Assembly: GCA_028277645.1 (NCBI GenBank)
Contig: JANQFV010000003.1
Location: forward strand, 1-64,000
Length of the DNA stretch: 64,000 nt
Direction of reading: 5' to 3'
Origin: Phycisphaerae bacterium
GTDB taxonomy: Bacteria; Planctomycetota; Phycisphaerae; UBA1845; Fen-1342
Shown: in pieces, positions 1 to 64,000 of the stretch
How positions within the stretch are numbered: position 1 is the stretch's first letter
Layout: the number at the start of each line of letters is the position of its first letter
Notes under the pieces: model-generated
What the model saw: the letters and a program-made list of their open reading frames with translations, nothing else
Database searches by the model: none
Told to the model about the DNA's origin: nothing
Translations under genes and position numbers: made by a program

Positions 1-3000
1 GCCGCTCAGATCGCCCGACCATTGGTCGAACGTCCAGCCCAGGTCGGCCAGAGCCGTCAGGTCGACGACCGAGCCGTAGGTGTACGTCGCCTGGTCCGGG
101 TCCTTATCGACCGAACCGTTGCCAACCGTACTTACCGTCAGCGTGTACTGGTCCTGCGTGAACACTGCCGTCACGGTCTTGTGGCCGTCCATGATGATCG
201 TCTCGGGGTTCGTGGAACCGGTCAGGTCGCCCTCCCAGTGATCGAACGTCCAGCCCGGGTCGGCGTTTGCCGTTAACTGCACAGGCGTGTCCGCCGGATA
301 CGATCCGCCTGACGGATCGAGATCAACGCTGCCCTGACCGTTGGTGTTAACTGTCAGCGAGTACTCCGCTCCGTCATCACAGCCAACGCCCATCACCTGG
401 AACGCGTCGAGCCCGGCCTCGACGATCGACTGCGTGTCGCCGTCGTTCACCGTAAAGCGGATTTTCATGTTGGCGGTGAGGGTGACGCTGGCGGCATCGA
501 GATCGGCCTGTTCAATCACGTGGCTGCGCCAACTCAATCCACCGTTTGTGAAATGATTGGCGATCTGGGTCCAGGAGCCAGAGCCTCCGTTGTTGTTGAT
601 CTCGACGAGCAGCCGGTCTGTCCCGTCGATATTGGTGAGATAGAGGTAGTAGTCATAGCTGATCGTGATGCCGCCGCCGGACATGTCGATTGTGGGTGAC
701 GTGAGGCGCACCGATCCGTTGTCCACGTCGGTGTTTCCGATCTCGTTCTGTGTGAGGTAGCACTGGCCGCTGCCGTCGGAATCCGAAGCCGGGTCGTAGG
801 TCCAGCCGGGGTCGTCGACCGGCACGCCGCGTTGCCAATCACCGCTGGAGGCCCCGAGATTCTCGGCGATCCAGCCTTGATCGGTCTCGAAGTTGTCATC
901 CATCAGCGTTGTGACAGCGCCGACCCAGGCCGTGTAGACGGTGGTGGGCGCATCGGCGGGCGAATAGATGGTCGTGCCGCCATCACCCTGCGCACTGATA
1001 TAGAACTCGGGTGTATCGGCACAGCTTGCCGCGGGCAGCGTGGCTTCGTAGAGATCGCCGCTCACCGGCATCAGCGCCGAGGTGAGATACGTTCCCCCAT
1101 CGTAGCGATAATGCAGCGTCGGGCTGCCGGGAACGAGGTTCTCGCCCAACTCGATGATCTCGACGTCAAAGTTGGTCGGCGTTCCCGGCGCGACGATCTC
1201 AGGCGCTCCGCTTGGCAGCGTAATCGCGAGTGCTCCGGGCTCGTCAACGGTGAAGTTGTGGTTCGAGATGTCGAAGAAGATGTTGCCGGCGCCCTCTATC
1301 TTGACGCGCGCCGTGGTCGTGGGGGCGTTCGGAACGACGATGGTCTCCGACCCGTCGTTCGGCGTGTTCGCGGCCAGCGTAATTGGATACGTGTATCCGC
1401 CATCCGTCGAGAGCAGGATGTTGACCTGGCTCGCATTGACCGGCGAACCATCCGTTCCAGCAACATTCCACGTCACGGTTGCCAAGCCGGACCAGACGTC
1501 CGACAAGCTGTTCGGCGACGTCACCGTGAACGGGCCGGAGCCACTGTCGACGGTCACCTGCATGTCGTCGTAGTCGACGCCGCCACCACCCGCGCGCTCG
1601 TCTCGAGCCGTCACGCGAAAGACCATCGTCCGGCTCGTGGTGGGAAGCTGTTCGCCGATGGGCGTCGTGTTACTGAGCAGTTCCGCAAGCCGGGGAAACG
1701 TCCTGGATGGGTCCGTCGTGGGCGACCAGGAGCGGAAGAGCGGGCTCGATCCATTGTCTGACGCCGACAAGGGCGCCTGCGGCCCCAGGTCGCGCTCTTC
1801 CCAGCAGTACGTCGGCGTATCGCCGTCCGGATCGCTGCCGACCGCGGTGAGCGTGAAGGGAGTGCTCGCCGGAATCGTGTAGTTGGCGCCGGCGCTGACG
1901 GTCGGGTCCGTGTTCCCCGTGCCTGTGGTCACGGGACAGTTGTCACCATCGTCGTTGGTCACGTAGTTTCGAATTTCACGAATGCTCTCGGAGTGGAAGT
2001 ATGGATCGCTGTGATTCTGAAGGTCGTCGGCACCACAAATGCCGGCGTATGCCATGATGGTTGATCCACTCCCAGGCTCGTAGGCGGTTGGGCCGTTGCG
2101 GTTACCGCCGCTGCAACTTCCGTTGCTACCATTGAACGTGTGGTTACCGCCGAACTGATGCCCCATCTCATGCGCGACGTAGTCCACGTCGAACGGGTCG
2201 CCGATGGGGGCGCCGCGCCCGGTGACGCCGCCCGCCTTCCAGCCGGTCACGCAGACGACGCCGAGGTATGCGACGCCGCCGCCACCGGTGCTGAAGACGT
2301 GGCCAATGTCGTAGTTCGCATTGCCGATCACGCTGTCGACGGTGGACTGGTTCTGGCTCAGCATCGCGCCCCCGTTGGAGTTGTTGTACGGGTCGGTGCC
2401 ACCGTTCGTGTATACGAGCTGGTCGTTGTTGGCCACGAGGACCATACGGATGGCGAGTTCGGTTTCGTAGATTCCCGTCACGCGATTAACCGTGGTCACG
2501 ATCGCGGCCATGCCCGCCGCAACCGTCCCGCCGTGAAACTGCGTGTATTCGCCGGTCGCGGCGCATGCCAGTCGATAGGTACGAAGTGTCTCACCCGTTC
2601 GAGCGGTGGGTCCGCTGCCGGCCGAACTCGAGCGTGCGCCAGGTCCCGGCAGCAGGTCACAGCAGAAATCTCGTGTAATGGCCTGATAATCGCGCTTGTG
2701 ATAGCTCACGTGCAGCGTGTTGTCGTCGCGGTTGTACGGATCGATGTACACCGCACCCGACGGCGCGAGAATCTGCGCGTGGAATCCCGCCGGCGTCCAG
2801 TCGAATCGCACGCGCGCAGTCGGATCGTCGATTCCCTGACCCAAGTACGTCCGGATCTCTGGGAACTTGGCAGCCAGCTCCGGTTCCATGATCGGGGATT
2901 CCACGAACGCGAAACGGGCAAACGTCCCATCCGGCATCGGAAGTGCAATCTCAGCCAGAGAGCCCGAGGTCCCGACCAACGTCTCCGGCGGAGCGCCGGC

Positions 3001-3240
3001 AAGGGTGGCCGTGAGCGTGTCGGCATCGAGCCAGGACGCCTGACACGCGTTGGGTCGAACCCACGGCTCGCCCGCCAGTGTGTCGAGTGAGTCACGGTGT
3101 ACATTGTGCCAGACGCCGTCCGGTGATACCGGAACATATGCCGACTGCTGTGCCGAGCCGACAACAGCGCCCGCATAGGCGATCGTGAGAGTCAACAGAG
3201 CCGTGATTGTGTAAGCGCGCGTCAACATAGTCATACCCAT
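1..3240 (-). CDS. secreted M12B-like (reprolysin-type) zinc metalloprotease, C-terminus beyond window
   Basis: The frame stays open from the start at 3240 to base 1, giving 1080 visible residues with the stop outside the window. The N-terminus (MGMTMLTRAYTITALLTLTI, then an Ala-rich cleavage region) is a signal peptide; ATGs at 3234 and 3228 are alternative starts. The zinc site HEMGHQFGGNH (residues 357-367, bases 2140-2172) matches the HExxHxxGxxH signature of metzincins, and a downstream STIMAYAGIC supplies a Met-turn-like segment. After the catalytic region come Ig-like/Pro-Thr-rich segments, then a DDNFETDQGW module (about 778-960) resembling one in the C25 proteases at 55.7-61.7 kb. Two copies of a bacterial surface repeat (YSLTVNTNGQGSV..., YTLTVSTVGNGSV..., each ending near GWTFDxW) start at about 963. 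It is probably an exported protease. Substrate is unknown. Confidence 0.85.
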   Translation of the reverse strand, partial: MGMTMLTRAYTITALLTLTIAYAGAVVGSAQQSAYVPVSPDGVWHNVHRDSLDTLAGEPWVRPNACQASWLDADTLTATLAGAPPETLVGTSGSLAEIALPMPDGTFARFAFVESPIMEPELAAKFPEIRTYLGQGIDDPTARVRFDWTPAGFHAQILAPSGAVYIDPYNRDDNTLHVSYHKRDYQAITRDFCCDLLPGPGARSSSAGSGPTARTGETLRTYRLACAATGEYTQFHGGTVAAGMAAIVTTVNRVTGIYETELAIRMVLVANNDQLVYTNGGTDPYNNSNGGAMLSQNQSTVDSVIGNANYDIGHVFSTGGGGVAYLGVVCVTGWKAGGVTGRGAPIGDPFDVDYVAHEMGHQFGGNHTFNGSNGSCSGGNRNGPTAYEPGSGSTIMAYAGICGADDLQNHSDPYFHSESIREIRNYVTNDDGDNCPVTTGTGNTDPTVSAGANYTIPASTPFTLTAVGSDPDGDTPTYCWEERDLGPQAPLSASDNGSSPLFRSWSPTTDPSRTFPRLAELLSNTTPIGEQLPTTSRTMVFRVTARDERAGGGGVDYDDMQVTVDSGSGPFTVTSPNSLSDVWSGLATVTWNVAGTDGSPVNASQVNILLSTDGGYTYPITLAANTPNDGSETIVVPNAPTTTARVKIEGAGNIFFDISNHNFTVDEPGALAITLPSGAPEIVAPGTPTNFDVEIIELGENLVPGSPTLHYRYDGGTYLTSALMPVSGDLYEATLPAASCADTPEFYISAQGDGGTTIYSPADAPTTVYTAWVGAVTTLMDDNFETDQGWIAENLGASSGDWQRGVPVDDPGWTYDPASDSDGSGQCYLTQNEIGNTDVDNGSVRLTSPTIDMSGGGITISYDYYLYLTNIDGTDRLLVEINNNGGSGSWTQIANHFTNGGLSWRSHVIEQADLDAASVTLTANMKIRFTVNDGDTQSIVEAGLDAFQVMGVGCDDGAEYSLTVNTNGQGSVDLDPSGGSYPADTPVQLTANADPGWTFDHWEGDLTGSTNPETIIMDGHKTVTAVFTQDQYTLTVSTVGNGSVDKDPDQATYTYGSVVDLTALADLGWTFDQWSGDLSG

Positions 3241-3623
3241 CCGTTTCGAACGACCGATTGAGCGTCAAGTACTCGATGTGATCGCCATGGGACCGCTATC
3301 CCAGTCAGTCGGCAATCGTCACCGCTTCACGTGAATTGCGCGACGAGTGGCGCGTCACGCGTCCCGGAGCAGCCGCCAGCATTCGTTCTCGGCGGCGTCT
3401 TTCCAGGTACAGAGCAATCGCGGAATTGGGGTCCATCCTTCCCAAGCGCTCTCCGCCGCGGTGCTCAACCCGATAAGCAACGACCGGCTATAAACAGAGC
3501 GAGTACCGCTACGTATCGATGTTACGACTCGGCCCCGTGAATTGCAACGCGAAATGGGTGCCGACTGCTGTAAGTTGTCCCTGCGACGAACTTAAGCACC
3601 CGACGTCGGGCGTAGGCAGGAAA
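3241..3623. other. intergenic stretch
   Basis: No convincing gene. It holds the upstream region of the minus-strand metalloprotease and the 3' flank of the tRNA. A 21-bp stretch at 3389-3409 recurs exactly at 8528-8548, inside the XRE/ImmA gene. Confidence 0.5.
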
Positions 3624-3695
3624 GCGGGTGACCGGGGTCGAACCGGCAACATTCAGCTTGGAAGGCTGATGCTCTGCCAATTGAGCTACACCCGC
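3624..3695 (-). tRNA. tRNA-Gly (UCC anticodon)
   Basis: Read on the minus strand, the 72-nt sequence folds as a cloverleaf. The acceptor GCGGGTG pairs with CACCCGC, the D arm is GCTC...GAGC, and the anticodon arm CAGCCTTCCAAGCTG has TCC in the loop. The T arm contains GGTTCGACC. The 3' CCA is not encoded; TTT follows the acceptor stem. Confident by base pairing and by likeness to other bacterial tRNA-Gly(UCC). Confidence 0.93.
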
Positions 3696-3857
3696 GTGGC
3701 AGTCAGGCTGACGACTCGGTTCCGAATACGTGAGCCGCAGATCATGCTTGTCACACTCGCTAGCATAGCTACAGGTCTCAGTCGCGTCCACGATTCCTAT
3801 CGCGTGCGCGCGTCGGCCGGATCCTCGTGATCTCGTCGGCTGTGCTGCCATCGGCGA

Positions 3858-4505
3858 TCACGACTCACCGCCTTCCCGCGGTGGCACGTTTTTCAGCGCG
3901 CGCTCGACGTAGTACTTCCACGCACCCTGCACTTTTTCCAGCCGATACCCCGTTCCGCATTCCGGACAGCGGCTCTGCTCCGGCAGGCTGGTCAGTCGAT
4001 AGCCGCAGATCAGGCAGCGTGCGAAGTCAGCGGCGACCGTCGCGCGGGCAAAACGCCGCACGTGAATTCTGACGGCCAGATGTACGCAAATAATGAATCC
4101 GATGGCGATCAGTTCCACTAGCCCCAGCCCCCACGGCCAGATGAGCAAGACGCCCGCCGCCATGATCAAAGCAATGCCAGCCCCCGAGAACTTGATCCAC
4201 CGTACCTGCCGCCGAAGCGCCGGCGGCGGTATCGGTCTGCCCCAGTATGTCGTCGGGTACTCGGAATGCGGCCCGGCGTTATCCCTAGGCCAGGAGACCG
4301 GCGGGATCGGCGCCATGATCTTCCGCAACTCGCGATCGTCACTCGAGACCATCAGCGCCCCCCAATCCGGAACGTCTCGCGCGGCTTGCGCCTCATCCAT
4401 GCTCCTCACGGCGTTACTGCAGGCTACGCGTGCCACGGCCACCTGCACGTTACCATCGTCCAGAAGCGCCTCGATACGGTCGAAAGCAGGGTGCCACGAA
4501 TTCAT
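3858..4505 (-). CDS. membrane protein with C-terminal zinc ribbon
   Basis: 215 residues. A soluble N-terminal part of about 100 residues is followed by two adjacent hydrophobic segments (FSGAGIALIMAAGVLLIWPW and GLGLVELIAIGFIICVHLAV, about 107-147). The C-terminal ribbon is CLICGYRLTSLPEQSRCPECG (about 168-188), two CxxC knuckles. The same CxxCGYxL...CPECG module sits at the ends of the proteins at 20061-20435 and 36504-36896, so this is one of three local members of a planctomycete-type family. Function is not known. The N-terminal MNSWHPAFDRIEALLDDG is amphipathic and could be a protein-interaction segment. Confidence 0.75.
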   Translation of the reverse strand: MNSWHPAFDRIEALLDDGNVQVAVARVACSNAVRSMDEAQAARDVPDWGALMVSSDDRELRKIMAPIPPVSWPRDNAGPHSEYPTTYWGRPIPPPALRRQVRWIKFSGAGIALIMAAGVLLIWPWGLGLVELIAIGFIICVHLAVRIHVRRFARATVAADFARCLICGYRLTSLPEQSRCPECGTGYRLEKVQGAWKYYVERALKNVPPREGGES

Positions 4506-4733
4506 CTACCGCGAAACTCCCAATCGAGTTCAATGCGCCGCGTGCCAGCGGCGGCGCGGTCCGCTGGTCCGCTGTATCTTACCTGCGATCCGCGGGGCAA
4601 ACGCGTGTCGTGAGAACGTAACTGCAGTGCCCCCACTTCCCGCCGGTGCGATCCTCCCTTAATATCTCGGTTTGGAGATCCGTGTTTGGCGGCGTGTCGG
4701 GCTCGCCGATCGTCGTCCGCGGAGGAGTGTTGA

Positions 4734-6221
4734 GTGCAGAGCTTCGTGTATTATCCGACCGACGGCCGGACAGGGCCGCCGTGCCTGCACGGCGCGCATC
4801 TGCTCGGCAACGACGGGGTGCCCGTCCGCGGCGAGATCGAATGGCGCGACGGCGCCGTTTGCTGCCAGCCGCGGACACAGGACCCGGTCGGCATCTCGCT
4901 CATGTGGACCGTCCCCGACATTGGCACCGTCCACCTCCAGACCACGCGTCTGCCCGCTCGCGAGAAACCCTATCACCTGCACGTCGAGCTCGCCCGACAT
5001 CTGCTGATGCGCATCAGCATCAAGCGCGAGGAATGGGGCCTGTTCGATTACTCCGGCATGGACGAGATCGGCAAACAGATCGACGCCGCCCGGTCGGCAT
5101 TCGTCGAATCACTCCAGGCAACCGACCAGCCGGAGAAGGCCGCAAAACTGGCCGACCAGGCCCTCGCGATCGGTCTCAACGCCGCCGAGCAGATGAGCGA
5201 GTTTCACGCGAACATCTTCATCGCCCGACGCCAGCAGAGTGGCGGGTTCGCGAGCCCGTTCGTCGGCTTCACGGTGCCCGACGGGCTGGAGTCGACCAAG
5301 ATCCTCAAGTCGCTCAGTGGCACGTTTGACTTCGCCCGCATTCCGCTGGTCTGGCGGAGTATCCAACCGACCGAGCAAGACTGCCAGTACGAGCCGATTG
5401 AAGCCACGCTGAAAGCCTGCGCCGGCTGCAAGCTCTCGCTCCGCGGCGGCCCCCTGCTGACCTTTGGTATTCGCTCCGTCCCGGACTGGATGTATATCTG
5501 GGAGAACGACTTCGAGTCGATCTACGAAGCCGCGCGCGAGCACGTGCAGCGCACCGTGAAAAAGTTCGCCAAGTCGATCTCGTCGTGGATCGTCGTCAGC
5601 GGCATCCACGCCGACAGCGTGTTCGGCTTCAGCTTCGAGCAGATCATGGAATTGACGCGCATGGCGGCGACCGTGACGAAGCAGGTCGCGCCGCGCAGCC
5701 AGGTGATCGTCGATCTCTCGCAGCCGTGGGGTGAGTACTACGCCCGCAACCAGCAGACTATCCCGCCACTGCTGTACGCCGACATGGCGGTGCAGAGCGG
5801 GATCAACTTCGACGGCTTCGGTCTGCAACTGCTGTTCGGGATGGATGCGGAGGGGTTCCAGCTTCGCGACCCGCTCCAGGTCAGCTCGATGATCGACAAG
5901 CTCGCGAATCTGGGCAAGCCGCTACACGTGACGGCGTTGGGCGCACCATCACAGCCGCACGATGGCACGAGCGACCCACTCGCGATGGGCGGCCTCTGGC
6001 GGTCCGCCTGGTCTGAGGAAAAGCAGGCCGAGTGGCTGGCCCAGATCTGCGAGATTGCACTGTCGAAACCGTACGTCGAGACCGTCTGCCTCCAACCGCT
6101 CATCGACGGCGGCGACGACGTGATCCCCGACAGCGGGTTACTCGATCAGGACCATCAGCCCAAGCCGGTGCTGAAACGACTGGCTGATCTTCGACAACGC
6201 TTCCTGACCCCCGACGCGTGA
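4734..6221 (+). CDS. GH10 xylanase-like TIM-barrel protein, catalytic glutamates absent
   Basis: 495 residues from GTG at 4734, with GGAGGA 7 nt upstream at 4721-4726. An N-terminal all-beta region (about 1-110) precedes a barrel that resembles glycoside hydrolase family 10: FTVPDGLESTKILKSLSGTFDFARIPLVW is replaced at equivalent strands by the GH10-like order of motifs, and FDGFGLQ resembles the GH10 IDGIGLQ strand. The acid/base strand, normally WDVVNE, reads WIVVSG, with Gly290 in place of Glu. The nucleophile strand, normally TEL(D), reads TALG, with Ala401 in place of Glu. No signal peptide is visible. It overlaps the next gene by one base (TGATG), so the two are probably translationally coupled. 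I infer a carbohydrate-binding or structural role rather than hydrolysis. Confidence 0.65.
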   Translation: MQSFVYYPTDGRTGPPCLHGAHLLGNDGVPVRGEIEWRDGAVCCQPRTQDPVGISLMWTVPDIGTVHLQTTRLPAREKPYHLHVELARHLLMRISIKREEWGLFDYSGMDEIGKQIDAARSAFVESLQATDQPEKAAKLADQALAIGLNAAEQMSEFHANIFIARRQQSGGFASPFVGFTVPDGLESTKILKSLSGTFDFARIPLVWRSIQPTEQDCQYEPIEATLKACAGCKLSLRGGPLLTFGIRSVPDWMYIWENDFESIYEAAREHVQRTVKKFAKSISSWIVVSGIHADSVFGFSFEQIMELTRMAATVTKQVAPRSQVIVDLSQPWGEYYARNQQTIPPLLYADMAVQSGINFDGFGLQLLFGMDAEGFQLRDPLQVSSMIDKLANLGKPLHVTALGAPSQPHDGTSDPLAMGGLWRSAWSEEKQAEWLAQICEIALSKPYVETVCLQPLIDGGDDVIPDSGLLDQDHQPKPVLKRLADLRQRFLTPDA

Positions 6222-6622
6222 TGGCGTCCGACGGACACACCGCCGGCAAGTCCCCACCACAACAACTCGCCGCGCGAGCAATGCTCACCATTGCAGCGTT
6301 GCTAGTGCTGACACAAGCGGTGCTGGTCGCGGGCGGCAATCGAGGAACCGTAGCTCCGGCAATCGACGCGGAGTCCGCCAAACTCCGCCTCAATCCCAAT
6401 ATTGCGAGCGCCAGCGAACTGCAACTGCTGCCGCGCGTCGGGCCCAAACTCGCGCAGAACATCATCGACTACCGCGAGTCCGTCGCAACAACCCCGGCGT
6501 TTCGGGCGCTCGCCGATCTCCAGAACGTGCCGCGCATCGGGCCGATCACGGCCGAGCGACTGCGGCCGTTTCTCTCGTTTCCTTCCGAAGAACACGACGA
6601 ACCAGTTCTGGGAGCAGGATAG
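6221..6622 (+). CDS. ComEA-like helix-hairpin-helix membrane protein
   Basis: 133 residues from ATG 6221, whose A is the last base of the preceding TGA; GTG 6218 is an alternative. A single membrane anchor (AMLTIAALLVLTQAVLVAGG, about 20-40) leads to tandem HhH motifs: LNPNIASASELQLLPRVGPK, then LQNVPRIGPITAERLRPFL. This matches the ComEA DNA-binding domain, which in competent bacteria binds double-stranded DNA at the outer face of the membrane. No other competence gene is nearby, so a general DNA-binding role is equally possible. The stop abuts the manA start directly. Confidence 0.8.
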   Translation: MASDGHTAGKSPPQQLAARAMLTIAALLVLTQAVLVAGGNRGTVAPAIDAESAKLRLNPNIASASELQLLPRVGPKLAQNIIDYRESVATTPAFRALADLQNVPRIGPITAERLRPFLSFPSEEHDEPVLGAG

Positions 6623-7621
6623 ATGACGCATCCGCCGCAACCAGTCGTCTTCACTCCGATCTGCAAGGCCAAACCCTGGGGTGGACGACGCCTCGCCGAC
6701 CTGTTCGACAAGACCTTGCCCGCGGACGAGAAGATCGGCGAAACGTGGGAACTCTCGGGTCTGCCAGGCAACGAATCAGTCGTGCGCGACGGACCGCTCG
6801 CCGGAACACCCATATCGCAGCTCATGAGCGAATGGAGAGACGATCTGCTCGGCGGCGTGTCCACGGTCGATGGCGGCTTCCCCCTGCTGATCAAGTTCCT
6901 CGACGCGCGCGAACACCTCAGCGTTCAGGTACACCCCAAACCCGCGGCGGACGATCCGGCCGGTCGCCAGCCGGGCATTAAGCATGAAGCCTGGTTCATT
7001 CTCGACGCCGACCCCGGCGCGCAACTCTACGTCGGTCTCAAGGACGGCGTGACCGCCGCCGACGTTGCCCGCGTCGCAAACACCCCGGAGATGGTTGACG
7101 TGCTGCGGACCTGGAACGGCAAGCCCGGGCAGTGCTACTACCTGCCGAGCGGTACGCTGCACGCACTGGGCGCGGGCCTGGTTGTCGCCGAGGTGCAAAC
7201 GCCGAGTGACATCACCTACCGCACGTACGATTGGGGCCGCGTCGGGCTTGACGGAAAGCCGCGCGAGCTGCACATCGAACAGTCGCTTGCCAATATCCGC
7301 TATGACGTCACCGAAGACATGATCGTCCAACCGCCGCATACGGTGAGCAGCTTGGTCGGCCCGGCGACGCGCATGACGGCCTGTGAGCGGTTCGTCGAAG
7401 ATCTGATGGAGTTTCCGTCGAGGGATGAGCGTCCTCTGGTCGACGGTGCGATGCGGATCTGGATCGTGCTCGCGGGCGGCGGCGAGCTCGTGCTGGGCGA
7501 CCACCGCTGCCGCTTCAGGGCGGGCAACGTCGTGCTGATCCCCGCGGCGTGTGCCGGAGCAACCGTGCGAACGGCAGACGCGACACGTTGCCTGGAAGTG
7601 ACGATTCCGCCGACGAACTAG
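6623..7621 (+). CDS. manA: mannose-6-phosphate isomerase, class I
   Basis: 332 residues, the short class I form. It interconverts mannose-6-phosphate and fructose-6-phosphate and uses one zinc ion. Visible motifs: CKAKPWGGRRLA at the N-terminus, LIKFLDAREHLSVQVHP (Gln and His zinc ligands) near residue 100, KHEAWFIL (Glu ligand) near 115, and LPSGTLHALGAGLVVAEVQ (His ligand) near 175. A second cupin-like half follows. The ATG directly follows the TAG of the HhH gene, with GGAG about 10 nt upstream, so it is the third gene of the 4734-7621 operon. It is the only clear metabolic enzyme there and links the unit to sugar-phosphate or GDP-mannose supply. Confidence 0.92.
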   Translation: MTHPPQPVVFTPICKAKPWGGRRLADLFDKTLPADEKIGETWELSGLPGNESVVRDGPLAGTPISQLMSEWRDDLLGGVSTVDGGFPLLIKFLDAREHLSVQVHPKPAADDPAGRQPGIKHEAWFILDADPGAQLYVGLKDGVTAADVARVANTPEMVDVLRTWNGKPGQCYYLPSGTLHALGAGLVVAEVQTPSDITYRTYDWGRVGLDGKPRELHIEQSLANIRYDVTEDMIVQPPHTVSSLVGPATRMTACERFVEDLMEFPSRDERPLVDGAMRIWIVLAGGGELVLGDHRCRFRAGNVVLIPAACAGATVRTADATRCLEVTIPPTN

Positions 7622-7834
7622 GCCAAACAACCCCTAGGTTGCCATCAGAATCGTGCTGGTCCCTCAGTGCATTGCTGAAGTGCTACCTCACCCCAAACAC
7701 ACCAATCCAAGTGCCAGACGTGTCTCGTGAGTGCGCATCGCTATTCCGAGCGTCCTACGGCATACGAGCGCCATTCGGCGGAGTGCCTCGACGCTCAACG
7801 CGAAACGTAGTAGTCATTTAACCACTTCCCGTAT

Positions 7835-8344
7835 CTACGCTGACGCTACTTCATCGATATCCTCGAATCCAGCATCCGGTCCTAGTCGCGGAAGCGCGTC
7901 GGCTTTACGACGATCTACGAGCGCGGCGGCCAATACATCCGGCCGAACAGCTCGGCCGAGTGCTGCCGAGACCTTAACCGCGAACTTGGTGGCAACCTTA
8001 CTTTTGTAGATGAACGTGTCGGCACCGACGCCAAAATCGACGTATAGACGATCCACTATTCGCCATTCTTCATCACTGAAGAGGTCTGCTGGCACGGGCT
8101 TTGCGCGACGATGGTCGCCATCAAAGGTCTCCCATTTGCCATCCTTCCTGCGCCGGATCATGTAGTGAAGTAGAGTTTCTGCACCTAGCTGCTGCCCCGT
8201 TGCAGCGTTAAACGCGTCCGTTAGGCGAGCGCGTTCGACGGGGCGTCCGCGATACTGGTCGATCGGAATTCGGTAACTACGGTACAGTCGCCTAAGGGTC
8301 TCATCGTCGGCAGGCGAGAGCCGAACTGTCTTGCGAACTGGCAT
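7835..8344 (-). CDS. uncharacterised protein paired with XRE/ImmA regulator
   Basis: 169 residues; no family recognised. The start has AGAGAGA about 8 nt upstream. The N-terminal half is basic and helical (SPADDETLRRLYRSYRIPID, ERARLTDAFNAATGQQLGAE, HYMIRRRKDGKWETF) and could be a nucleic-acid-binding domain. The C-terminal half contains LFSDEEWRIVDRLYVDFGVG and ends in an acidic tail. It lies 69 nt downstream of the XRE/ImmA gene on the same strand, so the two are probably co-transcribed. Base composition is AT-richer than the flanking operons. A toxin-antitoxin or anti-phage role is possible from context only; no catalytic motif is evident. Confidence 0.6.
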   Translation of the reverse strand: MPVRKTVRLSPADDETLRRLYRSYRIPIDQYRGRPVERARLTDAFNAATGQQLGAETLLHYMIRRRKDGKWETFDGDHRRAKPVPADLFSDEEWRIVDRLYVDFGVGADTFIYKSKVATKFAVKVSAALGRAVRPDVLAAALVDRRKADALPRLGPDAGFEDIDEVASA

Positions 8345-8413
8345 TGAATTCTCTCTAAACTGCCGCTCAGCTGTTACCGAACGTCGGCGACGAGCTGGCA
8401 GCTCATGAATGTG

Positions 8414-9550
8414 CTACTTAACTAACCGAAACATGTCCGGCCCTGCTGGATCATCCGGGTACTCGTTCCCAAATCCCAGTGCTTCCTGCACGCGATTTTT
8501 GAGTTCACTGATTCGAACGCCCGTGACCTCGGCGGCGTCTTTCCAGGTGATATCACCCCGTACAACTGCCCCATCTAGCAATTGTTCGAATCGTGTCGCG
8601 CGATCCGGCCGGACAGCCCCGGGTTCGTGTCGGCGCCAGCCGCGTTTTGAGAACTCTACCCACAACTTCTTAGCAAGTGAGTTGGGAATCACATCCTCGC
8701 GCTCTGCGCGAAGCACCATCGCAGCTAGCGATATGCCAAAGCGCTCTTTGAACTTCACAAGCCTCACCATCGACCTTCCGGCGAAGGCTGATCTAAGCAC
8801 ACGTGACGGCATGAGTAAGTGCGATGCAAATTCCATCGCGCGCGCCTCTACTGCGCGGTGCGCGCGAGCTTCGGAGTCGTCGATGCAATCGCCGTACAGC
8901 ACGTGTGCCAGCTCATGACCTGCATTCATCCGAGCGCGGTCATTGCTAACACTCGGGTTAAGAATGACCAGATGTTCGTCCCCAAAGCGAGCTGCTAACC
9001 CATCGACGGCGAAAGGCGCTTTGATTTCTAGTGCATATACGCCAAAACGGTCAAGCAACTCGAGCACGCTTGGGATTGGTTGCTCGCTTCCGATCTCGCG
9101 CTCTTTACGTACCCACTCTGCCAAGCGCCGTGGATCAGCCGTTGCATCCGGCACCTCCCGGACTCGCGCGCGCCTTCGCGCACCCAAACGGTCCTCAAGG
9201 CGCAAGTAGGCGTACGCCCACTTCGCGACTTCGGCTTCAAAACTCTCGCGGTCTCGCACTCGGTACCGCGATACCAAGTTGCGGTAACAAACACCGGTCA
9301 ATTCCGGACCAGACGCGATAAACCAGCTCACTGGACGCCCGTACGTCGCCGCCAAAGCCACGAGCGTGTCAAACTTGGGCTGCGTCTGACCCCGCTCGTA
9401 GCTAGCCAAGGTCGCGTGCGAGATCGCTGCCTGACCACGGAGGCGGTGAGCCACTTCACGCATCGACAAATGCACTGCTAATCGTGCTGAACGCAGGCGT
9501 CGGGGCAACTCGGAGTTTCCAGGTCCTATCACGTGGATCACAGGCTCCAT
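8414..9550 (-). CDS. XRE-family HTH regulator fused to ImmA/IrrE metallopeptidase
   Basis: 378 residues. The N-terminal HTH_XRE spans about 14-72 (LRSARLAVHLSMREVAHRL...AISHATLASYERGQTQPKFD). A middle helical region is followed by the ImmA/IrrE (COG2856) zinc peptidase domain: GHELAHVLYGD (HELAH at 212-216) and EARAMEFASHLLMPSRV (third ligand Glu at about 237-240). Family members such as ImmA cleave a repressor, and others are regulators or antitoxins in two-gene modules. The C-terminal about 90 residues contain a second HTH-like stretch (ITWKDAAEVTGVRISELKNR). A strong promoter with repeated octamers lies immediately upstream. AT-richer composition suggests transfer. Confidence 0.88.
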   Translation of the reverse strand: MEPVIHVIGPGNSELPRRLRSARLAVHLSMREVAHRLRGQAAISHATLASYERGQTQPKFDTLVALAATYGRPVSWFIASGPELTGVCYRNLVSRYRVRDRESFEAEVAKWAYAYLRLEDRLGARRRARVREVPDATADPRRLAEWVRKEREIGSEQPIPSVLELLDRFGVYALEIKAPFAVDGLAARFGDEHLVILNPSVSNDRARMNAGHELAHVLYGDCIDDSEARAHRAVEARAMEFASHLLMPSRVLRSAFAGRSMVRLVKFKERFGISLAAMVLRAEREDVIPNSLAKKLWVEFSKRGWRRHEPGAVRPDRATRFEQLLDGAVVRGDITWKDAAEVTGVRISELKNRVQEALGFGNEYPDDPAGPDMFRLVK

Positions 9551-9562
9551 GCAATTGGGTGC

Positions 9563-9607
9563 AATATACTTTACAAATCCGCATTGTCAAGTCCGCCATC
9601 TTTACAA
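9563..9607 (-). promoter_or_regulatory. promoter and putative operator of the XRE/ImmA operon
   Basis: On the minus strand, TTGACA (9585-9590) and TATATT (9563-9568) are separated by 16 bp, close to the sigma-70 consensus. The octamer TTGTAAAG occurs twice, at 9600-9607 upstream of the -35 and at 9569-9576 touching the -10, exactly 31 bp (three helical turns) apart. This is suitable for autoregulation by the XRE protein. The transcript would start only a few bases before the ATG at 9550. Confidence 0.7.
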
Positions 9608-9831
9608 TACCCCCCACATCTAACAGGCTAGCGACTACTGCTGTCCATTTGTGGGACCGTCCCGCACTGGGCGAGAACGGTGTTCGGTCATGAACAGGCC
9701 CATACCGAGTCGAAATGCCGGTGGCAGATGCGTCGAGCGTGCAGGTGCCGATACGCTTTGCGTTACTTGTCCACGCGCACAGACGCTAAACTGGCAGGGT
9801 CTTAGCAATCTGCTTACCCGAGGTACCCCAC

Positions 9832-10929
9832 ATGCAATCCAACAAGACGCTCCGTACGGCCAGCCGGCTGATGCTCGGCGTGGTCGTGGCGTTCACCGCC
9901 ACACAACTCGCCCATGCCCAGGAGACCGCCGACGGATTCGGCGGCGACGTCCCCCGCTATCCGGCAGACTACGAGGGCTTCCGAGATACGCGTGGCCCGG
10001 CGGACACGCTTGAGCTGATCGACAACGGCTTTCCGAACTTCGTCATCACCGGCTATTGGCCCCCTACCAACGAAATGCTCCGACCGTGGAGCACCAACCC
10101 CGCCCAGAATCCCGGCCAGTGGGTTGGCGAAAACTGGGAGGACCGCGGCTATAACGTCTACGCGTTTTTCCCCGAGTTTCCCGGTGGAACGACCGCCAAT
10201 CCCAAGGGTGACGGCGATTTCGAGGTCGATTATCAGGACACGTCTGCCGACTGGTTCCCGCTGATGGATCTCGCTCGCCCCATCGGCATCACGACGCACA
10301 GCCGGGCCGGCACGTCCGTCGGCTGGGAGATGGAAGGCGGCAACCGCACGTATTTCACGACCTACTGGACTTCGGACTACCTGTCGCCCTACAAGCCGAC
10401 GAGCGAGATGCCGATTTACTACGAGCCGCACCAGTTCGAGCGCTGGTCATCGTTGCCCATGCAGGACATTGTGGACGCGGTCGACGCCGTGTTCTCGACG
10501 TCGCAGGTCGACCCGTTCATCTCGCCCATTGACGAGAGCGCTTTTCTCTCCAACTGCATCGGCTATCACGGCAACTGGTGGCGCGACGAGCACATCGATC
10601 CGAACGATCCGATCCGCTGCTACGTCGGCGGGCACATTCACGTCGGGCGCAACATGGTGACCCTCCACGCCACCATGGCGACGGAGATTACGCTGCGCGT
10701 GACGCTTTCGCACGTCGACACGCTGCGGCCCCCGGTGGCAGACATCAACGGCGACGCCGCCAATAACATTCAGGATCTGGAAACGTACACCGGCTGCATG
10801 AGCGGTCCGGACAACGCTGCCCCCGGCGGTTGCGACCCGCTCGATTTCGCCCGCGCCGACACGAACCGCGACGGCGACGCCGACACTGCCGACTTCCGCG
10901 TGATGCAGATCGAATTTCCGGGAACGTAG
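9832..10929 (+). CDS. secreted pyroglutamyl-peptidase (C15)-like protein with dockerin-like tail
   Basis: 365 residues. GAGG lies 8 nt before the ATG. The signal peptide is residues 1-29 (ending TQLAHA-QE). The body resembles peptidase C15: FPNFVITGYWPP at the first strand, a Glu-bearing SVGWEMEGGNRTYF, LSNCIGYHGNWW holding the candidate nucleophile Cys, and GGHIHVG holding the candidate His. Spacing and order match, but overall similarity is low. The tail has dockerin-like calcium loops: DINGDAANNIQDLETYTGCM and DTNRDGDADTADFRVM. This is the common planctomycete arrangement on exported proteins. I infer cleavage of N-terminal pyroglutamate or a related role outside the cytoplasm. Confidence 0.6.
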   Translation: MQSNKTLRTASRLMLGVVVAFTATQLAHAQETADGFGGDVPRYPADYEGFRDTRGPADTLELIDNGFPNFVITGYWPPTNEMLRPWSTNPAQNPGQWVGENWEDRGYNVYAFFPEFPGGTTANPKGDGDFEVDYQDTSADWFPLMDLARPIGITTHSRAGTSVGWEMEGGNRTYFTTYWTSDYLSPYKPTSEMPIYYEPHQFERWSSLPMQDIVDAVDAVFSTSQVDPFISPIDESAFLSNCIGYHGNWWRDEHIDPNDPIRCYVGGHIHVGRNMVTLHATMATEITLRVTLSHVDTLRPPVADINGDAANNIQDLETYTGCMSGPDNAAPGGCDPLDFARADTNRDGDADTADFRVMQIEFPGT

Positions 10930-10937
10930 CTCGCATC

Positions 10938-11027
10938 GTCATTCCGAGCGCAGCGAGGAATCTACCCGCGAATACGGATGTGCGCGTCCGCAAGTAGATT
11001 CCTCCTCCCGGTGGTCGTCGAAATGAC
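10938..11027. repeat. dispersed ~92-nt imperfect palindrome, copy 1
   Basis: The left arm is GTCATTCCGAGCGCAGCGAG, followed by GAATCTAC. The right arm is degraded (GTAGATTCCTCC...GTCGAAATGAC) but still complementary. It lies between convergent genes (secreted C15-like protein and smpB), where it could also act as a terminator. See the other copies at 17777, 22108, 26095, 47760 and 52086. Confidence 0.85.
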
Positions 11028-11059
11028 CTGGCACCCTTCCCCCGGCCAAACCCTGACCC

Positions 11060-11527
11060 TCACCTTCGACGGCGTAGTGCCCGGTCCATCTCCCGTCGAT
11101 CGTCGCGTTTCTTGATATCTTGGCGCTTATCGGCGTGCGATTTTCCGCGTGCTAGGGCGATCTTGATCTTCGCGATGCCCCGTTCGCTGAAGTAGATCTC
11201 AATCGGCACGATGGTCAGCCCACGCTCCGTGACCCGTTTCTGCCACTTGCGGATTTCGCGTTTGTGCAGCAACAGCCGTCGCTCGCGCGTCGGAACGTGC
11301 TGATTGTAACTCGCCTGTAGATAAGGAGATATGTTGCATCCTCGCAGATAGACCTCCCCCTCACGGATCACAGCGTAAGCCTCCGCCAGCGACGCCTTGC
11401 CGGCGCGGAGGCTCTTCACCTCACTGCCGACCAGCGCGATGCCCGCTTCGAGCTCGTCGAGCAGCTCGAATTCGTATCGGACCTTCTTGTTCGTGATCCG
11501 GGGGGGTGCAGATGGACCTTTCGCCAT
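11060..11527 (-). CDS. smpB: SsrA-binding protein SmpB
   Basis: 155 residues, the usual family length. SmpB binds tmRNA and mimics the anticodon arm during trans-translation on stalled ribosomes. Diagnostic segments: ITNKKVRYEFELLDELEAGI, LVGSEVKSLRAGKASLAEAY, LRGCNISPYLQASYNQHVP, RRLLLHKREI, and the basic C-terminal tail KSHADKRQDIKKRDDRREMD. The N-terminal MAKGPSAPPRITNKK is as expected. It stands alone, divergent from the ECF sigma gene at 11602. Confidence 0.96.
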   Translation of the reverse strand: MAKGPSAPPRITNKKVRYEFELLDELEAGIALVGSEVKSLRAGKASLAEAYAVIREGEVYLRGCNISPYLQASYNQHVPTRERRLLLHKREIRKWQKRVTERGLTIVPIEIYFSERGIAKIKIALARGKSHADKRQDIKKRDDRREMDRALRRRR

Positions 11528-11601
11528 GTCGAAGATAAATTGTAGTTAGGAGCGCCCCGGTTGCAACTGGGGTGTGAGCCATCGGTACAAGGTGACGGAA
11601 A

Positions 11602-12234
11602 GTGGAACAGCGGAACGCAGACGCCGCGGAAAAAGCCATGCCGCGCAGCGAAGAGCAAGTGCTGATCGCGCGGGCGAAACGCGGGCACGCGGATGCCTTC
11701 CGGGAGATCGTGGAGGCCTATAAGGGCCGGCTCTTCGCCTTCGTCTGGCGAGTGATCCGGAACCACCACGAAGCGGAAGACATCTGTCAGTCGGCGTTCG
11801 TGAAGGCCTACGAGGCGCTGGCGACGTACTCCGAAAAATACGCCTTCAGCACCTGGCTCTTCACGATCGCTTACCGGATGTGCCTCAACCACGTCCGCAA
11901 GCGGAAGCCCCTTTCCGGCGAGGTCGACCTGTCGTACTTCGGCGACGATGAAGCCGACGCGATGGAGGCGCTCGCTAACTCGGAGGAGGCTCGACGCCTG
12001 CGGTCTGTCATCTGGGACGCGGTGGACGACCTGAGCCATCCCCAGAAAGCCGCGGTGTTGTTGTTCTACCGCGAGGGCAAGAGCTGCGAAGAGATCGGGC
12101 GTGTGCTCGAGATGCCGACCGTCACGGTCAAGAGCCACTTGCACCGCGCCCGCGCCAAGCTGCGAGACGTTTTGAGTGCGGAAATTGTCGACGACTGGAA
12201 CGTGTTCCGGTTCATCGCTCCGCATTCCGCGTGA
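11602..12234 (+). CDS. ECF-type RNA polymerase sigma factor
   Basis: 210 residues from GTG 11602; ATG 11638 is an alternative that leaves the domains intact. Sigma region 2 is FREIVEAYKGRLFAFVWRV...EAEDICQSAFVKAYEAL...FSTWLFTIAYRMCLNHVRK. Region 4 is LSHPQKAAVLLFYREGKSCE...VTVKSHLHRARAKLRDVL. Region 3 is missing, as usual for ECF factors. The stop is followed 7 bases later by the anti-sigma start, so this is an operon. It directs RNA polymerase to a regulon not identifiable here. Confidence 0.93.
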   Translation: MEQRNADAAEKAMPRSEEQVLIARAKRGHADAFREIVEAYKGRLFAFVWRVIRNHHEAEDICQSAFVKAYEALATYSEKYAFSTWLFTIAYRMCLNHVRKRKPLSGEVDLSYFGDDEADAMEALANSEEARRLRSVIWDAVDDLSHPQKAAVLLFYREGKSCEEIGRVLEMPTVTVKSHLHRARAKLRDVLSAEIVDDWNVFRFIAPHSA

Positions 12235-12241
12235 GATCGTC

Positions 12242-12901
12242 ATGACCTGTACTGAATGTGAACAACTCTTCGACGCCTATCTCGACGGTCAACTGACCGG
12301 TGCGCTGCGGCTGGAGTTTGATGCGCACCGCCTCCGCTGTCGCCGCTGCCAGCAGACCCTCGCCATGCTCGAAGCCGTCGGCAACGTGCTCTCGGCGGAC
12401 GCCGAACCGCCGACGCTGAGCGATGACTTCACCGACCGCGTGATGCAGTCCGTGGCACCGGCTGCGACCCAAACGCGGCGCTTCCCGCGCTGGCGCGTCA
12501 CGCTGGCAACCGTCGCACTGGCCCAGGCTGCGGCCATTCTCCTGTTCGTCTCTTTCCGGCCGGATTCGACCGACACCACGCCGCCTCCTGTCATCCCCGT
12601 CTCGAACGATCCGCTAGCAGCGCGCGCGGATCTGATGGACGATCCCGCGTTCCAGGGTCTGCGCGGTCTGATCACCGAGCGAATTCAGGATCGGGTCTGG
12701 GCGATGTGGTCCGACGGGATGCAGCTTCCGCAGCACGTCCGCCAACTGGCCACCGGTCTCGATTTCAAGCTGCCGGACGAATATGTGCGTGCCTCGGAGA
12801 AGGTAGTTGACGCCGGCCCGCTCCAACTTTTCCTGAACAGCCCGACTTCCGACGATGCTGAGTCGTCCGACAGGACTGACGACGACCTGCATTCGCTCTA
12901 A
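12242..12901 (+). CDS. membrane anti-sigma factor with zinc-finger N-terminus
   Basis: 219 residues from ATG 12242. The N-terminal zf-HC2-like motif includes MTCTECEQLFDAYLDGQL and then HRLRCRRCQQ, giving the HxxxCxxC pattern of ZAS anti-sigma factors. One membrane segment (WRVTLATVALAQAAAILLFV, about 86-105) follows, then an exported C-terminal domain of about 110 residues. It presumably holds the adjacent ECF sigma factor at the membrane until a signal arrives. The exported part has no recognised domain. The next gene encodes an exported PDZ protein and could be part of the signal path. Confidence 0.88.
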   Translation: MTCTECEQLFDAYLDGQLTGALRLEFDAHRLRCRRCQQTLAMLEAVGNVLSADAEPPTLSDDFTDRVMQSVAPAATQTRRFPRWRVTLATVALAQAAAILLFVSFRPDSTDTTPPPVIPVSNDPLAARADLMDDPAFQGLRGLITERIQDRVWAMWSDGMQLPQHVRQLATGLDFKLPDEYVRASEKVVDAGPLQLFLNSPTSDDAESSDRTDDDLHSL

Positions 12902-12928
12902 TTCGCGAGCCGCTTGGCCGGGAAATCC

Positions 12929-14986
12929 GTGACAGAACACTCGTCAACCAGTCGATGCGCACCGTTCGTTTGCGTATTGCTGCTTGCGCTGCCGTCGCTG
13001 GCAGACACGGAAGAAACCACGTCGCCAGACACGTCCTTCGCCCAGCAGGTACCGGCCGACGTTGGCCTGTTTGTCGAACTGCACGACGGCGACGATCTGC
13101 TGATCCCACTTACAGAATCGGAAACGTGGGCGACATTGTCAGCGTTGGTCGGTCAGCCTGCCGCCGCTGCGGAAACCGCCACGTGGCGCCAGCGCATCCG
13201 CCAGACCATCGGTATGGATCCGATTGACGCGATTCGGGCGCTGTTCGCGGAGCGCGTGGCGTACGTCGGCTCCGGCGCGCGCCCGGCCCAGGACGCCGTC
13301 GTTCTGTGCGAGCCAACTCAGGCGCCGCGCACGCTCGTGGACAACTGGTCGGCCCGTCCCTTGCCGGCCCCCACACGGGCGTCCGTCTACCGCTTGCCCA
13401 ATCACGTCGGCGTCGGCGTACAGGACGACCTGCTCGTTTTCGGCGACGTCGTTGGCAGCAGCACGTTTGCGGAAGTCCTGCGGGTGCTCGATGAAGAGAC
13501 ACCACAGACGCTGGCCAAAGATGAGACGTACCAACGGCTGCTGTCGCGTGTACCGCAGCATCCGGACGGCGTCGTCTTTGCACGGCTGGGCGCGATGCTG
13601 CCTGCCGCCACACAACCGGCACTTTCGACCACTCAACCGGTGCGCATCGACTCGCGCCCAGAGCTGCCACGTTTTCTGCGTGGCTCGTCCAACGTGTTGC
13701 TCGCATTGCACCGCGATCGCCACCTGCTGCACTTCACCGCAGTCGGGGACGCACCGGGAACGCCAATCGCGCGCGATCCCGCCCTGGGAGACCTCGTCGC
13801 CCGTCTGCCGGAGCGCACGTTGCTGGCGTGGGGTGGACACGTCGACTATGCCAGCTTGACGCAGCTCATTCACGAATTGCCGGAGCGCCACATCCTGCGC
13901 GTCGCGTACAAACTGCACCAGCGCGCCGGTACAACCGATCACCTGCTGCGTGCCTTTCGCACGTCAACTTGCTTCGCGGTCGGCGTCGTCAATCCCGAGC
14001 ACCAAGCGGAAGGCGTGCCGCCGATCCCCGCCGCGGCCCTGCTGATCGGCACGCGCAACGCAGACCGTGTCGCGCAGGAATGGGGCACGCTGCTCGAATC
14101 GAGCATCGCACTCTACAAGCTGATGTCGCTGCAAGTCGGCCAGGTGCCGGCCGGAATTGATGCCGAAATGCGCGTGATCGACGGTCGCCCCGCACAATAC
14201 TACGACCTCACCAGCCTGATGGATAATACTCCGACCAAGCCGCTGCTCGGCGAACTGCACCTGAGCTGGGCGGTGGACGACGACGGCACACTGATCGTGA
14301 CTACGCACGTGGACTGGCTCCGGCAGATCCTCGAGGCCCGCCACCACCGCGCCCGCCAGCTTACGCGCGTTCTGACGCTCACGAATCGGCCACCGGGCGA
14401 ATGGCGTGAGACGATCTTTGTCGCGCAGCCCGGCCCGATCGCCGACCTGGGCAAGCTGTGGCTCACCTACTTCCAGCAGAACTTCCCGTACATACTCCGC
14501 GAGAACTGGTGGCGTAACTTTCAGCCGGGTGGCGCCTATGTCCGTATCGGTGTACAAGTCACGCAGGACGCGGAGAAGAAGCAGCTACGCGTCAACTCGG
14601 TCACATCCGGAATGCCCGCCGACGGCGTGCTCAAACCCGGCGACGTGCTGCTCGGCTGCAACCGCAGGCGCTTCGCGTCGGAACAACCGGTGCAGGAGAT
14701 GACGCGTGGCATCACGCAGCGCCCCAACGCCCGGTGGCTCGACGTTATCGTCGAACGCGATCGCATGGTGCGCGTCCGCCGCATCCCCCTGCCGTTCCTC
14801 GATCCCGTCCGTCTGCTGCAACGACTGACGTCCATCGGCCAACTCGTGCAGCGCGTCGTGTATCACGACGACGTGCCCAACGCGCAAGGCCCCATCGGCC
14901 ATCTTACGCTCGAACTTCGTAACCACCCCGGCCCGCTGTACTCGTTCGAATCCCCCGAAGAAACGAAACCCGAATCGGAATCGTAG
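12929..14986 (+). CDS. exported protein, DUF3352-like N-terminus and C-terminal PDZ domain
   Basis: 685 residues from GTG 12929, which starts a clean signal peptide (CAPFVCVLLLALPSLAD); TTG 12914 adds five residues and is less likely. The mature N-terminus (FAQQVPADVGLFVELHDGDD) and repeated beta-strand blocks resemble DUF3352-type periplasmic proteins. A PDZ-like domain lies at about 520-610 (GGAYVRIGVQV...VNSVTSGMPADGVLKPGDVLL). There is no protease domain, so PDZ here probably binds peptide ends. It is the third gene of the ECF sigma/anti-sigma operon (27-nt gap) and may sense envelope status for it, which is inference. Confidence 0.7.
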   Translation: MTEHSSTSRCAPFVCVLLLALPSLADTEETTSPDTSFAQQVPADVGLFVELHDGDDLLIPLTESETWATLSALVGQPAAAAETATWRQRIRQTIGMDPIDAIRALFAERVAYVGSGARPAQDAVVLCEPTQAPRTLVDNWSARPLPAPTRASVYRLPNHVGVGVQDDLLVFGDVVGSSTFAEVLRVLDEETPQTLAKDETYQRLLSRVPQHPDGVVFARLGAMLPAATQPALSTTQPVRIDSRPELPRFLRGSSNVLLALHRDRHLLHFTAVGDAPGTPIARDPALGDLVARLPERTLLAWGGHVDYASLTQLIHELPERHILRVAYKLHQRAGTTDHLLRAFRTSTCFAVGVVNPEHQAEGVPPIPAAALLIGTRNADRVAQEWGTLLESSIALYKLMSLQVGQVPAGIDAEMRVIDGRPAQYYDLTSLMDNTPTKPLLGELHLSWAVDDDGTLIVTTHVDWLRQILEARHHRARQLTRVLTLTNRPPGEWRETIFVAQPGPIADLGKLWLTYFQQNFPYILRENWWRNFQPGGAYVRIGVQVTQDAEKKQLRVNSVTSGMPADGVLKPGDVLLGCNRRRFASEQPVQEMTRGITQRPNARWLDVIVERDRMVRVRRIPLPFLDPVRLLQRLTSIGQLVQRVVYHDDVPNAQGPIGHLTLELRNHPGPLYSFESPEETKPESES

Positions 14987-15012
14987 GGCGGATTTCGCCC
15001 GCCGCCCGTTAA

Positions 15013-15471
15013 TCAGCGCGGCGTGATCGCAATGATCAGCGCATCCCCGTTATCGAGATCGGCCGCATAGAACTGCGTTCGTCCGGATTCGCCGGTGGCG
15101 GTAATCCGCAGCACCTTCTTACTGCCTTTCTGGATCTCGACGATCATGCGAACTTGTTTGTCCTTACGCGACTGCGGCGTGATTTTCACTGTGCAGCTGT
15201 CGATCATCGCAACGGTTAGGGTCTTGTTCAGCCGGACTGATTCCGATACCCGTTTGACGAGCTTGAAGCCGGTGTACTTGTAGCGTTTTTTGAGCAGTTC
15301 GGCGAGTCGCTTCAGCTCGGGTGAGACTTCGCTGTTCTTCTTCGTCGCCCGGATTCCGAGCACCTGGAACTGAACGGTGCTGCGCTTGTCGTCGGCGCGC
15401 GCTGGCGCCGCAACCTGCCCGCAAACGAGCAAGCCAACGGCAGTCAGCAACAACGCACGAACGAACGCCAT
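15013..15471 (-). CDS. small exported protein of unknown function
   Basis: 152 residues from ATG 15471, chosen because GAGG lies 6 nt upstream; the longer open frame is unsupported. Signal peptide 1-26 (FVRALLLTAVGLLVCGQVAAPARA). The mature part is Lys-rich with alternating beta strands (VQFQVLGIRATKKNSEV, LKKRYKYTGFKLVKRVSESV, TVAMIDSCTVKITPQSRKDK). No family recognised. It is the last gene of the 16687-15013 ECF operon, so it is probably regulated with that sigma factor. Confidence 0.7.
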   Translation of the reverse strand: MAFVRALLLTAVGLLVCGQVAAPARADDKRSTVQFQVLGIRATKKNSEVSPELKRLAELLKKRYKYTGFKLVKRVSESVRLNKTLTVAMIDSCTVKITPQSRKDKQVRMIVEIQKGSKKVLRITATGESGRTQFYAADLDNGDALIIAITPR

Positions 15472-15505
15472 GTCTACCTCATCACACCGGGACATCCTGC
15501 CCGAC

Positions 15506-16009
15506 TTAGCTCTCCTGTTCAAGCACCCAGATCACGTCGACGCTCTCCTCTCCGCCGGCCGCGATCAGAAACGTCGCATCACCATACGTCTCAATCTCGT
15601 GAATTTCGAAGGTCCCGCCGGGACTCAGCGGCCAGAACTCGTCTGCGCCCGTGTCCTGACCGCCGAACTGCCACATCAACACCATGACGAGACACGCCGC
15701 CGCGGCCGTGACCGGGGCAAGCACGCGCCACAGGCGCAATGTTCGGCTGCCGGGCGTCGCCACAGGCGCCGCCCCGGTCTCAACCTTGTCCCAGACATTC
15801 TGCCACGCCGCATCTGACGGAAGCTGCTCATCCGCCTGCAAAGCAGCCGCCAGACGTTCGTCGGGTCGGGCAACGGTCGGCTCCAGTTCTTGCGCGACAT
15901 CCGGCCGACTGTTGAGCAGCCCTTCGAGCAGATTGACCTCATCCGGCGTCAGCCCATCGAGCCCGTCGCGTGCAAACTTCGCCAGGATGTCATCCGACGT
16001 CTTTGACAT
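15506..16009 (-). CDS. probable anti-sigma factor (single-pass membrane)
   Basis: 167 residues from ATG 16009, with AGAGGA 6 nt upstream. The cytoplasmic N-terminus is helical and acidic (ILAKFARDGLDGLTPDEVNL). One membrane segment (VLAPVTAAAACLVMVLMWQF) lies at about 107-126. The short exported C-terminus ends VDVIWVLEQES, resembling the ends of other planctomycete anti-sigma proteins next to ECF genes. There is no zinc-finger motif, unlike the anti-sigma at 12242. It lies 84 nt downstream of the ECF gene on the same strand. The role is inferred from position and topology. Confidence 0.65.
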   Translation of the reverse strand: MSKTSDDILAKFARDGLDGLTPDEVNLLEGLLNSRPDVAQELEPTVARPDERLAAALQADEQLPSDAAWQNVWDKVETGAAPVATPGSRTLRLWRVLAPVTAAAACLVMVLMWQFGGQDTGADEFWPLSPGGTFEIHEIETYGDATFLIAAGGEESVDVIWVLEQES

Positions 16010-16093
16010 TTCGATCCTCTGGATCCTCCAGATTATCGTGCATTGCGGCCGCTTCAACGACATATGGACGGCAGGTAGACGCCCACTATTCTC

Positions 16094-16687
16094 TCAACCG
16101 TCCGGCGGCGCGAGGTCCGGCAGCAGCTCGTGCAGCCGCCGCCGGGCATGGTACAGCCGGCTCATCACGGTGCCGACCGGAATATCGAGCGCTTCGGCGA
16201 TCTCCGCGTACGTCAATTCTCCGGTCGCATACAGCGAAAACACGGCTCGCTGGGCCGGTGGCAACGCGTCGATCGCCGTCCGGAGCCGGTCGCCCAACTC
16301 CGAACTCTGCATCCCGGCATCCGGCGGCGCCGGTCCAGACGAAACTGCCGGTGCCGGATCGTCATCGCTGCTATCCAGGGGCACTGCGAGCCGCACCTTC
16401 CTGGCGCGAATGAGGTCGAGTGCCCGGTTCGTCACGATGCGCAGGAACCAAGTCCGAAAACCGGATTCCCGGTTGAACGTGCCCAGGCGATCAAACGCCC
16501 GGATAAACGCATCCTGCACGACGTCCAACGCATCCTCCGGCCGATTCGTAACCCGCAGCGCCACGCGATAGGCGATCTCACGGTGCTGCTCGAACAACTC
16601 ACGCCGCGCGTCGCGGTCGCCGTCCCTGGCCCGCTGCAGTAGGCGCACTTCCGATTTGTCGACGGCTGACCGATTCACGCTATTCAA
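16094..16687 (-). CDS. ECF-type RNA polymerase sigma factor (second)
   Basis: About 197 residues. TTG 16687 is favoured because AGGA lies 5 nt upstream; GTG 16678 is possible. Region 2: ELFEQHREIAYRVALRV...DALDVVQDAFIRAFDRL...FRTWFLRIVTNRALDLIR. A Pro/Ala/Asp-rich linker of about 30 residues follows. Region 4: LPPAQRAVFSLYATGEL...EIAEALDIPVGTVMSRLYHARRRL. It heads a three-gene minus-strand operon with the putative anti-sigma (15506) and an exported protein (15013). It is not closely similar to the ECF at 11602. Confidence 0.9.
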   Translation of the reverse strand: MNSVNRSAVDKSEVRLLQRARDGDRDARRELFEQHREIAYRVALRVTNRPEDALDVVQDAFIRAFDRLGTFNRESGFRTWFLRIVTNRALDLIRARKVRLAVPLDSSDDDPAPAVSSGPAPPDAGMQSSELGDRLRTAIDALPPAQRAVFSLYATGELTYAEIAEALDIPVGTVMSRLYHARRRLHELLPDLAPPDG

Positions 16688-16871
16688 CAAAATCCTGAGA
16701 AAATCTCCGGCCACCAAAATACCCGTTCTGCGCCGGATTTTCCGCCCGGCGGCACGTGAATATTCGCCGTCCCCCCAGCGTCCAATCCCCCGAACGGCGG
16801 CTCAGAGCGAGTCGCCGGCCAAAAAACGACGGTCACACACGGGTGTGCCCCACGCAACCAAGGAGAATGCC

Positions 16872-17591
16872 ATGAAACGCCTCCTCGCAACCTCGACCGG
16901 ACTCCTCTTCCTGATGTCCGCCTCCGCGATGGCCCAGGAGGCGACTGCTGTCTCGATTTCGTCCAACGGCGGCAGCGCCTCGGCCACCGCAACGGCCACC
17001 GGCAACAGCAACTCGGTTGCTATTGCCGGCGCCACGAATGGCGGACGTGCAATCGCCAACAGCGACGCCTACGCCAATCGCCGCGGACGCGCCGACAGTC
17101 GCGCGGTGGCCACTGCGGACCATGGTCTCGCGATCAGCAACTCGGTCGCGGACGCGCGTGGTCGCCTAGGCGGCACGGCCGTTGCGGACAGCGAGAGCAT
17201 CGCCGCTGCCGTCGGCGGCGCCGCCATCAGCAACAGCCGTGCGGATGCACGCGGGACGCTGTTCGGCCACGCACGCAGCCGTTCGACGTCGACCGCGCTG
17301 GGTTACTTCGGCACCGCGCTGAGCGACAGCCGCGCTTCGAGCCACGGCATCTTCGGCGGCCGTGCTTCGAGCCACAGTGATTCGCAGGCGATCACCTTCG
17401 GCGGCCGCTCGACCAGCCAGAGCCGCGTGATCAGTAGCGCCAAGTGGCACGCCGACGCGCGCTCGGACGGACTCAGTGTCAGCCGCAGTGGTTGGCACCG
17501 CACGAGCCGGGCGAAAGTCCACGCAGAAAGCCGTTCGGTGCGCTTCGGCCAAAGCCGTGCGCGTGCCGTGAAGATTACGCTCCGCCCGTGA
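16872..17591 (+). CDS. secreted Ser/Ala/Gly-rich repeat protein, possible beta-solenoid
   Basis: 239 residues from ATG 16872 with AGGAGA 6 nt upstream. Signal peptide 1-22 (ending SASAMA-QE). The mature part is short alternating repeats rich in NS, AD, ARG, SR and G, for example AISNSVADARGRLGG, AISNSRADARGTLFG, ALSDSRASSHGIFGG. Each unit is about 15-30 residues, with small and hydrophobic residues alternating and Gly at presumed turns. This recalls the left-handed beta-roll of YadA-type heads, but no YadA anchor is present. The protein ends in Ser/Arg-rich sequence. The neighbour at 18004 has the same composition and ending. A structural envelope protein is likely, function unknown. Confidence 0.7.
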   Translation: MKRLLATSTGLLFLMSASAMAQEATAVSISSNGGSASATATATGNSNSVAIAGATNGGRAIANSDAYANRRGRADSRAVATADHGLAISNSVADARGRLGGTAVADSESIAAAVGGAAISNSRADARGTLFGHARSRSTSTALGYFGTALSDSRASSHGIFGGRASSHSDSQAITFGGRSTSQSRVISSAKWHADARSDGLSVSRSGWHRTSRAKVHAESRSVRFGQSRARAVKITLRP

Positions 17592-17706
17592 TGTGCGCGT
17601 AACAGGAGCACGGCTCGGCGAGTCCCGTCGTCGAGTCATGCTCATCGGCCACACGAGCTACGAACTCCCATTACCCTGGAAGTCGCAAGTTCCTTCCACT
17701 CCCGCA

Positions 17707-17757
17707 ACGTCGGTCGTCGCGTCCGGGTAACCCCGCGACGGCCGACGTTCTTTTGTT
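17707..17757 (+). terminator. rho-independent terminator of the 16872-17591 gene
   Basis: ACGTCGGTCGTCGCG pairs with CGCGACGGCCGACGT (stem 17707-17748, one G-T pair), followed by TCTTTTGTT. Confidence 0.85.
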
Positions 17758-17776
17758 GCGCAGTGCCAGCGGGCCA

Positions 17777-17870
17777 CGTCATTCCGAGCGCAGCGAGGAA
17801 TCTACCTACGAACGAAGAATCACGCGCGTATGGAGGTAGATTCCTCGTCGCTGCGCTCCTCGGAATGACG
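17777..17870. repeat. dispersed palindrome, copy 2
   Basis: The best preserved pair of arms: CGTCATTCCGAGCGCAGCGA at the left, and GTAGATTCCTCGTCGCTGCG followed by CTCCTCGGAATGACG at the right. The central part is unlike copies 4 to 6. Confidence 0.9.
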
Positions 17871-18003
17871 GGCGCGTTGGTCGTCGAAACGACGTCACGC
17901 CAAATGTCAGACTCTGTCGACCACTGAATTCATGCACCGCGCCACACGTCCATATGGCGAATCGGAAACAACGTCACGAACGCATCAACGCAGGAGACTT
18001 GCC

Positions 18004-18588
18004 ATGAAACGCACGCACAACACCTGGACGTGGATGTCATCGCTGGCACTCTTGCTCCCGGCCAGCACGCTCGCCAGCGACGCCGAGACCTCGGCCAGCG
18101 CCGGCAGCAACACAGCGATGGCCACCGCTCACTACCAAGGCGATATCGGTTTCGCGCGTACGAACACGCGCACCGGGCGCATCAACGTCGCCCGCGGCGT
18201 CGCCGTCGGTGTCGACGAAAATGGTCTGTCGCTGTCACTGAGTTCTGCCATCGCGCCACGACGTGGTCCCGCGCTGGCGACGAACTTCAATATGAGCATT
18301 GGTCGCGACGGTCAGACGTCGACCAGTGTCGGCAGGGCCGTCGCCTCCGGCAGCCGTGACCGGACTGTGGCCGTGAGCGGCAACACCACGACGCGGCACA
18401 ACGGCTCGGTGATGTCGATGGCCAGCGGTCGCACCGGCCGCGGCGGTACTGTGCAGGCCCATACCGAGAGCCGCAGCACCCGCGTGCTGCGCGCCCCTAC
18501 CCGCCCCCCACACGTCGTGGAGCGCAAGCTGCGCCCACCGCCGCCGAGGAAGCTCTGGAAGCCGGCCAAGCGGATCGTGCGCCGCTAG
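18004..18588 (+). CDS. secreted Ser/Thr/Arg-rich protein, paralogue-like neighbour of 16872
   Basis: 194 residues from ATG 18004, with CAGGAG about 8 nt upstream. Signal peptide 1-22 (ending STLAS-DA). The mature protein has alternating small residues (TSASAGSNTAMATAHYQGD, TSTSVGRAVASGSRDRTVAV, MASGRTGRGG) and a segment VQAHTESRSTRVLR much like VHAESRSVRFGQ at the end of the protein at 16872. The C-terminus is Pro/Arg/Lys-rich (RPPPPRKLWKPAKRIVRR). Shared composition, shared leader type and adjacency suggest a common origin or joint envelope function. No known family. Confidence 0.65.
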   Translation: MKRTHNTWTWMSSLALLLPASTLASDAETSASAGSNTAMATAHYQGDIGFARTNTRTGRINVARGVAVGVDENGLSLSLSSAIAPRRGPALATNFNMSIGRDGQTSTSVGRAVASGSRDRTVAVSGNTTTRHNGSVMSMASGRTGRGGTVQAHTESRSTRVLRAPTRPPHVVERKLRPPPPRKLWKPAKRIVRR

Positions 18589-18663
18589 TGGATCCGTGCT
18601 GTCACCAGGAACTGCGACGCGGCTAGCGTCCGCGGAAAGCCCGAGGCTGCGGGCGCGTTACGG

Positions 18664-18692
18664 CCCCACCCGTGTGCGTTGCACGGGTGGGG
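18664..18692 (+). terminator. strong hairpin downstream of 18004-18588
   Basis: CCCCACCCGTG (18664-18674) is an exact reverse complement of CACGGGTGGGG (18682-18692). Only a weak T-run follows (CCTGTGATTTG), so termination efficiency is uncertain. Confidence 0.55.
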
Positions 18693-18703
18693 TCCTGTGA
18701 TTT

Positions 18704-18765
18704 GTGCCACTGCTCTTGAGCAATGCCTTCACGCGAGAAGCACCAGAGCTCAAGAGCAGTGCCAC
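18704..18765. repeat. inverted repeat
   Basis: GTGCCACTGCTCTTGAG (18704-18720) is mirrored by CTCAAGAGCAGTGCCAC (18749-18765), with a single mismatch. No coding potential. It may be an intergenic mobile palindrome. Confidence 0.6.
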
Positions 18766-18791
18766 CGGTGAATGGCTCCCCTAATAGCAAA

Positions 18792-18818
18792 CGGCCCGCA
18801 CCGGACTGGCGCGGGCCG
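18792..18818 (-). terminator. terminator of the 18850-19509 gene
   Basis: CGGCCCGC (18792-18799) pairs with GCGGGCCG (18811-18818) about 30 nt downstream of the minus-strand stop, followed on that strand by TTTGCTATTAG. Confidence 0.6.
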
Positions 18819-18849
18819 CTTGTAATCTCGCATTGCTTGTCGCTTCGTC

Positions 18850-19509
18850 TTAGCCGAACAGATCCGACCGACGGAACCGCGACAGCACCGCCAGACCGAC
18901 CAGGCCCAGCATCGTCGCGCCAGGAGCCGGGACGGGCGCGGTGGCCGCGACCCAATGCTTGCTACCGCCGCCACCTTCGCTGTCATCCTCGAACCCGCCG
19001 ATGCGACCGGCAAAGAAAAAGCCGTCACCGTTGGCCTCGGCGAAATTGCTCGCGACCGCCTCGCTCGCCTCGTCCAGCTCGATCGTGAAGTTCAGCGTGC
19101 TCTTCCGGTAGGACGACCAGTAAGTGCGCTCGTACGCGTCGAAGTTACCGTAGCCACTCGTCGAGCCGCTGCTGTGGTGATACCAGCGATACGGATTATC
19201 AACATCCCACGACGACGCCCCGTTACTGACGGCCGAGCTGTCGAAGTTGAAGTAGAAACGGTCGAACCCGAATCTGCTCAGATCGTCATACTGCGGCAGA
19301 TTGTCGTACGCCGTCACAGTGAAATTGACGGTGCCCGCGACGTTGTCGGCGACGATGTCGACGCGACCATAGTTGCCGGCACCGTAATCATCCGACATGG
19401 TCAGATCGAACGACATGGAGCTGAGGCCGGCGTTCGCCGTCGCCGCGGTCGCCAGCGCCCCTGCCACTGCCCAGAAGATCACACGCTGCATGCTGTGGTT
19501 CCGCTTCAT
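18850..19509 (-). CDS. PEP-CTERM-type exported protein
   Basis: 219 residues from ATG 19509 with AAAGGA upstream; the longer open frame is unsupported. Signal peptide 1-27 (ending TAATANA-GL). The mature part is beta-rich with many Tyr/Asp/Ser (YGAGNYGRVDIVADNVAGTV, FDRFYFNFDSSAVSNG). The C-terminal sorting signal is APVPAPGATMLGLVGLAVLSRFRR, a PEP-CTERM variant (VPAPGA) with hydrophobic stretch and basic tail. Such tails are processed by exosortase in other bacteria; no exosortase gene is in the window. Function unknown. Confidence 0.8.
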   Translation of the reverse strand: MKRNHSMQRVIFWAVAGALATAATANAGLSSMSFDLTMSDDYGAGNYGRVDIVADNVAGTVNFTVTAYDNLPQYDDLSRFGFDRFYFNFDSSAVSNGASSWDVDNPYRWYHHSSGSTSGYGNFDAYERTYWSSYRKSTLNFTIELDEASEAVASNFAEANGDGFFFAGRIGGFEDDSEGGGGSKHWVAATAPVPAPGATMLGLVGLAVLSRFRRSDLFG

Positions 19510-19729
19510 TTCCGTGTCCTTTCGCAAAAGGGACGCTACCCAGGCGTATAGCCCCAGTGCGTCCAATTCCGTGCCCTATTCGCGTGAGGCAAGTGCCTCG
19601 GCCCAGTCATACTGTAACGTTCAGGTGCAATTTATCAACAAGCGTTGACTGACGCAATCATAAATCGCGTGGTTTTAGTACTAATTTTTGACCCCATCAA
19701 CTGTGGTTCCAGGCTGCAAACGGCGATTG

Positions 19730-20059
19730 TCAGCGTCCCGCACGGGCGGTACCCCTTCCGTCGGGTGCCGACGACGTGACTTGACCCCGAACGACTTCGA
19801 ATTGGCGATATGCGCGCACGCCGGCACCGCTGGTGTCGAGGAGCAAGGCTTGGCCATCGCGGGAGCCGAATTCGATCCGGTCGGTCTCCCAGTGGCCGAA
19901 CAGGGCCCCGCTGCGGTGGATCTTCACCACGCGAATGGTGCCGTCCCATTGGAAACCGTCGAGCGGCTTCATCTCGGCGGCATTCAAGCGATACTCCCGG
20001 GGGGCGTTACAACCCGCCGCGAACAATGCGAACACGGCCATCGAAAGCCAGCGTTTCAT
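19730..20059 (-). CDS. putative lipoprotein
   Basis: 109 residues. The N-terminus MKRWLSMAVFALFAAGC ends in a lipobox-like FAAGC. The body (MKPLDGFQWDGTIRVVKIHR, LFGHWETDRIEFGSRDGQAL) is beta-rich with no recognised family. The start lies 1 base beyond the stop of the upstream zinc-ribbon gene (TGATATG), so the two are probably translated together. It is the last gene of a three-gene minus-strand unit. Confidence 0.6.
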   Translation of the reverse strand: MKRWLSMAVFALFAAGCNAPREYRLNAAEMKPLDGFQWDGTIRVVKIHRSGALFGHWETDRIEFGSRDGQALLLDTSGAGVRAYRQFEVVRGQVTSSAPDGRGTARAGR

Positions 20060-20060
20060 A

Positions 20061-20435
20061 TCAGGCCTCTCCTTGCGTTTCTGATGCCGGCGGCGAATCC
20101 CCCGCGACTTCGGTCTCGCGTCCGCACTCCGGACACCACCCGGTCGTGTTGCCGGTGAGGTCGTAGCCGCATTGGACGCAGCGGACGCACCGACGACGGC
20201 GCCAATGCCGAAGTGGTCGACGCGCGAACGCGATGATCGTCAATAGCCAGACAGGCACCGCGACGAGCCACAGATTGAATTCGACGGACCACACTTCTCG
20301 TTTCCCGAACGAGAGCCTGGCCATGCTGAACCCTGGGCCGTAACGATGGAAGTCACCGCGCCCCCACCCCCACCCCCACTCGGCGATCATCGTTGGCGAA
20401 TAGGAGCAACCCTCTAAGTGATTGCCTCCATACAT
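20061..20435 (-). CDS. small membrane protein with C-terminal zinc ribbon
   Basis: 124 residues. The N-terminal half is Gly/Trp-rich (MIAEWGWGWGRGDF) and precedes one membrane segment (FNLWLVAVPVWLLTIIAFA, about 52-70). A basic stretch RRPLRHWRRRRC then leads into CVQCGYDLTGNTTGWCPECG (about 86-105). This is the same ribbon type as the proteins at 3858 and 36504. The pattern membrane helix, basic stretch, CxxCGYDLTG, CPECG is very common in planctomycetes and has no assigned function. Neighbouring small membrane and lipoprotein genes are in the same operon. Confidence 0.7.
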   Translation of the reverse strand: MYGGNHLEGCSYSPTMIAEWGWGWGRGDFHRYGPGFSMARLSFGKREVWSVEFNLWLVAVPVWLLTIIAFARRPLRHWRRRRCVRCVQCGYDLTGNTTGWCPECGRETEVAGDSPPASETQGEA

Positions 20436-20453
20436 GCCGCAGAACTCACAGTT

Positions 20454-20669
20454 TCACGTCCCGAACTGCCATGAGTAAATGCTCTCATCCAGGTAGGCTC
20501 TCAACCGGTATCGATCGGATACCACGCGATCCAGGAATGACGCAGGCGGAAAGGCAACCGGCAGCCCGCCGAGCCACTGCCTCGCCGGGCTCCCTTGGCT
20601 TACGAGAATCCCCGCCGCTACCGCCAGTGACAGCACGAGCAGCACGCCGAGCGCGAGCTTCCGGAACAA
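20454..20669 (-). CDS. small single-pass membrane protein
   Basis: 71 residues from TTG 20669, with GGGGG about 7 nt upstream. A membrane segment (LALGVLLVLSLAVAAGILVS) occupies 5-24, followed by a short exported region (PARQWLGGLPVAFPPASFLD...YSWQFGT). It lies 18 nt upstream of the zinc-ribbon gene. Coding status rests on the ribosome site, membrane segment and operon position; no family recognised. Confidence 0.45.
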   Translation of the reverse strand: MFRKLALGVLLVLSLAVAAGILVSQGSPARQWLGGLPVAFPPASFLDRVVSDRYRLRAYLDESIYSWQFGT

Positions 20670-20793
20670 CGCACTACCCCCAATCTCGATCCAGTCCAGC
20701 CGGCAGCGTTACGAGCGCCGTCCTTACGTATAAGATAACACGACACTCGAACCTCTGCGGTTCGGCATCGTAACTGCCTTGGAGCCCGACAAT

Positions 20794-22065
20794 ATGCCAC
20801 AATCGAAAGTCGCGATCCTGACCACCACCCCGCAGACCGTGCTGCGTGATTATCACGAGCTGATGAACCTCGCCGGGTACCAGGACGTGGTCGCCAAGGA
20901 CGCCGACACCGCCCTGAAGATCAACATCTCGTGGCACTTCTTCTTCCCGGGCAGTTCGACCGTGCCGTGGCAACTCGACGGCGTCATCCGGGCCATGAAG
21001 CAGGACGGGTACGATCCCGACCTCATTCACGGCTGTCACAACCGCACTGTCGTCATCGACGCTCACCTGGGCGAACGCGAAAACAAGCAGCTCAACGTCG
21101 TTGAAAGCCACGGCCTGCGCAACGTCCACCTCTACGAAGGCGAGGAGTGGATCAACGTACGCGACGCCGTCGGCGATCTGGCCAACGACTTCACCTGCCT
21201 CAATGAGGTCTATCCCCGCGGGTTCATGATCCCCCGGCGGTTCATCGGCGAGAACATCATCCACCTGCCAACGGTCAAGACGCACGTCTTCACGACCACC
21301 ACCGGTGCGATGAAGAACGCCTTTGGCGGACTGCTGAACGAGCATCGGCACTGGACGCATCCTGTCATCCACGAGACGCTCGTCGACTTGCTGATGATCC
21401 AGAAGAAGATCCATCGCGGCGTCTTCGCGGTGATGGACGGTACGTTCGCTGGCGATGGCCCCGGGCCGCGCTGCATGGTTCCACACGTGAAGAACGTGAT
21501 TCTGGCCAGTGCGGATCAGGTCGCAATCGACGCCGTCGCTGCCAAACTGATGGGCATGGACCCACTGAGCATCAAGTTCATCAAGCTCGCACACGACCTC
21601 GGGCTCGGCTGTGGTGATCCGCGCGAGATCGAGATCGTCGGCGACACCACGGCCGCCGAGCAAAACTGGCACTTCGACGGCCCGTTCAAGAAGATGACGT
21701 TCGCCAGCAGCATGCAGCACAAAATCTACTGGGGCCCGCTGAAGAAGCCGATTGAGTGGTCGCTGAAGACGGTGCTGGCGCCATGGGCGTACATCGCGAG
21801 CGTGATCTACCACGACAGCTTCTGGTATCCGACTAAGGCCAAGCGCCTGATGCAGGACGTGCTCGACAGCGAGTGGGGCCGCTTGTTCCGCAACTGGGAG
21901 AAGCTGACACCGGACGCGAACGGCTTCCCCGAAGTCGGCACCGAAGCCGCCGAGCTGCACCGCACCGGCTGGGCAGCATTCGGCAAGTCGCTGAAAATCC
22001 TCGGGACCTGCATCAAAGAAGCGCCTGAGTTTTCGAACCGCAAGCGGAAGGTCGTGAAGGCGTAG
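20794..22065 (+). CDS. DUF362 domain-containing protein
   Basis: 423 residues from ATG 20794, with GGAG 9 nt upstream. It is cytoplasmic, with no signal peptide. DUF362 signatures: ALKINISWHFFFPGSSTVPW, IIHLPTVKTHVFTTTTGAMKN, GVFAVMDGTFAGDGPGPRC, NVILASADQVAIDAVAAKLMGMD, LAHDLGLGCGDPREIEIVGD. Family proteins often carry or accompany Fe-S clusters; here no extra CxxCxxCxxxC ferredoxin motif is visible. The C-terminal about 130 residues (KPIEWSLKTVLAPWAYIASV) are an additional helical extension. Biochemical function of the family is not established. Confidence 0.88.
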   Translation: MPQSKVAILTTTPQTVLRDYHELMNLAGYQDVVAKDADTALKINISWHFFFPGSSTVPWQLDGVIRAMKQDGYDPDLIHGCHNRTVVIDAHLGERENKQLNVVESHGLRNVHLYEGEEWINVRDAVGDLANDFTCLNEVYPRGFMIPRRFIGENIIHLPTVKTHVFTTTTGAMKNAFGGLLNEHRHWTHPVIHETLVDLLMIQKKIHRGVFAVMDGTFAGDGPGPRCMVPHVKNVILASADQVAIDAVAAKLMGMDPLSIKFIKLAHDLGLGCGDPREIEIVGDTTAAEQNWHFDGPFKKMTFASSMQHKIYWGPLKKPIEWSLKTVLAPWAYIASVIYHDSFWYPTKAKRLMQDVLDSEWGRLFRNWEKLTPDANGFPEVGTEAAELHRTGWAAFGKSLKILGTCIKEAPEFSNRKRKVVKA

Positions 22066-22107
22066 CGGCGTAGGCTTGCTGGTTCAATCGTCCCGTCGCG
22101 AATCCGT

Positions 22108-22200
22108 GTCATCCCGAGCGCAGTCGAGGGATCTACTCGCAAACCGCAAATTGCTGCTGCACGAACGTAGATTCCACGCCGCTGCACTCCTCGGAATGAC
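22108..22200. repeat. dispersed palindrome, copy 3
   Basis: GTCATCCCGAGCGCAGTCGA at the left, and GTAGATTCCACGCCGCTGCA followed by CTCCTCGGAATGAC at the right. Diverged in both arms. Located 43 nt after the DUF362 stop. Confidence 0.85.
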
Positions 22201-22358
22201 AAACACCGCCCCCATTGCCACCAACCCCCGGCTGAGTTATGCTACCTCACCATTGACGGATATCCGTCACTGGCACCCTCTTGACGAGTGTGTAAGCCCC
22301 GTTGGCGCCGGCGAGCACTGAAGGCGCGGTCGAGCCGGAGTCAGCCACGGAGACAAGA

Positions 22359-24536
22359 ATGCCCAACGCCGTCGCGGTACGCGTCGGTTTTATAGCGCTG
22401 TGGGTAATTTGGGGGTGTACGTGCGCGCGGGGCGAACGACCACAATATCCAGGAACGACTGCCGGCACGATCGTTGACGAGCTGCACGGCACGTCCGTCC
22501 GTGATCCCTATCGCTGGCTCGAGAATCGCCATGATCCCGGCGTACACGCCTGGCTCGACGCGCAGCGCGAGCTGACGGATCAGTTGCTCGCCCAGTTCGC
22601 AAAGGAGCGCGAGCAACTGCACGCGCGCTTCGAGCAGCTCTTCGAGAACTCCGTCACCAGCACACCGGTGGTCCGCGGCGATACCCTCTTCTACACGCAG
22701 CGGCGCGGCCTCGACGCACTACCGACCCTGATGACGCGCGGCGTGGAGCCCGATTCGCCGGTGCGCACATTGATCAGCCCCGGCCGCGGTGACGCGCCGC
22801 CGCGCGCTATTGCGTGGTGGGTCGTGTCGCCGATGGGTGACCGTATCGCGTTTGGGGCCACGAACGGTGCCAATGGCGGCGGACTCCTGCATTTGCTCGA
22901 CGTCGCCAGCGCAACGAGTCTCGCGTTGACCATCCCGCACACTCGGTCGGCAACGGTCGCGTGGAATTCGGACGGACACGGATTCGTGTACACGCGCTTC
23001 CCTATGCCTGGTACGGTGTCTCCTGGTGCCGAACGCTATCATCGCCGCGTCTATGTGCACGAGTTCGGGCGCGATTGGCAACAAGACGAGTTGCTCTGGG
23101 GTGCGAACGCCGCACCAACAGACTGGCCAGTGGTCTGGACCAGTGTGGATGGGAATTGGCAGTTCCTCAGCATCGAACACGACCACTCGCGCAACGACCT
23201 GCTGGCGCGCCCCGCTGGTACGACCGAGCTGTTCACGCCCGTGGTGGTCGAGGAAGACGCCCTCACGACGGCGAACGCATTTGGCGAACACCTGTATTTG
23301 AGGACGAGTGTCGGTGCCGACCGCTATCGCATCGTGCGCGTCGTGCCCGGGCAAACGGCAAGCGAGCACTGGCAGGAGATCATCCCCGAGCAGAAGGGCG
23401 TCATCGCGGACTTCGCGCTCGCGAACGGACAACTGGTCGTACACGTACTCGAGAACGCACTCTCGCGGGTACTCATTCACGATCTCGAAGGCGCGTTGCT
23501 GAAGGAGATCGAGTTGCCTGCGCTCGGAGCCGTCTCTGAGCTGCAGGCGTCACCGGAGCACCCGGCCGTGTACTTCCGGTTCGAGTCGTTCGCCAGCCCC
23601 CCGGTCATCCTGCACTACGACCTGCGGGCGCACACGACGAAGCCTTTCGATCAGCCCGAACTGAACGGCAGCATGGGCGAGTACACGACACGGCAGGTCT
23701 GGTGCAACTCCGATGACGGCACGCGTGTGCCCGTGTTCCTGACACACAAACGCGATCTGCCCGCCAACGGCGATTATCCGATCGTGCTCAGTGCGTACGG
23801 CGCCTTCGGCGTCAGCAATACGCCGGCGTTTCGGCCGGAGATTATTCCCTTCCTCAATCGCGGCGGGATCTGGGCGGTCGCAAACGTGCGAGGTGGCGGA
23901 GAATTCGGCCGTTCGTGGCAAATGCAGGGCCGGTTGCTGAATAAACAGAATTCGGTCACAGACCTGCTGGCGGTCGCACAAATGCTCGTGGCCGAGGGCC
24001 ATACCACGCGGGAGAAACTCGCGCTGTACGGGCAAGACGCCGGCGCGCTGCTCGTAGGAGCCGCCATCACGCAGGATCCGACGATCTGCGGAGCCGCAGT
24101 ATGTGCGGAGCCGCTGCTCGACCTGCTCCGCTTCTCGCGCAGTCCCGACGGCGCGTACCTGCAGCGCGAGTTCGGGGCTCCCGCGGACGCAGAACAATGT
24201 GCGGCGCTATTGGCGTACTCGCCGCTGCAGCGCGTGGCCGACGACGTCGACTATCCTGCGCTGCTTCTGACCGGCGCACTGAATGGCGATGCCGAAGGAG
24301 CGATCCACGCGGGCAAGTTCGCCGCTCGACTGCAGGCCGTCGCTGCAACCGACGGGCCGGTATTACTACGCGTCACGCGGCCAAAGGCAGACGTAGAACA
24401 GTTCACACTACGCGACGAACTCGCGCTGCACGCCGACACCTGGACCTTCCTGATGTGGCAACTGGGCCTGGTAGCCCCCGCGCCCACGACTGCCCCCGCG
24501 ACGCAGCCAGCCGACGAAGCGCCGCCCTCACCCTGA
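22359..24536 (+). CDS. prolyl-oligopeptidase (S9A)-like exported protein with degenerate catalytic triad
   Basis: 725 residues from ATG 22359 (GGAG 6 nt upstream). An N-terminal export signal ends near WGCTCARGE. S9A features: YPGTTAGTIVDELHGTSVRDPYRWLE, a seven-bladed propeller region (about 100-450), and the hydrolase domain (PIVLSAYGAFGVSNTPAF, GGIWAVANVRGGGEFGRSWQ, LLAYSPLQRV). The nucleophile motif GGSxGG reads YGQDAGAL, with Asp560 where Ser is expected. The acid loop (TxDHDDRVVP) reads TGALNGDAEGAIH. The His loop (AGHGxGKP) reads PKADVEQF. All three catalytic residues therefore appear lost while the fold is kept, which suggests a pseudoenzyme or peptide-binding protein. It overlaps folD tail-to-tail by 9 nt. 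Confidence 0.82.
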   Translation: MPNAVAVRVGFIALWVIWGCTCARGERPQYPGTTAGTIVDELHGTSVRDPYRWLENRHDPGVHAWLDAQRELTDQLLAQFAKEREQLHARFEQLFENSVTSTPVVRGDTLFYTQRRGLDALPTLMTRGVEPDSPVRTLISPGRGDAPPRAIAWWVVSPMGDRIAFGATNGANGGGLLHLLDVASATSLALTIPHTRSATVAWNSDGHGFVYTRFPMPGTVSPGAERYHRRVYVHEFGRDWQQDELLWGANAAPTDWPVVWTSVDGNWQFLSIEHDHSRNDLLARPAGTTELFTPVVVEEDALTTANAFGEHLYLRTSVGADRYRIVRVVPGQTASEHWQEIIPEQKGVIADFALANGQLVVHVLENALSRVLIHDLEGALLKEIELPALGAVSELQASPEHPAVYFRFESFASPPVILHYDLRAHTTKPFDQPELNGSMGEYTTRQVWCNSDDGTRVPVFLTHKRDLPANGDYPIVLSAYGAFGVSNTPAFRPEIIPFLNRGGIWAVANVRGGGEFGRSWQMQGRLLNKQNSVTDLLAVAQMLVAEGHTTREKLALYGQDAGALLVGAAITQDPTICGAAVCAEPLLDLLRFSRSPDGAYLQREFGAPADAEQCAALLAYSPLQRVADDVDYPALLLTGALNGDAEGAIHAGKFAARLQAVAATDGPVLLRVTRPKADVEQFTLRDELALHADTWTFLMWQLGLVAPAPTTAPATQPADEAPPSP

Positions 24537-25433
24537 TCGCTTAGTCTCTTGATCCTCTGGCCCCGCGACGCCCATTTGCTGCGCCGCCGCATCCGCGGTG
24601 TGTTCAATCAGTGTGGCGATGGTCATCGGTCCGACGCCACCGGGGACTGGCGTGATCAACGAGCACGGCTCGAGCGCGCCGTCGAAATCCACGTCGCCGA
24701 TGTTGCCGGGGTTGTAGCCTGCGTCGATAACGACCGCGCCGACCTTGATCCACCCGCCCTGCACGAATCGCGGACGACCGACCGCAGCGATCACGACGTC
24801 GGCATTACGCACAATCGTCGGCAGCGAGCGGGTGCGTGAGTGGCAAAGCGTGACCGTCGCATGCGCGTTGATCAGCATCGACGCCATCGGCCGGCCCAGA
24901 ATTGGACTGCGACCGATCACGACCGCGTGCGCGCCGTCCAGTGCAACGCCGTACTCGCTCAGCAGCCGCATGATGCCCTCCGGCGTACAGGGAATGAACG
25001 CCGGCAGGCCGAGAATGACGCGCCCGAGCGTGGCCGAAGTCACGCCGTCGACATCCTTGGCGGGCGGAATGGCCTCGAACACGGCGCGTTTGTCGATCGG
25101 CTGCGGCACGGGGTGCTGGACGAGTATGCCGTGTACGGTGGGATCAGCGCCGAGCTTTTGAATCTCACCGACGAGCTGCTCGGTACTCGTTCCGTGCGGC
25201 AGGTCAACGAGCAGCGACTTCATGCCCGTGTCTTCGCAGCGTTTGCGCTTCATTCGGACGTAAGTCGCGGACGCAGGATCATCGCCCACCAGAACGGTGG
25301 CCAACGCCGGCGTGACTCCGGTCGAACCGCGGATCGTCTCCACTTTCTTAGCGGCGCTTTCGAGAACGCGCTTCGCGAGCCCGCGACCGTCCATCAGCTT
25401 GGGGTTTCGTTGCTCAGTCATAGAACTGAGCAT
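24528..25433 (-). CDS. folD: methylenetetrahydrofolate dehydrogenase / methenyltetrahydrofolate cyclohydrolase
   Basis: About 301 residues from ATG 25433; ATG 25421 (MTEQRNPKL) is equally possible, since neither has a clear ribosome site. It oxidises 5,10-methylene-THF with NAD(P)+ and hydrolyses 5,10-methenyl-THF in the cytoplasm. Motifs: SATYVRMKRKRCEDTGM (the catalytic Lys of YxxxK), GILVQHPVPQPID, PPAKDVDGV, AVVIGRSPILGRPMASML (Rossmann loop), and TPVPGGVGPMTIATLIEHT near the C-terminus. Together with ftcD 1.8 kb away it serves one-carbon folate metabolism. Confidence 0.95.
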   Translation of the reverse strand: MLSSMTEQRNPKLMDGRGLAKRVLESAAKKVETIRGSTGVTPALATVLVGDDPASATYVRMKRKRCEDTGMKSLLVDLPHGTSTEQLVGEIQKLGADPTVHGILVQHPVPQPIDKRAVFEAIPPAKDVDGVTSATLGRVILGLPAFIPCTPEGIMRLLSEYGVALDGAHAVVIGRSPILGRPMASMLINAHATVTLCHSRTRSLPTIVRNADVVIAAVGRPRFVQGGWIKVGAVVIDAGYNPGNIGDVDFDGALEPCSLITPVPGGVGPMTIATLIEHTADAAAQQMGVAGPEDQETKRSG

Positions 25434-25586
25434 ACAGAGCAGGATATCGGGTGTCACGCCCCGCTATGCGTTCGGAAATCTTCTTCCATAGCCACACGCC
25501 GCTGACTAACATCAGAAGTGGCTCGGGCCTGTTACATAGTCGAACGAATTAGAGCGCATTGCGTGTTGGAGTCCGGGAGAGTGAGA

Positions 25587-26075
25587 ATGCGATCTCTGCC
25601 CTACACCCTGATTGTCACGCTGGCCGCCGCTGGCGTCACTCAGGCGAGCTTATGGCGGTTTGACGTGGCCATCGACGGCAATCAGGAAACGCCGCCGGTC
25701 TCCACGCCCGGCACGGGCACCGCGATCGCGCTGCTCGACGATGTCACCCGCGAGATGACGATCGACGGATCGTTCCAGGATCTGATCGGCACAACGACCA
25801 GTGCCCACCTGCACGGCTACGCGGGCGCGGGTACGCCCGGCGGCGTGGTCTTCGGCCTGACGCTCGACGTCGGTGTGACCGCCGGTAACTTCAGCGGCGC
25901 CGGCCTGATCTCAGCCTCGCGCATCGACGACGTCCTGGCGGGTCAGACCTACATCAACATCCACACGACGTTCAAACCCGGCGGCGAGATCCGCGGCCAG
26001 CTCGTCGATCCGTACGTCGTACCCGAACCGGCGAGTGGAGTACTGCTCGGCCTGCTGACCTTCATACCACTGTGA
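25587..26075 (+). CDS. CHRD-domain exported protein with incomplete PEP-CTERM tail
   Basis: 162 residues from ATG 25587 (GGGAGAGTGAGA just upstream). Signal peptide 1-21 (ending AGVTQA-SL). A CHRD-type domain occupies about 22-145: FDVAIDGNQETPPVSTPGTG, STAHLHGY-like AHLHGYAGAGTPG, YINIHTTFKPGGEIRGQLV. The C-terminus YVVPEPASGVLLGLLTFIPL has the VPEP motif and hydrophobic stretch but stops without the usual Arg-rich tail. Either sorting does not need the basic tail here or the gene is recently truncated. Confidence 0.8.
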   Translation: MRSLPYTLIVTLAAAGVTQASLWRFDVAIDGNQETPPVSTPGTGTAIALLDDVTREMTIDGSFQDLIGTTTSAHLHGYAGAGTPGGVVFGLTLDVGVTAGNFSGAGLISASRIDDVLAGQTYINIHTTFKPGGEIRGQLVDPYVVPEPASGVLLGLLTFIPL

Positions 26076-26094
26076 AGGCAGTAGCTAGCCAACC

Positions 26095-26186
26095 GTCATT
26101 CCGAGCGGAGCGAGGAATCTACGCGCGACTTGATGGTTGCATTCGATCGCAGGCAGATCCCTCCTCCCTGCGGTCGTCGGGATGAC
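26095..26186. repeat. dispersed palindrome, copy 4
   Basis: GTCATTCCGAGCGGAGCGAG at the left; CCTCCTCCCTGCGGTCGTCG then GGATGAC at the right. The central GATGGTTGCATTCGATCG resembles the centre of copy 5. It separates the convergent CHRD gene and ftcD. Confidence 0.85.
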
Positions 26187-26198
26187 GATCAGCGCCAT

Positions 26199-27896
26199 CT
26201 ACGACGCGATCTTCTCTTCGACCAGTCGCAAGATCTCCGACTCCAGCGCAATAGCCCGCTCCTGAATCTCCTGGCCGCGTGCGAGCACGTCCTTCAACCA
26301 CATCTGATCCTCGACGCCTTCCGCGTTGATCTTCACGTTCAGGTACGCACCCATGACCGCGCCGCGTGCGGCGAGCGCCCCTACGCCCGCGTCCGACACG
26401 CTGGCCGGATTGCCGATTTCCGCCATCGCCTTGCAGACGTCCATGCATTCGAGAGAGGTCTGCATCACCTGGAATGGCACCTCGATCGCTTCCTTGGTTG
26501 CAGCCTGGATCGCCGCATTCTGGGCGGCCTTCTCCTCATCCGTTGATGCCGGCAGACCGAAGGCCGCCATGATCTTGTTGAACGCGTCCGTATCGTCGTC
26601 GATTAGCTTGAGCAGCTTGTCGTGGCAGGCCTTGCCCTTCTCGGCCCAGTTGCTGAACTCCTCCCAGCGCTCGTCCCAGCCTCGCTTGTGGCTCGAGAGA
26701 TTCGCGACCATCGTGCCCAGCGCCGCCCCCATCGCACCCATCGCCGAGCTGATCGACCCGCCGCCGGGGGCCTTCGACTCGCTCGCCGTCTCGTGGACGA
26801 AACCGGTCAACGTCATGTCGACCAGCCGCTTGCCCTTTGACCCGCGCGCCGCGATGGCGTACTCGATGATCTTCTCTTCCGGCTTGAACGGATACAGATC
26901 GTCCAGCCCCATCGATTTGACCGCGATCTTGATGATTTCGGCGTCCGACACACCCAGCGAGCGGTTCTGCATCTTCAGGTAGTGCCTGCCCGCGTCGAGC
27001 ATCGCCTGCAGCGGGATGAGCCCGACGAGCTCGCTGCCCGTGACGCGCACGCCGCGCGACTCCGCCCGTTTCTTGCACTCCTCGTACGCGACGTGTACCG
27101 GCGTCACGCTGATGTTGGTCAGATTCATCGAGATCTGCGCGACGCCGTACTCTTCGATGAACCAGCCGATGCCCTTCACGCATTTGAGCGCGCCGGGGAT
27201 CCAGATGTCCTTGCCGCGCTCGTCTTTGGCGATCGGGCCGGTCAGCGGATTGCCCTCGCGCTTCTTGCGGCCCTTCTCGCGCACGTCGAACGCGATCGCG
27301 TTTGCCCGCCGGGTCGAAGTCGTGTTCAGGTTGACGTTATAGGCTACGAGGAAATCGCGGGCCCCGACCGCAGTGACACCGTACTGTACGTCGAACGTGC
27401 CCGGCCCGAAATCCGTCTTCCACTGCGGGTCTTTCAGACGCTTCGGCAGCGCCTCGTACTCGCCGGCCCGACACGTCGCGAGATTCTGGCGTTCCTCAGT
27501 CTTCGCGGCGTATTCGTAGAAATAGCCGGAGATGCCGACCTCGTCGCCGAGCCGCTGGCCGAGCTTGTGCGCCCAGGGGACCGTCTCGTCCATGGTGATA
27601 TTCGCCACGGGCACGAGCGGGCAGACGTCCATCGCACCGAAGCGCGGGTGCTCGCCGCTGTGCTTCGACATATCGATCAGCTCTTTGGCCTTGCGCGCGG
27701 CCCGGACGGCGGCCTCCAGCACCGGCTCCGGCGGGCCGACCATGGTCACGACCGTACGATTGGTAGCCTGACCCGGATCGACATCGAGCAATGTCACGCC
27801 GTCGACGGATTCGATCGCATCGGTGATCTGCTTGATGATGGTCTCGTCACGACCTTCGCTGAAATTCGGCACGCACTCGATCAACTGCTCGCTCAT
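26199..27896 (-). CDS. ftcD: bifunctional glutamate formimidoyltransferase / formimidoyltetrahydrofolate cyclodeaminase
   Basis: 565 residues from ATG 27896, with GAGGAAACC directly upstream. The N-terminal transferase (about 1-330) begins MSEQLIECVPNFSEGRDETI and includes TNRTVVTMVGPPEPV, GEHPRFGAMDVCPLVPV and FLVAYNVNLNTTSTRRANAI. The C-terminal cyclodeaminase (about 370-560) includes APGGGSISSAMGAMGAALGTM and AGVGALAARGAVMGAYLNV. The first transfers the formimino group from formiminoglutamate to THF; the second releases ammonia to give methenyl-THF, a folD substrate. The fused architecture is as in animal FTCD. No hut genes are in the window, so histidine breakdown would be encoded elsewhere. 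Confidence 0.93.
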   Translation of the reverse strand: MSEQLIECVPNFSEGRDETIIKQITDAIESVDGVTLLDVDPGQATNRTVVTMVGPPEPVLEAAVRAARKAKELIDMSKHSGEHPRFGAMDVCPLVPVANITMDETVPWAHKLGQRLGDEVGISGYFYEYAAKTEERQNLATCRAGEYEALPKRLKDPQWKTDFGPGTFDVQYGVTAVGARDFLVAYNVNLNTTSTRRANAIAFDVREKGRKKREGNPLTGPIAKDERGKDIWIPGALKCVKGIGWFIEEYGVAQISMNLTNISVTPVHVAYEECKKRAESRGVRVTGSELVGLIPLQAMLDAGRHYLKMQNRSLGVSDAEIIKIAVKSMGLDDLYPFKPEEKIIEYAIAARGSKGKRLVDMTLTGFVHETASESKAPGGGSISSAMGAMGAALGTMVANLSSHKRGWDERWEEFSNWAEKGKACHDKLLKLIDDDTDAFNKIMAAFGLPASTDEEKAAQNAAIQAATKEAIEVPFQVMQTSLECMDVCKAMAEIGNPASVSDAGVGALAARGAVMGAYLNVKINAEGVEDQMWLKDVLARGQEIQERAIALESEILRLVEEKIAS

Positions 27897-28464
27897 GGTT
27901 TCCTCTGCAATGCAAACTGCCCCTGCGCGCGGCGCTGGAGATCGGCCGCTACGTCGCCACAGCGACTCCACACGACGTCATAGTTATAACACGATCGTGG
28001 CTGCCCGACGAACCCACCCTCTGATCCTTCGATCCCCGGATCCTCTGATCCTCGGATTCTCAATTCCTGCGCGAGGCTTTTGCATCAAGCGGTCCGTTTA
28101 CGGCGTTATGAGGCGACGTGGAAAATGATGAGCTTGGCTTGCACCCCCAGTTGGTGGACGAGACGGACCAGGCAACCTGATCGTCCGCCCGCAAGTGTGG
28201 GAACGCTACAAGACAATCGGCCGCGCCAAAATCGCCCTGATCGCCGACGGCACGATCGAACGCCAAGGCAAGGTGATCCACGTGCAGGTGCGCCGGCTGC
28301 ACGATCTGTCGGCACGCATTGCGCCGGTGGCCACGCGGTCGCGGGATTTTCGGTGAGTGAGGAAATAGCCCGCAGTCGAAATCAAACGAATGCGGCCACT
28401 GCCCTGAGCGAACTCGGCAGTACGAATGCACTAGTGCCGAGCAGCGTCCCTGTAGTCCCCGTAC
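27897..28464. other. intergenic stretch with repeat and gene remnant
   Basis: Contains a GATCCT-rich tract at 28018-28059 (GATCCTTCGATCCCCGGATC and similar, a relative of the repeat at 40786) and the dnaE2-like remnant at 28141-28356. Nothing else recognisable. Confidence 0.5.
28141..28356 (+). pseudogene. remnant of error-prone DNA polymerase (DnaE2-like) C-terminus
   Basis: In frame from 28174 the plus strand reads NLIVRPQVWERYKTIGRAKI, then ADGTIERQGKVIHVQVRRLH, and ends TRSRDFR with TGA at 28354. This matches the OB-fold and C-terminal end of DnaE2-type alpha subunits (ANLIVRPDVxERxR ... GxVERQGxVIHVxxxRLxDLS ... SRDF). Just upstream, a different frame reads LVDETDQA, the expected preceding segment (LEDETGxAN), so a one-base deletion has shifted the frame. 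The remaining about 1000 residues are absent. It lies at the edge of the 28-31 kb AT-richer island, consistent with insertion and decay. Confidence 0.65.
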
Positions 28465-29634
28465 CTACGCAGAGCGCCGACGCCCGAGATATCGCATCGG
28501 ACGAATACCGCGGAACGACGCTAAATAGAGGGCAGCCAACCGTTGCTCCATGTCGTCATCAAGTGACCAGATCCCCGGAGTTAACCCCGGTTCAGTGACG
28601 AGGCGATCTACTCCCGCAAGAAGTGCAGCTTGGACAATGTACACAGATGGTCGAACCTCCGCGTTATGCACAAAGTTCACGGCATTGCCATCCGCCACAA
28701 GGAAGATCCGCTGCTTTTTTCGAACGTAAGCAGTAACCGATGTCGCCCAGCGCGCCTGCTCATACTCCGCAAGGTATGACAAATCTAGCTCATCGTCGGC
28801 CGATGTCGCGGAGATTACGTACGTATCAGGGGCGATGTGGTCCCATTCGGTCCCCGCAATAGCGTGGTTTCCAGTCGCGCAGAACACGAGTGAGGCCTCC
28901 TCAAATCCCCGCGACTTCTCCACAGGAGTGAACCCATCGGCCTCCGCAAGGACCGTCTGGCACGGATCACGATCAGCCACCAAGACACGAGCGCGTCGGG
29001 CATGCAGCTCACGTGCAATGCTCTGACCAATCTTGCCGTATCCCACGACGAGCGCAGTGCGTCCAGGAATTGTGACGCCCAAAGGCCTCAACAGAGCTTC
29101 AGCCGAGAACACGATAGCCTCACCAACGCGACGGTCCTCCGTGCGTTTCAGCCGACTTCTTGCGACTGAAACGCATGGTACCATCAGGTCCTCATTCTCG
29201 TAGCGCTGGTGTCCGTTTTCCGTGTCTTCGACTGCCCCTACGCACTGATTCGTCATTAGCCCACACAAGTCGTTGATACAGGACGCAAAGTAGCCCCCAA
29301 TGTCCATTGCGATGAATCGACGATCCCCGATATATCTCTGCAACTGTCCCCCTATCCGTATGGGTTCTTGGAACGCATCTCGACCCAGTCGTAAAACGTC
29401 GACTCGGCCCTCCGTCCAACGCTCTATCTCCGGATCGACAGACTTGGGCTTCGGTATTACGCATGCAACTTGGCCAATACGTTCAAGTGCTTCAAGATAC
29501 GGCGGCAAACTCGGAAGCATGTGCGCTATCACTACAAAGGCACCGTCGAACTCCGAGATTCCGTCGCACACACTATGGAAAAACGTTCGCGCGCTCCGCT
29601 CTAGCCGTCGATCGCCATCCGTACATTGAGTCAT
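28465..29634 (-). CDS. S-adenosylhomocysteine hydrolase-like NAD-binding enzyme
   Basis: 389 residues from ATG 29634, 13 nt after the stop of the XRE-cupin gene. The AdoHcyase-like Rossmann domain is RPLGVTIPGRTALVVGYGKI, then ARRARVLVADRDPCQTVLAE, then VFCATGNHAIAG. Upstream, VEDTENGHQRY corresponds to the SAHH EETTTGxxRL segment. VARSRLKRTEDRRVG can be laid over VNDSVTKSKFDNLYG with the catalytic Lys and Asp in register. MDIGGYF corresponds to the DDGGDL loop. The C-terminal HPDHYRY of true SAHH is missing; the protein ends FRGIRPMRYLGRRRSA. It is probably an enzyme on adenosyl-homocysteine-like or other nucleoside-thioether substrates. AT-richer than the surroundings. Confidence 0.7.
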   Translation of the reverse strand: MTQCTDGDRRLERSARTFFHSVCDGISEFDGAFVVIAHMLPSLPPYLEALERIGQVACVIPKPKSVDPEIERWTEGRVDVLRLGRDAFQEPIRIGGQLQRYIGDRRFIAMDIGGYFASCINDLCGLMTNQCVGAVEDTENGHQRYENEDLMVPCVSVARSRLKRTEDRRVGEAIVFSAEALLRPLGVTIPGRTALVVGYGKIGQSIARELHARRARVLVADRDPCQTVLAEADGFTPVEKSRGFEEASLVFCATGNHAIAGTEWDHIAPDTYVISATSADDELDLSYLAEYEQARWATSVTAYVRKKQRIFLVADGNAVNFVHNAEVRPSVYIVQAALLAGVDRLVTEPGLTPGIWSLDDDMEQRLAALYLASFRGIRPMRYLGRRRSA

Positions 29635-29647
29635 AATCGCACCGTTC

Positions 29648-30736
29648 TCACTTTTTAGTCGCGCGACTTTGCTCGCAATTTGCACCCTGTTCCTGCTGAA
29701 CATGTTGGCTGTAGGCTCGCTCGACGATGTCCCATTTGCCGGCCAACTTCTGACTGTAGTGCACGACGATAATCGATGCGTCACTCAGCGCTTTGCCGCC
29801 ATGCTGCACCGACGCTTCGTACAGCAGCAGCTCAGGATGATCGCCATTAAGCTCAACGCGCAGGCTATCCTCGAACACAATCTCCATCCGTCCAGACATC
29901 AGAAGGATGGCCTCCATCCCATCATGCTTATGCTTTGGCAGATCAACGCCCTCCGGAGCGTTGATGAGATGCACAAGAATCCCAGGCAGAAGAGGCAATG
30001 AACGCATGTCCGCTGCTCGGCCCACGCGCCCCAATGCGGCTCCCAGTGCGCTGTCAGACAACGGAAACCGACGCACCAGGAGCTTCATTCTGAGCACCTC
30101 CGAAAACGTGCCGAAGTCTGGAGCAGATCCCAACTGCTCGACGCGCTGTCCAACAACCCGATCGAAGAGTTGCAAAACTGAGGCGAACGGCACATTGGTC
30201 AGCCGATGCTCCGAGGCAAAGCGACGGACAATTTCCTCCCGGGACCGTTCGCCATGAATCGGAATTCCGGTTGCTTCAAAGGCCTGGACGATAATCGCAC
30301 CATCGTCCTTCGGACGTGGAAGGCTGCTCTGCGGCAAATAAATATTCTGCCTGAGCCGCTGAAGCGCGCGCTCAAGTCGCGCACTCGTCCGCCCCTTCTG
30401 ACGCCCAGCTCGCTCGATAGCTGCATCAAGCAACAACTTCGCCGTATCCTCTGGAGACAACTCGACGGCATCGGCAAGCCGGGCAATCCATTCATCGTCC
30501 GGGACTGTCCGTTTGTCGTTGAGCCGCTTACTCAGAGTTGTTGGTTTGACACCCAGTTTCACCGCTAAATCCTTGTCCTTCACGCCGAGCCTCACGCGGA
30601 GGTCAAAGAGGCGCTGGACAAGTTCTTCTGCAACCGAGCTGTTTTCTTCCGCTGTCATGGCTACGATAGTATCAATCATTTCGCGATCTGCAAGAATTTT
30701 CTTTCCATTCCGCCATCTATCGTAACTCTCTACCAT
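29648..30736 (-). CDS. XRE-family HTH regulator with C-terminal cupin domain
   Basis: About 362 residues from ATG 30736 (MVESYDRWRNG); the start is uncertain, and ATG 30658 would still keep the HTH. HTH_XRE lies at about 40-95: LFDLRVRLGVKDKDLAVKLG, then PTTLSKRLNDKRTVP. A middle region of about 130 residues includes REEIVRRFASEHRLTNVPFA, resembling COG2856-linked helical linkers but with no HExxH. The cupin is at about 240-325: LPKHKHDGMEAILLMSGRME, then ASVQHGGKALSD, with the HxH...E metal-binding pattern. It probably senses a small ligand and controls itself and the SAHH-like enzyme in the same operon. Confidence 0.75.
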   Translation of the reverse strand: MVESYDRWRNGKKILADREMIDTIVAMTAEENSSVAEELVQRLFDLRVRLGVKDKDLAVKLGVKPTTLSKRLNDKRTVPDDEWIARLADAVELSPEDTAKLLLDAAIERAGRQKGRTSARLERALQRLRQNIYLPQSSLPRPKDDGAIIVQAFEATGIPIHGERSREEIVRRFASEHRLTNVPFASVLQLFDRVVGQRVEQLGSAPDFGTFSEVLRMKLLVRRFPLSDSALGAALGRVGRAADMRSLPLLPGILVHLINAPEGVDLPKHKHDGMEAILLMSGRMEIVFEDSLRVELNGDHPELLLYEASVQHGGKALSDASIIVVHYSQKLAGKWDIVERAYSQHVQQEQGANCEQSRATKK

Positions 30737-31132
30737 ATAGCAACTTCTGGTGATCGCATGCGTAAACAGTGAATGTTGTATCCGAAAAACCGCTCGTCTG
30801 TTGACCGAAAGCCGAAGCGGAATCGCTGCTGCGACCGACGCCAACGGACACAGACTCGATTCTCTAACTCGGTAGTCGCACAGCCTGCGAGCGAGGTCCG
30901 CATAGACGAGCGCGGCGCTCAACCTCCACGGCCGACGCAACTTCAAAAGCCAAAACTGATCCCCGTCCACCAGCAGCTTCGTAAGCGCACCCACCCCCAG
31001 GGGAACCACACCGACTGCCGAGCCGCAGGCGCGGCGAGCGGCATTCGTGCGATAAGCAAGAGCGCCAGACCGAGTCCTTGATTCTCAGACCGCTGACACA
31101 TCCCAGCGTCCGAGTCCTTCGTGGCTGTATCC
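30737..31132. other. intergenic stretch, possibly decayed
   Basis: No gene supported. On the minus strand the frame upstream of the XRE-cupin start stays open for about 90 codons (LVDGDQFWLLKLRRPWRLSA), and a second frame has a hydrophobic run ([16 protein letters not shown]), but neither is recognisable. It may hold remains of a membrane protein that once followed the ABC ATPase at 31133. Confidence 0.4.
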
Positions 31133-31843
31133 CTACGTCCCAACCTCCTCATGCTCAAACACCATCCCATCCCGGATCTCGACGATTCGGCGGCAGTGCT
31201 TGGCCACGTTCATGTCGTGCGTGACGGTGATGATCGTGCGGCCCTGCTTGTTCAGGTCGTCCAGGATGTCGAGGATCAAGACGCCGGTCTTGCTGTCGAG
31301 GTTGCCGGTGGGTTCGTCGGCGAGCAGGATCGCCGGGTCGTTGACCAGGGCGCGGGCGATCGCGACGCGCTGCTGCTGGCCGCCGGAGAGTTCGTGCGGT
31401 CGGTGGTGCAGCCGCTCCTGGAGGCCGACCTTGGTCAGCAGCTCGATCGCCAGCGCGCGCCGCTCGGCGGCCGGCACGCCCTGGTAGAACAGCGGCGTCT
31501 CCAGGTTCTCGACGATCGTCTGCGTACCGATCAGGTTGAAACTCTGGAAGATGAAGCCGATCCGCTGACCGCGAATGTCCGAGAGCTGGTCGTCATCGAG
31601 CTGCGAGACATCGACGCCGTCGATCCAGTACGTGCCGGCGGTCGGCCGGTCGAGGCACCCTAACACATTGAGCAGTGTGGACTTACCACTTCCGGAGGGG
31701 CCGACGATCGCGACATAATCGCCCCGCGTGATGGACAGGTCGATCCCCCGCAGCGCGTGTACCTCGACCCCCGCACCGGGCGTCCGGTAGATCTTCACGA
31801 GGTTCTCGAAGCGTACTACCTGGTCGGTCTCGCCGGCGTTCAT
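31133..31843 (-). CDS. ABC transporter ATP-binding protein, LolD/MacB type
   Basis: 236 residues from ATG 31843 (GAGGGACCC just upstream). Motifs: Walker [10 protein letters not shown] near residue 45, Q-loop [10 protein letters not shown], signature [15 protein letters not shown] near 145, Walker [13 protein letters not shown], and H-loop TVTHDMN. The N-terminal [27 protein letters not shown] is typical of the MacB/LolD family, which pairs with FtsX-like permeases for lipoprotein or macrolide export. No permease is adjacent: downstream lies only the XRE-cupin island, so the partner is elsewhere or was displaced. Divergent from rpmE. Confidence 0.9.
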
Positions 31844-31899
31844 GGGTCCCTCAAACCGCTCCCGTCGCGTGCTGCGGGGGCGTTCAACGCAAAAATCGG

Positions 31900-31928
31900 T
31901 TGCCAACCCGGTCGCCACATGAGATACT
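31900..31928 (+). promoter_or_regulatory. putative sigma-70 promoter of rpmE-prfA
   Basis: TTGCCA (31900-31905) and GATACT (31923-31928) are separated by 17 bp, about 60 nt before the rpmE start. Confidence 0.5.
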
Positions 31929-31987
31929 ACAGGGCTCTGACGATCTGCGAAAGGCCCCCGGGGCCCGCGAACGAGGAATTGACCGTT

Positions 31988-32224
31988 ATGAAACCCAAGA
32001 TTCATCCCGAGTACCACGAGGCGACGGTCAGTTGTGCCTGCGGCAACACGTTCAAAACCGGTGCCACCGTGACCGAAATCAAGATCGACATCTGCTCCGC
32101 CTGCCACCCCTTCTACACCGGCAAGCAGAAGTTCGTCGACGCGACCGGCCGCGTCGAGCGCTTCCAGAAGAAGTTCGGCGGCAACTACTTCCAGAAGAAG
32201 GGCGCCGCGGCTGCCGGCCAGTAG
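31988..32224 (+). CDS. rpmE: ribosomal protein bL31
   Basis: 78 residues from ATG 31988, with GAGGA about 10 nt upstream. Sequence features: [60 protein letters not shown]. The Cys residues (CACG and CSAC) make it the zinc-binding form of L31. It sits directly before prfA, the same order seen in many bacteria. Confidence 0.96.
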
Positions 32225-32249
32225 CGGGTCACCACCGAATAACGTCGAC

Positions 32250-32282
32250 GGCCTCGGTCTGCGCACCGGGGCCTTCGTTTTT
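32250..32282 (+). terminator. rho-independent terminator after rpmE
   Basis: GGCCTCGGT (32250-32258) pairs with ACCGGGGCC (32265-32273), one G-T pair, followed by TTCGTTTTT. It lies between rpmE and prfA and may attenuate prfA expression from the rpmE promoter. Confidence 0.85.
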
Positions 32283-32326
32283 GAATCGCAAAGTTCGGTG
32301 CCCGTAACCCGCTGAGAGCCGCACGT

Positions 32327-33421
32327 ATGTCCACCGCCGTCCAAGACCCGACCTGGATCAAACGCGTTGACGAGATGGCCGCTCGCGCCGAAGAGATCGC
32401 GGGCGAGATGAACAAGCCCGAGGTCGCGACCAACGGCGCGCTGATGACCAAGCTGACGCGCGAGCACGGCGAGCTCGAGAAGCTCGCTAAGCCGTACCGC
32501 GAGTACCGCCAGGTCACCGACCAGCTCAACGAATCACACGAGCTCATCGCCGGCGATGATGCCGACCTGCGCGAGCTCGCCGAGGCGGAGCTGCCCGAGT
32601 TGGAGAAACGGCGCGAGGAGTTGCTCCAGCAGTTGCAGGAGCGACTGGTTACCGGTGATGACGCGGCGGTCCGCTCGGTCATCGTCGAGATTCGCGCCGG
32701 CACCGGCGGTGAAGAAGCGGCCCTGTTCGCGGGCGAGCTGCTCAGCATGTACACCGCCTACGCGGCGCGCAAGGGCTTCAAGGTCGAGCTGATGTCGAGC
32801 TCGGAATCGGACCTAGGCGGGATCAAGGAAGCAATTCTCACGATCTCCGGCGAGGAAGTGTACCTGCACTATCGCTTCGAGGCCGGCGGGCACCGCGTGC
32901 AGCGTGTGCCGAAGACCGAGGCGCAGGGGCGCATTCACACGTCCGCCGCCACGGTCGCGGTGCTGCCCGAGCCGGAAGAGGTCGAGATCGACATCGACTG
33001 GGAAAAGGACGTGCTCGAACACGTCAGCCGAGCGGGCGGGCCGGGCGGTCAGAACGTGAACAAGGTCTCGAGCGCGATCAAGCTCGAACACATTCCGACG
33101 GGCATCACGGTATCGATGCGCGACGAGAAGAGTCAACACAAGAATCGCGCCAAAGCGCGGCGTGTGATGATGTCGCGCGTGTTCGAGCACTTTCACACGC
33201 AGCAGCAGAACGAGCTCGCGTCGGAGCGCAAGAGCATGGTCGGCTCCGGCGATCGCAGCGACCGCATCCGCACGTACAACTTCCCGCAGAACCGCTGCAC
33301 CGATCACCGCATCAACAAGGACGTGTTCGGCCTCGAACGCATCCTCGTCGCTGGCGAGTTTGACGAGTTTCTCCAGGAACTGACCGACCGCGAGCTGAAG
33401 CTGCGGCTGGAGTCGCTGTAG
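32327..33421 (+). CDS. prfA: peptide chain release factor 1
   Basis: 364 residues. RF1 recognises UAA/UAG and hydrolyses the peptidyl-tRNA ester. The catalytic GGQ lies in HVSRAGGPGGQNVNKVSSAI (about 240-255). Other family segments: VIVEIRAGTGGEEAALFAGE, RFEAGGHRVQRVPKTEAQGR, HTSAATVAVLPEPEEVEI, DRIRTYNFPQNRCTDHRI. Length and the RF1-type N-terminal helical domain separate it from RF2 (prfB at 52190). Confidence 0.96.
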   Translation: MSTAVQDPTWIKRVDEMAARAEEIAGEMNKPEVATNGALMTKLTREHGELEKLAKPYREYRQVTDQLNESHELIAGDDADLRELAEAELPELEKRREELLQQLQERLVTGDDAAVRSVIVEIRAGTGGEEAALFAGELLSMYTAYAARKGFKVELMSSSESDLGGIKEAILTISGEEVYLHYRFEAGGHRVQRVPKTEAQGRIHTSAATVAVLPEPEEVEIDIDWEKDVLEHVSRAGGPGGQNVNKVSSAIKLEHIPTGITVSMRDEKSQHKNRAKARRVMMSRVFEHFHTQQQNELASERKSMVGSGDRSDRIRTYNFPQNRCTDHRINKDVFGLERILVAGEFDEFLQELTDRELKLRLESL

Positions 33422-33425
33422 CACT

Positions 33426-33446
33426 CCCCTCCCTGGCAGGGAGGGG
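33426..33446. repeat. CCCCTCCCT hairpin family, copy A
   Basis: CCCCTCCCT / AGGGAGGGG palindrome with a 3-nt loop, followed by CTGGGGGGAGGG. It lies 4 nt after the prfA stop and could act as its terminator. Confidence 0.7.
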
Positions 33447-33624
33447 CTGGGGGGAGGGTTGAGCGCACAGCCGTCAGCGCCTTCCACGGGTTCCTCTGCG
33501 CGTCACCCGTGGCTAATCGCCTTCGTCCCTTCGGGAAGAGGGAACGGTCAAGCACCGACCGCAAGAGCGCGTAGCGCCGGCCCAACGCGGTGCATGTCAA
33601 TACTGCCGCTCTACCCTCCCCTGG

Positions 33625-33646
33625 CCCCTCCCTGCAAGGGAGGGGG
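33625..33646. repeat. CCCCTCCCT hairpin family, copy B
   Basis: CCCCTCCCTGCAAGGGAGGG palindrome beside the end of the ABC-F gene, 200 nt from copy A. The bases between A and B (33447-33624) contain no recognised gene. Confidence 0.7.
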
Positions 33647-33654
33647 ATAGCCCT

Positions 33655-35589
33655 CTACTCCCGCTCGGCGCGTTCCAACCACGCTTGCTCTGCGGCGGCG
33701 AGCTCCTCGCGCACTGTGTCGAACTCGACGCGCAGGCGCATGATCAGCTCCGCATCCTTGTACACGTCCGGGTCGGCGAAGCGTTCGTTGAACTCGGCGA
33801 CCTGCTCCTCACGCTCGGCGATGTACGCTTCCAAATCTACGAGCTTCATCTTTGCGAACGGTGACGTCGGCTGATCTTTCGCACGCGTCTGCGAACCGCG
33901 CCTCCCGCCCTTTCGTGGCGTACCCGCCTTTGCCATGGCGGCCGCCTCCGCCTCGGCGCGCTCGCGCTCGATCTGCTCGATGTAGTACGAGTAGTTGCCG
34001 GCGAAGAGCCGGTGCCCTTCCTCGCGCAGCACGAACAGCCGCTCGACCGTCTGATCGATAAAGTAGCGGTCGTGACTGACCGTGATGACGGTGCCCTTGA
34101 ACTCGGCCAGTGCCGACTCGAGCGCTTCGCGCGAGGGGATATCCAGGTGGTTCGTCGGCTCGTCGAGGATCAACACGTCCGGCGCGCCCAATATCAGCTT
34201 CATGAAGCGCACACGCGACTGCTCGCCGCCGGAGAGCTGGCTGGTCTTCTTGAACGGGTCTTCGCCGTGGAAGAGAAACCGCGCGGCGTAGTTGCGCGCG
34301 TCGCGTTCGAGGAAATCGCCGCGGACCGAGATGATCTCGTCGATGACCGTACGCTCGGGATCAAGGCCCGTCGCATCCTGTGCGAAATACGCCACCCGAG
34401 CGGTCTGTGCGACCTTCGTCGCGCCCGCGTCGGCTTCAACCTCGCCCAACACGATCTTCAGCAACGTCGTCTTGCCCGTGCCATTCGGGCCGGTGATGCC
34501 CAGCCGCTGGCCGCTGAACACCGTCAGGTCGAGGTCGCTGAACAGCAGCTTGTCGTCGTACTGCTTGCGCAGCCCCTCGACGTGGACAATTTCCTTGCCG
34601 CGCTGGGCCTGCTTGCCCGGATCGTCGAAGCGGATCTTGGCCGCCGCGGTCGCGTCCGTCGGCCTCTCCAACACAAACTCACCCGCTTCCATCCGGCGTT
34701 CGAGCCGCGTGCGGCGACCCTTGGCCTGGTTCGTCCGCTGACCGGCGAGGTGCTTGGCGATGTAGGCCTGCTCCTTCTCGATGAATTCGCGGTCCTGTTC
34801 GTACTGCCGCATCTGCGTCAGTTGCCGCTCGGCCCGCGTCCGGACGAATTGCGAGTAGTTGCCGACGTACGAGTACACCTTCGCACCGGTCAGCTCGATC
34901 GTGCGTTCCGCCAGCCGGTCGAGCAGATAGCGATCGTGCGAGATGATCAACGCCCCGCCCTGATGGCCGGCGAGGAACTTCTCCAGCCAGCGAACGGCGT
35001 CGATGTCGAGGTGGTTGGTCGGCTCGTCGAGCAGGAGGAACTGCCGCTCCTGGAGCAGCAGCTTGGCCAGCGCGGCCCGGCATCGCTGCCCGCCTGACAG
35101 GGCCGACACCGGCATCCCATAGTCCTGCGTGCGGAACCCGAGTCCGCCGAGCACCTCGTTGAGCCGCTGTTCGAAGCGGTATCCGCCGGCGGCGTCGAAA
35201 CGGGCGCTGAGCTTGTCGTACTCGGCCATGAGCGGGTCGAGCGCGGGCGAGTCGTGCGCCGCGGCCATCTGGTCGGCGAGGTCGTGCAGCTTACGTTCGA
35301 GCTTGAGCAGGTCGGCGAACGCGGCAGCGACGGCGTCGCGCAGCGTCGCGGTGTGATCAATGTCCGGTTCTTGCGGTAAGTAGCCCACCTGCAGGTCTTT
35401 AGAGATCGTGACCGTGCCGAGGTCAGGATCGAGCTGCCGGGCGATCAGGCGAAAGAGCGTGGTCTTGCCGACGCCGTTGGCCCCGATCAGCGCCGCGGTC
35501 TGGTTGGTGTGCAGATCCAGCGTAACGCCGGCCAGGATGACCTGCCCGCCTAACTGCTTGTGTACGTCCTGGAGTCGAATGAGACCCAT
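33655..35589 (-). CDS. ABC-F family ATPase (Uup-like)
   Basis: 644 residues with two ABC domains and no membrane segments. First domain: Walker A IGANGVGKTT near 35-44, signature LSGGQRCRAALAKLLLQ, Walker B LLLDEPTNHLDID. The arm/linker about 240-300 is rich in Arg/Gln/Glu. Second domain: Walker A ITGPNGTGKTT, signature LSGGEQSRVRFMKLIL, Walker B VLILDEPTNHLDI. The C-terminal about 120 residues are Lys/Arg-rich then a coiled coil (MKLVDLEAYIAEREEQVAEF), as in Uup. ABC-F proteins act on the ribosome (translation rescue or antibiotic resistance). Specific role here unknown. Confidence 0.93.
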   Translation of the reverse strand: MGLIRLQDVHKQLGGQVILAGVTLDLHTNQTAALIGANGVGKTTLFRLIARQLDPDLGTVTISKDLQVGYLPQEPDIDHTATLRDAVAAAFADLLKLERKLHDLADQMAAAHDSPALDPLMAEYDKLSARFDAAGGYRFEQRLNEVLGGLGFRTQDYGMPVSALSGGQRCRAALAKLLLQERQFLLLDEPTNHLDIDAVRWLEKFLAGHQGGALIISHDRYLLDRLAERTIELTGAKVYSYVGNYSQFVRTRAERQLTQMRQYEQDREFIEKEQAYIAKHLAGQRTNQAKGRRTRLERRMEAGEFVLERPTDATAAAKIRFDDPGKQAQRGKEIVHVEGLRKQYDDKLLFSDLDLTVFSGQRLGITGPNGTGKTTLLKIVLGEVEADAGATKVAQTARVAYFAQDATGLDPERTVIDEIISVRGDFLERDARNYAARFLFHGEDPFKKTSQLSGGEQSRVRFMKLILGAPDVLILDEPTNHLDIPSREALESALAEFKGTVITVSHDRYFIDQTVERLFVLREEGHRLFAGNYSYYIEQIERERAEAEAAAMAKAGTPRKGGRRGSQTRAKDQPTSPFAKMKLVDLEAYIAEREEQVAEFNERFADPDVYKDAELIMRLRVEFDTVREELAAAEQAWLERAERE

Positions 35590-35800
35590 GAGGCCATGTT
35601 AGCGGATGGGGGGAGGGAGGGAATGGGGGGGGAACTGCGACCACTGCCTACGACCGCGCGGTGCTATCCAAATCGCCGCAGAGCCGCCGGGTCTCCGTTA
35701 AGAAGCCAAGCCTAGTGAACAGCACTATGCTGCCTATCGGCGATTGTCGCAAGCCGTTCAACGCACGGTGCGCGAAATGGAGCCGAGAATCCCAGATCGC

Positions 35801-36091
35801 TTATTGGGCGTCCTCGACCAGCGGCTCATCCACCTCGCTGCCCAGCCGCGATACGTCCCTCTTCTTGGTGAGCTTCAAGCCCAAGTGCTTCCCCAGTTCA
35901 TCTAGCCTACCTTGGAGAAGGTCGCTGCTTATTCGCTCAGCGGTCTTGCGGGCGACGCCCCGCTCTTCAAGCTCAGATACCTTGAGCTTCTGTAGGTCAA
36001 TTACGTCACACAAGGAGATCGAAAAAGAGCTACCGGAAGACAACTCACTCGTCGCTCGGATTAGTGCTTCGTACGCGTCAGGTCCGTCCAT
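35801..36091 (-). CDS. small hypothetical protein
   Basis: 96 residues from ATG 36091, with AGGGAGG 6 nt upstream. No family recognised. The sequence is soluble and helical: DAYEALIRATSELSSGSSFS, LQKLKVSELEERGVARKTAE, DLLQGRLDELGKHLGLKL, with an acidic tail. It may form an operon with the small membrane ORF at 36157. Confidence 0.6.
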   Translation of the reverse strand: MDGPDAYEALIRATSELSSGSSFSISLCDVIDLQKLKVSELEERGVARKTAERISSDLLQGRLDELGKHLGLKLTKKRDVSRLGSEVDEPLVEDAQ

Positions 36092-36156
36092 CGTGCCTCC
36101 CTTTCCGTCATCGGCAATCGTTCGTTTGACCGACGCTGCCTGCTCACGCCTTGGAT

Positions 36157-36306
36157 TCACCTAATCCACCTGAACGCAGCGAAGAAGAAACCAAATACAA
36201 ATGTGATGACTAGCGCCGTGATGAACCCGCGTTCACCCCACATATAGACAAAAGTGAACAAAAGAACCAAAACCCATATGCCATTTATCCGGTCTTTCAT
36301 ACCCAT
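36157..36306 (-). CDS. small membrane protein (49 residues)
   Basis: MGMKDRINGIWVLVLLFTFV begins a protein with two hydrophobic segments separated by YMWGERGF; the second is ITALVITFVFGFFFAAF, ending in RWIR. ATG 36306 is preceded by GGGTGG about 6 nt upstream; ATG 36300 is an alternative. The 65-nt gap to the soluble protein at 36091 suggests co-transcription. Coding status is inferred from the ribosome site, hydrophobicity and clean stop. Confidence 0.5.
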   Translation of the reverse strand: MGMKDRINGIWVLVLLFTFVYMWGERGFITALVITFVFGFFFAAFRWIR

Positions 36307-36503
36307 CAGTTACCACCCTACTCTTCCAGGTGGCGGAGCCTTCGCCATGCGGCAACTCTCTGCCAACGATCACTCGCAACTTCGTTGCGAATTGTACCAA
36401 GCCATCGCCGGAGCAGAAACAGTGAGTCAGCCTGATTGCGAAACTGCGGTGTCGGGAAGAGGTTTCGCGCATTCCGGGTAGTCACGTGGCGAGGCATGGA
36501 CGG

Positions 36504-36896
36504 CTACCACCGGGGCTTGGCCGGATCAACCTCCCACGGGCGCAGCTTAATTGACTTTCCGCACTCCGGGCACACGTCCGACGTGATACCCTGCAGGGAA
36601 TATCCGCAGTACACACACTGCCCGCGCGAACGACGCAACTTGACAGTCGCGCGACGGCGCAGGTCAGAGGCGTGCAAAAACGCCGATACTAGCAGCGCGG
36701 AACCGAACAATATAAGCTTCAGATCCTTCCACTCCTGTATGGGAAAGGCCAAGACGCCGCCAACGAGCATTAAGACCCCGGCGCAAGCAATCAAGACCAC
36801 GAGCCCCACTTCGAACCGCCAGAGATAGTGTTCTCTGCCACGTTGACGGTCGTGTGGCTCGCTCTCGCGTTCTTCACTCTGCGGATCTGGAACCAA
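36504..36896 (-). CDS. membrane protein with C-terminal zinc ribbon
   Basis: About 130 residues from TTG 36896, which has GGGAG 7 nt upstream; upstream open frame lacks a plausible start or domain. A short polar N-terminus leads to two membrane segments (VGLVVLIACAGVLMLVGGVL and LILFGSALLVSAFLHA, about 32-75). A basic stretch (LRRRATVKLRRSRGQ) and the ribbon CVYCGYSLQGITSDVCPECG (about 97-116) follow. Same family as 3858 and 20061. Function unknown. Confidence 0.65.
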   Translation of the reverse strand: MVPDPQSEERESEPHDRQRGREHYLWRFEVGLVVLIACAGVLMLVGGVLAFPIQEWKDLKLILFGSALLVSAFLHASDLRRRATVKLRRSRGQCVYCGYSLQGITSDVCPECGKSIKLRPWEVDPAKPRW

Positions 36897-37257
36897 CGCC
36901 AACTCCCGGTTTCGGACACAGTCTCGACGCGCCCTCCTCCCTCGCGTGATCGTACCGCGCTGCGGTCGACGCGTCTTGATTGCAGGCGACGGCTCCGTCC
37001 TACGTCGCCCGCGGGGGGCGACGCTACGCGCTGGTGCCGTGGGGCTAGTTGCTGCGGTGGATTGCCCCTCCACTCCCATCCTCTCCCCCTTGGGGCGCAG
37101 AGGAGTTATGGGACAGCCGCTAAGATGTAAGACGTTGTCGGAACGCGTTGACTGCCCGGGTCGGATTGGGCAATCTAAGACCGCGGCGCGACCCCGCAAC
37201 TCTATTGCGTCCGTTGCCGGCTTCGGGCAGCCGGCCTGGATCAGGAAAGGATTATCA
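36897..37257. other. intergenic stretch between divergent genes
   Basis: Upstream region of both the zinc-ribbon gene (minus) and the tricorn gene (plus). AGGAAAGG at 37243-37250 is the tricorn ribosome site. The open plus frame from 36946 has no coding character. No repeat or further gene recognised. Confidence 0.5.
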
Positions 37258-40200
37258 ATGCATCGTCTCGCGAGAACGCTCTTCCCGCTCACTCTCCTTG
37301 CACTCACATTTTCCGCCGTACCGACGGCCGCCGCCGACACGCGCGCGCCGCACGCCGGCATGTTGCGCAACCCCGACGTGAGCGCGACCCACATCGTCTT
37401 TCGTTATGCGGGCGACCTATGGACGGTGCCGCGCGAGGGCGGCGTCGCCAGCCCGCTGGCTGCACCCGCCGGCAACGAGGGCTTCCCACGCTTCAGCGCC
37501 GACGGCGAATCGGTCGCGTTCATGGCCAACTACGATGGCAACACGGACATCTACATCGTCCCCACCGCCGGCGGCGAGCCGTTCCGCGTGACGCATCACC
37601 CCAGCGGCGAGATTCTCTGCGACTGGACGCCGGACGGACGGCTGCTGTTCTTCGCGGGCAACTACACCGACCTGGGCATCGGGTCCAAGCTGTACACGGT
37701 CGCGGCCGACGGAGGCCTGCCCGAGCAGCTCCCGGTGCCCTACGGCACGTTCGGCGCGATCAGCCCCGACGGTGAATGGCTCGCGTACACGCCGTACACG
37801 CGCGACTTCTCGACGTGGAAGCGCTATCGCGGCGGTCTGGCGGCGGACATCTGGCTGTTCAACCTCCAAACGCATGAGTCCCAGAAGATCACCGACTGGG
37901 AAGGCACCGACAGCCAGCCCATGTGGCACGGCGACAAGCTGTACTACATGTCCGACGCCGGCCCGAGCCATCGGCTGAACATCTGGTCGTATGACACGCG
38001 TTCGGGCAGCCGCGAGCAGATCACGAAGTTCGATGAGTGGGACGTGAAGTGGCCGGCGATGGGCCCGGGCCCGGACGACCAGGGCGAGATCGTCTTCCAG
38101 AACGGCGCGGACCTGTACCTGCTCGACCTGGGCACCGAGATGTCGCGGACGGTGTCGGTCCAGGTGCCGGGCGATCGGACCAAGGTGCGCAAACAGCGTT
38201 TCGACGTCAGCAGCAAGCGTCAGGGCGTCGGCATCGGCGCGACCGGCAAGCGCATCACCGCCGCGTTGCGTGGTGACATCTGGACGCTGCCGGCGGAGAA
38301 GGGCATTCCGCGGAACCTCACGCGCACCGACGGCGTCGCCGAGCGCAACCCGACCTGGAGCCCGGACGGCCGCTGGATCGCGTACTTCTCCGACGAGACC
38401 GGCGAGTACGAGCTGTACATCCGCCAGAGCGACGGCAAGGGCGAGACACGCCAGCTAACCAAGCACAACGTCGGCTACCTGCTCCAGCTCGTGTGGTCGC
38501 CGGACTCGGAGATGATCGCGTTCACCGACAAGGCCGGCGGGCTGTTCGTCTACACGCTGGAGTCCGACTCGGCGGTGCAGGTGATGATCGATCCGTATGG
38601 TAGCCAGCCGATGTTCAGTTGGTCGCACGATGCCAACTGGATCGCGTACATCGAGCGCGGCAACAACTACCTTGCGAGCATCTGGTTGTACAAAGTGCCG
38701 ACCGCCGAGAAGCATCAGGTGACCAGCGGCATGTTCTACGACACCTGGCCGACGTTCGACCGCAAGGGCGAGTACCTGTACTTCGCAAGCAATCGCCGGT
38801 TCGCGAGTCCGCAGTACGAGGACATCGGCTCGACATTCATCTACACGGACACGGACCAGCTCGTGGTCGTGCCGCTGCGCGACGATATCGCGTCGCCGTG
38901 GGCACCGAAGACCGACGAGGAGACCTGGGAGGAGGAAGAGGAGGAGGACGAAGAAGAGAAACCGGAAGAGAACGGTGACGACAGCGCGGACGAGGAATCC
39001 GACGAGTCCAAGCCGGAGGATGAAGAGGACGGCGAAGAGCCCGCCGAGCCTGAGGGCGACGATGCCGAGGCGGAAGATGAAGCCGATGGCGACGAAGAAG
39101 AGGAGGAGGAAGAGGAGATCCTCGAAATCGACATCGAGGGCTTCGAGCAGCGGGCCATGCTGCTGCCGGTCAAGTCCGGCGCCTTCGTGAACCTCGCCGT
39201 CAATGACAGCGGTCAGTTACTGTACGTCCGCGCCGGCCGCAACGGCGGCGCGATCAAGCTCTTCGATATCACCGATGACGAGAAGGAAGAGAAGGACGTG
39301 CTCAGCGGCGTGTTCTGGTTCGACATGTCGAGCGACGGCAAGAAGCTGCTGGTCGGTCAGGGTCCGCGGCTCGCGATCGTCAGCGCCAAGCCCGGCCAGA
39401 ACATGAAGAAGACCATCAAGATGAACGGGCTCACGGCGACGATCGACCCGCGGGCCGAGTGGCGACAGGTCTTCCTCGAAGCCTGGCGTTTGCAGCGCGA
39501 CTTCTTCTACGTCGCGAACCTGCACGGTGTGGATTGGGAAGCCGTCCGCGATCAGTACATCCAGATGATCGACGACTGCACATCGCGGTCCGACGTCTCG
39601 TACGTCATCAGCGAGATGATCTCCGAGCTCAACATCGGGCACGCGTACTACTTCGGCGGCGAGGACACCGAGGACACGCCCAGCGTTTCGGTCGGACTGC
39701 TCGGCTGCGATTTTGAGCTGCACGAGGGCGCGTATCGGATCAAGAAGATCCACACCGGCGGCGTGTGGGACCTCGACGCGCGCGGCCCACTGAGTCAGCC
39801 GGGCGTGTACGCGCGGGCCGGCGACTATGTGCTCGCGGTCAACGATATTCCGCTCGACACGTCGAAGGACCCGTGGGCCGCGTTCCAGGGGCTCGCCGGC
39901 GACGTGGTCATGCTCACCGTCAGCGACGTCCCGTACATTCAGGATGAGGACGAAGAAGAGGCCGAGGAGGACGAGGACGCGGAAGAAGAGGCGTCTGACG
40001 AGGAAAACAGCGAGGACGAAGAAGAAGAGGAAAAGGACCCGTACGAAGGTCAGCGCGACGTGCTCGTCAAGCTTATGGGCTCAGACGGCGGTCTGCGTTA
40101 CCGTGCATGGGTCGAGCACAATCGCGCCCACGTCGACGAGAAGAGTGACGGCCAGGTGGGCTACATCCACGTGCCCGACACCGGAATCAACGGTCAGAAC

Positions 40201-40779
40201 GAGCTCTTCCGCCAGTTTTTCGGACAGCGTCACAAAGCGGCGCTGATCATTGACGAACGCTGGAACGGCGGCGGGCAGATGCCGGACCGTTTCATCGAGC
40301 TGCTCAACCGCCCCGCCACCAACTACTGGGCGCAGCGGCACGGCACGGACCAGCGGCATCCCGCGGACAGCCACCAGGGACCCAAGTGCATGTTGATCAA
40401 TGGTGCAGCGGGCTCCGGCGGTGACGCGTTCCCCTATCTGTTCCGGCAGAAGGGCCTCGGTCCGCTGATCGGGATGCGCACCTGGGGTGGACTGGTCGGG
40501 ATTTCGGGCAATCCGGGTCTCATCGACGGCGGCTACACCACCGTGCCACAAAGCGGGTTCTACGAGATCGACGGCACCTGGGGTGTCGAAGGCCACGGCG
40601 TCGATCCGGACATCGAAGTGGTCGACGATCCGGCCCTCATGGTCGATGGCGGCGACCCACAGCTCGACAAGGCAATCGAAGTCATGCTGGCCGAGATCCA
40701 GCGCAACCGGTATGTCCCGCCGGGACGCCCGGCTGATCCGGAGCGTGCGGGTATGGGTATTCGCGAACGGGATAAGTAG
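37258..40779 (+). CDS. secreted tricorn protease (S41B) with two acidic insertions
   Basis: 1173 residues from ATG 37258 (AGGAAAGG 7 nt upstream). Signal peptide 1-26 (ending PTAAA-DT). A six-bladed propeller (about 30-290) is followed by a seven-bladed one (about 300-760), with SPDGEWLAY / SPDGRWIAYFSDE-type blades. The C1/PDZ/C2 protease part follows. Candidate catalytic residues: His795 in LNIGHAYYFGG, Ser1053 in AAGSGGDAFPY, and Glu in VEGHGVDPDIEV. A very acidic tract of about 70 residues (about 552-626) interrupts the second propeller; another of about 35 (896-930) interrupts the PDZ region. Tricorn degrades peptides; export and acidic inserts imply work outside the cytoplasm. No aminopeptidase partner is adjacent. 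Confidence 0.92.
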   Translation: MHRLARTLFPLTLLALTFSAVPTAAADTRAPHAGMLRNPDVSATHIVFRYAGDLWTVPREGGVASPLAAPAGNEGFPRFSADGESVAFMANYDGNTDIYIVPTAGGEPFRVTHHPSGEILCDWTPDGRLLFFAGNYTDLGIGSKLYTVAADGGLPEQLPVPYGTFGAISPDGEWLAYTPYTRDFSTWKRYRGGLAADIWLFNLQTHESQKITDWEGTDSQPMWHGDKLYYMSDAGPSHRLNIWSYDTRSGSREQITKFDEWDVKWPAMGPGPDDQGEIVFQNGADLYLLDLGTEMSRTVSVQVPGDRTKVRKQRFDVSSKRQGVGIGATGKRITAALRGDIWTLPAEKGIPRNLTRTDGVAERNPTWSPDGRWIAYFSDETGEYELYIRQSDGKGETRQLTKHNVGYLLQLVWSPDSEMIAFTDKAGGLFVYTLESDSAVQVMIDPYGSQPMFSWSHDANWIAYIERGNNYLASIWLYKVPTAEKHQVTSGMFYDTWPTFDRKGEYLYFASNRRFASPQYEDIGSTFIYTDTDQLVVVPLRDDIASPWAPKTDEETWEEEEEEDEEEKPEENGDDSADEESDESKPEDEEDGEEPAEPEGDDAEAEDEADGDEEEEEEEEILEIDIEGFEQRAMLLPVKSGAFVNLAVNDSGQLLYVRAGRNGGAIKLFDITDDEKEEKDVLSGVFWFDMSSDGKKLLVGQGPRLAIVSAKPGQNMKKTIKMNGLTATIDPRAEWRQVFLEAWRLQRDFFYVANLHGVDWEAVRDQYIQMIDDCTSRSDVSYVISEMISELNIGHAYYFGGEDTEDTPSVSVGLLGCDFELHEGAYRIKKIHTGGVWDLDARGPLSQPGVYARAGDYVLAVNDIPLDTSKDPWAAFQGLAGDVVMLTVSDVPYIQDEDEEEAEEDEDAEEEASDEENSEDEEEEEKDPYEGQRDVLVKLMGSDGGLRYRAWVEHNRAHVDEKSDGQVGYIHVPDTGINGQNELFRQFFGQRHKAALIIDERWNGGGQMPDRFIELLNRPATNYWAQRHGTDQRHPADSHQGPKCMLINGAAGSGGDAFPYLFRQKGLGPLIGMRTWGGLVGISGNPGLIDGGYTTVPQSGFYEIDGTWGVEGHGVDPDIEVVDDPALMVDGGDPQLDKAIEVMLAEIQRNRYVPPGRPADPERAGMGIRERDK

Positions 40780-40785
40780 AGAGGC

Positions 40786-40874
40786 AGGATCGAGGATTGA
40801 GGGGTGAGGATTGGCGCCCGCGCAACTCGCGCGGGACCCTCTCCCTCAATCCTCAATCCTAGATCCTCGATCCT
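40786..40874. repeat. AGGATCGAGGATTGAGG inverted repeat
   Basis: AGGATCGAGGATTGAGG at the left is mirrored by CCTCAATCCT, AGATCCTCGATCCT at the right, with an inner CCCGCGC/GCGCGGG stem. It lies between the convergent tricorn and radical SAM genes and overlaps the last codons of the latter, encoding its end (GSRIED). Similar GATCCTC tracts are at 28018-28059 and near 16013-16030. Confidence 0.75.
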
Positions 40875-42069
40875 TCTGGCACGATAACGGACAACGCTCA
40901 CACACCCCCTGCCCGCTGTAGTCTGCCACGCTGATCTTGTCGCGGATGCGCTGCATCGCCGGACCGTTCCACACTTCGTGAATCGACTGCTCGTCGAAGT
41001 GGCCGAGTTCGAGCTCGCCGTCGACGTCGCTGGTGCAGAAGGCATACCGACCGTCGGCATGTACGAGCAGCCGTTGCCCTTGGCCACAGTAGCGCTGCTC
41101 GCGTTGTGCGCCACCCAGCGGAACGACCGGCAGCAGGTTGCCATCAGCGGCCATGAACAAATTGCCTTCCACCTTCGTATAGTGCACGAGATTGACGCGA
41201 TCGACGCGGCCCTGCCAGCGGTCGCAGAAGCGGCGGACCTCGTCGGCCGATGCGTCGTCGCAGAGCTTGGTGATCTCAACCTTCAGGTCGCTCAGACCGA
41301 GCTCATCGCGCAGCGCGAGCAGATCCAGAATATTCTGCTCGACGACCGGGTAAGACGCACCCGGTCGAACGCGCTCGAGATCCCCTTCCAGCCCATCCAC
41401 CGAACATGCGATCTCGCGCAGTCCGGCGTCGAGCAGGCTGCGCGCCCGTTCCTTGGTCAGCAACATCGCGTTCGTCTGCACGCCGAAGCCCAACGGCACA
41501 GCGGACTGGTGCTTGACCGACGCGAGGTACGCGACCATTTCTTCGAGCCGCTTGTTCAGCAGCGGCTCGCCGAGGAAGTAGAGCAGGATCGTCGTACCGG
41601 GTTGCGCGCTGCACTCGTCGGCGATCTTCTTGAGATGCTCCAGCGACAGGTTGCCGAGCTTTCGCTGCATCTGGTTGCGCGTACACATCACACAGCGCAG
41701 GTTGCAGCGGTTGGTCACCTCGACCTGCACCCGCGGCGGGAAGTCCGGCGGCTCGAGCACGAGCCCGTGCATATCGAACATCTGCAACACACGCACGCGC
41801 GCCAGCAGGTCTGCAGGTGTCCGCTCGGATGCCGACCGGTGCGCCTGCCGGTACCAGATCGCGTAGGCCTGATTCTGCTGGCCGGTCTGGTAGAGCGCCT
41901 CGCCGATGTTGAACCGGCACTGCGCCGCGAGCTCGGGATCCTGGGCACTGCCGGCCAGTGATGCTAACGCGCGTATTCCGTCATCTACGCGCCCGGACCG
42001 CAATGCCGCGACGGCGTCGGCGTACTGTGATTGCTCCCGACGGCGGTTTGAATCGAGCGTGACGGTCAT
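40846..42069 (-). CDS. radical SAM enzyme with SPASM-like C-terminus
   Basis: 407 residues. The N-terminal about 100 residues are TPR-like (ADAVAALRSGRVDDGIRALA, CRFNIGEALYQTGQQNQAYA). The radical SAM cluster is CNLRCVMC (CxxxCxxC) near 122, followed by YFLGEPLLNKRLEEM and VQTNAMLLTKERARSLLDAG. The C-terminal auxiliary cluster region has CGQGQRLLVHADGRYAFCTS and a CERCPLSC end, typical of SPASM/Twitch domains. Such proteins mature peptides or modify carbohydrates and nucleosides. No precursor peptide gene is visible next to it, so the substrate is unknown. The last codons lie inside an intergenic repeat, so the C-terminus may have been extended by its insertion. Confidence 0.87.
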   Translation of the reverse strand: MTVTLDSNRRREQSQYADAVAALRSGRVDDGIRALASLAGSAQDPELAAQCRFNIGEALYQTGQQNQAYAIWYRQAHRSASERTPADLLARVRVLQMFDMHGLVLEPPDFPPRVQVEVTNRCNLRCVMCTRNQMQRKLGNLSLEHLKKIADECSAQPGTTILLYFLGEPLLNKRLEEMVAYLASVKHQSAVPLGFGVQTNAMLLTKERARSLLDAGLREIACSVDGLEGDLERVRPGASYPVVEQNILDLLALRDELGLSDLKVEITKLCDDASADEVRRFCDRWQGRVDRVNLVHYTKVEGNLFMAADGNLLPVVPLGGAQREQRYCGQGQRLLVHADGRYAFCTSDVDGELELGHFDEQSIHEVWNGPAMQRIRDKISVADYSGQGVCERCPLSCQKDRGSRIED

Positions 42070-42571
42070 GCCCGTGTTATCGGAGGATTTGCCGCGACGC
42101 CGCAGCAGACCGATTACGGCGCAAGTCTGTACCGTTATCGGGAGGCATGGGTTTCTGTCGGGAGATGGCTGATCGGGGTCTGCAAAAAACTGCGCGAGCG
42201 TCGGCCTACAGACCTACATGGGCGGTGCGTGTCGCCAGTACATCACGGCCGGTAGACCGCCCCGTGCCCACGTCAATATGACCACTGTCGGCGGACCGCG
42301 CCAATTGCGCTGGCCCATCGACCACACGTGGTGCGGACTGCATCTACACCGCGTGAAGAAATCGTGAAGACTCGCAGGAAGGCGACACGATTTGCGCGGC
42401 GTTGAGCGTCGTGCAAACACATTTGCTGTTGGATCGCCGTCTGCGATTGACAACCTGATTTTGGTGCGCGGTTCCGTGTGACCGCCTGCGCCCGCACAGC
42501 GCGCCGCAGTGCTCTGACACTGCATGCGCGAGGTGCGCGTTCTGACCTGCTTCCCTCAGGAGGGAGAGAGC
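42070..42571. other. intergenic stretch
   Basis: About 500 nt between divergent radical SAM (minus) and PEP-CTERM (plus) genes. AGGAGGGAGAG at 42559 is the ribosome site of the latter. I see no gene, tRNA or member of the repeat families here. Confidence 0.45.
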
Positions 42572-43444
42572 ATGTGCAGAGAAGGTCTAACCATGTGTTC
42601 TTGCGTATTGATGCTGGTCTGTGCAGCGCCCGCGCTGGCGAATAACGACGGCCACGACGGCAGTGGATCAACGCCCGTCGATGCGTACGCCGTCGGCAGC
42701 ACCGTGGGCAGCGGCTCAAGCCAGATCTACCGGATCAACGAGTACGCGACCGACCCCGTTGCGGATGTCATCGTTGATTCCGGCCTGTACCTCGGTGACA
42801 TCGGGATCAACCCGTCTTCCGGTGATGCATTCGTCATCGAAGGCCACGCGCCCGGACGGCTGTTTCACGTGGATCTGGCCACTGGCACGCTCGATCTCGT
42901 CGGCAGCAGCGGCCTGAACGGCCTGAACTCGTTGGAGGTGGCCGCCGACGGGACGATCTACGCCCGAGCGTTCAACTCGTCGCTCCTGTGGACGCTCGAC
43001 CCGCAGACAGCCACGCCTGCGGTGCTGGTCGACACGCTGTACAGCGGCGGCGGGGACTTGGCTCTGTCACCGACCGGAGAAGCACTATACGCGACCGCGG
43101 ATGCTGGATCCGGTCTCTCCACTGCCCTGATGCACATCGATCTTGAAACGGCTGCGGTCGTCGAAGTCGCGGACATCTCAATAAATCAGGACACCGAAGC
43201 CTGGGCCGGCATCGATTTCGATCCCGACGGCAACCTGTTCGGCTTCCTCGGTCACGACAACATCGGCTTGGCGCAGGTCTACTCGATCGACCTCGACAAC
43301 TACGGTGCGACCCTCGTTGGTGACGTCGTGGGCGCTGAGGAGCTCGGCCTGCTCGGGGCGGCGATCCCCGTCACGCCGCCCGTACCCGAACCCGCGTCCC
43401 TGGCACTGATGCTCGCAGCCAGTCTGCTGCTGCGACGTCGGTAG
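42572..43444 (+). CDS. PEP-CTERM exported beta-propeller-like protein
   Basis: 290 residues from ATG 42572 with a strong AGGAGGGAG site. Signal peptide 1-23 (ending CAAPALA-NN). The mature part has repeated four-strand blocks (IYRINEYATDPVADVIVDSG, LFHVDLATGTLDLVGSSG, LWTLDPQTATPAVLVDTL, LMHIDLETAAVVEVADIS, YSIDLDNYGATLVGDV), consistent with a propeller of LVIVD-type repeats. The C-terminus VPEPASLALMLAASLLLRRR is a complete PEP-CTERM signal. Probably an exosortase substrate; function unknown. Confidence 0.82.
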   Translation: MCREGLTMCSCVLMLVCAAPALANNDGHDGSGSTPVDAYAVGSTVGSGSSQIYRINEYATDPVADVIVDSGLYLGDIGINPSSGDAFVIEGHAPGRLFHVDLATGTLDLVGSSGLNGLNSLEVAADGTIYARAFNSSLLWTLDPQTATPAVLVDTLYSGGGDLALSPTGEALYATADAGSGLSTALMHIDLETAAVVEVADISINQDTEAWAGIDFDPDGNLFGFLGHDNIGLAQVYSIDLDNYGATLVGDVVGAEELGLLGAAIPVTPPVPEPASLALMLAASLLLRRR

Positions 43445-43485
43445 CTCGGCACGCCACAACGCGCATGGCGTGTTCTTCCCTCGGC

Positions 43486-43515
43486 GAACGGTCCGCTCGG
43501 CGGGCCGTTCGTTTG
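43486..43515 (+). terminator. terminator of the 42572-43444 gene
   Basis: GAACGGTCCG (43486-43495) pairs with CGGGCCGTTC (43501-43510), then GTTTG. Confidence 0.7.
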
Positions 43516-43617
43516 CGCGTGAAGGAGATTATTCGGACGTGGAACGGGAGATTTCGGGGGAACTTCGCGCAAACCCGCAAACCCGAGAGCGCTCTGTGCG
43601 ATAATATGTTTGGAGCA

Positions 43618-44130
43618 ATGGACGCACGGTACCTGGCGATCTCGTGCATGCTGGTACACGCGCTCGTGCCCGCCGGCCCGCTCTGCTTCGGTCAGAGCGC
43701 TGTGTGCGGTTCGGAAACGATTTGCGTGGTCGTGGTGGTGCGCGCCGAGCCGACAGCACCTGACGTTCCGCTCCCCGTCGAGGTTACGGGGAGTTGCGCG
43801 GCCTGCTGTTGCTGCCGCTGCCCCGCGCCTGAACCGCCGCCGGACGAGATCACGGATGCCCCGGCGACCGCGCCGTCGTCAGAAAAGTCTCCCTGTGCAC
43901 CGTGCGAGATGTGTCGGTGCATGCCGCCCAAGCAGCCGGCGGTCCCGTCGACTAACCCAGCAGACGAAGTTGAACGCATTTGCGCGCTTGGCCCACTGCC
44001 GGGTGCGATCCTGCCCACTACGGTCGCGCCGCCACGTGATCCTCATGCGATCGAGACAGACCCCGACCCTCCGCGCCAGATCGGGTCGCACAATGAGCGC
44101 CGGGCCGCGCTCGCCATTTGGTTGAACTGA
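43618..44130 (+). CDS. exported Cys/Pro-rich protein
   Basis: 170 residues from ATG 43618; ATG 43606 is an alternative and neither has an ideal ribosome site. The signal peptide is MDARYLAISCMLVHALVPAG, cleaved near LCFGQS. The mature part has TGSCAACCCCRCPAPEPPPD (a run of four Cys), then CAPCEMCRCMPPKQP, then a Pro/Asp-rich tail. Cys pairs at CxxC spacing suggest metal or thiol chemistry or disulfide cross-linking. The next gene (44296) encodes another Cys-rich exported protein that also has a CCCC run, so the two probably act together. No family known. Confidence 0.6.
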   Translation: MDARYLAISCMLVHALVPAGPLCFGQSAVCGSETICVVVVVRAEPTAPDVPLPVEVTGSCAACCCCRCPAPEPPPDEITDAPATAPSSEKSPCAPCEMCRCMPPKQPAVPSTNPADEVERICALGPLPGAILPTTVAPPRDPHAIETDPDPPRQIGSHNERRAALAIWLN

Positions 44131-44295
44131 TTCTGCGCACGCATCGCGTTTGTCCGCGCGGGGCGATGTCGTTGCGCGCGGGCAAGTCTGCGCCGCCGGT
44201 CCGTGCGGACTGACGGCCATCTCAGTTTCGCCTTGATCACAAACTGCGAACGAATCCGTCATAAAGACGCTCAACGAACTCACGGAGACACAATT

Positions 44296-45261
44296 ATGCG
44301 TATTCAGAGAGCTCTGCTTCCCATCGTAGCCGTCCTGGCCACGACATCACTGGTATTCGCGTTACCTGATGGTCCGTGCGCCAAGGCGTGCGGCACCTCG
44401 TGTGACGTACAGGTCGCTGCCAAGTGCGGTCCACAGACCGGCGCGTGCGGTCACGGTTGCCAGCCGTCGGCCAATAGCTGCGGCGGCTGTCGCATCATCA
44501 TCATCTGCTGTTGCTGTAGTCAGCAGGCCGGCTGTGCGCCGCACGGTTCGTCGTGCTTCAGCGCCGCGCGCGGGTGCGGCCATGGTGGCCATCCAGGCCA
44601 TTTCGCGTCGCGCGGCCGCGGCCACCACTGTGGTCCGCAGAAGGCTGGTCGCTGCGGCAGTGCCCCCGCGCAGCGCTGTGGCAGCGCGTGTGGCTCGAGC
44701 TGTGGTTCGAAGTCGGCGTGCAACACGAGTCGCTGCGGAACGAGCAGTTGCCAGCCCGCCTGTGGTTCGAAGTGCGGACCGCGCGGCGTGTGCGGCAGTA
44801 GCTCCGGAAAGGCGTGCTGCGCGAGCAGCGCCGCAAAGTGTGGACCGGCGAAATGCCAGCCGGCGATCGGCGCCTGCGGACAGAAATGCGGCTCCGCTTG
44901 CGGCAAAGCCGCTGCCAAGGCGTGCGGTAAGTCCTGCGAACAAGCCTGTAGCAAGATCTGCAAGCCGGACTGCGCCAAGTCTGACTGCAAGCTGGGCTGT
45001 GACAAGGCGGCGCCGAAGGCCGCCTGCGACAAGAAGTGTGTGAAGAGCTGCTCGTCGGCCAAGGGCCAGCAGAGCTGCTGCGCTTCGAAGGGCAAGGCCA
45101 AGTGCGCACCGCAGGCCGCCGGCAAGTGTGCCCCGGCTGCCAAGCCCAAGGCCGGCAGCAAACCGGGTTGCGAGAAGAAGAGCTGCAAGCCCGGCTGCGG
45201 TGACAAGAAGCCAGCGCCGAAGAGCCGCGCCGCAAAGGCGGTTGGCGAGTTGATGCAGTAA
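44296..45261 (+). CDS. exported very Cys-rich protein (about 50 Cys)
   Basis: 321 residues from ATG 44296 (GGAG 8 nt upstream). Signal peptide 1-22 (ending LVFA-LP). I count 50 Cys (about 16 %), with short repeats of CG, SAC, SSC, KC: CGSACGSSCGSKSACN, CQPACGSKCGPRGVCG, CGKSCEQACSKICKPDC. A hydrophobic IIIICCCC patch lies at about 72-79, and a His/Gly-rich segment CGHGGHPGHFASRGRGHHC at about 96-115. The C-terminus is Lys-rich (KPGCGDKKPAPKSRAAK). It resembles no catalogued metallothionein or spore-coat protein that I can name. Disulfide-linked envelope protein or metal binder are the likely options. Confidence 0.7.
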   Translation: MRIQRALLPIVAVLATTSLVFALPDGPCAKACGTSCDVQVAAKCGPQTGACGHGCQPSANSCGGCRIIIICCCCSQQAGCAPHGSSCFSAARGCGHGGHPGHFASRGRGHHCGPQKAGRCGSAPAQRCGSACGSSCGSKSACNTSRCGTSSCQPACGSKCGPRGVCGSSSGKACCASSAAKCGPAKCQPAIGACGQKCGSACGKAAAKACGKSCEQACSKICKPDCAKSDCKLGCDKAAPKAACDKKCVKSCSSAKGQQSCCASKGKAKCAPQAAGKCAPAAKPKAGSKPGCEKKSCKPGCGDKKPAPKSRAAKAVGELMQ

Positions 45262-45275
45262 CCCAAGCCGCTTCA

Positions 45276-45307
45276 CGAGCGGCACGGGGTCGCGCCCGTG
45301 TCGCTCG
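45276..45307 (+). terminator. hairpin after the Cys-rich gene
   Basis: CGAGCGGCACGGG pairs with CCCGTGTCGCTCG (one mismatch) 15 nt after the stop; the following TAGTTCGTTTG is only weakly T-rich. Confidence 0.65.
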
Positions 45308-45354
45308 TAGTTCGTTTGCCCAATCTCACCTGCCGGGGTACAAGACGCGCCTAC

Positions 45355-45375
45355 CCCCTCCCTGGAAGGGAGGGG
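45355..45375. repeat. CCCCTCCCT hairpin family, copy C
   Basis: CCCCTCCCTGGAAGGGAGGG palindrome followed by GCTGAAGGAGGGCTGAGCGC, a flank shared with copy A (CTGGGGGGAGGGTTGAGCGC). Confidence 0.75.
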
Positions 45376-45459
45376 CTGAAGGAGGGCTGAGCGCTGGCCG
45401 CTTCCCCTCTCCGTACCTCTCCCCTGAGGGGTAGGTTTGGCACGCTCTTGGAGGTGATT

Positions 45460-47688
45460 ATGCACACTTCTCTGCTCACAGCCGTTGTTCTCATACTGAT
45501 TACTCCTGCCCCCCTGCTCGGCGGCGATGCGCTGGATGACGCGCTCGGACTGGTCGGCATGCAGCGGCAGGACCTCGGCTGGCGCGCAAAGGGCTGGTGG
45601 CCGCGGTGGCCCGACGTGCCGTACAAGCTGCGCGCGTTCGACGCCTTGTTCGCCGAGCCGCTCGACACGATCGCTTACACGCGTGCCCTGGGGCAGACTG
45701 CGTATGACCTCCTCGACCCCGAACAACTCGCGAAGGAAGACACCGATCGCAACAGCCGCGCCCTGTTTCAGGCCGTGCAGCGGCTTGGCATTGATCCGAA
45801 GTTCGGCGGTTTCCGTGGCTACACGGCAAACACGCTCGCGCCGGAGATGCCGCTCGATCAGGCAATCGTCGCACTCTACCGCGCCGCAGGCCGCACGACG
45901 CAACCGAACACGTTCGGCATGGCGCTGCCGTATCCAAAAATCGAGGAGCAGATCGCCGAGCAGGCCAAGAACGTGCCGGAGGAAATCAGTCCGATTCTCG
46001 GACAGCTCGTGCTCAACATCATCGAGGCCCGGCGATGGGTGGACCTCGCATTTCGCAAGGTCGACGCCGCCGATCGGCTGGCCGTTGCGACGCGTTACGA
46101 CGTCGGCATGGAGATGATCGACGCGTACGACTACTGCCCGGCGATCGACGACGTGGCGAAGACGTGGGATGAGGCGAGCATGTGGTACGCGGCGCAGAAG
46201 TGCGTTGACGCGCTCGACCTGGCGCGGATCAAGCTGCAGATGTGGAAGAGCGAACTCGACGGTCCGGTGCCGGATTTTGCGTTTGATTGGGAAACGCCGT
46301 GGGGATGGATTCGCGTGCGAGGCGTTGTGCCGCCGCGGAATCCAAGTAGTTCAGGGATCCACTTCAAGAACCTGGACGGTACTGATTCGTGCTTGGTCGT
46401 CGAGCTCGGCGATGATACCACGTACGCTGGCCCAGTTGCCGCGGGTTCGCCCAGCACGCCGATCAGCCTGTTGCTGGACTTGGGCGGAACCGACAACTAC
46501 CGCTCTGCGCCCGGAGCAATCGGAGAGTATCAGTCCGGGCTGGCACCCTCACAGGGGGCGGGTCTGTGCGGCGTCGGCATACTCATCGATGCCGGCGGTA
46601 ATGATCGCTACGGAGCTCTACGCTACGGACAAGGTGTCGGCCAGTTTGGTTTCGGCCTGCTGGCCGACCTGGCCGGCGACGACGAATACTGCCTTCAGCA
46701 CTCCGGCCAGGGCTGCGGCTACTTTGGCGTCGGGCTGCTCTTCGATGCCGCCGGTGATGACGAGTACAACATTCACGCCGACGGACAAGGACTCGGCGGC
46801 GTTGCGGGCGTTGGCATTCTGGCAGATCGCGGCGGCGATGATTCGTATGTGGCAGAACGCAAGCACTCGATCACCGGTCGGCCGTCGTATCACTCGCCGG
46901 ACCTCGACGTCGGCGTATCGAACGTGCAGGGCTGCGGCATCGGACGGCGCGGCGATGGCAGTGACGGGCACTCGTGGGCGGGCGGTCTGGGCGCCCTCCT
47001 CGATGGCGGCGGGAACGACTTCTACAGCGCTGGCAACTGGTCGATGGGAACCGGCTACTGGTTCGGCATCGGCCTGCTGCACGATCGCGCCGGCGACGAC
47101 AAGTACAACGGCGTCTGTTACTCGCAGGGCACCGGGGCGCACTTCTGCATCGGAGCGCTCATCGATGAAGCCGGCGACGACCAGCACTTCGCGCACGAAA
47201 ACTCGAACAGCAGCCTCGCCTGGGCACACGACTTTACGATCGGCCTGCTCCTGAACATCGGCGGCGACGACAAGTATCACGTCGATACCGGCGGACTGGC
47301 GTACTCGATCAATCGTAGCGTGGCGATGCTCATCGATACGGGTGGTGACGACACGTACGAGATAAACGTCGCCAAACGAGGAGAGAACGAGCACGCCGAT
47401 GAACGCCCCGGCTTCGCGATGAACGCCAAGAGCTTTCGCGCCCGTAGCGGCGTGGGCACGTACTTCGCCGACACGACGTCGATCGGACTGTTTCTGGATA
47501 TCGGTGGCGACGATCAGTATACGGGGGGTGAAGCAGCACTTCCGGGCTCGGTTGGCAACAACCGCCATTGGCTCGATCCGCCGGGCTCGCCGAACTGGGC
47601 AGACCGGAACTTCAGCGTGGGCGTGGATCGCGCGGCAGGCGAAGTCGATTTCACGCCGCGGCCGGTGAAAGTACCGTCAGGAAAGTAG
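45460..47688 (+). CDS. exported protein with 11 GxLxDxGGDDxY repeats
   Basis: 742 residues from ATG 45460 (GGAGG 5 nt upstream). Signal peptide 1-20 (ending PAPLLGG). The N-terminal about 280 residues are helical (QTAYDLLDPEQLAKEDTDRN, LVLNIIEARRWVDLAF). From about 320 to 690 the motif SLLLDLGGTDNY / GILIDAGGNDRY / GLLADLAGDDEY / GLLFDAAGDDEY and so on occurs 11 times, spaced about 27-60 residues, usually with GQGxGxxGxG between. Gly-Asp-Asp turns suggest a calcium-bound beta-helix, like RTX in spirit but with a different consensus. I cannot assign a family name or function. Confidence 0.75.
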   Translation: MHTSLLTAVVLILITPAPLLGGDALDDALGLVGMQRQDLGWRAKGWWPRWPDVPYKLRAFDALFAEPLDTIAYTRALGQTAYDLLDPEQLAKEDTDRNSRALFQAVQRLGIDPKFGGFRGYTANTLAPEMPLDQAIVALYRAAGRTTQPNTFGMALPYPKIEEQIAEQAKNVPEEISPILGQLVLNIIEARRWVDLAFRKVDAADRLAVATRYDVGMEMIDAYDYCPAIDDVAKTWDEASMWYAAQKCVDALDLARIKLQMWKSELDGPVPDFAFDWETPWGWIRVRGVVPPRNPSSSGIHFKNLDGTDSCLVVELGDDTTYAGPVAAGSPSTPISLLLDLGGTDNYRSAPGAIGEYQSGLAPSQGAGLCGVGILIDAGGNDRYGALRYGQGVGQFGFGLLADLAGDDEYCLQHSGQGCGYFGVGLLFDAAGDDEYNIHADGQGLGGVAGVGILADRGGDDSYVAERKHSITGRPSYHSPDLDVGVSNVQGCGIGRRGDGSDGHSWAGGLGALLDGGGNDFYSAGNWSMGTGYWFGIGLLHDRAGDDKYNGVCYSQGTGAHFCIGALIDEAGDDQHFAHENSNSSLAWAHDFTIGLLLNIGGDDKYHVDTGGLAYSINRSVAMLIDTGGDDTYEINVAKRGENEHADERPGFAMNAKSFRARSGVGTYFADTTSIGLFLDIGGDDQYTGGEAALPGSVGNNRHWLDPPGSPNWADRNFSVGVDRAAGEVDFTPRPVKVPSGK

Positions 47689-47759
47689 GGCGGGCTCCGC
47701 CCGCCGCAGTGGCGGCCGACCTCCCAGCCGGCCGTCCGGTTTTGTCGGACGCGCCCGCC

Positions 47760-47851
47760 GTCATCCCGAACGCAGGGAGGGATCTGCGTGCAATCGAACG
47801 GTTGCTCTCGAACGCCGGTAGATTCCTCCTCGCTGCGCTCGTCGGAATGAC
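47760..47851. repeat. dispersed palindrome, copy 5
   Basis: GTCATCCCGAACGCAGGGAG at the left; GTAGATTCCTCCTCGCTGCG then CTCGTCGGAATGAC at the right. The centre has AATCGAACGGTTGCTCTCGA, shared with copies 4 and 6. It separates convergent genes. Confidence 0.88.
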
Positions 47852-47869
47852 GGACGTGCTGAACCCGCC

Positions 47870-48949
47870 CTACTTGTTCGCGTGGTCAAACAGCCAGCTT
47901 CGCAGAAACTCGAACGGATTGCCTGACGCAGCCGCTGCCTGCCGGAACACGTCCAGCGTCGCGCTCCACTGCTCGCCCGTGGCGGCGTGTACGTCCGCCA
48001 TCAGATCAAGGTCGAGGTTATAGCGGTAGTTCGCCAGCATCCAGGCGTTGTTCGTTGGCAGCTCGGCGTAGAAACCGAACGAATCCGGGTAGTTGAGCGT
48101 CGGCTGAATGTCGCTGGCAAATCTCTCGCGCGCGGCCTGAAAGACAGCCTCCCGGCCGGCGACGCGTTCGGCCGCGCTGATCGGCTGTGCATAGTGCGTT
48201 GCGAGCTGATCGTACAGGTCCAGCAGGAACGCGTTCACGATGTCCTTGTCGGCGTAGTACGTTTCGGCCAACTCCGGCCAACCCGACTCGTCGCCAAACT
48301 CAGCACGCAGGAAGTCCACAGCACCACGCCGGCCGACGAACGTCGCCAGCGACTCGTTGAACACCGTACTGTTCGCGCGCCAGACCGTGTTGTGCAGCAG
48401 CTCGTGGATGACCGTATCAACCAGTGACAGCGTCCCGCGGCGCAGCATGGTCGATCGCACAGGATTCTCGAACAACCCCAGCGTGCTGTATGCATCGAGC
48501 TCGTACGTCATCGTGTCGAGGCCGCCAGTCTTTAGCTCGTCCTCGATCCGGATCATGTAGTTTTCGTCGAAGAACGCCAGATACGGCACCTCGCCGACTA
48601 TGGGGAAGGTCCAGGTGTGCGCAATGAGCGCGTCCTGTCGAGCGGCGGAGAGGTTAAACGCGACCGGATCACCGCCGGAGTCGTAAAATGTGGTGTAGTC
48701 GGTCCCGACACTGAGCCCGATCGTGTCGCGGGCGTACTCGCGGGCTTTAACGACTAATTCGAGCTTGGTCTGCTCGTCCTCGGTCAGTCGTCCGGAATCG
48801 AGCACCTTATCGATCGGTTCGGTCTCACCCTGGGTGCCCAACTGTCCCTGGGCCAGATGGATGACGTACGGGAGACTGTCGCAGCCGGTCGATGTAACGA
48901 GTGCAAGAGTGGTAAGTACCGCCAATCGAACTGACTTCGCATAACGCAT
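47870..48949 (-). CDS. putative aminopeptidase lipoprotein (COG4324-like)
   Basis: 359 residues from ATG 48949 (CGGAGGATCAG just upstream; the longer open frame is unsupported). The signal ends in a lipobox, VTSTGC with Cys23. The zinc motif HELLHNTV is at 182-186, followed by NESLATFVG (198-206) with a third ligand Glu. This HExxH...NE(S/G)xA(T/A)xxG arrangement matches the predicted aminopeptidase family COG4324 (PF10023). N-terminal TPR-like helices (LVVKAREYARDTIGL) are also typical. Activity has to my knowledge rarely been demonstrated for the family. Anchored in a membrane, it may cleave peptides released by the exported endopeptidases nearby. Confidence 0.78.
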   Translation of the reverse strand: MRYAKSVRLAVLTTLALVTSTGCDSLPYVIHLAQGQLGTQGETEPIDKVLDSGRLTEDEQTKLELVVKAREYARDTIGLSVGTDYTTFYDSGGDPVAFNLSAARQDALIAHTWTFPIVGEVPYLAFFDENYMIRIEDELKTGGLDTMTYELDAYSTLGLFENPVRSTMLRRGTLSLVDTVIHELLHNTVWRANSTVFNESLATFVGRRGAVDFLRAEFGDESGWPELAETYYADKDIVNAFLLDLYDQLATHYAQPISAAERVAGREAVFQAARERFASDIQPTLNYPDSFGFYAELPTNNAWMLANYRYNLDLDLMADVHAATGEQWSATLDVFRQAAAASGNPFEFLRSWLFDHANK

Positions 48950-49023
48950 CTGATCCTCCGGGCAGCGTGACGCGTGCATTTGTAGGTATTCTATGCACGC
49001 GTCAAGAGCCGGGCGTCGTGTCT

Positions 49024-49060
49024 GGCCCCTCCTCCTTTCCGGGGGAGGTTGGGTGGGGGT
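49024..49060. repeat. CCCCTCC-type hairpin, diverged copy D
   Basis: CCCCTCCTCCTTTCCGGGGG then AGGTTGGGTGGGGGTAGGG; a degenerate relative of copies A to C. Confidence 0.5.
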
Positions 49061-49097
49061 AGGGCTGCCGATGCTCGTACGCTTCACCCTCCCCCTG

Positions 49098-49117
49098 CCC
49101 CTCCCTCAAGGGAGGGG
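49098..49117. repeat. CCCCTCCCT hairpin family, copy E
   Basis: CCCCTCCCTCAAGGGAGGGG palindrome, 16 nt from the stop of ispE, possibly its terminator. Confidence 0.7.
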
Positions 49118-49132
49118 AGTATGCACGCCGTG

Positions 49133-49993
49133 CTACGTACTCATGGTTCGTGCGACTTCTGTGTGCAGATTCGCCTGCTCGGCCACGACCGCTGCAAACG
49201 CGCGGGCTTCCTGCTCGGTGTCGTGCAGCCGAAACAGGGCACTGCCGGACCCGGTGAGCCGGACGGCCTGCCCCGTCACCACAGTAACACGCTTGGCAAC
49301 GACGCGCAATGCGGGTGCCACCACGAACGCCGGTTCTTCCAGGTCATTGAACAGTAGGTCCATCATCTGCGATGGCTTGTGAATCTGAGCGAGCGCGTCG
49401 TCTAGTCCGGACCGGTCCGCGTGTGCCTCCATTTCGTCCCAGGCCGCGTACACTGCGGGCGTCGCGCAATGGATGGTCGGCAAGACTAACACGGCCCAGG
49501 CATCAAGCGGCTGCACAAGCTCCTCCACCAACTCACCGCGGCCACGGAGCACGGACAGGGGGCCATAGCAGAACAAGGGCACATCAGAGCCCAGCGTCGC
49601 GCCGATCTCCGCCAGCTCCGGATGCGAAAGCCCGAGTTTCCACAACGCATTCAACAGCTTGAGCGTGGTAGCCGCGTTCGAACTACCACCTCCGAGTCCC
49701 GCCCCCGCGGGAATGCGCTTGGCTAGCGAGATACGTACGCCCTGCCGCACATGCGCGTACTCGGCCAGTGCCTCGGCAGCGCGCAGTGCGAGATTCGAAT
49801 GATCACACGGGATCGACGGATCGTCGCACTCGACCAGCAGTCGGCGATCGGTGCGTTTGGTCACGGTCACCGTGTCGCACAGGTCGACCTGCACGACGAG
49901 CGACTCGAGATCATGAAAACCGTCCGCGCGCGTGCCGCCGACGCGCAACGTGAGATTGAGCTTCGCCGGCGACGGCCGGGTCAATGACTCCAT
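49133..49993 (-). CDS. ispE: 4-diphosphocytidyl-2-C-methyl-D-erythritol kinase
   Basis: 286 residues, a GHMP kinase of the MEP isoprenoid pathway that phosphorylates CDP-methylerythritol. Motifs: PSPAKLNLTLRVGGTRADGF at the N-terminus, ATP loop RIPAGAGLGGGSSNAATTL near 95-110, SDVPLFCYG, and the C-terminal motif VRLTGSGSALFRL. The start ATG 49993 lies 57 nt downstream of the asnB stop, so it may be co-transcribed with asnB, though the functions are unrelated. Confidence 0.93.
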   Translation of the reverse strand: MESLTRPSPAKLNLTLRVGGTRADGFHDLESLVVQVDLCDTVTVTKRTDRRLLVECDDPSIPCDHSNLALRAAEALAEYAHVRQGVRISLAKRIPAGAGLGGGSSNAATTLKLLNALWKLGLSHPELAEIGATLGSDVPLFCYGPLSVLRGRGELVEELVQPLDAWAVLVLPTIHCATPAVYAAWDEMEAHADRSGLDDALAQIHKPSQMMDLLFNDLEEPAFVVAPALRVVAKRVTVVTGQAVRLTGSGSALFRLHDTEQEARAFAAVVAEQANLHTEVARTMST

Positions 49994-50050
49994 ATGTACA
50001 CCGCGCGACAGCGTACCGCGCGGCTCCGTGAGGCGACAGTCTGGCGCTAA

Positions 50051-51790
50051 CTACGCCGCCTGGTGCTGGACCTCCTCCGTTGAGTCGAGCTCAAAGCCGT
50101 CGGGCGCGACGTGGACACCGGCCAGCGCGCGGCCGGAGATGTCACCGCCACTCTGCTCCCAACTCGGATCCCACACGAGCGCCTCGGGTGTCGAGCACGC
50201 CACGGAGCGACCGTGGCCAACAGTCCAGATCGGCGAGCGGCCGGCCTCTTTGCCATCGACGAACGCCTCTTCGAACAGCTCGCGCATCCAGTACAGCTCG
50301 TGCGACTGCGGCGTGTCTTCCGGGTAGCGCGTCGCACGACCCTCCCATGCGACGGGCGACAGTCGGGCCGCGGTGAACTCGCGCAGCCGATCGACCCAGT
50401 CGTAACCGCAGCCATCCGAGAACTGCTCCTTTTGCCGCCAGAGGATGTCGTCGGGCAACCACGGATCGGACGGATCGTCGAACGCCTTGCGCAGGATGTA
50501 CTTCTCCATGCGCGGGTGGCGGCCATCGGGGCGGGTCTTGATGTCGATCAGCTTCTCGCGCGGGTCGATCGACATCGCGAGATCCATGAAGTCTCGATCG
50601 AGGAACGGCACGCGCACTTCCAGCCCCCAGGCCATCGGCGCTTTATTCGCCCGCATGACATCGAACTGGTGCAAACGGGTGACCTTGCGCATCGCCTCCC
50701 AGTGGAATTCCTCGGCACTTGGTGCGCGGTGGAAGTAGAGATAGCCGCCGAAGATTTCGTCGGCGCCCTCGCCCGATAAGACCATCTTGATGCCGAGCTG
50801 CTTGACGCGCTGGGCCAGCAGGTAGGTCGGCACGGCCGTGCGAACCTGCTGGTAGCTCTCCAGGTGCCGCACCACCGGCGGAACGGCCGCCAGGGCCTCG
50901 TCGAGCGTGAACGTGAATTCGTGATGGTTGGTGCCGAGGAACTCGGCCATCCGCCGGGCCGGCGCTAGATCGGGTGCGCCTTCCAGTCCGATCGCGAACG
51001 TGTGGAAGCGCTCGCTGAAGCGCTTCATGCTGCCGACGCGATCGCCGTAGTGGACCGCGATCGACGCAATGATCGATGAATCGAGCCCGCCGCTGAGCAG
51101 CAATCCGCACGGGACGTCGGTCATCAGGCGTTCCAGGACGGCGTCGATCAGCGTGTCACGCAGTTTCTCCAGGTCCAACGGCGTGTCCGGCACCGTGTGC
51201 TGCCACTCCGGCTCGTACCACGCGAACCGTCGAATGCCCTGCCCATCGCAGATCCACGCATGCCCGGGCGGCACAAGCTCGACGTACAGACAGTCGTCGA
51301 CCAGGGCTTTCATCTCGGACGCGAACCACACCGTGCCGTCGGCGTGGCGGCCGATGTACAGCGGACAGATACCGGCCTGGTCACGGGCAGCGATCCAATG
51401 ACCACGACGTTCGTCTACCACGAAGAACGCGAATTGCCCATCCAACAGGGACGGCGTCTGCTCGCGGTGCTCAGCCCAGAGCGGGCCGATCACCGCACAG
51501 TCAGAACGAGATAGCCCGCGCGTATCCAACCGTCGCCTCAACGCCGCGTAGTTATAAACCTCGGCGTTGGCGACCCAGGCGATCTGTCCGCGGCGGAAAG
51601 GCTGGGCGCCGTGATCGGGATCAATGATCGCGAGGCGACGATGACCCAGCCAAGCGTTGCGCAGCGTCAGCGTACCGCGGTCGTCTGGCCCGCGATGGAC
51701 GAGTCGATCGAGCAGTTCATCGCCGCGGCGGGCGTGCCGGGCGGCGGTTGACGTTTCCGGGCCGTCGACGATCGTCAAGAATCCACACAT
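50051..51790 (-). CDS. asnB: asparagine synthase (glutamine-hydrolysing)
   Basis: 579 residues from ATG 51790, chosen because Cys2 (MCGFLTIV) must become the N-terminal glutaminase nucleophile; AGGA lies about 8 nt upstream. Glutaminase domain about 1-200 (LVHRGPDDRGTLTL, GHRRLAIID). Synthetase domain from about 215: PP-loop LLLSGGLDSSIIASIAVHYG, ERFHTFAIGLEGAPDLAPAR, and VLSGEGADEIFGGY near 340. The C-terminal extension is somewhat long (ends EEVQHQAA). It makes Asn from Asp, Gln and ATP. The frame stays open upstream, but that region contains the attenuator, not protein. Confidence 0.95.
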   Translation of the reverse strand: MCGFLTIVDGPETSTAARHARRGDELLDRLVHRGPDDRGTLTLRNAWLGHRRLAIIDPDHGAQPFRRGQIAWVANAEVYNYAALRRRLDTRGLSRSDCAVIGPLWAEHREQTPSLLDGQFAFFVVDERRGHWIAARDQAGICPLYIGRHADGTVWFASEMKALVDDCLYVELVPPGHAWICDGQGIRRFAWYEPEWQHTVPDTPLDLEKLRDTLIDAVLERLMTDVPCGLLLSGGLDSSIIASIAVHYGDRVGSMKRFSERFHTFAIGLEGAPDLAPARRMAEFLGTNHHEFTFTLDEALAAVPPVVRHLESYQQVRTAVPTYLLAQRVKQLGIKMVLSGEGADEIFGGYLYFHRAPSAEEFHWEAMRKVTRLHQFDVMRANKAPMAWGLEVRVPFLDRDFMDLAMSIDPREKLIDIKTRPDGRHPRMEKYILRKAFDDPSDPWLPDDILWRQKEQFSDGCGYDWVDRLREFTAARLSPVAWEGRATRYPEDTPQSHELYWMRELFEEAFVDGKEAGRSPIWTVGHGRSVACSTPEALVWDPSWEQSGGDISGRALAGVHVAPDGFELDSTEEVQHQAA

Positions 51791-51830
51791 GGTGTCGTCC
51801 TTTCGGAGCCCGGCCCGCCGAAGGACTGCC

Positions 51831-51867
51831 AAAAAAGAAGCAGCCCCATCCGGCGGACGGGGCTGCT
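51831..51867 (-). terminator. attenuator terminator in the asnB leader
   Basis: On the minus strand AGCAGCCCC (51867-51859) pairs with GGGGCTGCT (51847-51839) around an 11-nt loop, followed by TCTTTTTT (51838-51831). It lies 40 nt before the asnB start and after the Asn-rich leader ORF. The arm CCCCGTCCGC (51862-51853) can instead pair with GCGGTGCGGGG (51922-51912), which would stop the terminator forming. Confidence 0.9.
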
Positions 51868-51894
51868 GGTGATTCTCGCTTAGATTCGTCGGCT

Positions 51895-51978
51895 CTAAGG
51901 CAACACCAAGACCCCGCACCGCGTAACGCGGTTATTCGGGTTGGGATTAGCGTTGCTCTGGAGCCGTGTCTGACACAT
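51895..51978 (-). CDS. asnB leader peptide (27 residues, Asn-rich)
   Basis: ATG 51978 to TAG 51895 encodes a peptide beginning MCQTRLQ and containing SNANPNPNN at residues 8-16: five Asn codons in eight positions (51954-51931). The codon after the last Asn begins the stem CCGCG-TTA-CGCGG (51931-51919). Its right arm extends into GCGGTGCGGGG, the antiterminator strand. Ribosomes stalled for charged tRNA-Asn would cover the left arm, freeing the antiterminator. Smooth translation to the TAG would allow the terminator. The putative promoter places transcription start within a few bases of the ATG, so the leader may be translated from a leaderless mRNA. No Shine-Dalgarno site is evident. Confidence 0.8.
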   Translation of the reverse strand: MCQTRLQSNANPNPNNRVTRCGVLVLP

Positions 51979-51987
51979 ATCAGCAAT

Positions 51988-52017
51988 ATCGTAGGGAAAC
52001 GGGGTGGGCATAATCAA
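51988..52017 (-). promoter_or_regulatory. putative asnB leader promoter
   Basis: TTGATT (52017-52012) and TACGAT (51993-51988) on the minus strand, spacer 18 bp, ending 9 nt before the leader ATG. Confidence 0.55.
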
Positions 52018-52085
52018 GTTAAATCTCGATTCGGATCTGGGCCGTCGCAGCTAACAGGAGTTTGCGGAGGTGAATCTCTGCTCCC

Positions 52086-52177
52086 GTCATCCCGACGACC
52101 AGCGGGAGGAGAGATCTTCGTCGATCCGAGAGCAACCGCTCAATGGCAACTAGATCCCTCACTGCGTTCGGGATGAC
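52086..52177. repeat. dispersed palindrome, copy 6
   Basis: GTCATCCCGACGACCAGCGG at the left; TAGATCCCTCACTGCGTTCG then GGATGAC at the right. Most diverged in the left arm. The centre GAGCAACCGCTCAATGG is the reverse complement of the copy 5 centre. It lies 12 nt after the prfB stop. Confidence 0.8.
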
Positions 52178-52189
52178 TGCCACAGAGGC

Positions 52190-53309
52190 CTAATGCCCGC
52201 GTTTCAGGCGCTGGCGGAGTCTGGCGTCGATGTAGGGTTGCAGCTCGCCGTTGAGGACGCGTTGCACGTCACCGACAGCGTAGTTCGTACGGTGGTCCTT
52301 CACGTGAATCGTTGAGCCGTGCAGGACGTAGCTGCGGATCTGGTTGCCCCAGGCGATTTCGCCCTTCTCGCTGTAGATCTTCGCCAACTCCTCGTCCTGC
52401 TTGGCCTGCTCCATCTGTTCGAGCTTGGATTGCAGCATGGAGAGCGCGACACGCTTGTTCTGCGCCTGGCTGCGCTCGTTGACGCACTCGACCATCACGC
52501 CCGTCGGCTTGTGACGGATGCGCACCGCGGTCGCGACCTTGTTCACGTTCTGTCCGCCGGCACCGGATGCGCGGCGGAAGAACTCGATGTCGAGCTCGCC
52601 CTCGGCGATCTCGATCTTGGCGTCTTCGAACTCGGGCAGGCAGTCGACACCGACGAACGAGGTCTGGCGTTTACCCTGGGCGTTATACGGACTGATGCGC
52701 ACGAGGCGATGTACGCCGGTCTCGCAGGACAGATAACCATACGCGTACGGACCGGCGACGCGCAGCGTCACCGACTGGATCCCTGCTTCGTCGCCATCAC
52801 GTCGATCGATCTCGGTCGCTTTAAACCCGGCGCTTTCGAAGTACATGATGTACATGCGCAGGAGCATCTCGGCGAAGTCGCAGGAGTCCACTCCGCCGGC
52901 CCCTGCCTGGATGCTGAAGAAGCAGTCGCGCTGGTCGTTCTCACCCGAGAGCAGCGTCAGCAGCTCGACCTGGTCAGTCTTGCCGGATAGCGCCTTGAGC
53001 TCGCTCTGCACTTCGCTCTGCGACTCGGCGTCTTCCTGCTCGGTGGCGAGTTCCAGCAGCACCGCGACGTCCTCGACACCCTGGAGCAAACTCTGCACAG
53101 GGTCGACCAACGCGCGCAGCGCCTTCATCTCAGCGACGGTCCGCTGGGCACTTTCCTGATTGTCCCAGAAATCAGGTCGCTCCATCTCCGCCGAGAGTTT
53201 GGCGACCCGTGTCGTCTTGGCCGGCAGGTCAAAGAGAGTCCCGGATCGCGTGGATCCGGGCCGTCAGCTCGCGCAAGGTCGCGGCGGGATCTTCGTAGGT
53301 AACAGTCAT
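52190..53309 (-). CDS. prfB: peptide chain release factor 2, with programmed +1 frameshift
   Basis: The reading frame starts at ATG 53309 (GGAAGGG upstream): MTVTYEDPAATLRELTARIH and so on for 26 codons, ending CTT TGA C (53234-53228). This is the conserved RF2 recoding site: at the in-frame UGA the ribosome slips +1 and continues LPAKTTRVAKLSAEMERPDF through to 52190. A weak SD-like GGGA precedes the site instead of the usual AGGGGG. The product is about 367 residues. GGQ lies in RRASGAGGQNVNKVATAV; other RF2 features are ETGVHRLVRISPYNAQGKRQ, TSFVGVDCLPEF, and YVLHGSTIHVKDHRTNYAVG. RF2 reads UGA/UAA and autoregulates through this UGA. Confidence 0.95.
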
Positions 53310-53343
53310 CGCGGTTTGCCCTTCCGTGGCATTTCTCTCGGCG

Positions 53344-54495
53344 CTAAAGACCGGCTGCCGTGCGCAGCGCGTCAGCCTTGTCTGTCTTCTCCCACGTGAA
53401 ATCCGGAAGCTCGCGGCCGAAATGACCGTGACGCGCCGTCTCCTTGTAGATCGGACGCCGCAGATTCAGGTGCTCGATAATGCCGCGCGGCGTGAGCGGG
53501 AAATTATCGCGGACCAGCTTGCTGATTTTCTCGTCGTCGATCTTGCTGGTGCCATACGACGTAACAAGCACGCTGGTCGGCTCAGCCACGCCGATCGCGT
53601 ACGAGAGCTGGATCTCGCACTCGTCGGCGAGTTCGGCGGCCACAACGTTCTTGGCGATATAGCGGGCCATGTACGCCGCCGAGCGGTCGACCTTCGTAGG
53701 ATCCTTGCCGGAAAATGCGCCGCCGCCGTGACGACCGCGCCCGCCGTAAGTATCGACGATGATCTTGCGCCCGGTGAGACCACAATCGCCATGCGGACCG
53801 CCGATCTCGAATCGCCCGGTGGGATTCACATGTACGGTGATCTTGTCGTTCCACCAGTCGGCGAGCACGGGCTTGATCACGTGCTGCGTGATCTGCGCCG
53901 CGAGTTCGTCCTGGCAGTCGTTCCAGGCCGGCGTGTGCTGCGTCGAGAGCACGACCGTGTCGATCCTGACCGGCTTGCCGTCGTCATACTCCACGGTGAC
54001 CTGCGACTTCGCGTCCGGCCGCAACCCCTCGACGACCCTCTCGCGACGAACGCTGACATGATGCTCCACCAGTCGATGGGCAAGCTGAATCGGCAGTGGC
54101 ATGAGCTGGGGCGTCTCGCGACAGGCGAAACCGAACATCATGCCCTGGTCGCCGGCGCCCTCGCGGTCGACACCCATCGCGATGTCGGGAGACTGCTTTT
54201 TGATAGAGCTGAGCACAGCGCAGGACTCGTAGTCAAAAGCCATATCGCCTGACGTGTACCCGATCTCTCGCACGGTCTGGCGCACGATGTCGGGAATTTC
54301 AACGTAGGCGTCGGTCGTTACCTCGCCGGCCACGACGACCATGCCGGTGGAGACCATGGTCTCGACGGCCACGCGGGAGTTCGGATCGTCCTTCAGCATC
54401 GCGTCGAGAACCGCGTCGGAAATCTGGTCGGACACTTTGTCGGGGTGCCCCATGCTGACGGACTCCGACGTGAACAAATGCTTACTCTTGGTCAT
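53344..54495 (-). CDS. metK: S-adenosylmethionine synthase
   Basis: 383 residues from ATG 54495 (GGAGAGCCA just upstream). It makes SAM from methionine and ATP. Motifs: [60 protein letters not shown], and [20 protein letters not shown]. Full length. No SAM riboswitch is recognisable in the 107 nt between it and the upstream phosphatase gene. It supplies SAM for the radical SAM enzyme and methyltransferases in general. Confidence 0.97.
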
Positions 54496-54602
54496 TGGCT
54501 CTCCAGCGTTAGTCATCGGGCAGAGCAAATCGGGACGGCATCGCCGACCACCGTTAGAACCCAGTATGGTAGTGGAGCGCGCGCAGCGCAGCAACTGGCG
54601 GC

Positions 54603-55376
54603 TCAACCCTGGATCGTCGCCAAGACGGCTTCGAACAGGCGGCCGTTGGTTGCCAGCGCTTCGGGGTGCACGTGCGTTGCGAAGCCGTTCCAGTCGGTCA
54701 GTGTGCCGCCCGCCTCGGTAACGACCGGGACCAGAGCAGCCGTGTCCCAGATACTCATGATGGGATCGATCACTACCTCAGCCCGGCCCGTCGCGAGCAG
54801 CGCGTAACCGTACGCATCCGACCAGCCGCGATCGACGCGAGAGGCATCGCGCAGCCGTTCGTACGCCGCTCCACGCCCTTGTTCGTAGCAGGTGCGCGGA
54901 GAGGTCGCGATCAGCCGAGCTTGACCGAGTTCAGAGACGTTGGAAACACGCGCCGGACGCCCGTTCCACCAGCACCCGAGGCCCTTAGCCGCGTAGACCG
55001 TTTCCCGCAGCGCGGGAAGGTGGATCACGCCGACGACCACCTCCGCGTTCCACTCGAATCCGACGAGGACCGCGTAGAGCGGAACTCCGCTGATGAACGA
55101 CTGTGTTCCATCGATCGGATCCAATATCCACCGCCCGGGATCGACGCCCTTCTTCTCACCATACTCCTCGCCCAAAATACCGTGCGTGGGGAAGCGGTGG
55201 TTGATGCGGTGGCGGAGCTGCTCCTCGGCGTTGCGGTCCGCGATCGTGACCGGGGTGTTGTCCTGTTTGGTCTCGTGCGGCGTATCAGAATTGAAATAGC
55301 CCAGCGTTAGCGTGCCTGCGGACTGTGCAATTTCCACGGCGAAATCGAGGATTTGGCGCAGTTCCGACTGATCCAT
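54603..55376 (-). CDS. inositol-monophosphatase-family phosphatase, HisN-like
   Basis: 257 residues. The metal-binding motifs of the family are present: [11 protein letters not shown] (Glu near 70), [13 protein letters not shown] (about 83-95) and [20 protein letters not shown] (about 207-226). Members remove phosphate from inositol phosphate, histidinol phosphate or 3'-phosphoadenosine phosphate. The sequence [20 protein letters not shown] and overall length fit the histidinol-phosphatase (HisN) subgroup best. No his genes are adjacent, so the substrate is uncertain. It is upstream of metK on the same strand. Confidence 0.88.
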
Positions 55377-55715
55377 GGTGTGGCTCCAGGTCGGGGTTCA
55401 TGTCGGCTCGGGCGGCAGAGTGTACGGCGATGCGGGCGTCCGAAAAAGAGATTCCGGAATAAAGAGGACAAATCGACCTTGATTGAAAGGGGGTTTCTTG
55501 TGGTATGATGCGGGTGCGCTGGAGACACGATGCGTGTACGGGAAGGGAGCACTGTGTGATGGCAATCAGCAGTGCCGGGTAATCGGGTCCACATTGCCTT
55601 TTACGTTCTCCGGCAAAATAGGATATTCGCGTAAGGATAGGCTTTTGCGGCTGGTACGCAGCTTCCGACTTCCGGCCGCCCTGGACCCGCAGCACTCGGA
55701 GCAAGGAGTTGATTC
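55377..55715. other. intergenic stretch with promoter of the first C25 gene
   Basis: Separates divergent genes. It holds the extended -10 promoter at 55501-55509; AAGGAG at 55704 is the ribosome site of the C25 gene. No other gene recognised. Confidence 0.5.
55501..55509 (+). promoter_or_regulatory. extended -10 promoter of first C25 protease
   Basis: TGG-TATGAT (TGn extended -10) inside TTGTGGTATGATGCGGG. -35 candidates are TTGATT (55479, spacer 19) or TTGAAA (55483, spacer 15). The second C25 gene has TGTGGTATAGTGCAG at 58697. Confidence 0.55.
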
Positions 55716-58517
55716 ATGAGCGTTTCTCGCATGGCAATCCGCACAGCGACGATCGTCGTCATCGCGTTGGGCACAATGGGAGTCGGGCTCGCCGACAACT
55801 GGCTATACGTGACCGCCAGCGGTGAGCTGGTCACGGGCGACAGCTCCACCCAGCAGCCGGCGGTCACCGTGACGTCGTCCGACCTCGACGGGTTCCGCGC
55901 CCTCGCACAGGTCGACCAGATCGCCGCACGCACGCAATCGACTCCGCTCGGCGATTTCATCGATCTCGGCTGGGCCGATGCCCCGCGCTCCGGCGCGATC
56001 GGCGCACCGGCGCTGCCCGTGATGCGTGAGCTCTTCGTGCTTCCGCAGGGCGCCCGGCTGTCCTATGACTGGACTACCGGTGATGGCATTGTCGTGAACG
56101 CGCGCGACCTGGGAGCCGATTTCCTCATGCCAGCGCAGGCCCCGATCGAGAAGGTCGCGGGCGCGCTGGAGGCCGCGGAGTTTGCGTATGACCGCGACGC
56201 GTACGCGGTCGACGCAACGCTCGGTGCTGAACGTGTCACTGTGCAGGAGCTCGGCATCGTCCGCGGACAGCAGCTCTGGCTGCTCGAGATCCGACCTGTC
56301 GAATATAACCCGGTGCTGGGCACGGTGACGTTCTACCCGGATATTGACGTTGACGTGCAGTTCGACGGCGGCTTCATACCGCGCGATGCGCTGGCGCCCA
56401 AGGCCGGTCTGAACCGCTGCATCCTGAACCCCGAGGTCCTGCCGCAGAAAACGACACGCGGCCAGGGCAACTACCTGGTCATCACCGCGCAGGCTTACGA
56501 GACCACGATCGCGCCGTTCGCGGCGTTCAAGAGCAGCCAGGGCTACACGGTCACGACCTACACGGCGCCGCCCGGGTCGTCAAACACCGCGCTGAAGAGC
56601 TACATCTCCGGCCTCTACGGCGGTCCGAACCCGCCGGACTACGTGCTGCTGGTTGGTGACACGGACACGATTCCGTGCTGGACGGGCGGCGGCACCGGTA
56701 CGCCAGACACGGATATTCAGTATGGCTGCATGGACGGCAGCTCGGACTGGTATCCGGATATCGCGATCGGTCGCTTCTCGGTTCGCAGCACGAACCAGCT
56801 CCAGGCCGTGATCGACAAGACGGTGTACTACGAGACGAACATGTTCTCCGATCCGGGTTACCTGACGCGGGCCGTGTTCATGGCCTCGACGGACAACCAT
56901 ACCGTCAGCGAAGGCACGCACAACTGGGTCATTAATAACTACATGATCCCCAACGGCTACACCTACGACACGCATTACTACTACTACGGTGCCACCACCG
57001 CGCAGGTCGCCGCATCGTTCAGTGACGGTCGCTTCTTTGGCATCTTCAGCGGTCACGGTGCTGACACGTACTGGGCCGACGGGCCGCCGTTCTATCAGAG
57101 CGACGTCAACGCGCTGGCGAACTTCGAGATGTACTCGTTCGTGTGCAGTTTCTCGTGCGTCACCGGCTCGTACGACAACAACAACGAGTGCTTCATGGAG
57201 ACCTGGCTGCGTGCGCCGAACAAGGGAGCGATCATCGCCTGGGGCTCATCGGTCAACAGCTACTGGACCGAGGATGACATCCTCGAGAAGCGCCTCTTTG
57301 ACGTGATCTTCGATGATGATCCTAACGCGGTGGTAAAAGAATCCGGCCCCATCTTCGACGAGACGAAGATGCGTTATCTGGCCCACTTCGGCGCGGACTC
57401 CATGACCCGCCGCTACTTCGAGATGTACAACATCATGGGCGACCCGGCGCTATGGGTCGTTGAAGAGCCCGTTCCGCCGACCGGGATGTGGGTCACGCCG
57501 ATGGCCGGGCTCGCATCCGAAGGCAACTACGGCGGTCCGTTCTCGCCGGCGAGTAACGACTACACCATCGAGAACAAGAACGACACGCCGCTGGACTACG
57601 CGGTGACGGCCGACGTGCCGTGGATCGCGATCTCCAACGCGAGCGGTACGATTCCGGCCGAAAGCTCGGTGACCGTGACCGTCAGCTACAGCGCGACGGC
57701 AAACGTGTTGGATAACGGCGTGTACAACGGCATCGTCAGCTTCGCGAACTTGACGGACGGCGAGGGCGACACCGACCGCGACGTCACACTGACCATTGGT
57801 GTGCCTGGACCGGTTTACGTGTTCAACATGGACACCGATCCCGGCTGGGACGTCCAGGGCGACTGGGCCTGGGGTCAACCGACCGGCGGTAATCAGGACC
57901 CGTACGGCAACCCAGACCCGACCGCCGGCTACACCGGTGACAACGTGTACGGTTACAACCTTGCAGGTGACTACGACGCGTACATGCCCGAGCGGCACCT
58001 GACGATCGCCGCGCTCGATTGCAGTGAGATGACGCAGTGCTCGCTACGGTTTATGCGCTGCCTCGGTGTCGAGTCATCCAGTTACGATCACGCCTATCTG
58101 CGGATCAGCAACAACGGCACGAATTGGGTGAATCTCTGGCAGAACACCGCCACCACCGACGACGGCGGCTGGACTGCGCAGGAGTTCGACATTTCGGCCT
58201 ATGCCGATAATCAACCCACGGTGTACATCCGCTGGACGATGGGACCGACGGACGGCAGTTGGCAGTACTGCGGCTGGAATATCGACGACGTTGAAGTGTG
58301 GGGCCTCACGCCCGCCAACCCCGCGTTGCCGGGTGACCTGAACTGCGACGGCGTGGTTGACTTCAACGACATCAACCCGTTCGTGCTCGCGCTGCTCGAC
58401 GCACCCGGGTACGCGACCGCGTATCCGGATTGCGACATCATGCGGGCCGACCTGGACGATAACGGCTCAGTCGGCTTCGAGGACATCAATCCGTTCGTAG
58501 CACTGCTCACCGAGTAG
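55716..58517 (+). CDS. secreted C25 (gingipain-like) cysteine protease with dockerin-like tail, first of tandem pair
   Basis: 933 residues from ATG 55716. Signal peptide 1-26 (ending GVGLA-DN). A C25-type propeptide region runs to about 250. The catalytic domain is about 255-590, with His447 in IFSGHGADTYW and Cys481 in SFSCVTGSYD, 34 apart as expected for the dyad. Downstream are an Ig/BACON-like block (ENKNDTPLDYAVTADVPWIA, about 640-710), a GWDVQGDWAWGQPTGGNQDP-type module (about 715-865), and two calcium-loop repeats (DLNCDGVVDFNDINPFVLAL and DLDDNGSVGFEDINPF) at the C-terminus. Shares order and about 330 nearly identical C-terminal residues with the next gene. Arg/Lys specificity cannot be read from sequence. 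Confidence 0.87.
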   Translation: MSVSRMAIRTATIVVIALGTMGVGLADNWLYVTASGELVTGDSSTQQPAVTVTSSDLDGFRALAQVDQIAARTQSTPLGDFIDLGWADAPRSGAIGAPALPVMRELFVLPQGARLSYDWTTGDGIVVNARDLGADFLMPAQAPIEKVAGALEAAEFAYDRDAYAVDATLGAERVTVQELGIVRGQQLWLLEIRPVEYNPVLGTVTFYPDIDVDVQFDGGFIPRDALAPKAGLNRCILNPEVLPQKTTRGQGNYLVITAQAYETTIAPFAAFKSSQGYTVTTYTAPPGSSNTALKSYISGLYGGPNPPDYVLLVGDTDTIPCWTGGGTGTPDTDIQYGCMDGSSDWYPDIAIGRFSVRSTNQLQAVIDKTVYYETNMFSDPGYLTRAVFMASTDNHTVSEGTHNWVINNYMIPNGYTYDTHYYYYGATTAQVAASFSDGRFFGIFSGHGADTYWADGPPFYQSDVNALANFEMYSFVCSFSCVTGSYDNNNECFMETWLRAPNKGAIIAWGSSVNSYWTEDDILEKRLFDVIFDDDPNAVVKESGPIFDETKMRYLAHFGADSMTRRYFEMYNIMGDPALWVVEEPVPPTGMWVTPMAGLASEGNYGGPFSPASNDYTIENKNDTPLDYAVTADVPWIAISNASGTIPAESSVTVTVSYSATANVLDNGVYNGIVSFANLTDGEGDTDRDVTLTIGVPGPVYVFNMDTDPGWDVQGDWAWGQPTGGNQDPYGNPDPTAGYTGDNVYGYNLAGDYDAYMPERHLTIAALDCSEMTQCSLRFMRCLGVESSSYDHAYLRISNNGTNWVNLWQNTATTDDGGWTAQEFDISAYADNQPTVYIRWTMGPTDGSWQYCGWNIDDVEVWGLTPANPALPGDLNCDGVVDFNDINPFVLALLDAPGYATAYPDCDIMRADLDDNGSVGFEDINPFVALLTE

Positions 58518-58546
58518 TCCCCGAGCGGTGAGTACGGTTCGAACCG

Positions 58547-58586
58547 GCGACCCCGCGCCCGCGAAGGCGCGGGGTCGCTTCTTTGT
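58547..58586 (+). terminator. terminator of first C25 gene
   Basis: GCGACCCCGCGCC pairs with GGCGCGGGGTCGC around CGCGAA, followed by TTCTTTGT. Confidence 0.9.
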
Positions 58587-58677
58587 GGTGATCGCACCCG
58601 ACTTATGGGACGGGCATCGTGCAACACAAACCGCACTCGCATGGTGCCATAAAGCGTGTAACCGGATGAAAATATTC

Positions 58678-58707
58678 TTATCACTACCAACTCCAGTGTG
58701 GTATAGT
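58678..58707 (+). promoter_or_regulatory. promoter of second C25 protease
   Basis: TGG-TATAGT extended -10 (58699-58707); TTATCA at 58678 is a -35 candidate with an 18-bp spacer. Shares TGTGGTAT with the promoter at 55501. Confidence 0.55.
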
Positions 58708-58902
58708 GCAGTGGTTTGCAGGAGACCGTCTCGAGCATCTCCGGGGTCCGGCCGATCCGATCGGCGGCCCCGACCGCGTTTTTGGCGTGGAGGCTGGATG
58801 GGCCCCGCCGACTCGAGATGGATTCGTCAAAGGCAGATCATGTACGGCAATTGGCGAGCACTGCACGTCCATGGTCATCCGACGCAGCACAAAGGAGGCA
58901 AC

Positions 58903-61668
58903 ATGTCAGCGCGTTCCCATCGACTCTGGGCCTGTACGGCCATTCTGCTGACGGCGAGCATCGCCCTGGCGGGCAGTGCCGCGTCGTCCCCTGTGAGTGT
59001 CGCCGTCCTAAAGGACACCGGCGATCAGATTCATCTCTCATTTGAAATCGGTGATCCGGATCTGAAAACCGTTGAGATCGATGGCGTGCCGTACACGCAG
59101 GTCAGCCTACCCGGCGAGGCCGTGCTCCTTGACGCGGGCGCGCCGAAGCTGGTGCGCGTGACCCGCAGCGTGATTATCCCCAACGACGCCGCGATGACCG
59201 TGACCGTCGATGAGCGACTCTCGCAGTACTACGAGCTCGCGGACATCGACGTCGTCCCGTCGAAGGGCAATCTCTATCGCAACATCGATCCGGCGGACGT
59301 GCCGTACACGTTCGGCACCGCCTATCGCACCAACGCGTTCTATCCGGGCGCCGTTGCCGAGCTGAGCGATCCGTACATCGTCCGCGACTTCCGCGGCCAG
59401 ACCGTGCGGGTACACCCGCTCCAGTACAACCCGGTCACGCGTGTGCTGCGCGTCTATACCGAGATTGTGCTCGCGGTGGAGGAAGTCGGGCTGAGTAACG
59501 TCAACGTGCAGACGCGTGAGCGCACCGCGCATACGCTGAGCCGGGCGTTCCACGATCTGTACCAGCACCACTTCGTCAACTACGGCACCTACGCCCCGAA
59601 CCAGCGCTACGCGCCGCTCGATGAGCAGGGCGAGATGATCGTCATCAGCCACGGCCCGTTCATGACGAGCATGGCGCCGTTTGTTGCCCACAAGAACGGT
59701 ATCGGCATCCCGACGTCGATCGTGGACGTCGCGACCATTGGTAACAACTCCACTTCGATCAAGAGCTACATCCAGGGCATCTACAACGATCCCGGCCGCG
59801 ATCTGGCCTTTGTGCTGCTTGTTGGTGATTACTTGCAGGTCGCCACGCCGCAGGCGCAGGGCGGCGCTGCCGACCCGACGTACGGTTTGCTCGCCGGCAG
59901 CGATCACTATCCTGAGATCATCGTCGGCCGCTTCTCGGCCGAGACGACGGCCCACGTCGACACGCAGGTCGAGCGCTCGATCGAGTACGAACAGAACATG
60001 GCCACGACCCTCCCATGGTTTTGGAAAGCGATGGGCGTCGCGTCGAACCAGGGCCCAGGTGACGACGGCGAATACGACAACGTTCACCTCGACAACATCC
60101 GCACGCAACTGCTGGCCAACGGCTACACCGAAGTCGACCAGATCTACGATCCGTCCGCGACCTCGTCGCAGGTCAGCAACGCTCTCAACGCCGGCCGTGG
60201 TTACATCAACTACACCGGTCACGGCAGCACGACGAGCTGGAGTTCCTCTGGTTTCTCCAACACGCACATCAACGCCCTGACCAACGACAATATGCTGCCG
60301 TTCATCATCAGTGTCGCGTGTGTCAACGGCCAGTTTGACGGCTACACCTGCTTCGGCGAGGCGTGGCTCCGCGCGACGAACGGCGGCGAGCCGACCGGCG
60401 CCATCGGTGCCTACATGTCATCGATCAACCAGTCCTGGGACCCGCCGATGTCCGCACAGGATGAGTTCGCCGACCTGCTCTGCCCCGGTACCTACATCTG
60501 CTACGGCACGCTGTGCTTCGCCGGCTCGTGCCAGATGATTGACGACTACGGCTCGGCCGGCGACGAGATGTACGACACCTGGCACATCTTCGGCGATCCG
60601 TCGCTGTGCGTCGTCGGCATCACCGCCCCGCCGACCGGCATCTGGGTCACGCCGGGCGATGACCTGATCGGCGAAGGCAACTTCGGCGGCCCGTTCTCGC
60701 CGGACAGCATCGTCTACACCATCGAGAACAAAAACGTCACGCCGGTCGACTACGAAGTCTCCGCGGACGTCGATTGGGTCGATATCACATCGGCCGTCGG
60801 CACCATTCCGGGTGAGAGCACCGTGCAGGTCACCGTGGCGTTCAACACCGCCGCCAACTGGCTCGACAATGGCGTCTACAACGGCACGGTGTCGATCGCG
60901 AATCTGACAGACGGCGACGGTGACACGACGCGCGGCCTGCAGCTCACCGTCGGCGTGCCGGGCCCGATCTTCCAGTGGAACATGGACTCTGACCCCGGTT
61001 GGGATGTCCAGGGCAACTGGGCTTGGGGCCAGCCCACCGGTGCCAATCAGGATCCGTATGGCAACCCCGATCCGACCGCAGGCTTCACGGGCGCAAACGT
61101 GTACGGCTACAACCTGCTCGGCGACTACGAAGCGTCCATGCCCGAACGGCACCTGACGACGACGGCGCTGGATTGCAGCGACCTGACGCAGTGCTCGCTG
61201 CGGTTCATGCGTTGCCTGGGTGTCGAATCGGCCAGTTACGATCACGCCTACCTGCGAATCAGCAACAACGGCACCAACTGGGTCAATCTCTGGCAGAACT
61301 CGTCGACGGTTGATGACGGCGGCTGGGTCGCTCAGCAGTACGACATCTCCGCCTACGCCGACAATCAGGCGACGGTCTACATCCGCTGGACGATGGGGCC
61401 GACGGACAGCAGTTGGCAGTACTGCGGCTGGAACATCGACGATGTCGAGCTGTGGGCCCTCGCTCCGGCGAACCCCTACCCGCTGGGCGACCTGAACTGC
61501 GACGGTGTGGTCGACTTCGGCGACATCAACCCGTTCGTCGCGGCTCTCACTGACCCGCCGGAGTATGAGGCGACGTACGATTGCGACATCATGCTGGCCG
61601 ACATCGACCAGAACGGTTCGGTCGGCTTTGAAGACATCAACCCGTTCGTCGCGATGCTCGTAGACTAG
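58903..61668 (+). CDS. secreted C25 (gingipain-like) cysteine protease with dockerin-like tail, second of tandem pair
   Basis: 921 residues from ATG 58903 (AAAGGAGG 6 nt upstream). Signal peptide 1-23 (ending ASIALA-GS). Propeptide to about 245. Catalytic domain about 246-585, with His440 in YTGHGSTTSW and Cys473 in VACVNGQFD, spacing 33 as in gingipains. The C-terminal half repeats the architecture of the first protease: ENKNVTPVDYEVSADVDWVD, GWDVQGNWAWGQPTGANQDP, SLRFMRCLGVESASYDHAYL, DLNCDGVVDFGDINPFVAAL. The catalytic half differs much more than the tail, so after duplication the enzymatic part diverged while the tail was conserved or homogenised. Confidence 0.88.
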   Translation: MSARSHRLWACTAILLTASIALAGSAASSPVSVAVLKDTGDQIHLSFEIGDPDLKTVEIDGVPYTQVSLPGEAVLLDAGAPKLVRVTRSVIIPNDAAMTVTVDERLSQYYELADIDVVPSKGNLYRNIDPADVPYTFGTAYRTNAFYPGAVAELSDPYIVRDFRGQTVRVHPLQYNPVTRVLRVYTEIVLAVEEVGLSNVNVQTRERTAHTLSRAFHDLYQHHFVNYGTYAPNQRYAPLDEQGEMIVISHGPFMTSMAPFVAHKNGIGIPTSIVDVATIGNNSTSIKSYIQGIYNDPGRDLAFVLLVGDYLQVATPQAQGGAADPTYGLLAGSDHYPEIIVGRFSAETTAHVDTQVERSIEYEQNMATTLPWFWKAMGVASNQGPGDDGEYDNVHLDNIRTQLLANGYTEVDQIYDPSATSSQVSNALNAGRGYINYTGHGSTTSWSSSGFSNTHINALTNDNMLPFIISVACVNGQFDGYTCFGEAWLRATNGGEPTGAIGAYMSSINQSWDPPMSAQDEFADLLCPGTYICYGTLCFAGSCQMIDDYGSAGDEMYDTWHIFGDPSLCVVGITAPPTGIWVTPGDDLIGEGNFGGPFSPDSIVYTIENKNVTPVDYEVSADVDWVDITSAVGTIPGESTVQVTVAFNTAANWLDNGVYNGTVSIANLTDGDGDTTRGLQLTVGVPGPIFQWNMDSDPGWDVQGNWAWGQPTGANQDPYGNPDPTAGFTGANVYGYNLLGDYEASMPERHLTTTALDCSDLTQCSLRFMRCLGVESASYDHAYLRISNNGTNWVNLWQNSSTVDDGGWVAQQYDISAYADNQATVYIRWTMGPTDSSWQYCGWNIDDVELWALAPANPYPLGDLNCDGVVDFGDINPFVAALTDPPEYEATYDCDIMLADIDQNGSVGFEDINPFVAMLVD

Positions 61669-61700
61669 CCCGCGGCGGACCGACAGTACGCATCAACCAC

Positions 61701-61740
61701 ACGACCCCGCTCGCCGGCAACGGTAGGCGGGGTCGTCGTT
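61701..61740 (+). terminator. terminator of second C25 gene
   Basis: ACGACCCCGC (61701-61710) pairs with GCGGGGTCGT (61727-61736), followed by CGTTT. Confidence 0.8.
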
Positions 61741-61831
61741 TGGGTGGAGGGACTGGTCTGTGTGCCGTAAGCCCAGCGTTCTCCTGTGCAGCCCCCTGAC
61801 TCGGAAGCGCCACACCGACCGGCGACAGTTT

Positions 61832-64000
61832 CTACGCATCCAAATCGTCGAAGATAGTTCTCTCCTGCTCCCGCAGGTCCACGCGCCCGCTACTTGACGA
61901 TAGCTCGTCGTAGACTTCTTCGTCCCCTTCGAAGTCCTCTCGCAGTCGTTCGACTGTGTCGTTGATCTCGACCAGCGCGTTCGCCACGCTTGCTTGGACT
62001 TCCTCGTCATCGTCGAGCTCTTCCGCGAATGTCTCAAGCGCTTCTTTGAGTGGCTCAAAGTACCAGTCTGGATCCTCTGATCGATTGTAGTTCCACCGCC
62101 AATTGTCAATCTCACCAGACAAGTCTGGCAGCAGATTTCGCTTCACTAACGACAGTATTCCAGCAATCTCGTCCTTCGTAAAGACCGCTCGGATCCGCTC
62201 CGAGCTCAGAAAATCTGCGTCTGGCGTTGTAACGGCCAATGTCCGTACCCCTGCCACAAACACAGCTCTGTAACGCTCAGGAAGCAACTTCGCCTCGTGC
62301 AATCGCGCCAGCAATGCCGCTTCGGATGTTGCACTCAAAAACGAATGCGGCGTCGAGATTACCTTGAGAGTATCGGGGTACTGTGTCAGATACATCTGCA
62401 AAAACTCGGTGTCACAACGCTGCGTAAGAAACGTGTTCCTCGCCCGTGCAACATCCAATGCTCTGACCTTCCCAACAACCTCCAAGTATCGGCTCTGCGG
62501 CACGACGACCTTCGCACCGACAATATCGTGTCGGCCACAAGTTACTTCGCGAACGAGCTTCTCCGGAGGCGTGCCAGACAAGTAGACGTCAATCAACTCG
62601 GGGTCGTCCGCGATAATCTGACCGATGGCGTCGGCAATCGTCGGATGCCTGAACTGCCAAGCGTTTTCTGAGTCGTGAGCAAATCTCACCAGACTCCCGT
62701 TCAATGAGCCAAGCGACTGACTGACTCCTGCCAACGTCGATCCAAGCCTCTCGACCGCGTTTCGTTCAGATTCGACGAGATCAATCGGGCTTTCCAAGCT
62801 CCCGCCTCGCATGAACACCAACGCCAGCGCTGCTTTCGCATGAATGTCGAGTGAGCGAATTACGTCCAATAAAAAGTCCAGCGGCCGCTCGGCAAACGCC
62901 TTCAACGACGCAGCGGACATTTCCAGCTTCCGTGTAAACATTTGACTCCCCAGTCGCCTGGCGGTCTCTGGGAGGAATCGCGCGGCGCGAGACACGGCTG
63001 GCAAAAGGGGCTTTATTCGAGTCTTAAACGACCGAGGCTGATCGCCTAGCTTTATATGGTTGTAGAGTATCCTATCTCGCTCGTCCGCGGTAAGGCCTTG
63101 AACATTCACTATGACTTGGGATTCCCTGACCAAAGGAAATGCTGATGTCTTGAGGTCAGCCAATGCTGCTTCGAACACATAGTCCCGCGAGGTAAAAAGC
63201 ACCCGCGCCCCTCGCTTTATCGCGGCTTGAAGGCTCTGAAAGGCGCTGTTCCACGCAAGCGCCGTTTCCTTCTGATACTGCGTTGCGCCAAAGACGTCGT
63301 CAATCCAAAAGAACTGCCGCGGTTCGTGCGGATTCCAGTGATCAATGAATGCCTGTGCGTCGAGCAGCTTGGCAGTAGAGCAGTTCCATCGATCAAGAGC
63401 GCCGATGGCGAGTGTAGCGGCAATCGTCGACTTCCCAGATGCCGGTTCCCCAAGCAGGAGCACGAACCCATGCTCCTGTATGGCTGAAGCACTCTGGCGA
63501 TACGCATCCGTGATCACGAACTTAGCTAGGTCGTCACTGATGCTCGCTAGCAACGCCTTTGCTTGGTCGTACGCGCGCTCATCGAGTATCTGACTAAGAT
63601 CACCGAGTCCATACACGCGTGGAACGAGCATTCGAAGTCTTGAGTTTTCGCGTATGCGTAACGAGATCCAAGTCGCCCCATACACGCCGACCCAGCGAAT
63701 CCCGGGCATCGAGGCCAACTCGGACCTGACACTCTCTGCCACTGATCCCGATACGCCCATATTCGTCATAAGAATGTAGTTGTCTGCCAATCCGCGGAGT
63801 GCAAGCCTGCGGGCTTTCTCAAGTTCGCCGGAGAGCGACGAGAGGGTGAGGTTCTTGGTGGGATGGGCCGTATGCTTGCATTGGACTGTGTACGTTCCTT
63901 TCACTCCCCCCTCCTCGAGGTTACTCCATTGACCAGTGAAAGCTCCGTCGCGACCGCCATCGTTTGATGACAGATACGCCTCTACAGTCTGTCCGAACAA
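61832..64000 (-). CDS. Mrr-like nuclease / STAND NTPase (nSTAND3-type), N-terminus beyond window
   Basis: 722 visible residues; the codon at the right edge (TTG) is not a credible start, so the N-terminus is cut. The visible beginning holds a PD-(D/E)xK core of Mrr type: DGGRDGAFTG (Asp18 of the visible part) and YTVQCKHTA (QxK at 40-42), followed by LEKARRLALRGLADNYILMT. A P-loop NTPase follows: LLLGEPASGKSTIAATLA (Walker A 184-192), FFWIDDVFG (Walker B 230-235), ARVLFTSRDYVFEAAL (sensor). A long helical C-terminus and an acidic tail (AEELDDDEEVQASVANALVE) end the protein. The order nuclease, STAND-type NTPase, helical sensor is that of Avs-like and other STAND anti-phage proteins. AT-richer than neighbours. 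Confidence 0.75.
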   Translation of the reverse strand: MFGQTVEAYLSSNDGGRDGAFTGQWSNLEEGGVKGTYTVQCKHTAHPTKNLTLSSLSGELEKARRLALRGLADNYILMTNMGVSGSVAESVRSELASMPGIRWVGVYGATWISLRIRENSRLRMLVPRVYGLGDLSQILDERAYDQAKALLASISDDLAKFVITDAYRQSASAIQEHGFVLLLGEPASGKSTIAATLAIGALDRWNCSTAKLLDAQAFIDHWNPHEPRQFFWIDDVFGATQYQKETALAWNSAFQSLQAAIKRGARVLFTSRDYVFEAALADLKTSAFPLVRESQVIVNVQGLTADERDRILYNHIKLGDQPRSFKTRIKPLLPAVSRAARFLPETARRLGSQMFTRKLEMSAASLKAFAERPLDFLLDVIRSLDIHAKAALALVFMRGGSLESPIDLVESERNAVERLGSTLAGVSQSLGSLNGSLVRFAHDSENAWQFRHPTIADAIGQIIADDPELIDVYLSGTPPEKLVREVTCGRHDIVGAKVVVPQSRYLEVVGKVRALDVARARNTFLTQRCDTEFLQMYLTQYPDTLKVISTPHSFLSATSEAALLARLHEAKLLPERYRAVFVAGVRTLAVTTPDADFLSSERIRAVFTKDEIAGILSLVKRNLLPDLSGEIDNWRWNYNRSEDPDWYFEPLKEALETFAEELDDDEEVQASVANALVEINDTVERLREDFEGDEEVYDELSSSSGRVDLREQERTIFDDLDA

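Follow-up and report, generated by a model that had tools for sequence, protein, structure and literature searches.

The minus strand of the window (the whole stretch of 64,000 nucleotides analysed here, from a Phycisphaerae bacterium) presents in order, from 52017 to 50051, promoter-like boxes, a 27-codon open reading frame (ORF), a terminator hairpin, a U tract and asnB (Table 1), and this raises the question of whether the short ORF and the hairpin regulate asnB, and by what signal. An NCBIfam profile search identifies the product of asnB as asparagine synthase B (NF006949; score 573.1 bits, cut-off 499). The original prediction, made from the letters of the DNA, had described a 27-codon ORF with five Asn codons in eight positions, and a direct reading bears this out (codons 9, 11, 13, 15 and 16). 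It was likewise right in placing asnB 40 nt 3' of the U tract, and in describing a CCGCG/CGCGG stem, which exists as CCGCG-TTA-CGCGG and follows the last Asn codon directly. The terminator stem and its U tract are present too, but the length of 9 bp given for the stem has to be corrected to 13 pairs including one G-U (51867-51839, 27 nt past the leader stop). Similarly, a strand able to pair with the left arm of the terminator does exist, but its extent had been drawn too short: on folding, the pairing comprises GG(U)GCGGGGU/GCCCCGUCC plus UUGGUG/CACCAG. The leader RNA as a whole (51828-51990) folds with -73.3 kcal/mol (z = -5.55 against chance).

Table 1. Parts of the asnB leader locus in the window.
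Feature	Position	Strand	Basis
-35-like box TTGATT	52012..52017	-	direct reading; TTG-starting hexamer 16-18 nt 5' of TAnnnT in 9/12 clade members
-10-like box TACGAT, 9 nt 5' of leader AUG	51988..51993	-	TAnnnT 6-10 nt before leader ATG in 9/12
Leader peptide ORF MCQTRLQSNANPNPNNRVTRCGVLVLP, including stop (ATG 51978, TAG 51897-51895)	51895..51978	-	direct reading; leader with 3-6 Asn in 12/12 clade members
Control codons 9-16, AAC GCT AAT CCC AAC CCG AAT AAC, 5 Asn	51931..51954	-	reading and stall folding
Region 2, 5' arm of antiterminator, GGTGCGGGGTCTTGGTG	51904..51920	-	folding of stall-freed RNA
Region 3, common to antiterminator and terminator, CACCAGCAGCCCCGTCC	51855..51871	-	folding and core comparison
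Region 4, 3' arm of terminator, GGATGGGGCTGCT	51839..51851	-	13-pair hairpin with region 3
U tract TCTTTTTT	51831..51838	-	direct reading and terminator scan
Shine-Dalgarno-like AAAGGA of asnB	51798..51803	-	direct reading; SD-like motif at most 18 nt before asnB in 11/12
asnB, glutamine-hydrolysing asparagine synthetase, 579 aa, including stop (start 51790)	50051..51790	-	NF006949 and TIGR01536 above cut-offs

This arrangement resembles that of the his, trp, leu, thr, ilv and pheA attenuators, where the leader ORF likewise carries codons for the amino acid being made, the biosynthetic gene lies directly downstream, and an antiterminator and an intrinsic terminator exclude each other; here, the codons are those of Asn and the target is asnB. 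We consider it very probable, on comparative sequence evidence, that asnB is controlled by charged tRNA-Asn through a ribosome-mediated transcription attenuator at this locus, as the original prediction had proposed. In the Firmicutes, asparagine genes are under the control of T-box elements, which also sense tRNA-Asn charging and control transcription, but do so by binding the tRNA directly and without a leader ORF. A T-box or another Rfam riboswitch was looked for at the leader and rejected, the only match in the window at gathering score being a tRNA at 3623-3695. The Rfam amino-acid leader families gave no match at gathering score in 12 leader-bearing loci or at the window leader, and the only match at the leader at E up to 1, to SgrS (17.8 bits against a cut-off of 37), was dismissed as lying below the cut-off.

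Attenuators in Rfam have His, Leu, Thr and Trp specificities, with Ile/Val and Phe known besides (PMC3766115), to which Ala and Met leaders (PMC8079986) and the Cys leaders of Actinobacteria (PMC1262725) have been added. Asn is not named among the leader specificities in the consulted parts of these three papers; a word search for asparagine found nothing within PMC2965389, PMC1262725, PMC1183508 and PMC7366714, and the asparagine passages seen in PMC5009743, PMC12421871, PMC5864092 and PMC11282234 concern other matters. A search of the full-text literature, outside of which most subscription journals lie, brought up no description of an asparagine leader attenuator in the titles and abstract openings among the matches listed. 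Within these sources, an attenuator of this amino-acid specificity is not found in print.

The original prediction had staked itself beforehand on relatives carrying an Asn-rich ORF and alternating stems upstream of asnB. Searches with the window's AsnB at E 1e-60 in its family (1 of 27 genomes positive), at 1e-90 in its order (1 of 114) and in a sample of the phylum (6 of 392), and at 1e-100 in the class of G158 (2 of 14) yielded only the window's own genome, the clade member G158 and four distant AsnB; further clade members came from a class sample (2 of 397 at 1e-110) and from the order and the family of G980 (9 of 301 at 1e-110 and 10 of 163 at 1e-150). We define the clade as the twelve genomes, the window's own included, whose AsnB is at least 55% identical to that of the window (L001, the window, together with L012, L190-L196 and L251-L253). 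All twelve carry a leader of 24-32 codons with 3-6 Asn, followed by a hairpin before asnB (for example MTSRLNNNPNPNANPPRGGASWSG, MTRYCVNTNTINNANRIGGVSGTR, MNPVSPTNANTNTTTNRICEVARSR and MFYQPVSNPNRNTNPPLGGVSRSA). In 11 of the 12 the hairpin has a T-rich tail, as would be expected of an intrinsic terminator between leader and gene; the exception is L012, at once the weakest positive and the most distant member, with 3 Asn and a hairpin without a U tract (TCTGCCGC), and the tails are interrupted in several other members. The loci L251-L253 were fetched once the pattern was known, as a test, and all three fit, L251 and L253 being close to earlier rows. None of the six planctomycete AsnB at 47-50% identity (L007-L010, L197, L198) has an Asn leader; for three of them, where the match begins within the gene, the upstream part was judged from the printed sequence. 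The patchiness of the clade (a single one of the 114 genomes in the window's order) suggests horizontal transfer of asnB along with its leader. A 30-base search with the exact leader DNA found no match in the genome contigs.

The window's genome also encodes AsnRS (asnS, on contig 19, above cut-off), so that charged tRNA-Asn can report free asparagine. Upstream of asnS, an ORF with 3 Asn in 9 was not found in five genomes.

Chance accounts poorly for these leaders. When the 400 nt upstream of the window's asnB were shuffled (n = 300), an ORF with 3 Asn in 9 arose once, and neither 4 in 9 nor 3 in 9 together with a terminator arose at all; over nine planctomycete upstream regions with 300 shuffles each, at least 4 Asn in 9 appeared in 0-2 shuffles, as did 3 in 9 plus a terminator. 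In nine leaders read in frame, Asn makes up 43 of the 230 residues (the other two frames give 1 and 0 of 239), and in all twelve 56 of 305, compared with 3.1% in the window's ORFs of more than 350 aa. As a control, the same scan was applied ahead of the window's 103 mechanical ORFs that are 150 aa or longer: 15 of them are preceded by a small ORF and a terminator-like hairpin, and none by an Asn-rich one with a terminator; this control contains many shadow ORFs, leaves out those less than 400 nt from an edge and is blind to the asnB leader itself, the mechanical asnB ORF starting at GTG 51919, inside the leader. These numbers bear on the possibility that the hairpin merely insulates asnB from transcription coming from upstream, with the Asn-rich ORF being fortuitous. 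A same-strand gene does lie upstream (52190-53185; from reading its sequence we take it to be release factor 2), and the terminator scan finds nothing else resembling a terminator in the stretch from there to asnB. Nevertheless, the recurrence of the Asn-rich ORF in every one of the twelve homologues, the scarcity of 4 Asn in 9 among the shuffles of the window region and of all nine regions, and the fact that such a terminator would also sever asnB from the promoter-like pair before the leader make pure insulation extremely improbable, and an insulation-only terminator was rejected.

If the attenuator reading is right, transcription would start beside the leader AUG, as the position of the promoter-like boxes implies, and a ribosome would trail the RNA polymerase through the 27-codon leader. 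With ample Asn-tRNA, the ribosome would clear the Asn codons and cover or disrupt region 2; regions 3 and 4 would then form the terminator, and transcription would end before asnB. With Asn-tRNA scarce, a stall on the Asn codons would leave region 2 free to capture region 3 before region 4 exists, whereupon the terminator could not form and asnB would be transcribed. Without any ribosome, the leader would fold on itself and the terminator would form, as is also computed for L001. The original prediction had suggested folding the two alternative structures as a check, and both are found in the window leader: with a stall on the last Asn, the RNA freed up to the terminator loop folds with -28.4 kcal/mol, region 2 holding region 3, whereas the identical stretch reaches only -2.2 kcal/mol once the ribosome is at the stop codon; the terminator itself has -25.6 kcal/mol.

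To follow this codon by codon, we cut the RNA before region 4, shifted the stall along the leader and recorded as capture the share of the left-arm bases of the terminator that pair upstream. In L001, capture is 0.69-0.82 with the A site on Asn codons and 0.14 three codons beyond the last Asn. Across the clade it averages 0.72 at Asn stalls as against 0.36 once the stall is at least two codons beyond the last Asn; it is higher at Asn in all twelve leaders, a trend partly inherent in the method, since the earlier the stall, the more RNA is free. In 9 of the 12, capture drops below half of its Asn value no more than three codons past the last Asn (for instance, from 0.89 to 0.06 over four codons in L195 and from 0.75 to 0.02 in L196); in L190, L192 and L252 the drop comes later, after 4, 7 and 8 codons. 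Further downstream, capture partly recovers in 11 of 12 rows, to 0.38-0.83. Stalling at the last Asn but one frees an RNA whose fold, relative to a dinucleotide-shuffled middle, has a mean z of -2.70 and lies below -2.3 in 9 of 12 leaders; a stall on Asn15 of L001 gives -2.98. By computation, then, the antiterminator would exclude the terminator upon a stall at the control codons, weakly so in L012, L192 and L253, whose z ranges from -1.06 to -1.29. When the full RNA is considered at equilibrium, the terminator has a probability of at least 0.95 at every stall position in L001 and of at least 0.86 in 7 of the 12 leaders, L001 included, while falling to 0.50 or less at some stall only in L190, L191, L195, L251 and L252. 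The terminator hence wins at equilibrium in most leaders, and the switch must be largely kinetic. Kinetic switching is also what is assumed for known attenuators.

The alternating stems expected in relatives are conserved, and they covary. The core of regions 2, 3 and 4 reads GAGGC/GCCTC/GAGGC in L193, L196 and L253 and GGGG/CCCC/GGGG in L190 and L195, the three regions shifting together: one core column, the same in either helix, shows a two-sided change from G-C to A-U. As the GAGGC carriers all belong to the genus g485, this may be a single event. In eight rows with hand-chosen 8-nt cores (L012 was left out and L251-L253 had not yet been fetched), standard pairs number 62 of 63 for 2:3 and 64 of 64 for 3:4, as against 43-56% and 33-60%, respectively, in slid registers. 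Permutation of arms among the planctomycete leaders separates the helices: for 3:4, the own arms pair better than in all 20000 permutations, whereas 2:3 shows no such preference for the own arm in this GC-rich set (1867 of 20000 permutations as good). Conservation with compensatory change is seen in both alternative helices on the hand-picked cores; the planctomycete 2:3 permutation, taken by itself, does not show it. Compared with a shuffled region 2, the energy of the 2:3 duplex does not stand out in L001 (z -0.87), L012 (1.16), L031 (-0.07) or L039 (0.22); in L036 and L042 it does (-4.08 and -2.45), and some of these loci come from the other lineages considered below.

The promoter-like boxes of the original prediction can be read directly as TTGATT-18-TACGAT, but with 8 of 12 consensus matches by hand count they stay below the 9/12 threshold of the promoter scan, which called no promoter at the locus. 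Comparison of the clade adds to this. A TAnnnT lies 6-10 nt before the leader AUG in 9 of the 12 leaders, whereas such a box occurs at 1.5% of all positions across these regions, and each of the nine has a TTG-starting hexamer 16-18 nt further upstream; the pair was not found before the leaders of L012, L191 and L251. No SD-like motif (GGAG, GAGG or AGGA) occurs within 15 nt before the leader AUG in any of the 12, while one occurs within 18 nt before asnB in 11. From the position of the boxes and the missing leader SD we predict a nearly leaderless mRNA, going beyond the original prediction: transcription would probably start within a few nt of the AUG, in the window about 2-3 nt before it, and the promoter position favours the start at 51978 over an upstream in-frame ATG. 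Leaderless leaders have precedents in trpL of Sinorhizobium meliloti (PMC7298713) and in leuL, trpL2, ilvL, metL and thrL of Streptomyces lividans (PMC8079986), where the leader ORF is at or adjoining the transcript start; those belong to other phyla and other amino acids, and in the planctomycetes leaderlessness is predicted from promoter position.

The SD-like motif of asnB opens another reading, namely that the leader ribosome alters access to this motif and acts on translation of asnB instead of on its transcription. It would suit L012, with its missing U tract and with GGCAGG/CCTGCC just before the asnB start, and L001, where, by reading, pairing of TCCTTCGG with CCGAAAGGA might span the SD. 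However, a T-rich tail, as the scan defines it, lies behind the hairpin in 11 of the 12 clade members, which speaks for termination and renders purely translational control very unlikely; the T-rich tails of the 26 flavobacterial and 5 rhodothermotan positives described below are uninformative here since the scan requires them. Seen by themselves, the paired segments of L001 (51825-51798, minus strand) could form a hairpin constituting a second control layer, and those of L012, lying 1-21 nt before asnB, could likewise form one; this leader, without a U tract, may act on translation.

Beyond the original prediction, Asn leaders are not limited to planctomycetes. In the Flavobacteriaceae, 177 of 249 genomes match the AsnB of L031 at E 1e-200, and from these we took 90 upstream regions (the best 30 matches and 60 more). 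An Asn-rich leader with a terminator was found in 26 of the 90, with 24 of these among the best 30 and L114 as the weakest (3 Asn in 9); in 4 of the 64 remaining regions an ORF reaches 4 Asn in 9 without a terminator, all of these being raw counts from AT-rich regions. Together with the separately found L042 there are 27 flavobacterial leaders, with Asn at 190 of 397 residues (for instance MVRFNLNNNNNNNGNP and MLLNNNNNNNNRMP). In this set, which includes some nearly identical members, regions 2 and 3 pair specifically with their own partner (1 of 5000 permutations does as well), and so do regions 3 and 4 (0 of 5000). In the Rhodothermota, 22 of the 114 genomes in the order of L039's genome (Rubrivirga) match, which gives 21 loci with one partial gene left out. 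A leader with a terminator occurs in 5 of the 21, which are the five nearest (78-100% identical to L039), and is absent from the other 16, one of which has only 220 nt upstream; the five leaders start with TTG, GTG or ATG and have 3-5 Asn in 9. On these five rows the permutation test is negative for 2:3 (4482 of 5000 as good) and marginal for 3:4 (246 of 5000). For both groups, the underlying scan demands a T-rich tail.

The breadth of the leader set bears on a further alternative, nascent-peptide arrest, in which the peptide in the exit tunnel would sense asparagine or another metabolite and slow decoding of Asn would play no part. The leaders of the window and of L012 are both 27 codons long and end alike (GVLVLP and AVMVLD), as such a mechanism might have it. 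Arrest peptides usually retain a fixed motif, though, and the non-Asn residues vary widely among the clade leaders (compare MTSRLNNNPNPNANPPRGGASWSG and MSQFSTNPITNCLCNVNLVTNGMDEAFGLRWA), while dissimilar poly-Asn leaders precede asnB in the Flavobacteriaceae; we regard arrest as highly unlikely.

In the Alteromonadaceae, where the Asn-rich ORF of Glaciecola (L052) had been promising at first, 30 loci (of 70 matching genomes) yielded no convincing Asn leader. The candidates L221-L224 and L241 (3-4 Asn in 9 plus a terminator) were rejected, their ORFs overlapping the end of the upstream gene out of frame; this gene end is conserved as SEFQRK or SEFQRR, and the terminator lies more than 180 nt from asnB in these five loci. 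ATG-initiated ORFs with 4-5 Asn in 9 and without a following terminator are present in L221, L232, L233 and L248. The conserved SEFQRK gene end read in another frame mimics an Asn leader and is a trap for leader-peptide screens.

How the leaders came to be distributed in this way was approached with a quick AsnB tree of 62 hand-chosen proteins out of 123 (without L251-L253, and with L001 and L012 flagged as long). The nine planctomycete leader rows fall on one side of a branch with an SH-aLRT of 100, and the Asn-leader label requires 4 changes, at least 3 of them forced by starred branches, as against a mean of 16.5 when shuffled (0 of 500 as low). These patterns suggest that Asn leaders probably had separate origins in the different lineages, though there may instead have been one old origin followed by several losses. 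We moderately favour the fuller reading that Asn-leader attenuation of asnB was invented repeatedly (in Planctomycetota, Flavobacteriaceae and Rhodothermota) and that in Planctomycetota it has moved with asnB as a cassette of about 200 bp plus the gene. Our confidence in both this and the attenuator reading is slightly lowered by the three late-releasing leaders and by an equilibrium switch in only 5 of 12. Were the cassette reading true, the leaderless promoter-leader-terminator-asnB unit would give an acquired asnB its own tRNA-Asn sensor with no need of a host regulator. If the attenuator reading holds, asparagine would join the amino acids read by leader peptides, through one solution that was probably reached more than once. 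To our knowledge there is little work on ribosome-mediated attenuation in these phyla. Whether transcription and translation are coupled in planctomycetes is a question raised for these cells; attenuation at this locus would mean that they are coupled tightly enough for it, the leader offering a direct test, and the leader could moreover serve as a built-in reporter for tRNA-Asn charging.

Two minor observations concern the window and its genome. The genome has two more asparagine-synthase-like reading frames of about 700 aa (C9:45289-46344 and C15:6842-7942; L002-L005), with 33-41% identity in pieces, which, as a guess, are perhaps exosortase-type amidotransferases. In the window, a 26-base repeat, GTCATCCCGAACGCAGTGAGGGATCT, occurs at 52152-52177 (minus strand) and 47760-47785 (plus strand) with one mismatch between the copies and 0 expected by chance; the copy at 52152-52177 sits in the gap separating the upstream gene from the asnB leader, and the 26-base sequence is perhaps a piece of a dispersed palindromic repeat.
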